IMG/VR virus record: IMGVR_UViG_3300025727_000060
Coordinates: 1 to 22,162 of that record
Direction: 5' to 3' (one strand)
DNA from: a virus
Length of the DNA stretch: 22,162 nucleotides
Below the pieces are notes generated by a model, which searched no databases, was not told the DNA's origin, and saw only the letters and a list, made by a program, of their open reading frames with translations. The number at the start of each line of letters is the position of its first letter. Position 1 is the first letter of the stretch. This document shows positions 1 to 22,162 of this stretch, in pieces. The translations under genes were made by a program, and so were the position numbers.

Positions 1-1259
1 ACATCATTGACTTCTAAATGTACTACATTACTTGAATCTCTATATACTCTAATAAAATTCCATGTGTCATCATTGTATAATACACCGCATGTCTTTATTA
101 AATTTCCATCAATTTCTGCAACTATGTCTCCAGGTACAATCCTATTTACTGATAAAGCAATACCATTACCAGACAATACACGTCTTGCATATAAATACTG
201 TGTGCCTATACTTTGCCATCTTGCCCATACAGATATATCAAACTCTCCTGTAAAATCAAAATCTGTCGTGTATGGTATTTCCTGGAATGAATCTATACCA
301 TTGAATGTCATTGCTGTTCCAAACTTGCCTGTTGTTTCTGATATTATCCCCCTTAGATATATTGATCTTAATTCCTCAGTTGTTAGTAATTTGGATACCC
401 ATATGTTTCCATCATCCATTGATCCAGTATATTTAGAAGATCCATCAGCATATGCACCATATGTTACAGTTGAATTATTAAGTGTACATGATGTAAGATT
501 AACTGAATGTACTCCCTTTGTATCTTCTACATTGTTTATATATATTTTAACAGTATCTGCACCACATCCAGGTATGCCATTATATGTTACTGCCACATGT
601 GTCCATATACATGTGTTTATTGCTGTATCGCCTCTTATATGTATTTCATTAGATGATGACGTGCTTGTCATTCTAAAATCTAATTGTCCTGCACAGTTTA
701 TTCCAAACTCCCATCCTTTAGATGACGAACCGGTTGCTTTTTTAGCAATTAAAGGGACACATGTATCACTTGTTTTTATCCAGGCTGACAAAGATAATTG
801 TGTTGTTTGATCTATATCATATATACATTCTTTTGTTATAGTTGTATAGTCATTAACACCATCAAATACCATACCTTTACTGTTAACTTTACCTGGTGCA
901 ACACATGTTATACTACCAGTATCAATTGATATTGAATCCCTTATACCTTTATTTGATGTAGTTGATGTGGTATTACAATAAACTAAATTTACATCTATAC
1001 GTGGATATGATATTGTACCATATGCATTATTACATCGTCCAGATTCATCCTTTACACTACCTTGAAACATATATGCACCTACCAAATCATCTAAATTAAC
1101 TGCATCTTGAATCACATTCACTTGGTTACCTATATCTATAGAAGCACATATTGGTAATACAATTTTTGATTGATCTATAGCTCTTTCTCCTTCACGGGTT
1201 ACAAATGTTTCTATAGCTTTTACTGGGCTATTACAAACTAATACTTTTACTCTTACCAT
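1..1259 (-). CDS. LamG-domain tail adhesin, C-terminus beyond the window
   Basis: The frame stays open from the ATG at 1259 to the left edge, giving about 419 residues with no stop. The N-terminal ~100 residues are an unfamiliar domain containing VGAYMFQGSVKDESG. Residues ~128-300 look like a laminin G-like (concanavalin-fold) jelly roll: MVFDGVNDYTTI, then LSLSAWIKTSD, WTHVAVTYNG, VKIYINN and GSMDDGNIWVSKLLTTEEL. A second copy seems to begin near residue 312 (FGTAMTFNGIDSF, then FDISVWARW). LamG-like domains bind glycans or proteins and are common in viral tail fibres. The start overlaps the upstream stop (TAATG) and is preceded by GGTGA six bases away, so it is probably translated with the tail genes upstream. 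Its place after the tape measure and baseplate candidate fits a host-contact protein. The receptor is unknown. Confidence 0.85.
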   Translation of the reverse strand, partial: MVRVKVLVCNSPVKAIETFVTREGERAIDQSKIVLPICASIDIGNQVNVIQDAVNLDDLVGAYMFQGSVKDESGRCNNAYGTISYPRIDVNLVYCNTTSTTSNKGIRDSISIDTGSITCVAPGKVNSKGMVFDGVNDYTTITKECIYDIDQTTQLSLSAWIKTSDTCVPLIAKKATGSSSKGWEFGINCAGQLDFRMTSTSSSNEIHIRGDTAINTCIWTHVAVTYNGIPGCGADTVKIYINNVEDTKGVHSVNLTSCTLNNSTVTYGAYADGSSKYTGSMDDGNIWVSKLLTTEELRSIYLRGIISETTGKFGTAMTFNGIDSFQEIPYTTDFDFTGEFDISVWARWQSIGTQYLYARRVLSGNGIALSVNRIVPGDIVAEIDGNLIKTCGVLYNDDTWNFIRVYRDSSNVVHLEVND

Positions 1260-1822
1260 TAAGACTCACCAGCAACAGCGTATCCTGATACAAATTGTAT
1301 ACGAACATCATATAGAACTGGTGACTGTGCTTGTTTTGATATTGACATACTTTTAACTGTTCCAGCTCTAGTAATACCGTCAACAGTTAAAAGAAATCCA
1401 TCTTCCATACTGTTAGGCTGGAATGTATTAATCCAGAAATCTAATTGTTGTTGTACAGTTGTTATTGATTGTGATGCATGTCCACCTGCTGGTGTAAATA
1501 TAGATGTAGATCCCTCATCTTTCATAGTAAATGATAACATTATACTTAGAGAGTTACCTTCGGCTTTTACCAAAATATTACACGTATCTCTTAATTCCGG
1601 AATAGGAAAATCTCCAACAGGTGTTTTCATTTCAAAATCTAAACTAGAGAAATTTGTTATTGTGATATAATCATCAGTTCTGAACAAGTAAGTCTGCTCC
1701 CATGTGAAATATGTGTTTGCTGGTGGTGTTACACCTGATGTTTGTGATGGAAAATGCATTCGTTGTAATGAACAGTCTGTAGTAGAGTCCCCCGTAACCT
1801 TTTTAATTACTATATCTCCCAT
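1259..1822 (-). CDS. baseplate or distal tail protein candidate
   Basis: This 187-residue soluble protein has no signal peptide or membrane segment. It lies directly after the tape measure gene, which is where distal-tail and baseplate proteins sit in tailed viruses. The second half is rich in beta-strand-like stretches (DGFLLTVDGITRAGTVKSMS, then SPVLYDVRIQFVSGYAV), reminiscent of tail proteins with a beta-sandwich fold that cap the tube. The ATG shares one base with the tape measure stop (TAATG), and an AGGT lies eight bases upstream, so translational coupling is likely. The role is inferred mainly from position; I do not recognise the family with certainty. Confidence 0.8.
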   Translation of the reverse strand: MGDIVIKKVTGDSTTDCSLQRMHFPSQTSGVTPPANTYFTWEQTYLFRTDDYITITNFSSLDFEMKTPVGDFPIPELRDTCNILVKAEGNSLSIMLSFTMKDEGSTSIFTPAGGHASQSITTVQQQLDFWINTFQPNSMEDGFLLTVDGITRAGTVKSMSISKQAQSPVLYDVRIQFVSGYAVAGES

Positions 1823-4629
1823 TATACTATACCTGCCCTTGATGTTGATTCTTTAAGCATTTTTAGAATAGCTGGTTTAAGTTGCCTCTCTATGTCTCCT
1901 ATTCCTGATGCGTTAATAGTTATATTGAATATTGGTGATGTTCCTACTGGACTTGTACCTGCACCTGGTGTTACTGTTTCAGGTCCTTTTTCTCCCATAA
2001 GATATCCCTTTCCTGTATTTTGACCTATACCGAATATTGGTTCGTTTATTATTCCTCCCTTTGCCATTTTTATAATTGACATTATCTGTTTTCCTTGGTA
2101 TGCCTTACCTTTTGATCTCATTTCATTGAGTGCGTTATATGATCTTTGATCAAGTCCTTGTGTTCTTGATGAACCATCTCCAAATGATATTTGGTATCTT
2201 GCACTCCTATCTGAATTATCAGGTTTATGAACCAAACCATCACCAAATTGTGATAGAGTTGTTTGTGCTATTCTTGCAGAAGGTAACTGTTTTCCTGAAG
2301 GTGTTCTATAACCTGCTATTTGACTCAAACTTGATTGTATCCATTGATCAGCACCTTCAAATGTATCAACTATTCCAGTTGTGGCAGTTTCAAAACATGA
2401 CATTCTACTATTAGCATTATTTGCATGTGTCAATATATTATTAAACTGACTACTAGTATGTACTGCATAAGCATTTGATTTGGTTGCTTGTATTAACATG
2501 TTTTGATATTGATCAGCAGTTAATATTGAACTATCTGATGCCTCGATTGATTTTTCTTCTATAGCTTTAAACTTATCTTCAGTGGTATTCATAGCATTAT
2601 TAGTTAGATATGCGGCTGTCATCATTTTATTATATTCTGATAACACAGTTTCTCCACTTATAGCTGCTTCTGCTATAGCTGCTGAATATATCTCCATCTC
2701 TTCTCTATTTGTTGCAGCAAAATTTTGATATTCTTCTGTCTCTATTTTTTCTCCACAAACACATTCGAATACACCTGTACCAACCATTCCTCCCATTTGA
2801 CATGTAGACATAGGATTATAGTTTCCATATACTCCTCCTGCCTGGGCTTGTGCTCCTTTGCTTCTCCCATTTTTATATTCTTCTGCTGCTGCCAATATCT
2901 TTCGTGCAGTATCACTAAGAAGGGTTTTGTCTATTTTTCCCTGTCTATCCATTTTTTTCTTTTCATTTCTTGCATCTATTGCTGCTTGTTCTTTTTCTTT
3001 TCCTGCTTCTTCTATCATAGAACCTGTAATAATATCTACCCCTGTTTTTATTCCTATACCTTTCTTAGCAACTTTCATAATTGCATCTTGTCCAATATTT
3101 GCTGCTAATTGTTGTTCCTTTGATTCTTTCATTTTTAAATATGCAAGATATTCATCTAATGATCGTGGTATTGATCCTGAATCAATTACGGTTCCTATTT
3201 TATCTGGTAATGCATCCATCTTTTCTTTTAATTCATTTACAGCTGTAGTTGTATTTTTAGAGTCATCTGTTAATTCTGGTTGTACTGGACCAATAAGTTC
3301 ATTTCCTTTCTCTTCCAAGTCACCATTTTCGTCAATAGCATCTGGTTGTACTGGACCAATAAGTTCATTTCCTTTCTCTTTCAAATCATCAAGTTTTTTG
3401 TCAATAGCACCTTCACTAAATAATCCTGGATATTTTTCATCTATCTTGGAAAACTGCTCATCAGCCCATGCTTGATTATCTGCAAAGTTCTGTGCATCAT
3501 CTCCATCCATAAGATTAAAAATATTTCCTAAATCTTTTAATGATTTTACAATATTAATCCATGTTTTATCTATACTTGCTCTTATTGGGTTTACTATTGC
3601 TAGGTCAAAGAATCCAGGTAGATCTGTAAATAATAATAATAATGCCTTCCCCATTTTTGGTCCCAACTCTTTTGCTAATTTAGATCCTGATCTATATGCA
3701 GGAATTGCTACCTTTCTAACAAAGTGTAAGAGTAAAGGTCTTAACATGAATCCTATAAAGTCACCTATAGGTCTTAATATAAGCATTACACCTACATTCA
3801 ATAATTTTAACATTGCTTTTAACATTGGTGATGAATCTATTACCATTTTTGCTAAACCTGCACCACCTGCCAATGCTGCACCTATACCTGCAAGTTTAAC
3901 TGCTTGTGGTATTTTTTTCCCCATACCAGCCATTACCCCACCGGCTTTACCTGCTGCTTTACCACCTTTAGTCTTTGCAAATTTTTGTTTGTTCTTTCCA
4001 AGTATTTTACCAGCTTTTGTTTTGCCAAATCTCTTACCAACTTTACCAGTTGCTTCACCAAGTTTTTCTTTTGCAGATCCCATAAAGTCAGCAAATTGAT
4101 TAAATGAGTCATCTTCAGTTCCGGGTGCTTCTCCTCCATGTGCTTTTCTCCATTTTCTTTGTTGTTTTGCAGGCATTATATCATATGCATCTTGTGTAGC
4201 CTTTGATGCTTTACGTTGTTTTTGCTTACCTTTAAACCAAGTTGTTGCCATGTCAATGGTTTGTCCTGCTGTTCCTCCCATTGAACCGCCTAATAATTGA
4301 CCTATCATTCTAAATGTTCTTTGTGATTGTACACCTGCCTTTTCTAACATAATATTATGTGCTCTTAATGCTGCCTTTTCTCTGACATATTCCATTTTCA
4401 AATCATGTTCATATTTCCTTCTAGTTTTAAGTGTATTATTCTGAGATTTAGTTATCTCTTTGTTTATTTTGAGCACTTTTTTAAACTCATCATTGGTATT
4501 AGAACCTCCTGTACCTCCAGAACTTCCTCCTGTTCCACCTAATCTACCAAATACTTTCTTAGCTGCTGCCTCTAGTTTTTTCTCTAATAATGCAGCGTCT
4601 ATGTCAAGCTTTAGTTTATAATCTGCCAT
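1822..4629 (-). CDS. tail tape measure protein
   Basis: This 935-residue protein would set tail length and later help deliver DNA. The N-terminal part (about 50-240) is highly charged and Lys-rich, likely helical. A hydrophobic stretch follows at about 245-345 (AALAGGAGLAKMVIDSSPML, GVMLILRPIGDFIGFMLRPL), as is usual in tape measure proteins. Near the C-terminus (855-890) is the signature KGGIINEPIFGIG...YLMGEKGPETVTP, which many tape measure proteins share, followed by a short terminal beta/helix segment. Residues about 416-459 contain a 22-residue tandem repeat with KGNELIGPVQP. A CVC motif occurs near 623. It sits between the tail chaperone and the baseplate candidate. The ATG at 4629 has a TTTAAA promoter 27.5 bases upstream, so it probably begins a leaderless transcript covering three genes. 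Confidence 0.93.
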   Translation of the reverse strand: MADYKLKLDIDAALLEKKLEAAAKKVFGRLGGTGGSSGGTGGSNTNDEFKKVLKINKEITKSQNNTLKTRRKYEHDLKMEYVREKAALRAHNIMLEKAGVQSQRTFRMIGQLLGGSMGGTAGQTIDMATTWFKGKQKQRKASKATQDAYDIMPAKQQRKWRKAHGGEAPGTEDDSFNQFADFMGSAKEKLGEATGKVGKRFGKTKAGKILGKNKQKFAKTKGGKAAGKAGGVMAGMGKKIPQAVKLAGIGAALAGGAGLAKMVIDSSPMLKAMLKLLNVGVMLILRPIGDFIGFMLRPLLLHFVRKVAIPAYRSGSKLAKELGPKMGKALLLLFTDLPGFFDLAIVNPIRASIDKTWINIVKSLKDLGNIFNLMDGDDAQNFADNQAWADEQFSKIDEKYPGLFSEGAIDKKLDDLKEKGNELIGPVQPDAIDENGDLEEKGNELIGPVQPELTDDSKNTTTAVNELKEKMDALPDKIGTVIDSGSIPRSLDEYLAYLKMKESKEQQLAANIGQDAIMKVAKKGIGIKTGVDIITGSMIEEAGKEKEQAAIDARNEKKKMDRQGKIDKTLLSDTARKILAAAEEYKNGRSKGAQAQAGGVYGNYNPMSTCQMGGMVGTGVFECVCGEKIETEEYQNFAATNREEMEIYSAAIAEAAISGETVLSEYNKMMTAAYLTNNAMNTTEDKFKAIEEKSIEASDSSILTADQYQNMLIQATKSNAYAVHTSSQFNNILTHANNANSRMSCFETATTGIVDTFEGADQWIQSSLSQIAGYRTPSGKQLPSARIAQTTLSQFGDGLVHKPDNSDRSARYQISFGDGSSRTQGLDQRSYNALNEMRSKGKAYQGKQIMSIIKMAKGGIINEPIFGIGQNTGKGYLMGEKGPETVTPGAGTSPVGTSPIFNITINASGIGDIERQLKPAILKMLKESTSRAGIV
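3275..3380. repeat. 40-bp perfect direct repeat inside the tape measure gene
   Basis: Positions 3275-3314 and 3341-3380 are identical over 40 bases. The period is 66 bases, so each unit is 22 codons and the reading frame is kept. The protein shows KGNELIGPVQP twice, followed by diverged acidic spacers. Perfect identity at the DNA level suggests a recent in-frame duplication. Confidence 0.95.
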
Positions 4630-4653
4630 GATATATAAATGGTACTAATGGGA

Positions 4654-4659
4654 TTTAAA
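4654..4659 (-). promoter_or_regulatory. TATA box (TTTAAA class) of the tape measure unit
   Basis: TTTAAA, within CTTTAAATC on the minus strand, is centred 27.5 bases upstream of the ATG at 4629. This predicts a leaderless transcript. The sequence TATATATC also abuts the start codon, as it does before the gene at 7755. Confidence 0.7.
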
Positions 4660-4661
4660 GA

Positions 4662-4718
4662 TTACTTGAATTGTATAGCGTCTTTCATATGCTCATTGAC
4701 GTATGCTATAATTTTTTT
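4662..4718 (-). other. candidate -1 frameshift site and 16-codon extension of the tail chaperone
   Basis: The last codons of the chaperone gene read TCA AAA AAA TTA TAG, with seven A residues at 4718-4712 on the minus strand. A slip back by one base on the two AAA codons bypasses the stop and opens 16 codons, encoding IIAYVNEHMKDAIQFK, before TAA at 4662. Tail assembly chaperones of many tailed viruses use exactly this device near the end of the first cistron. The extension here is short and no downstream pseudoknot is obvious, so this is only a candidate. Confidence 0.4.
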
Positions 4719-5140
4719 GAGGAAGAGTGCTCCGTGTTCGTCTGTTTCTCTTTTGGTCCATCCGAATTTGGTTGCACAGAAGGAGTAGACTCCGATTGTG
4801 GCTCTTTCTCCACCTCTGAGCCCATGAAACTCGTCATCCAATCCCCTAAAAAATTGACTAGTGGATAATCCTCCATAATATGGTCTAATATATCATTAAT
4901 TGTTTTATTAGATACGGCATTAATTGATGCTTCTGCTTTATATGGGAATGGGGCTTTTCTTAAAGTCTTCATTAATATCTGTTTACGGAATATTCCTATT
5001 CTTACTTTTGGTTTTTGTATATCTGATAGGTCTAATGATTGATTGATAATAGATTCTGTCTCCCCGAATGTTAACTCAGTCTCATATTCAACTTCTTCTT
5101 TACTTCCTTTATAATCTACCTGGAAAGACTTTAACACCAT
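4706..5140 (-). CDS. tail assembly chaperone candidate (gpG-like)
   Basis: This is a 144-residue protein encoded between the tail tube and tape measure genes, the fixed position of tail assembly chaperones, which keep the tape measure protein soluble while the tube polymerises round it. Residues 1-100 form a mixed alpha/beta domain. The last ~35 residues are hydrophilic, rich in Ser, Glu, Lys and Pro, and probably disordered. The gene ends in an A7 run next to its stop, matching the known use of -1 frameshifting in this family. The ATG at 5140 has a TATA box 26.5 bases upstream. I do not see a sequence signature that would prove the family, so the call rests on position, size and the slippery end. 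Confidence 0.75.
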   Translation of the reverse strand: MVLKSFQVDYKGSKEEVEYETELTFGETESIINQSLDLSDIQKPKVRIGIFRKQILMKTLRKAPFPYKAEASINAVSNKTINDILDHIMEDYPLVNFLGDWMTSFMGSEVEKEPQSESTPSVQPNSDGPKEKQTNTEHSSSKKL

Positions 5141-5162
5141 GTATCATATAACAATAAAGATG

Positions 5163-5170
5163 TATATAAG
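5163..5170 (-). promoter_or_regulatory. TATA box of the tail chaperone gene
   Basis: CTTATATA on the minus strand is centred 26.5 bases upstream of the ATG at 5140. It lies just before the tail tube stop at 5177, so the chaperone has its own leaderless promoter. Confidence 0.7.
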
Positions 5171-5176
5171 GGTTAT

Positions 5177-6190
5177 CTAACTTGCTGCTGGTATTGTTGA
5201 TGTATTGTTAGTTGCCACAACGGTTGCTCCTCTTGCTTGGAAACTTATTTCTTCGAAAATTGGTTCGTTTGGCTCAATGGATAGGTTGTGATCATCCAAT
5301 GCAATTCCTGTCAAGTTAAATTCAATTATTCTTGAATCTGTACTTGATGCACCATTGTCAAACTTGAGTGTTAATGTTGGTTGTTCTGCTGCAAGTGTCT
5401 GTGCTCCTGCTGAGTCATTACATAATGTGTTATTTTGTTGAGCATATAATTTTATTAATTGTGCCTTGTCTACATGTGAAAATTTCATCTTTCCTGTAAC
5501 TTCTGTCAATCTTCTGATTGCTGAATTTGCTGTACTATCTCCAATACCCCATATATGATCTGCATTTTGTGTTATTGTTATATCCACACATTGTACTTCA
5601 CCTATTGTGGTACAATCTGGAAATTCTAAGGTTCCATGTGCGAATGTAAATGGTATGTGATCAGAAACACATAATCCTGCTGGTGTTGAGTCTAATGATG
5701 CTGTTAATGATTCATTCTTGTAATTTGTATCTAATGTAACTCTTGCTAATTCTCCTATTGATGTTGATATTGATGCACTATTGACTATTCCACCTGTTAA
5801 TGTTCTTACTATATCTGTTCCTCCCTGACATTGACCTACCTGTGTTGTGAATGAGTCTATTTTCTGTGCACATGTTGTCAAGTCCCAGGTATGTACATAT
5901 GGACCAGCACCTGTTGTTCCAGCGTCTTTAAATCCTACCAGTCCCAAGAACCACGGACTTGATAATACAAAGTCTAGTGATATTGATCCTCTAGTTTGAC
6001 CATATGCATATGTTTTAACTCTAACATCGTTTAATTGTGAAAGTGCTATTTTATTATTAGTAAATGACCATCCGGTGATTTTTTGTTCAAAGCCAAATTG
6101 TTCCCCACCTGATTGAATTGCTGTTGCTTCGGTACCAAATGTTGCTTCTCTAACCCATTGCAGATATGTATACGCACCAGTAAATACCAT
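5177..6190 (-). CDS. major tail tube protein
   Basis: This 337-residue protein should polymerise into the tail tube. It begins with TGAYTYLQWVREATFGTEAT, an opening typical of phage tail tube proteins. The rest is rich in Thr, Ser, Asn and alternating beta-strand patterns with few charged stretches, and the C-terminal ISFQARGATVVATN resembles tube-family endings. It has no signal peptide or membrane segment. It is encoded as a single-gene unit between the tail terminator and the chaperone, as expected for a protein made in many copies. It has a strong TATA box 25.5 bases before the ATG. It is longer than many siphovirus tube proteins, so an extra surface domain is possible. Confidence 0.88.
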   Translation of the reverse strand: MVFTGAYTYLQWVREATFGTEATAIQSGGEQFGFEQKITGWSFTNNKIALSQLNDVRVKTYAYGQTRGSISLDFVLSSPWFLGLVGFKDAGTTGAGPYVHTWDLTTCAQKIDSFTTQVGQCQGGTDIVRTLTGGIVNSASISTSIGELARVTLDTNYKNESLTASLDSTPAGLCVSDHIPFTFAHGTLEFPDCTTIGEVQCVDITITQNADHIWGIGDSTANSAIRRLTEVTGKMKFSHVDKAQLIKLYAQQNNTLCNDSAGAQTLAAEQPTLTLKFDNGASSTDSRIIEFNLTGIALDDHNLSIEPNEPIFEEISFQARGATVVATNNTSTIPAAS

Positions 6191-6211
6191 GATTACATTA
6201 GCAATAAATTG

Positions 6212-6219
6212 TATATAAA
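6212..6219 (-). promoter_or_regulatory. TATA box of the tail tube gene
   Basis: TTTATATA on the minus strand is centred 25.5 bases upstream of the ATG at 6190, predicting a leaderless mRNA. Confidence 0.75.
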
Positions 6220-6236
6220 GATTTATACTGTGGTAT

Positions 6237-6686
6237 CTATACGAAGGTATGTGTGTTTACATCACTATATTTTAGGTCAATTAAGTGTCTAAACATGTTC
6301 CTATAGTCCTGGTTTCTTGTCTCAGATTTGGTTAAAACTACCTGTAGGAATCCTTGTGTGTTTCTTCTTATTATATTCTGTATGATACGGGTGACCTCTT
6401 TTACTATTATATTTTGCCTGGTAGTGCCTCCCGATTTATATGACCTAATATCTATTTTTACCAGTAAATCATGCCAGTATGCGTCTCCGTGTAGTGCAAA
6501 TGGTCTAATAGGTTCTGTTAATGGTTCTATTATTACCCTTTCTGTAGAGTCTCCGTCGAATCCTACAACCTTTTTGTCCCATACCAGGTCAATGGCTGGT
6601 TTTACTCCTCCTGCACATGTTGCATCCCATTGAGCACATAATGCAGTTTTTAGATCATCTATTGCATCATATGTGATTATGGTCAT
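6237..6686 (-). CDS. tail terminator / completion protein candidate
   Basis: This 149-residue protein follows the neck protein and precedes the tail tube gene, the usual place of the tail terminator that stops tube growth and docks tail to head. It begins with a short helix (DAIDDLKTALCAQWD), continues with VERVIIEPLT-like and HDLLVKIDIRSYKSG strand segments, and then has a helical region (VKEVTRIIQNIIRRN). This order of helix, strands, helix and strands resembles small terminator proteins of siphoviruses. The start overlaps the previous gene by four bases (6683-6686), and GGGAGTGG lies 6-14 bases upstream, so translation probably depends on ribosome binding within a shared mRNA. The function is inferred from position and shape. 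Confidence 0.82.
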   Translation of the reverse strand: MTIITYDAIDDLKTALCAQWDATCAGGVKPAIDLVWDKKVVGFDGDSTERVIIEPLTEPIRPFALHGDAYWHDLLVKIDIRSYKSGGTTRQNIIVKEVTRIIQNIIRRNTQGFLQVVLTKSETRNQDYRNMFRHLIDLKYSDVNTHTFV

Positions 6687-7120
6687 TCTATACCACTCCC
6701 TGTTGCACCTGCTTGATGTGTGAAATCTGCCAAGTATCTGTCAACCCAATAATGTGACTCAATACCTTCTCGATGAATTTTCTTTCTTATACCTGCTGCT
6801 GCAGTTCTTTGTTCTCTTTTACCTGTAATACCTGAATGTTTTACAACCCATTCCAATATTTTGTTAAATGGTGGTGGTTTACTCCATATCCAGTCCCCTC
6901 CTGTATCTGATGCGGCTACGGCCCATTTCTCACTGCCTACAATTTTTGCAGTACTGTCATACACTATGCTGTCCTTTTTATCACTATCTGAATAATAATA
7001 TGATGGTAGCTGTTCAAACTCGAACTTCATTTCATCCCTTGTCCTGTTGCCTACATCATCAGTTAAATTTCTTCTTAACTGACCAAGTGATCTATTATTA
7101 ATTTTGAATAATCCGGTCAA
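6683..7120 (-). CDS. HK97 gp10-like neck/minor tail protein, TTG start
   Basis: This 145-residue protein resembles the HK97 gp10 family of head-tail joining proteins. Its centre reads ILEWVVKHSGITGKREQRTA and continues into AGIRKKIHREGIESHYWVDR. The pattern of a Trp helix, a helix ending in RKIHREGI, and an aromatic residue that packs near the C-terminus is characteristic of that family. It lies between connector and terminator genes in one overlapping unit. The start is TTG: the four-base overlap is TTGA (7117-7120), GAGGTG sits 11 bases upstream, and no ATG occurs before the conserved region. The TTG start therefore rests on the ribosome-binding site and the overlap. Confidence 0.85.
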   Translation of the reverse strand: MTGLFKINNRSLGQLRRNLTDDVGNRTRDEMKFEFEQLPSYYYSDSDKKDSIVYDSTAKIVGSEKWAVAASDTGGDWIWSKPPPFNKILEWVVKHSGITGKREQRTAAAGIRKKIHREGIESHYWVDRYLADFTHQAGATGSGIE

Positions 7121-7755
7121 GGTACGACGTACACCTCTGCACGATCATGAATTATGTTGTCCACCTCATCTTTCCATTCTGACATGGCCTGCTCTTTTTT
7201 AATAGCGCCACCAAACTCAAGATCATCCATTTTGATTGAGGATCTAATCAAGTCTATACATGTTAGTTTAAGACAGGCATCTTCTATATCATCTGGTACT
7301 GCTGCACTTCCATACCTGTATGTTACCTTTACCCTGTTGTTTCTTAATATTGAAAATATAAATCCCCTTAGATATAGTTCACCTTTTATTTTTTCTACAT
7401 CGTATGATCCAGGTGTATTTGTATAATCTGTCCATGTTGCGTTAGATCCGTTCCATATCTCTATTTTGTCTCCGGCACTTGTACAGAGACATGTTTCTCC
7501 TGCACCTACGGTAGTTACTTCTCTATGTTTTAATGATATAAATGTCCCCCAACCGAATGTATATAATAGTGGTAATGAGAATATTTCCTGAGTTGATTTA
7601 GTCCTTCCATATGTGTGACCAGTTCTACGGTCTATTTTCTCCTCTGCTCTTTTAATCAGTTTCTCTACCTGAGCAACACTAGGACTAGTAGAGCATGTTA
7701 TAGATATTCTTAAAAAATCTGCTACATCTGTAGTTGAAATATAACAAGTTGCCAT
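7117..7755 (-). CDS. head-tail connector (gp6-like adaptor)
   Basis: This 212-residue protein probably forms the ring beneath the portal. The N-terminal ~50 residues are helical (TTDVADFLRI, then SVAQVEKLIKRAEEKIDRRT), matching the start of gp6-type adaptors, which often begin with two short helices and an Arg-rich end. The middle is beta-rich and carries a CLC motif. The C-terminal part is helical again (DDIEDACLKLTCIDLIRSSI, KKEQAMSEWKDEVDNII), as expected for the segment that inserts into the portal. It is the first gene of a three-gene unit with the neck and terminator genes. The ATG at 7755 has a TTTAAA promoter 26.5 bases upstream. Confidence 0.85.
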   Translation of the reverse strand: MATCYISTTDVADFLRISITCSTSPSVAQVEKLIKRAEEKIDRRTGHTYGRTKSTQEIFSLPLLYTFGWGTFISLKHREVTTVGAGETCLCTSAGDKIEIWNGSNATWTDYTNTPGSYDVEKIKGELYLRGFIFSILRNNRVKVTYRYGSAAVPDDIEDACLKLTCIDLIRSSIKMDDLEFGGAIKKEQAMSEWKDEVDNIIHDRAEVYVVP

Positions 7756-7778
7756 GATATATAAGTGGTGTAATATGA

Positions 7779-7784
7779 TTTAAA
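7779..7784 (-). promoter_or_regulatory. TATA box (TTTAAA class) of the connector-neck-terminator unit
   Basis: TTTAAA, within CTTTAAATC, is centred 26.5 bases upstream of the ATG at 7755. TATATATC again abuts the start codon, so the arrangement closely matches the tape measure promoter. Confidence 0.7.
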
Positions 7785-7803
7785 GATTTAGTCATGGTTA
7801 TAC

Positions 7804-7971
7804 CTAATATGTGATATTAGTTAGGTTTCCTCTTGTCCATGAAGAACCATTGAATATATATTCATTTCTGGTGTCTGTTTCCAGAAATTTAGAATTAGTT
7901 ACCACATTTGTAGGTTTTACATCAGATGATAAACCTGTTATACGGTTACCTGCAAAATATTTTAATGTCAT
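7804..7971 (-). CDS. small fibre-associated protein
   Basis: This is a 55-residue protein. It begins MTLKYFAGNRITGLSSDVKP and ends with TRNEYIFNGSSWTRGNLTNI. The pattern of FAG-R-TGLSSD-KPTNV, then ETDT, then Y-I-F/Y-NGSSW is one I recall from small marine-virus structural proteins or fibre ends that display a short beta hairpin. The ATG overlaps the upstream fibre stop by four bases (ATGA, 7968-7971), and GGAGGT lies nine bases upstream, the best ribosome-binding site in the window. It is the last gene of a three-gene surface-protein unit. Cotranslation with the fibre suggests a tip or chaperone role, which is inference. Confidence 0.85.
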   Translation of the reverse strand: MTLKYFAGNRITGLSSDVKPTNVVTNSKFLETDTRNEYIFNGSSWTRGNLTNITY

Positions 7972-8666
7972 GCTATCTGTACCTCCACAAATCCACCAGC
8001 CTTTTTAACTTTTATAAATATACCATCATTATAACCATCTAATGTTTTAACATACATTCTACCTTTTCCTGCTGCAGGGTCAGATGGGGATGTAATATTG
8101 TCTAGGTCCTGATAATTAACATTTGTAATGTTATTAGAATTAAGATCAATATCTCCAGTTGGTGATGCTAATTGGTCTAATCTATTAGTTCTTACTTGTG
8201 TGTCAAATCCTGATATTTTTGATGTTGTTATGTTTGCACATGATGATATTTCATTATTAGTAATTCCTGATAATCTTGCTAATGGTAATGTACCTGAACA
8301 TATATTTGATGCACTTGTAGTATCTGTCGTTGCACTTGTTGATAATCCTGTTATGGTTCCTGCTGCTTGTGATCCAGTATGATTTGTTCTTGCAAATGGA
8401 TCTGCTGATAAGTTGTTTTCTACTGTAATCCAATGTGATATAGTTGTTGGATCATCTTGTTTTGCTATAATAGAATCCCCTGATTGTACTGTTTCAGAAA
8501 AGAATGTTCCTGCTACTGATATTACATATTGGGCTCCTTTTTTAATTGAACCTACTTCTGGTGAACAATCTAAATCAGGTGTATTTGTAGATGCGTCATA
8601 ATTTCCTTTTAATGATATATTTCCTGTAGTTGCTCCTATGTTTAATGAACCAGAATTCAAACTCAT
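7968..8666 (-). CDS. virion fibre protein
   Basis: This 232-residue protein has the layout of a short phage fibre. Residues ~20-85 hold KGNYDASTNTPDL, a conserved YVISVAGTF segment and SGDSIIAKQDDP...SHWITVENN, a domain seen repeatedly in fibres and appendages of tailed viruses. A Thr/Ser/Ala-rich stalk follows (TNHTGSQAAGTITGLSTSAT, TSKISGFDTQVRTN), then a C-terminal domain ending GIFIKVKKAGGFVEVQIA. The gene is between the decoration-side genes and the connector, so it may be a head or neck fibre rather than a tail fibre. The ATG has GAGGAGA about ten bases upstream and follows the previous stop by two bases, indicating translation within a shared mRNA. Confidence 0.85.
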   Translation of the reverse strand: MSLNSGSLNIGATTGNISLKGNYDASTNTPDLDCSPEVGSIKKGAQYVISVAGTFFSETVQSGDSIIAKQDDPTTISHWITVENNLSADPFARTNHTGSQAAGTITGLSTSATTDTTSASNICSGTLPLARLSGITNNEISSCANITTSKISGFDTQVRTNRLDQLASPTGDIDLNSNNITNVNYQDLDNITSPSDPAAGKGRMYVKTLDGYNDGIFIKVKKAGGFVEVQIA

Positions 8667-8668
8667 TT

Positions 8669-9088
8669 TTAATTATCTCCTCTATGCCATATCCTTACAA
8701 CACCGGCATTACCGGCTGATGTCGATTTTACCCTTACAACCACTTTTGTGTAAGAATTGCTTAATGTTTCAACTGCCGGTGCAGCACTTGCTGTCTGAGC
8801 TGTTGAGGCTTTCAGTTCAACCCATCCATTATCATAATCTGTATCTGCCGTACCTGTCAATGCTGTCACAGGATTACTGTCCACATTTCCCCATATGTCA
8901 TAATCTATACTGTTTGTTGCATGTGTGTTGAAAATTGAAAATGTTGATGTTCTTGTTCCTCTGGAATCTACCTCTAATACTGCAGAAAAGCAGTTTGTTG
9001 TGGTGACATCTATATTTTTATTATAACTTCCTATAAGTGACCCATTTGATGCGTCTATTCTCTCTCTAGTTAAATCAACTTGAGCCAT
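8669..9088 (-). CDS. virion surface protein candidate, start corrected by the promoter
   Basis: This 139-residue protein begins MAQVDLTRERIDASNGSLIG and is mostly beta-like and rich in Thr, Ser and Asn, with STFSIFNTHATNSIDYDIWG, VTALTGTADTDYDNGWVEL and a C-terminal YTKVVVRVKSTSAGNAGVV. That suggests a beta-sandwich surface protein. Its neighbours are the decoration protein and a fibre. Longer in-frame starts exist at 9106 and 9094, but the TATA box at 9111-9118 is only about 8 bases from the first of these and 26.5 bases from the ATG at 9088, which equals the spacing in other genes. I therefore take 9088 as the start. The exact structural role is unknown. Confidence 0.82.
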   Translation of the reverse strand: MAQVDLTRERIDASNGSLIGSYNKNIDVTTTNCFSAVLEVDSRGTRTSTFSIFNTHATNSIDYDIWGNVDSNPVTALTGTADTDYDNGWVELKASTAQTASAAPAVETLSNSYTKVVVRVKSTSAGNAGVVRIWHRGDN

Positions 9089-9110
9089 ATACATTATAGT
9101 CACCATTTAA

Positions 9111-9118
9111 TATATAAG
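9111..9118 (-). promoter_or_regulatory. TATA box of the surface protein-fibre unit
   Basis: CTTATATA on the minus strand is centred 26.5 bases upstream of the ATG at 9088. It decides the start of that gene, because the upstream ATG at 9106 is too close to be downstream of the transcription start. Confidence 0.75.
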
Positions 9119-9125
9119 GTTTGTG

Positions 9126-9147
9126 AATAAAAAAAGTAAAGTAAAGG
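9126..9147 (-). terminator. T-rich terminator after the decoration gene
   Basis: Read on the minus strand, the sequence CCTTTACTTTACTTTTTTTATT starts only a few bases after the TAG at 9153. Archaeal termination commonly uses such T-runs without a strong hairpin. The next promoter follows immediately, so this separates two transcription units. Confidence 0.55.
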
Positions 9148-9152
9148 TTTAC

Positions 9153-9554
9153 CTAAAAACCTACTACTCGAATTTTGATTGCTAATGAGTTAACAATAGC
9201 TGATGCGTTTGCCAATTCAGAAAAGGCCTCTGGGGTAGCATTAACACCTGCTGCATCGTCATTAATATATCCAAAAGCCTTGATCTTACCTGTGGCTGCT
9301 GCTCCTGCTGCTGCTGGAACATATTCAAGTAGAAGTCCTTTGTCGTTTGATATAATTGATGCTTCAATTATTGTACTAATTCTACCGCCCAATGAAAGGT
9401 CAACTGTTACACCACACGTTGAATATGTGTCAGCTCCTGCAAAAGTAACATCTACTACTGTTGTTTTTAGTTTTGATGTTAGTTCTGATTGGACTGAAAG
9501 AGTTTTCCCTGTTAGATTTTCCCAATCTGAATTCACTGCGACTGTATTTGCCAT
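9153..9554 (-). CDS. capsid decoration protein candidate
   Basis: This 133-residue protein is encoded next after the major capsid protein, the common position of head decoration or stabilising proteins. It begins MANTVAVNSDWENLTGKTLS, has a segment VVDVTFAGADTYSTCGVTVD followed by a Leu-Gly-Gly-Arg turn, then Ala-rich YVPAAAGAAATGKIKAFGYI, and ends with ASAIVNSLAIKIRVVGF. The order of VTF, a strand with a Gly-rich turn, an Ala-rich linker, K-I-KAFGY, and a final beta strand matches small decoration proteins of marine tailed viruses as I remember them. It has its own TATA box 25.5 bases before the ATG and a T-run after the stop, consistent with high, separate expression. Confidence 0.85.
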   Translation of the reverse strand: MANTVAVNSDWENLTGKTLSVQSELTSKLKTTVVDVTFAGADTYSTCGVTVDLSLGGRISTIIEASIISNDKGLLLEYVPAAAGAAATGKIKAFGYINDDAAGVNATPEAFSELANASAIVNSLAIKIRVVGF

Positions 9555-9575
9555 ATATAAATGTAGTTTTGGTTA

Positions 9576-9583
9576 TATATAAG
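9576..9583 (-). promoter_or_regulatory. TATA box of the decoration gene
   Basis: CTTATATA on the minus strand is centred 25.5 bases upstream of the ATG at 9554. A second TATATA directly abuts the start codon. Confidence 0.75.
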
Positions 9584-9610
9584 GATATTGTAGAGGGCCC
9601 TGCTTGAGAT

Positions 9611-9630
9611 AATAAGAATAAAAAATATAC
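9611..9630 (-). terminator. T-rich terminator after the major capsid gene
   Basis: On the minus strand the sequence GTATATTTTTTATTCTTATT begins about 42 bases after the capsid TAG and holds six consecutive T residues. It lies before the decoration promoter and probably ends the scaffold-capsid transcript. Confidence 0.5.
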
Positions 9631-9671
9631 CTAATCTTTCGACTAGAGTATGTGATTCGAATGTGGTTTGA

Positions 9672-10907
9672 CTAAAGTTTAATATCTCTAATCTTACCTT
9701 GAGCGATGAAACTTCTACATACGGTTTCACCCATAGTTCTGAATACACCTTTCTCAACAAAAGCATTGTTGATGAATGGGTAACCTGGACTTCTACGGGT
9801 TGCTTCGTAATATTCTGTTGGGATTGACACCATGATTCCTAATCTTGGGTAACCATATCCTTCTGCATCAGAAGTATCTAATGCAAATAGTCTTCCTACT
9901 TCGTCAGAGTCACAAGCATTGCTTGGAGCATCTTTGGTTGGAATGAATGGAACTCCATAGATAGAGTCTACATGTATACCTACACCAGTACCTTTGAAAG
10001 TTTGGATACCGTTTACATCGACTTGGACTAATGCTTCACCGTATGGATTTGCAATACGGACAGAAGGCATAAACAAGCCTTGTATTTCGGAATAAACTTC
10101 GTGGGAACCGAGGAATACGTTTGGATCTTTACCAGCTTTCTTACGGATTGATCTAAGGAATGTTCTTAGTACGTCATCTGTCATGATTCCATTAGTACCT
10201 AAAGTACCAGATGGGGATGAGACAGTTGAATCGAATGTACTTGAACTATCTCTGTCAATTACAGCACCAGAACTTCCTTTCCAAGGATCGTAGTTGTCTG
10301 TACTACATGCTCCTTGTAAGTTTCCTTCTGCTTGGCTTGAAATAATTCTGTCTAAAGATTCCCAGTTAAGTGAACCAGTATTGACAGCACAAGCTGCTGC
10401 TGCTCCTGCTTCTACATCAGTTAATAACATTCTGTTTAACAGTTCTTTGTGTTGAACTGCCATGAATAGTCTAAGTGAACCTAGACCACCCCAAATGTCG
10501 TCTTTACTGTGTGTTGCAAGCCATTCCATTACCTCTGAGGCACTGAATGGTAGTTGAGCAGTTTTTGGTCTTACATCAATTTCTGCAAGTGTTGGTTTGA
10601 TGGTATCGGCAATTAATCCGCCTTCAGCTGTACCACCTAATGCGGTGTTGTTACAGGTACCTGCGTCTGCAAGTGCGTCTGCTTTAGCTGTGATAACCCT
10701 CCAACCGCTTTTGTCCCAAGGATACTTTGGTAAGATACCAAATGCATTGGCTTCAAGATTTAATTGAGCCCATGCGTATGCTCCGAACACTGCGTTGAAA
10801 GAACCAGTTGTACTGGTTGTTACCGGGGCGTCTGCCTTTCTCAAAGAATTACGGTTGTAACCATAGTATAGGGCTTCTAGCTCATCAATTGTTTGAATTT
10901 TTACCAT
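9672..10907 (-). CDS. major capsid protein, HK97 fold
   Basis: This 411-residue protein is the likely shell subunit. It has the usual capsid layout: a short N-terminal segment, an Ala-rich region, a helix corresponding to the spine (SEVMEWLATHSKDDIWGGLG, then HKELLNRMLL), a Ser/Gly-rich loop at about 200-235, and a C-terminal part with MPSVRIANPYG, TFKGTGVGIHVDSIYGVPFI, LFALDTSDAEG, IPTEYYEAT and the ending FRTMGETVCRSFIAQGKIRD. This C-terminal pattern recurs in HK97-fold capsid proteins of many tailed viruses. The ATG overlaps the end of the scaffold-like gene (10901-10907), with AGGTGA six bases upstream, so the two are translated from one mRNA. There is no obvious long N-terminal scaffolding delta domain, which agrees with a separate scaffold gene. 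Confidence 0.93.
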   Translation of the reverse strand: MVKIQTIDELEALYYGYNRNSLRKADAPVTTSTTGSFNAVFGAYAWAQLNLEANAFGILPKYPWDKSGWRVITAKADALADAGTCNNTALGGTAEGGLIADTIKPTLAEIDVRPKTAQLPFSASEVMEWLATHSKDDIWGGLGSLRLFMAVQHKELLNRMLLTDVEAGAAAACAVNTGSLNWESLDRIISSQAEGNLQGACSTDNYDPWKGSSGAVIDRDSSSTFDSTVSSPSGTLGTNGIMTDDVLRTFLRSIRKKAGKDPNVFLGSHEVYSEIQGLFMPSVRIANPYGEALVQVDVNGIQTFKGTGVGIHVDSIYGVPFIPTKDAPSNACDSDEVGRLFALDTSDAEGYGYPRLGIMVSIPTEYYEATRRSPGYPFINNAFVEKGVFRTMGETVCRSFIAQGKIRDIKL

Positions 10908-11482
10908 TGCTGTTCACCTTGTTCTGGACTACCGAACTCTCCTTTCAGAATACGTCTACCGACTGATCCAAGATCTTCATGTCCTACTTCACGAGCTGCT
11001 TTGAGCACCTCGTTTATTTGAATACCAGCAGATTTCTCTACGGTTTCAAGTGCAGCACCTGGTCTTGGAGTTTGTGTAGAGAAGACTTGTTCTGATTGAC
11101 TAAAGCTTTTCTCTTGCATAGAAAGACCGTTTTTGTCAGTCTCTTTTGCATTTTCCTCGTCGGAATCTTTGACTCCGGCTTGGTTTGAATTGCTTTGATA
11201 ATCGTCTGGAACCTTGACTTTTGCACCAATATCGTCTTCTGCTGAAGTTTTAGGCTTTAGCGGTAAGTCGGTTGGTTCTTCCATGGCTTTAATTCTGGAA
11301 TCAAAACTATCGACTTTTGCACCGATACCTTTAATTTCGTCTTTAAGACCACTGATGTCAAATCCTTTGATTGTCTCTGTCAATGCTTGTAAAGATGAGT
11401 CAAATGCAGATTTCTCTACTTTTTTCTCTTTTTCTTCTTCGTCTTCTTGTTTCTCGTCTTTATATTCTTTTTCGTCAGTCAT
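10901..11482 (-). CDS. capsid scaffold-like protein
   Basis: This 193-residue, strongly charged protein overlaps the capsid gene by seven bases, the classical place of a scaffolding protein that guides procapsid assembly. The first ~30 residues are almost all Lys, Glu and Asp. Residues ~30-75 are a likely coiled coil (SSLQALTETIKGFDISGLKD, then KVDSFDSRIKAMEE). The middle is hydrophilic and probably disordered. The last ~50 residues (AALETVEKSAGIQINEVLKA, then EDLGSVGRRILKGEFG) are helical with conserved-looking Gly/Arg and could be the capsid-binding end. The TATA box lies 32.5 bases before the ATG, longer than usual here, so a leader of about six bases is likely. Confidence 0.8.
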   Translation of the reverse strand: MTDEKEYKDEKQEDEEEKEKKVEKSAFDSSLQALTETIKGFDISGLKDEIKGIGAKVDSFDSRIKAMEEPTDLPLKPKTSAEDDIGAKVKVPDDYQSNSNQAGVKDSDEENAKETDKNGLSMQEKSFSQSEQVFSTQTPRPGAALETVEKSAGIQINEVLKAAREVGHEDLGSVGRRILKGEFGSPEQGEQQW

Positions 11483-11510
11483 GTTGTTACTTTATATACT
11501 GGAAAAGTAA

Positions 11511-11518
11511 TATATAAG
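11511..11518 (-). promoter_or_regulatory. TATA box of the scaffold-capsid unit
   Basis: CTTATATA on the minus strand is centred 32.5 bases upstream of the ATG at 11482, the one clear TATA box in the window with a longer spacing. A second TTTATATAC-like element at 11491-11498 is too close to serve as the TATA box. Confidence 0.6.
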
Positions 11519-11527
11519 GATTGTCTA

Positions 11528-14500
11528 CTATGTCTGTTTTTTAATATCTGCTAGTAATTCTAACATTTTCACTGTTGCTTTATTATAATTCTCTGTTGAT
11601 GCACCAGATACTGTGTCATCTTCTCCTGAGTATTTTGGATTTAGGTTTCCCCTGTCTTCTTCGCCTGTATAATTCTCTTCTTTTACCTCTCTTGGGTTGT
11701 CCTTTTGTCCTGTATCCTGTTGTGAGTTGTCATATGATGCCCCGGTTCTAATTCCTCCTGCACCGCTTCCTGGGTCCATTATAGCCGTATCTTTTCTTAG
11801 GCTTTCACCTGGGTTAATCTCTGCGTCTATATTCTTACCTTCCACCTCTATTGAACAGTTACCATAATCTCCAGTTTGTACTTTCTTTTCTACTTCTAGA
11901 GCCTCTGCTGGGGGGTCGTTATCCAATCTCATCTTTCCATTAATACCGTCCTCAGCATTGTTTGCCGTCATAGCCCTATCGTTCTTATTACTGACAGTCT
12001 CATGAATACTAAAATTTGAACATGAATCACCGCCAAGTCCAGTAGAACTGGTTGCTGGTTTTTTATTTGTATTGGTTTCTTTAGCATCTGCAAATCTTAT
12101 ACCTAATTCTTTTAAATGTTTATGATTTTTTGGATCAAATTTAGCATTACCTGGATGATAAACGTCACCTACTTCCTTCTTCAAAGCCTCTGCATCCTCG
12201 TCCTCATACGGTCTGTTTACGTGTTTAGGCTGATTTACGTTGTGAATTGATGTTGACTCGTTATGATCACAAGTTTCACCTGGTTCTCTTCCTGCAAATC
12301 CACCCCTTCCTGGCTCTGTATATGGTGAATCTCCCGATGCCTTACTCAATGCATTTTGTTTTGATCCTCCACCATGTTGATTTGATATCTTTCCTGTTTC
12401 TTCCCCTTCATTGCTTAATATCTTGGAATCCTTAATCTCTCCTAGATCTCCCAGTTTATCCCATTTATTGCCGCTTCTCTTGTTACCTGTATCTTGATTA
12501 AACCTTGCACCTGTTGACTGTCTTCCAAATCTTTGTGAATTTGACATGTTATTGGTATTTTTTCCCTCTTTTGGTATTGTCTCTATCCATCTGTTTGTCA
12601 ATGCATCTTTTAACTCATCCATTAGTTTGATTGTTTCTGTTTTCTTTGAGTCTGTAGCTTTATCAGTTAGTATATTATCAGTCATATTATTATGGTTTCC
12701 TTTTGGAAATATTTTACTATGATGTGTATGTGAATCTCCTGTTTCTCCAGGACCTTTATCGTGGTAGTTGTCAAATATCACTTTTCTTTCATCTATTTTA
12801 TTATCTCTCATATGATTTCGTATGGTTTTTTCTTGATGAGACGTCATTGGTCTATGTGTATGAACTGAAAATTCATTATTTTTATCATTATGTGTTACTC
12901 TTGCAGCACCTGTTTCTTTTAAAAATGATGATAAATCCTTATGTCCTATACGTCTTACCTGTTCTTCATGTGATGCCATTCCATCATGATTTGATATTTT
13001 ACCATTAGTTGTAACAAAATGTCTTCCGTGAATGAAATTAGATGTACCATTTCTAGCATGTAGTTTTTGTTCTGTCTTTAATATATTGTTTATGTCATTG
13101 ATTATATCAAGTGCTTTTTTTTTGGAATCTTCGTCTTTAGATCCATCATCAGATTCGTCATCTTTATACTCCCTTACCACCTCACATGTATTGTAATCAG
13201 TTTTTAAAAAATATGGATTTTTTAGTTTGTCTGCATCTTTATTTGCAATTTTTTCCAATTCGTCTGTTTTTATAGCAAATAATACCTTTAATACGTCTAA
13301 TGTTTTAGTAAAGTTGTTAATATATGTCTCTGTTGGTATTGTTAATGTTCCTTGTGATCCTCTTCTTGAAGTAGAACTATCTATTGTCGTTGTGCCTGTT
13401 TTATGGTCATGTGTTACGGTTGCACTAGGTTTAATTTTTTTGCCGCCTACCTTTGGTGGGGCTGTTGATGGCTTGTTCCAGTTACCTTCTTGTCTTCTTT
13501 TTAATTGGTCTGGAGTCATAGAACGGTTAGGTGTTACTGATTCTGGTTGTACAGTACTGTATCTTGATCCAGGTTTGTCTTGTCCTGTATCCACATCTGA
13601 TGGTTTTGTATGCATGAATTTTGGCATTTTTTTGCCATATTTATCCTTGCCATCCTCCGTGTATTGTGGTTCTATGCCGTCTGCCTTACAAAGGTCTTCA
13701 CATGTCATATCGCATGATGAACCACATGATTCAGGACCTGGTGCTAATTCTTCAGCTGCACCTCTTGCTGCACCTCTTGCTGTACCGGCTGCACCTCTTG
13801 CTGCACCGGCTGCTGCACCACCTATTCTAGATGCGACCATTCCTATTAATGGTAATATCTTTTCTACTTCTTCCAAGTCTGCTTCTTCTAGCATCTCGTC
13901 ATCATCTTTTGGTTTAATTGCTTTATCATCTTTAACTTGAATCTGTTTACTTGCTCTTAATGCATTTGCTTCTATCTTTTTTGGATCTGTTTCTGTAGGA
14001 TCAGGATCTCTATATGTTTTATCTGTTCCATGATAGGTAGCCCCGTTTTCCTGTGGCTCTCCCCTGTTGTTTTCCAGGGCCTCTGCATCATCATCCTTGT
14101 TTGGTGAATTTGGACCATTTACATCTGCATAAGTGTCATCTCCTTTCTCGGAATATCCTTTATCTATATAACATTTAAACTTGTCACATCTGATACACAT
14201 TGTACCGTCACCTCTATCTTTGACATTACCTGCCATTGCCTTTGCTATCTCATTATGTTGAGTTATTAGTGCCAATGGTACTGCTGGTTCCTCACATACG
14301 GCTACTTCATACTGTTCCAAATCTTTTAGGGAGTATGCTACTGATCCGTCTTTTTGCATTATTGGTGTTCTATTGGATTTAGTTGCTCCTCCGAATGAAA
14401 GTCCCTTATATTTTCCCGACTTTATGGCTTTCCAGATTTCATCGTCAAGTTCATAATCTCTAAAGATTTCACCCTGTATTGTTATTGCAGGATATGACTT

Positions 14501-14755
14501 CCCTTTCTCGTCTGTTACGGTTGTTGAACCGAAATTTATGCCTTGACCTACTACTCTATTAGAGTGTGTGTCTGTTATAGGGCCTCCCCTTGCTATCCAA
14601 ATAGGTAAAACTTTCAATAACTCGTCACGTACGGTGATTTCGCCTTGTCTGTCTTTCATTTCAACTGTTAGCACCCCTTCAAATAATCTTCTAGAGCTTG
14701 TAATAGCTGTTAAATTTTTGGTGACCAGTTTGGAAAAAAACAATCGTTCTACCAT
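11528..14755 (-). CDS. prohead maturation protease fused to a long hydrophilic multi-domain tail
   Basis: This 1075-residue protein begins with a protease-like domain of ~165 residues: FEGVLTVEMKDRQGE, a His in TDTHSNRVVGQG (His64), a Ser in YKGLSFGG (Ser120), and YEVAVCEEPAVPLAL. These match the His/Ser arrangement of phage prohead serine proteases, normally about 200 residues long. Everything after is unusual. Cys187, Cys190 and Cys195 form CIRCDKFKC. Residues 313-335 are Ala/Gly/Arg repeats. Cys344, 348, 352 and 356 form a CxxxC ladder. A His-rich island lies at 574-667. Long charged linkers contain three copies of an AEAL motif. Its position before the scaffold and capsid genes fits head maturation. 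The tail could act as an additional scaffold or internal head protein, possibly processed by its own protease. This is inference. Confidence 0.88.
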   Translation of the reverse strand: MVERLFFSKLVTKNLTAITSSRRLFEGVLTVEMKDRQGEITVRDELLKVLPIWIARGGPITDTHSNRVVGQGINFGSTTVTDEKGKSYPAITIQGEIFRDYELDDEIWKAIKSGKYKGLSFGGATKSNRTPIMQKDGSVAYSLKDLEQYEVAVCEEPAVPLALITQHNEIAKAMAGNVKDRGDGTMCIRCDKFKCYIDKGYSEKGDDTYADVNGPNSPNKDDDAEALENNRGEPQENGATYHGTDKTYRDPDPTETDPKKIEANALRASKQIQVKDDKAIKPKDDDEMLEEADLEEVEKILPLIGMVASRIGGAAAGAARGAAGTARGAARGAAEELAPGPESCGSSCDMTCEDLCKADGIEPQYTEDGKDKYGKKMPKFMHTKPSDVDTGQDKPGSRYSTVQPESVTPNRSMTPDQLKRRQEGNWNKPSTAPPKVGGKKIKPSATVTHDHKTGTTTIDSSTSRRGSQGTLTIPTETYINNFTKTLDVLKVLFAIKTDELEKIANKDADKLKNPYFLKTDYNTCEVVREYKDDESDDGSKDEDSKKKALDIINDINNILKTEQKLHARNGTSNFIHGRHFVTTNGKISNHDGMASHEEQVRRIGHKDLSSFLKETGAARVTHNDKNNEFSVHTHRPMTSHQEKTIRNHMRDNKIDERKVIFDNYHDKGPGETGDSHTHHSKIFPKGNHNNMTDNILTDKATDSKKTETIKLMDELKDALTNRWIETIPKEGKNTNNMSNSQRFGRQSTGARFNQDTGNKRSGNKWDKLGDLGEIKDSKILSNEGEETGKISNQHGGGSKQNALSKASGDSPYTEPGRGGFAGREPGETCDHNESTSIHNVNQPKHVNRPYEDEDAEALKKEVGDVYHPGNAKFDPKNHKHLKELGIRFADAKETNTNKKPATSSTGLGGDSCSNFSIHETVSNKNDRAMTANNAEDGINGKMRLDNDPPAEALEVEKKVQTGDYGNCSIEVEGKNIDAEINPGESLRKDTAIMDPGSGAGGIRTGASYDNSQQDTGQKDNPREVKEENYTGEEDRGNLNPKYSGEDDTVSGASTENYNKATVKMLELLADIKKQT

Positions 14756-14776
14756 GACTAATTATATCGCTCATCA

Positions 14777-14784
14777 TATATAAT
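14777..14784 (-). promoter_or_regulatory. TATA box of the protease gene
   Basis: ATTATATA on the minus strand is centred 25.5 bases upstream of the ATG at 14755. Confidence 0.7.
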
Positions 14785-14813
14785 AATATCTATAAAAATG
14801 TAGAGTGGTTATA

Positions 14814-14838
14814 CTTAGATTTGTCAAAAACGTCTAAG
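14814..14838 (-). terminator. hairpin over the stop of the small membrane protein gene
   Basis: CTTAGA at 14814-14819 and TCTAAG at 14833-14838 are a perfect six-base inverted repeat; the second arm overlaps the TAG stop at 14834. On the minus strand the loop contains GTTTTT. It could terminate or protect the small upstream transcript, but the stem is short. Confidence 0.3.
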
Positions 14839-15025
14839 ATGTAACTACTGTGTTTCTGTTTTTTGCAACGTCGGCTGCTAGAACTAATGCTAATGGTGCT
14901 AGGATTGCTGCCAAGCCCTGTATGTCTGTTATTGGCAGTTTATCCAATAAGAAGGCAGGTGCAACTATAGCGGTGTATGCCCATAAAGCATGATATCTAA
15001 GTCGACCAGCTAGTTCGAATACCAT
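14834..15025 (-). CDS. small two-helix membrane protein, holin candidate
   Basis: This 63-residue protein has two hydrophobic stretches, one around YHALWAYTAIVAPAFLL and one around GLAAILAPLALVLAA, joined by a short turn with Asp/Lys/Pro. The N-terminus contains one short basic patch (GRLRYH) and the C-terminus reads DVAKNRNTVVTS. A hairpin of two membrane helices in a tiny protein of a tailed virus suggests a holin or other membrane-disturbing protein, but membrane virion proteins look the same. An in-frame GTG exists at 15031, but the TATA box is 25.5 bases from the ATG at 15025, the standard spacing here, so I take the ATG. It adjoins another one-helix membrane protein. Confidence 0.8.
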   Translation of the reverse strand: MVFELAGRLRYHALWAYTAIVAPAFLLDKLPITDIQGLAAILAPLALVLAADVAKNRNTVVTS

Positions 15026-15046
15026 ACTCACTTCACGTTAATACCC

Positions 15047-15054
15047 TATATAAA
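15047..15054 (-). promoter_or_regulatory. TATA box of the small two-helix protein gene
   Basis: TTTATATA on the minus strand is centred 25.5 bases upstream of the ATG at 15025, and only 19.5 from the alternative GTG at 15031. It supports the shorter start. Confidence 0.75.
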
Positions 15055-15058
15055 CTTT

Positions 15059-15367
15059 TTAGTAGTCGTCAGTAAGTATATCCTTTGTGACTTCCTCAAA
15101 TGCCGTATCTATATCTGGGTGTATTTCCTTGTTTTTCTTGTCCAGTCTCTTTGACAGTATCACTATTGCCTTTCTCATTAATGCAGCGTCATACTTGCAT
15201 CTTCTGTTCAATTCTTCAACCTTTTCACATAACTTATCTATCTCCAGTTGATTTTTTTCAATTTCCTGTTTCTTGTCCTTAAAATACTTGAATATATACG
15301 CTGACAGTCCTGTTACTATGAATAATATTGCCCCTGCAATTACATCGCCTAGAAAATTAAATTCCAT
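15059..15367 (-). CDS. single-pass membrane protein with coiled coil
   Basis: This 102-residue protein has one membrane helix near the N-terminus (residues ~8-27, VIAGAILFIVTGLSAYIFKY) followed by a Lys/Glu-rich helix (about 29-80) with a heptad-like pattern (KKQEIEKNQLEIDKLCEKVE), two Cys in the coil, and an acidic C-terminus. Small membrane-anchored coiled-coil proteins encoded next to a two-helix protein often act in lysis (spanin- or antiholin-like) in bacterial tailed viruses; whether an archaeal virus uses the same logic is not established. An alternative is a membrane-tethered virion or assembly factor. The ATG has a TTTAAA promoter 27.5 bases upstream that overlaps the end of the neighbouring gene. 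Confidence 0.82.
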   Translation of the reverse strand: MEFNFLGDVIAGAILFIVTGLSAYIFKYFKDKKQEIEKNQLEIDKLCEKVEELNRRCKYDAALMRKAIVILSKRLDKKNKEIHPDIDTAFEEVTKDILTDDY

Positions 15368-15391
15368 ATATCTTTATATAGTTACAACTTA

Positions 15392-15397
15392 TTTAAA
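15392..15397 (-). promoter_or_regulatory. TATA box (TTTAAA class) of the membrane coiled-coil gene
   Basis: TTTAAA is centred 27.5 bases upstream of the ATG at 15367 and overlaps the TAA stop of the next gene (15393-15395). GATATAT abuts the start codon. Confidence 0.65.
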
Positions 15398-15617
15398 GAA
15401 TCGGCTTCAATAGTTTGTCTTCTATCAATTCAATTATTATTGTTTGATCTCTCATTATTAAGTTTGTAAACTCATCTACTATATTTGGATATACTGTAAA
15501 ATAACCGCATCCCCAGCACAGTTTAAACTGATAATTTTTTACTATTCCGTTTGATTCCCTATCAATGGTATATCTGGATATTATACATTTGCATTTTTTA
15601 CAATCGTTATATCCCAT
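15393..15617 (-). CDS. small CxxC zinc-ribbon-like protein
   Basis: This 74-residue protein opens with MGYNDCKKCKCIISR and has a second pair, CWGC, about 25 residues later. The CKKC and CWGC pairs could hold one zinc ion in a ribbon. The second half is helical (DEFTNLIMRDQTIIIELIED) with no motif I recognise. Small zinc-ribbon proteins of this kind are often transcription or DNA-binding accessory factors, but none is specified by this sequence. Its promoter is interlocked with that of the only plus-strand gene, so the two may be regulated together or exclude one another. Confidence 0.8.
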   Translation of the reverse strand: MGYNDCKKCKCIISRYTIDRESNGIVKNYQFKLCWGCGYFTVYPNIVDEFTNLIMRDQTIIIELIEDKLLKPIL

Positions 15618-15651
15618 GCATTTATATAAGTGTCACTCATATATAATAATA
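15618..15651. promoter_or_regulatory. interdigitated divergent leaderless promoters
   Basis: Only 34 bases separate the two start codons. The TATA box for the plus gene (TTTATATA, 15621-15628) is centred 27.5 bases before the ATG at 15652. The TATA box for the minus gene (ATTATATA on the minus strand, 15640-15647) is centred 26.5 bases before the ATG at 15617. Each TATA box therefore lies next to the other gene's transcription start, and one bound TBP would probably block the other. Confidence 0.75.
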
Positions 15652-16086
15652 ATGACAAACGCATCAGTATATGTGTATGACACACTGGAAGAATATATGT
15701 TGTTTTATCCTCAAGGACAAGACGAGATAGCTGAAACTCATCTTTCCTCATTATGGCTTAATGATAAAAGTATAGTTCTTGTCAGTGACATACGTTCAGG
15801 TACGGCAGGTTACAAGCCAGACTTTTCCAAGTCTCTTGTTTATTTTGATCTAGGTGAAAAAGAATTTAAAAAATATGAGGACAAGTTCGAACCTATAGTC
15901 GAAATTGAAATTGAACCTAAACACAACAGAGTTGTATTTTCTGGCATGGAAATACAACATACATTGGCAATCGCACGTAGAGTAAAATCAGGTAGTATGA
16001 ATAATAAAAAAAGACATATAAAGGGTTATGTTCTATATGACGATACCAGACCAAGAGTGAACCTAATCATAAAACCGGTTCATTAA
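15652..16086 (+). CDS. unknown protein, only plus-strand gene
   Basis: This 144-residue protein begins MTNASVYVYDTLEEYMLFYP. It has strand-like segments (KSIVLVSDIRSG, SLVYFDLGEKEFKKY, EPIVEIEIEPKHNRVVF), a helical piece (MEIQHTLAIARRVKSGS) and a basic C-terminus (KKRHIKGYVLY, VNLIIKPVH). There is no membrane segment, signal peptide or Cys. I do not recognise a family. The frame is open further upstream, but the TATA box is 27.5 bases before the ATG at 15652, fixing the start. It is the only gene facing right, transcribed against the virion genes and convergent with the zinc-finger gene at 16102 (15 bases apart). A regulatory role would fit, but nothing in the sequence shows it. Confidence 0.8.
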   Translation: MTNASVYVYDTLEEYMLFYPQGQDEIAETHLSSLWLNDKSIVLVSDIRSGTAGYKPDFSKSLVYFDLGEKEFKKYEDKFEPIVEIEIEPKHNRVVFSGMEIQHTLAIARRVKSGSMNNKKRHIKGYVLYDDTRPRVNLIIKPVH

Positions 16087-16101
16087 TTTTTGATTAAAGT
16101 T
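16087..16101 (+). terminator. T-rich convergent gap
   Basis: The 15 bases between two convergent stops, TTTTTGATTAAAGTT, continue on the plus strand as TTATTTTC. The T-rich plus strand directly after the stop at 16086 is a plausible terminator for the plus-strand gene. Confidence 0.4.
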
Positions 16102-16557
16102 TTATTTTCTATAATGCCTGGTAAATCCATCTTGAAACAAAAAGTCTTTTCCAAGATTACGTCTCATGGATTTCCAGAATGGGTCCACTTTAGTAGTTCC
16201 TCCTGCACGTCTAAAATCCCTTAATGTCTCTCTAACTTTATAGTGACAGTTGTAACACAGTCTTGCATTCATCTGTTTTATACTCCAATCATATCTTCCA
16301 CAAAACATACACATATCCCATCCCTTGTCTGCTACCGTTACCAATGTAAACTCATGTCCTCTGTTTCGTCTGCAATGTTCACACACATTAAAAAGTGTTG
16401 CCGATACCGCTTTCTTTTTTTCACATCTCCAACAAAATCCTTCTTTGTGATTGTTCACTCTTTTTTGTTCATCTTTCTGATGCATATCCCAAATCTTGTT
16501 ACCTGCGGCTGTTCCACCAGTATTTACATTTAGTTTATCAGCCAAGATTGTCTCCAT
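16102..16557 (-). CDS. multi-CxxC zinc finger protein
   Basis: This 151-residue protein has four CxxC pairs: CWRC, CEHC, CMFC and CYNC, enough for two zinc sites. Around them are aromatic and basic residues (HEFTLVTVADKGWDM, RYDWSIKQMNARL). The C-terminus is basic and aromatic (FRRAGGTTKVDPFWKSMRRN, GFTRHYRK), suggesting nucleic-acid or capsid contact. The ATG at 16557 (METILADKLN) lies inside the end of the previous gene (overlap of 20 bases), with GGAAAG a few bases upstream. A longer start at 16587 would overlap that gene by 50 bases and adds residues of low credibility. It is the last gene of a three-gene unit. The function is unknown; a nucleic-acid-binding protein or late regulator is possible. 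Confidence 0.78.
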   Translation of the reverse strand: METILADKLNVNTGGTAAGNKIWDMHQKDEQKRVNNHKEGFCWRCEKKKAVSATLFNVCEHCRRNRGHEFTLVTVADKGWDMCMFCGRYDWSIKQMNARLCYNCHYKVRETLRDFRRAGGTTKVDPFWKSMRRNLGKDFLFQDGFTRHYRK

Positions 16558-16765
16558 TTTTATCTTTCCATGCGTCAAATGCACCACCTATCTCCTTACT
16601 TACTATTGCCTCTATTGCTTCTACTGGTATATCTGTTAATTTTTGTATGTTTTTTACTATTGTTGTTGGATCATTGGAATGGAGCCCCTGCATTAAGCAT
16701 TGTCTGACCATGTCATAATTTTCAGGTGTGACGTATTCGTATGGATCTTTTTTTCTGTTAAACAT
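16538..16765 (-). CDS. small unknown protein
   Basis: This 75-residue protein begins MFNRKKDPYEYVTPENYDMV and is mostly helical (QCLMQGLHSNDPTTIVKNIQ, IPVEAIEAIVSKEIGGAFDA). It has no membrane segment. I do not recognise it. The shape, two or three helices with an acidic-basic mixture, could suit a small adaptor. A longer in-frame start at 16795 adds MTHIGGLITK but overlaps the preceding small gene by 29 bases. The ATG at 16765 follows that gene's stop (TAA, then A, then ATG) and is the simpler choice. A run of six G residues lies about 12 bases upstream and may act as a weak ribosome site. Confidence 0.72.
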   Translation of the reverse strand: MFNRKKDPYEYVTPENYDMVRQCLMQGLHSNDPTTIVKNIQKLTDIPVEAIEAIVSKEIGGAFDAWKDKNGDNLG

Positions 16766-16766
16766 T

Positions 16767-16922
16767 TTAGTTATTAACCCCCCTATATGCGTCATCTATT
16801 TCACATTGCAAACATGTATGCATATAACTGTCTTTACCACATAGATTACATTTGTATAGTTTTCTAATGTATGTTTTACCATCGAATGATTTTTTTATGC
16901 CTTTAATGAATTTATCAAACAT
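16767..16922 (-). CDS. 51-residue zinc-ribbon-like protein
   Basis: This short gene encodes a basic protein starting MFDKFIKGIKKSFDGKTYIR, with CNLC and CLQC pairs 9 residues apart, a typical half-spaced zinc ribbon. The N-terminus could be an amphipathic helix. The C-terminus is short and neutral. It starts a three-gene unit with a TTTAAA box 28.5 bases upstream that overlaps the stop of the preceding gene. GATATAT abuts the ATG, the same feature seen before other TTTAAA-class genes. The function is unknown. Small zinc ribbons in viruses often bind nucleic acid or modify transcription. Confidence 0.78.
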   Translation of the reverse strand: MFDKFIKGIKKSFDGKTYIRKLYKCNLCGKDSYMHTCLQCEIDDAYRGVNN

Positions 16923-16947
16923 ATATATCATCTATGATTGATTGTAA

Positions 16948-16953
16948 TTTAAA
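16948..16953 (-). promoter_or_regulatory. TATA box (TTTAAA class) of the zinc-ribbon unit
   Basis: TTTAAA is centred 28.5 bases upstream of the ATG at 16922. It overlaps the TAA stop (16949-16951) of the 291-residue protein gene, so promoter and coding end share bases. Confidence 0.6.
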
Positions 16954-17824
16954 CTTTACCTTTAATCATTGTTAGTTGTGAATCTGTTTTTATTGTTATC
17001 ACATCACCTCTTAATATAAGTCCTGATACTTTTGGTCTGTTTGGATCAGGCACTATATGTCCTTTGAATTTGGCATCTGATTTGAGTTGGCTACTTATCA
17101 TAGGTTCACCTAAAACTTTACCTTGACTGTCAATCATCTCAGTATACCATATGTTTTTTCTGATATCAAATCGAAGTCTAAACAGTATGCATTCATCAGG
17201 TATTACCACGTTTCCTTTTATTTCTCCAAGTCTACCTTTGCCGTTTCCATTGATAAGAATATGTCCCTTATCCAATTCCACAACATCCTTGATATTGTCT
17301 TTTGCGAGTGTGAATCTTCCGTGATGAATTCCGTCGAACCATGACCTTGTACCTATTGGTGCTGTGGATGTAATCATCTGTGTATATTCAGACATAATGC
17401 TGTCAAATTCACCCATTTTTTGTCCTGTTTTTAACGATTCCAGCCACCATTTGTGGTTGTTTGGATCTCTTTGATTGGAATAAACAAATCCCAACTGTGC
17501 TATATCCCAATCTACTTCCATTGGAAGCAGTGATCTGCCTTTGATAGTTTTTTCAATATCTGCCTGTTTCATGGCATTTCCTCTTGGTCTGATGCCTTTC
17601 AAGTTCCATACAAGTGAAGATTGAAATTTTGGTGTTCCGTTTTCTGTCGTTTCATATGGGTTTACTCTTATTTGTGGGTTGATTTCAAATACCATATCAT
17701 AACCAACCTCAGTTCTAACGACAAGGGTTTTAATATCTGATTTAAATCGTATGGATCTATATACATCATTTTTTGGGTCTGATTCATTCTTTGTTATTGT
17801 AGATTTAATTTTCTTTTTACCCAT
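16949..17824 (-). CDS. unknown virion-module protein
   Basis: This 291-residue protein begins with a Lys-rich segment (MGKKKIKSTITKNESDPKND) and then has a mixture of beta-like stretches (VGYDMVFEINPQIRVNP, FQSSLVWNLKGIRP, CILFRLRFDIRKNIWYTEM) and Trp-containing helices (HKWWLESLKTGQKMGEFDSI). The C-terminus is beta-like (GLILRGDVITIKTDSQLTMI). There is no membrane segment, no catalytic motif and only one Cys. It lies between the portal and the small zinc proteins as a single-gene unit. I do not recognise the family. A structural or head-assembly role is suggested only by its neighbours. Confidence 0.8.
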   Translation of the reverse strand: MGKKKIKSTITKNESDPKNDVYRSIRFKSDIKTLVVRTEVGYDMVFEINPQIRVNPYETTENGTPKFQSSLVWNLKGIRPRGNAMKQADIEKTIKGRSLLPMEVDWDIAQLGFVYSNQRDPNNHKWWLESLKTGQKMGEFDSIMSEYTQMITSTAPIGTRSWFDGIHHGRFTLAKDNIKDVVELDKGHILINGNGKGRLGEIKGNVVIPDECILFRLRFDIRKNIWYTEMIDSQGKVLGEPMISSQLKSDAKFKGHIVPDPNRPKVSGLILRGDVITIKTDSQLTMIKGKV

Positions 17825-17847
17825 GTAGTATTATATATCTTAAACCG

Positions 17848-17855
17848 TATATAAA
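17848..17855 (-). promoter_or_regulatory. TATA box of the 291-residue protein gene
   Basis: TTTATATA on the minus strand is centred 27.5 bases upstream of the ATG at 17824. Confidence 0.7.
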
Positions 17856-17862
17856 TGTTATT

Positions 17863-19989
17863 TTATTCGTCTTCTTTCTGTATGTCAGGCATTCCTTCTT
17901 TTCTTATTGTATATGTTGGGTTGCCTCTTGATTTTTTTCTTCTTACAGTTTCTGCCAATCCAGGTAATGTTTCTTCTTCTTCATCTGTTATTGTTGGGAA
18001 GTATATTGTCCCCGATTTTTTGTGTTGGAATTCCCATGTCTTGATCATGTTTCTAGCATCATCTTCCGATACCGACCCGTCTTTTGTTATCTTTCTGATC
18101 CAGAAATCTTCAGTATGCCCAATTGAACTTTCTGATTTTTGTGACGAATTAAATGCACCTGATCTCTGTTTGCCTCCAGCAGTTGGACTACCTTGACCGG
18201 CACCACCTGGGTCACTTGGCCTGTTGTTCATAGGACCTCCCTGTTTTGATCCTGCAGTACGTTCACCATTACCTGTTGTAGATGCACCCCTTCCTTGTTT
18301 CTGTCCTTCTGGGTCTGCTTCTTGCATGGCCATACCAAGTTCTGCCTGTTGTTCCATGGCAGCCATATCTGGCAGCATGACCTGTTCGAATGTTGGCTCC
18401 TTTCCGACAACCCAGTCTCCAGTATGTGTTCTCTTGACATCAAATCCCATTTGTTGCAGGGTTGCGTTGTTCTGGATCTCCTGTGCCTTTATTTCGAGAT
18501 CTCTGAGTTCATCGGCTTCTTCACCTTCTCTAAGTCGCAAAGTCCAATCATTAACCATTAGTTCTTTTGCCAATCTGTCGAAAATATGTGTCTTTAAAAA
18601 GTCTTGTGACCACTTTACATGTCTGTTTGTGATTGTAACCTGCATTCCTTCATTTGCCCATCCTGATGGAAGTTCTCCAAAGTAAAGAGGTAATACTCCG
18701 TATGCTGCTCCTATAATCTGTCTTAGTTCTCTTCTTATATCTATAAATTGTAATTCTTTTAGGGACCCCGTGAAATCAATCCATTGTGCTGCCTGACCTG
18801 TTCCTCCCTTGTCAGATTCTACCAATAATGGGTGTATCATGTAAGGATCTTCTGTTGCTCTTTGCTCCAACGTGTTCCATGACTTTCTAAAAGTCTCATA
18901 GTTTCTTGATGCAATAACCAAAAGACCTCTTGGTGGACGCATCTTGTCAAAGTATTTTCTAATATATTCATCCATATGTGATAATGACATTATCTTGCTC
19001 CATAAGGCATAAATTGGTGAAAAACCATAAATTAATCCTGGTTTGTATTTTCCTGCTACCCAAATAACCTCTCCTTGTGCATAAATTACTCTTTTTGGTT
19101 GTGGTATACCTACTGAATATACAGATGATACCTCTAATAATGCTTTTAATGCTTCCGCACCACATCTATCACAATGTGGTTTGGTGAGCCTTTTATCTCT
19201 ATGTTCAAATCTTGGACAAACATATACAGCATTTCTTTTGTCGTCAAATCCAACCCTTCCGTCTGAATCTGCTATTATTGCCACTTGTGGAGGGTCTATT
19301 CTTATCAATTCTTTTATCTTTGTCTTCTTTTTATCAATCTTACCAGTAACATCATTAACATAATAATTCTTTAACAGTAATAGATAGCAGTTATCAGCAA
19401 CTTCCAAGTCTCTTTCTAACATTCTACCTACATCTTCCATTGTTTGGTCGTTATTATTGACGAAACATGTGAATAATTGTTGTAAAATTTTACGATTTTC
19501 AGGTTTTGGTCTAGCAATATCTCCTGAACCACAGTCATCACATTCTGCTGGTGTGTCTTCTTCCTTTAAACTTGGCATTCCGGCCTTGTTTAGTATCTTG
19601 TTTGCATGTGTAAGTTTTTTTGCCGGTGCTTTATCCAAGTCAGCATCCTCTGGTGGACCTTCTTTTCTGTCAAAAGAGTCATTTTTGGATGGTTTGCCGT
19701 CAAATTCCTTTCCACAGTTGTTACACTTGTATTTGTACTTTTCAACTACCTCAAATCCGTTCTTAAACATCTCTCTATTGATAGTTTCAATGGAAATTCT
19801 TAGAGCGTCAACATTATCTGACAACTCATAGATCATTATAAGTGGAAATGGAAAAATTGGGAGTTTAGCACCTGTATCAGTTGCCATATATGGCTGCATA
19901 ATGGCTGGTCTGGATGTAGTTTCAGTATAACCTTTATCGACTGACGTTAAAGCCTTATAAGCACTTGTAAACCTGTCCTTAAATCCCAT
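17863..19989 (-). CDS. portal protein with inserted zinc-ribbon-like cysteine pairs
   Basis: This 708-residue protein should form the ring at the capsid vertex through which DNA passes. The portal-like core is seen at ~305-365 (EVIWVAGKYKPGLIYGFSPI, then LWSKIMSLSHMDEYIRKYF), and at ~420-465 (RRELRQIIGAAYGVLPLYFG, GWANEGMQVTITNRHVKWS), patterns I know from phage portals. Two Cys sets are inserted. C89-x2-C92 and C150-x2-C153 are separated by a ~57-residue charged loop. C258, His263, C273 and C276 form another possible metal site. Residues ~556-620 are Gly/Gln/Ser/Pro-rich and probably flexible. The last ~85 residues (HTEDFWIRKITKDGSVSEDD onward) look like a separate small domain. The TATA box is 25.5 bases before the ATG. 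The cysteines suggest zinc-stabilised loops. Confidence 0.92.
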   Translation of the reverse strand: MGFKDRFTSAYKALTSVDKGYTETTSRPAIMQPYMATDTGAKLPIFPFPLIMIYELSDNVDALRISIETINREMFKNGFEVVEKYKYKCNNCGKEFDGKPSKNDSFDRKEGPPEDADLDKAPAKKLTHANKILNKAGMPSLKEEDTPAECDDCGSGDIARPKPENRKILQQLFTCFVNNNDQTMEDVGRMLERDLEVADNCYLLLLKNYYVNDVTGKIDKKKTKIKELIRIDPPQVAIIADSDGRVGFDDKRNAVYVCPRFEHRDKRLTKPHCDRCGAEALKALLEVSSVYSVGIPQPKRVIYAQGEVIWVAGKYKPGLIYGFSPIYALWSKIMSLSHMDEYIRKYFDKMRPPRGLLVIASRNYETFRKSWNTLEQRATEDPYMIHPLLVESDKGGTGQAAQWIDFTGSLKELQFIDIRRELRQIIGAAYGVLPLYFGELPSGWANEGMQVTITNRHVKWSQDFLKTHIFDRLAKELMVNDWTLRLREGEEADELRDLEIKAQEIQNNATLQQMGFDVKRTHTGDWVVGKEPTFEQVMLPDMAAMEQQAELGMAMQEADPEGQKQGRGASTTGNGERTAGSKQGGPMNNRPSDPGGAGQGSPTAGGKQRSGAFNSSQKSESSIGHTEDFWIRKITKDGSVSEDDARNMIKTWEFQHKKSGTIYFPTITDEEEETLPGLAETVRRKKSRGNPTYTIRKEGMPDIQKEDE

Positions 19990-20010
19990 ATTAACTATTA
20001 TGTTCCTCTG

Positions 20011-20018
20011 TATATAAA
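20011..20018 (-). promoter_or_regulatory. TATA box of the portal gene
   Basis: TTTATATA on the minus strand is centred 25.5 bases upstream of the ATG at 19989. Confidence 0.75.
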
Positions 20019-20250
20019 GTTATTTGAAAATTTTCTGAAAAAGTGAAAATAAATTTATTTTTTGAAAAATTTTTGTAATTAAATGAATATTTTCAGTGGT
20101 TAGATGACGTCTCTAACGCTCTTTCTAACATGAGTAATCACTGAATGGTTTAAGAAGGATACCGTATAAGGGTAATCCTTGACAACCAATATATATATAC
20201 GTCGTTGACTAATATAAACTTACCTGTATTTAACTCTATCTTAAATTACA
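20019..20250. other. AT-rich non-coding stretch with palindromes and a hairpin
   Basis: No gene can be supported here. The part at 20019-20095 is almost pure A/T and holds perfect palindromes GAAAATTTTC (20026-20035), AAAATAAATTTATTTT (20046-20061) and AAAAATTTTT (20065-20074). Further right, 20155-20180 can fold into a hairpin: AAGGAT pairs with ATCCTT, extended by ACC with GGT across a bulge, with loop GTATAAG. An alternating AT run lies at 20189-20199. It could be a terminator cluster, a control region or a DNA-unwinding element. Confidence 0.45.
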
Positions 20251-20340
20251 TTAACAGTTGCATTTAACACATTCACAGTCAGTACACTTACAAACACCGT
20301 GGTCTTCACAATCACATTTTGGACATTCACATGCACTCAT
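20251..20340 (-). CDS. 29-residue metallothionein-like Cys-rich protein
   Basis: This short gene encodes 29 residues, ten of them Cys, at positions 4, 6, 9, 11, 17, 19, 22, 24, 27 and 29. They fall into five CxC pairs, with His14 between the second and third. The intervening residues are mainly Asp, Glu and Lys. Such density and CxC spacing is typical of metallothioneins and other metal-cluster binders (Zn, Cu or Cd). The gene has a clear promoter (TATA centre 26.5 bases before the ATG) and a single TAA stop, so it is unlikely to be a chance frame. No homologue is claimed. It may buffer metal for the many zinc-binding viral proteins encoded nearby, or blunt copper toxicity in the host; both are inference. 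Confidence 0.8.
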   Translation of the reverse strand: MSACECPKCDCEDHGVCKCTDCECVKCNC

Positions 20341-20362
20341 GTATAGATAAACGTGAAAATGA

Positions 20363-20370
20363 TATATAAA
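20363..20370 (-). promoter_or_regulatory. TATA box of the metallothionein-like gene
   Basis: TTTATATA on the minus strand is centred 26.5 bases upstream of the ATG at 20340 and just before the stop of the next gene. It supports this very short gene as real. Confidence 0.75.
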
Positions 20371-20372
20371 GA

Positions 20373-20753
20373 TTAGTAATGTGACAGTCTTTGTCTGTTT
20401 TGTCTTTTAACACTCTCTCTATATTGTTGTGGATTATTTTCCCTCCATTTTCTTTGTCGTTCGGCATTTGTCATCGGTGGTTGTTTGTTTTCACCACCAT
20501 ATGGTTTTCCTCTTTTTCCACGAAGCATTCTCATTCCTATCCTTGATGCCCATTTTCTTTTTTCTTTCAGGATCATCTCGTCAAAACAGAATGTCATAAG
20601 TGTGTACAGTCTGTTGACCGATTTTATCTCCTCCAACTTAATGACAATTAGAGCTCTTGTATGAAAATTCCTAAGTTCCAACGTTCTCATGTTTTCAGGT
20701 ATGTTGTTATATGCCTTTACAACCTGTGTTGCTTTTTCTATCTCTTGATTCAT
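20373..20753 (-). CDS. basic helical protein of unknown function
   Basis: This 126-residue protein starts with helices (IEKATQVVKAYNNIPENMRT, FHTRALIVIKLEEIKSVNRL) and has a second half rich in Arg, Lys, Gln and Asn, ending MTNAERQRKWRENNPQQYRE followed by RQNRQRLSHY. The ending resembles basic tails seen in phage DNA-binding and homing-endonuclease-type proteins (pattern of R-x-W-x-E-N-N-P), but no catalytic motif is present. It precedes the portal and metallothionein-like genes, the region where a small terminase subunit often sits, so a DNA-packaging role is possible but unproven. It has a TATA box 26.5 bases before the ATG. Confidence 0.75.
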   Translation of the reverse strand: MNQEIEKATQVVKAYNNIPENMRTLELRNFHTRALIVIKLEEIKSVNRLYTLMTFCFDEMILKEKRKWASRIGMRMLRGKRGKPYGGENKQPPMTNAERQRKWRENNPQQYRESVKRQNRQRLSHY

Positions 20754-20775
20754 GTATAATATATGATGATTTCCT

Positions 20776-20783
20776 AATATAAG
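20776..20783 (-). promoter_or_regulatory. TATA box of the basic helical protein gene
   Basis: CTTATATT on the minus strand is centred 26.5 bases upstream of the ATG at 20753. A copy of the TTCGTTATAG 10-mer lies about ten bases further upstream. Confidence 0.65.
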
Positions 20784-20958
20784 TGTAACATGATTCGTTA
20801 TAGGTATAATGTATATACTGGAGTTTTTAGTTAGTTAACAGTTATTGTTATATTCGTTATAGCTATTGTAGGCGTGTTATTTACTGTAACGAGCTGTAGC
20901 TATTTGTGTTAAGAGGTGTTTTTTATTTTTACTTAAAATTTAACTATAACGAACGTGT
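20784..20958. other. non-coding stretch upstream of the basic helical protein
   Basis: I see no gene between 20754 and 21112 (359 bases). The part 20784-20958 is AT-rich and holds the 10-mer copies described separately, the related blocks TATAGCTATTGT and TGTAGCTATTTG, many GTTA steps and a T-rich run at 20919-20930. It could contain operators or a replication start. The following part, 20959-21045, holds the candidate small RNA and its promoter. Confidence 0.5.
20794..20953. repeat. three exact copies of a 10-mer, TTCGTTATAG
   Basis: The 10-mer occurs at 20794-20803 and 20853-20862 in the same direction and at 20944-20953 inverted (CTATAACGAA). Two copies flank the non-coding stretch and one lies inside it. 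The first is ten bases upstream of the basic-protein TATA box; the inverted one is ten bases upstream of the candidate small-RNA TATA box. This symmetry suggests a regulator binding both promoters. Confidence 0.7.
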
Positions 20959-20961
20959 TAA

Positions 20962-20969
20962 TATATATG
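20962..20969 (+). promoter_or_regulatory. TATA-like box for the candidate small RNA
   Basis: TATATATG on the plus strand lies about 26 bases before position 20992, the start of a GC-rich segment. Spacing agrees with the other promoters in the window. Confidence 0.45.
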
Positions 20970-20990
20970 ACTAGTAGTGTGAATTTGCAC

Positions 20991-21045
20991 GCCAGCTCCT
21001 AAGCTCTGGAAGTCCGGAGTAATGACCCGGCTAGTCGGTCTTTTT
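20991..21045 (+). ncRNA. candidate small structured RNA
   Basis: Positions 20991-21040 contain 30 G/C of 50 bases inside a very AT-rich area, a classic sign of structured RNA. CTCTGG at 21004-21009 and CCGGAG at 21014-21019 form a six-pair stem (one G-T pair) with loop AAGT. A second hairpin is possible from GACCCG (21024) to CGGTC (21040), followed at once by TTTTT (21041-21045), an ending like a terminator. A TATA-like box lies ~26 bases upstream of the start. No credible reading frame is present. It is not a tRNA: no acceptor or T-arm is seen. The family is not recognised. Confidence 0.5.
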
Positions 21046-21112
21046 AATACTCAAACGAACACACGTTGTATCATCACATATGTTTTTTAAGAAACATGAT
21101 TTACAGATTGAG

Positions 21113-21217
21113 TTATTCTTGTTTATCATCATCATCATCTTTTATCTGTTTCCTTTTTGATTTCTTGACAAATAATCCATTAGGACCCAATTCACAAGAA
21201 GTTCCACAACAACCCAT
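21113..21217 (-). CDS. 34-residue Cys-containing basic/acidic protein
   Basis: This short gene encodes 34 residues starting MGCCGTSCELGPNGLFVKKS, followed by a Lys/Arg cluster and a run of five Asp residues near the end. Three Cys lie within the first eight residues. It has a TTTAAATA box 28.5 bases before the ATG, the spacing seen for TTTAAA-class genes here, and a clean TAA stop. I do not recognise it. The Cys cluster could hold a metal or an iron-sulfur centre with a partner. It stands alone between the metalloprotease gene and the candidate small RNA. Confidence 0.65.
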   Translation of the reverse strand: MGCCGTSCELGPNGLFVKKSKRKQIKDDDDDKQE

Positions 21218-21241
21218 AGTATTTATAGTATGTAAGTGTTA

Positions 21242-21249
21242 TTTAAATA
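21242..21249 (-). promoter_or_regulatory. TATA box of the 34-residue protein gene
   Basis: TATTTAAA on the minus strand is centred 28.5 bases upstream of the ATG at 21217. It lies directly after the metalloprotease stop. Confidence 0.6.
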
Positions 21250-21263
21250 TTACAGTTGACACA

Positions 21264-22037
21264 CTACCACTTGCAATCATATGCTATATTCTGCAAAAAA
21301 TTGCATGACTTTACGACAAGCGGAAACTTTACACCATTCCATCCATATTCCCCATACAGTTTGCCCATCATCTGCAATTCGGGGGACTTTATATCAACAA
21401 CACTGCCATAGGAAATACTAAGATGAGGATACATGACAGACACCTCTATACCTTCCATATCCCTTGGTAAGGGTGATGAATTTATATAATGAAGAAGGCC
21501 AAACGCGTGTCCAAGCTCGTGAATTATCACTGATTGCAGTGTATAGTCATTCAATGATTCTATTGCCCAATCGGCATTTCCGTTGTTTATTATTATATGA
21601 TTGTTGTCAACATAGTTCACATATGCGTTTATTACCATAAATTTATGGTTGGAGTTTGTAAAATTTATTGATGTGGTGCCAAGTGCGTCGGATCCGCTAA
21701 GACCCTCAAATACAACCATTATCGTGCAGTGTGGAAAGTCTTCCGCAGACTTGTTCTTGTGGTCTTCCCATGCTATTGGCTCATGTATTATTATTTCCCA
21801 GTTACCCTTTGGATATTCCTTGAACAGTGCCTCCGTCCACGCATCTACCGAAACCCTGGTAAGAATCTCATGAGTCCTCGCACGGTCGCTGATGTCAGGA
21901 TCTATGTCGAAAATACATACTTCAGGGGTCTTGTCAAACCTGACCTTAAGCGTCTCAAGGTTGTCACCTACACCTGCAGGTATGACTCCCACACCACCAA
22001 TTAACACTAAAATTAGGAATAACGCTATGATTTTCAT
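21264..22037 (-). CDS. secreted matrixin-like metzincin metalloprotease
   Basis: This 257-residue protein starts with a signal peptide (MKIIALFLILVLIGGVGVIP), so it should act outside the cytoplasmic membrane. The active-site motif HELGHAFGLLH lies at 173-183, with His173, His177 and His183 as zinc ligands and Glu174 as the general base. The Met-turn SVMYP follows at 200-204. This combination defines metzincins, and the size fits matrixin-like archaeal enzymes. There are four Cys (41, 104, 245, 255) that could form disulfides. Codon third positions look more GC-rich than in the tail genes, hinting at a different origin or flanking host DNA. A role in cutting S-layer protein during virus release is possible but is inference. 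The promoter is weak: a TTTAAT about 29 bases before the ATG. Confidence 0.9.
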   Translation of the reverse strand: MKIIALFLILVLIGGVGVIPAGVGDNLETLKVRFDKTPEVCIFDIDPDISDRARTHEILTRVSVDAWTEALFKEYPKGNWEIIIHEPIAWEDHKNKSAEDFPHCTIMVVFEGLSGSDALGTTSINFTNSNHKFMVINAYVNYVDNNHIIINNGNADWAIESLNDYTLQSVIIHELGHAFGLLHYINSSPLPRDMEGIEVSVMYPHLSISYGSVVDIKSPELQMMGKLYGEYGWNGVKFPLVVKSCNFLQNIAYDCKW

Positions 22038-22064
22038 GATGGTTTATATTGGTTTATGTTACAT

Positions 22065-22103
22065 TTAATCTTTCTTACAGTCCTCACAGTTGGATAATTT
22101 CAT
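22065..22103 (-). CDS. possible 12-residue micro-ORF with CxxC
   Basis: An ATG at 22103 overlaps the TGA of the preceding frame (ATGA, 22100-22103) and opens 12 codons, encoding MKLSNCEDCKKD, ending in TAA. The CxxC and the stop-start overlap are suggestive, but a frame this short can arise by chance. Confidence 0.25.
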   Translation of the reverse strand: MKLSNCEDCKKD

Positions 22104-22162
22104 ATTTCACTCCTCATCTCAAAACTGTCTTTAATGTGACCATGTAGCATACAGAAATCCAT
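22100..22162 (-). CDS. C-terminal end of an unidentified gene
   Basis: The minus-strand frame is open from the right edge to the TGA at 22100. The last residues read DFCMLHGHIKDSFEMRSEI. An ATG happens to fall exactly at the edge, but the gene may well start further right. Only about 20 residues are visible, so no function can be given. It lies upstream of the metalloprotease in the same direction. Confidence 0.35.
   Translation of the reverse strand: MDFCMLHGHIKDSFEMRSEI

Follow-up and report, generated by a model that had tools for sequence, protein, structure and literature searches.

A cysteine-rich gene beside the portal gene

The window analysed here, a stretch of 22,162 nucleotides forming positions 1 to 22,162 of the IMG/VR record IMGVR_UViG_3300025727_000060, contains the following features around a very small reading frame rich in Cys codons.

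17863–19989, minus strand: portal protein, 708 aa (PHROG 18178, E=1.1e-35), with its own TATA box at -29
20095–20190, minus strand: RNA-B, a conserved candidate structured RNA in the gap that separates the portal gene from the metallothionein-like gene (nine-locus alignments)
20251–20340, minus strand: metallothionein-like gene, 29 aa, MSACECPKCDCEDHGVCKCTDCECVKCNC, kept in 14 contigs
20363–20370, minus strand: TATA box TTTATATA, 30 nt before the ATG of the metallothionein-like gene
20373–20753, minus strand: basic protein, 126 aa, net charge about +15, the upstream neighbour; no Pfam match
20961–21038, minus strand: RNA-A, a conserved candidate structured RNA on the upstream side of the basic-protein gene; covariance model match of 59.9 bits

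The preliminary description of this DNA had pointed to a 29-residue open reading frame with ten Cys, five CxC pairs and one His between the portal and the basic protein. We re-read it as such on the minus strand, the same strand as both neighbours. Its product is 34% Cys, contains no aromatic residue and follows the spacing C-x-C-x2-C-x-C-x2-H-x2-C-x-C-x2-C-x-C-x2-C-x-C. The properly spaced TATA box claimed for it was also found. In the clade to which the window belongs, TATA boxes lie at -28 to -32 in all ten of the slot genes measured (the slot being the position just 5' of the portal gene), and the same spacing recurs ahead of the portal gene and of numerous further genes in the window. It is the distance to be expected if archaeal transcripts such as the one predicted here have little or no leader.

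When the window was shuffled 60 times with dinucleotides preserved, no stretch of 29 residues combined 10 Cys with five CxC pairs, the best reaching 9 Cys and four CxC. Far stronger evidence for a gene than this shuffle test is the comparison across contigs described below. Positions 20251–20340 are a genuine gene for a protein, belonging to a tailed virus of marine archaea.

Conservation in one clade of portal relatives

We fetched 80 related virus loci by means of their portal genes and read the slot by position. The metallothionein-like motif lies just 5' of the portal gene in all 12 loci whose portal is at least 70% identical to that of the window, and also in L014 and L026 (58–61%), so that portal identity across the 14 motif-bearing contigs spans 58–100%. 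These 14 include near-copies and represent about 9–10 distinct lineages. In a portal tree one branch, with an SH-aLRT support of 100, separates the 14 carriers from all the others, and none of the 66 remaining portal-related loci has the motif in its slot. A search by position had been proposed in the preliminary description, which named loss of the frame or of its Cys codons in close relatives as the observation that would speak against the gene. The same slot held the motif in 14 of 14 contigs of the clade, with frame and Cys codons kept. This conservation, together with the TATA box, bears out the view that a real, separately promoted metallothionein-like gene stands beside the portal gene.

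An alignment of 11 sequences shows nine Cys and the His without any change; the tenth Cys is almost as constant. Both TGT and TGC occur at each of the eight Cys columns tabulated, and none of the nine replacement codons that separate the window from L003 falls on a Cys or the His. By these codon comparisons, the Cys codons are under purifying selection across the clade. Residues between the Cys vary, with almost only Asp and Glu conserved among them, while the core spacing is fixed; the net charge of the core ranges from -1 to -11 and is strongly acidic in most members. In L004, L008 and L009 the motif sits in the C-terminal part of longer proteins of up to 87 aa. The constant core spacing amid variable flanking residues, and this C-terminal placement in longer proteins, suggest that the Cys and His probably serve as ligands. 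L008 carries two tandem copies of the gene, a pair that recalls the dosage-driven duplications of metallothioneins.

Relation to known metallothioneins

The window peptide has the sequence traits of metallothioneins in the broad, functional sense: it is small, very rich in Cys and has these Cys in CxC pairs, its core is kept in 11 sequences, and aromatic residues are few (one Phe in L004) or, in the window itself, absent. Searches of Pfam, PHROGs, NCBIfam and the PDB gave no match to the protein, nor did tblastn against phage and plasmid records. The bacterial metallothionein family PF02069 (Metallothio_Pro) was found in none of seven virus records, with the control Synechococcus elongatus positive. 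Among 2.9 million viral contigs, genuine matches to the motif were confined to the clade of the window; additional matches in L087, L090 and L134 proved to be low-complexity artefacts. The exact pattern C-x-C-x2-C-x-C-x2-H-x2-C-x-C-x2-C-x-C had no genuine match in 84,980 species genomes. A cellular origin was rejected, all 31 exact-pattern matches in those genomes being low-complexity or repeat-derived Cys runs. We are dealing with a viral family of metallothionein-like proteins, established throughout one clade, for which the genomes searched showed no detectable cellular source. The open-access full-text literature contained no such gene from archaeal tailed viruses, which agrees with the earlier remark that no description of metallothioneins in this group was known to its author, an absence that is not by itself proof of novelty.

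SmtA, which has a similar number of ligands, binds 3–4 Zn(II) (PMC10612145). Bacterial metallothioneins of the SmtA/BmtA type are likewise small, Cys-rich and prokaryotic, with CxC pairs and His. In contrast to them, the window peptide is shorter, consists of an uninterrupted CxCxx array with no sign of a zinc-finger fold, and is encoded by a virus gene in the portal slot. Short eukaryotic metallothioneins, such as the fungal copper metallothioneins, have about 25–30 residues and CxC-xx-CxC arrays. The window peptide resembles these in size, CxC arrays and complete lack of aromatics; unlike them, it is acidic, has one conserved central His, comes from another domain of life and has no Pfam match.

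A mini-finger in the same slot of sister viruses

Viruses of the sister clade mostly have another tiny predicted metal-binding protein in this slot. Its arrangement is CxC-x(n)-CxxH, and we call it the mini-finger. The preliminary description had not extended to these viruses, nor to the two previously unannotated structured RNA candidates that flank the slot; well outside the clade of the window, the slot is kept with a CxC-CxxH or His-rich mini-protein. Among the 80 loci, 14 have the metallothionein type and 40 the CxC-CxxH type, the latter counted by the strict pattern C-x-C-x(4-12)-C-x(2-3)-H; the same pattern occurred in 0 of 80 antisense readings of the same stretches and in 68 of 1600 stretches drawn at random from these loci. 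A CxxC..CxC variant occupies the slot in four more, and about 15–20 of the 80 have neither peptide type. A typical sister peptide reads CxC..R(N/D)xxCxxHG, often after a His-rich stretch, as in HTHDDGTEHSHANG. A separate pattern scan for the mini-finger, with a pattern that was too narrow, returned two loci only, both already known.

Examples in the sister clade are the tiny His-rich proteins (HTHxDGTxHSHxxG plus CxC..CxxHG) directly before the portal gene at L017 1233–1385, L022 2122–2316 and L028 4837–4998; no family match was found for them. In one sub-group the slot holds instead a conserved hydrophobic, membrane-type protein of 86–90 aa beginning MKKDSRxK (L020 2748–3008, L027 8119–8379 and L073 1804–2076).

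The metallothionein-like peptide shares with the mini-finger its place, as a small gene immediately upstream of the portal family. Its core opens with C-x-C-x4-C-x2-H, four ligand positions that would fit the mini-finger spacing with n=4. The two differ in that the mini-finger has one predicted metal site rather than a ten-Cys cluster, often bears a His-rich N-terminal stretch, and lies about 60 nt from the portal gene as against 200–270 nt for the metallothionein type. Separate CxC-x4/5-CxxH modules are fused to the core or adjacent to it in L004, L008, L009 and L011: CKCGTGKCSIH or CKCEEGNCSVH modules precede it within the same protein in L004, L008 and L009, and L011–L013 have a mini-finger-like module in an overlapping upstream open reading frame. 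From the ligand spacing shared by the first half of the core, we infer that the metallothionein-type peptide probably evolved, within the clade of the window, from a mini-finger of the sister type; the resemblance spans 11–17 residues, a length that allows neither a statistical test nor proof of homology. In the simplest reading, a mini-finger would have been duplicated and have acquired further Cys to give the core, and the lineage of the window would then have kept only the core. Since the sister viruses keep a different predicted zinc peptide in the same slot, handling of metal at this portal-adjacent position would seem to matter to the virus.

The portal and the structured RNA candidates

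The portal of the window has CxxC pairs at residues 89, 150 and 273. All 80 portals keep at least the first pair, and nearly all have pairs near 89, 140 and 265. Because CxxC pairs are kept across the 80 portals, the product of this next gene is itself a probable zinc protein. Other proteins of zinc type are encoded nearby, namely two CxxC proteins at 15393–15617 and 16102–16587 and a matrixin-like protease at 21264–22037.

In RNA-A, 12 of 14 base pairs show compensatory changes, with a covariation score of 0.568 compared with 0.157 after shuffling. Its covariance model had matches in 26 of the 47 sources examined, some of them loci outside its training set; further copies lie at L015 4218–4295 and L033 4117–4187, and in sister viruses RNA-A stands directly upstream of the mini-finger gene. 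It is possibly a packaging or regulatory RNA. RNA-B comprises the elements GGTTGTCAGGGATTACC...GGTAGCCCTCTTAAACC...GAAAGAACGTCGATACGTCATC, with apparently covarying stems, and is specific to the clade of the window, occurring also at L002 2126–2243 and L008 7555–7650; TATA-like runs precede it. Rfam gave no match to either RNA, apart from a single match to STnc450 below the gathering score.

Viral relatives and host

Archaeal features are clear, with an MCM, a Rad51 family protein and TATA promoters. The nearest named relatives of the portal and of the major capsid protein are haloviruses of the Druskaviridae, at 22–26% identity. In these viruses (HVTV-1, HCTV-1, HCTV-5 and HCTV-16), unlike in the window, a terminase or an HNH endonuclease precedes the portal, and their annotation lists no small Cys-rich gene at this place. 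A search for the portal in 390 genomes of one archaeal phylum, run without a positive control, gave no host assignment, and tRNAs and named relatives likewise pointed to no host. The copper-dependent ammonia oxidiser suggested earlier as host gained no support.

Proposed role and alternatives

We tentatively prefer the reading that the metallothionein-like peptide is a store or donor of zinc for virus assembly, and give it a probability of about 0.45. The gene's own TATA box would direct transcription of an mRNA with almost no leader. We infer that the ten Cys and one His of the peptide would wrap a single metal–thiolate cluster, probably of 3–4 Zn(II), and that in the course of infection the peptide would keep zinc and pass it on to concurrently produced virus proteins that require it, above all the portal. 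Zn(II) is favoured over copper because the relatives in the slot look like Zn(II) ligands, with CxxH and His-rich stretches. AlphaFold2 gave the two-module protein of L008 a pLDDT of only 56 and no secondary structure, and lack of a confident model is expected of a peptide organised by metal.

A CxxC-rich portal family is compatible with a role in zinc supply. The viruses whose slot is empty of a metal-binding peptide (the 15–20 mentioned above) keep the same CxxC motifs in their portals, so the portal has no strict need of such a helper, and a peptide of 29 residues might well act with some other partner altogether. Storage or donation of zinc by such a peptide would bear on how zinc-rich virion proteins obtain their metal in metal-poor seawater, and descent from a mini-finger would bear on how metallothioneins can arise anew from a zinc finger. 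The predicted zinc peptide of the sister slot turns a lone curiosity into a testable rule, that these viruses themselves encode the means of handling metal beside the portal gene.

Less probable, while deserving serious thought, is a structural or packaging mini-protein, cross-linked by metal, that would remain associated with portal, packaging machinery or structured RNAs; its metal would then be structural rather than stored. The portal-adjacent slot is kept across the family despite the changed type of sequence, two conserved RNA candidates flank it, and the sister form resembles a single-site zinc knuckle. Such a part in packaging is at odds with the acidity of the core, which disfavours RNA binding, with conservation of only Asp and Glu between the Cys, which leaves no obvious binding surface, and with the lack of a predicted fold. 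We consider it unlikely that the bolder statement holds in full, namely that in a large group of marine archaeal tailed viruses the slot always selects for a metal-binding microprotein and that one clade made of it a virus-born metallothionein, which metallates the portal or aids packaging with the structured RNA. If true, a portal-metallating metallothionein born in a virus would be the first one invented by viruses and a new kind of assembly factor.

That the peptide buffers Cu(I), protecting virus and host where the infected cell is rich in copper, for instance an ammonia oxidiser, strikes us as improbable. Cys-rich peptides with CxC pairs are able to bind Cu(I), and the viruses are archaeal; however, the Cys/His mini-fingers and His-rich stretches of the slot relatives point to Zn(II), and a search for amoC in 16 related contigs gave no match, although control genomes also gave none. 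Still more doubtful is a thiol redox buffer or general heavy-metal detoxification peptide with no specific virus partner. The Cys content and the duplication in L008 would suit it, whereas the strict CxC spacing and invariant His suggest a defined coordination geometry, and the fixed position beside the portal gene is left unexplained.

A leader peptide whose Cys codons stall ribosomes and so control the downstream RNA-B and portal region is very improbable; a short reading frame is indeed followed by a conserved RNA candidate and then the portal gene, but we reject this reading on the separate TATA box of the portal and the TATA-like runs before RNA-B, on the C-terminal motif in proteins of up to 87 aa, and on the conserved His and exact spacing, which codon sensing does not need. 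A spurious reading frame, to which the length of just 29 codons might point, has next to no probability left and is refuted by the cross-contig comparison, with its clade-wide conservation and purifying selection on the Cys codons.

Further genes of the neighbourhood

Another tiny conserved protein, of 28–35 aa and with the pattern MGC..C..CELGxxGLFxxKxKKK, is encoded at 21113–21217 (minus strand) in the window, at L002 1191–1292, L006 8851–8952 and L010 3479–3583, and also in L004, L008 and L011; it has no Pfam match. At 21264–22037 (minus strand) lies a gene for a matrixin-like protease with the motif HELGHAFGLLH, a hydrophobic N-terminus and a weak match to PF00413 (E=1.1e-4, below the cut-off), an unusual member of a virion-gene cluster. 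The contig of L002, to which the window is near-identical, carries a tryptophan halogenase gene in its tail region (L129 7307–8857; PF04820, E=4e-100), which appears to be absent at the corresponding place in the window (about 7755–7968).
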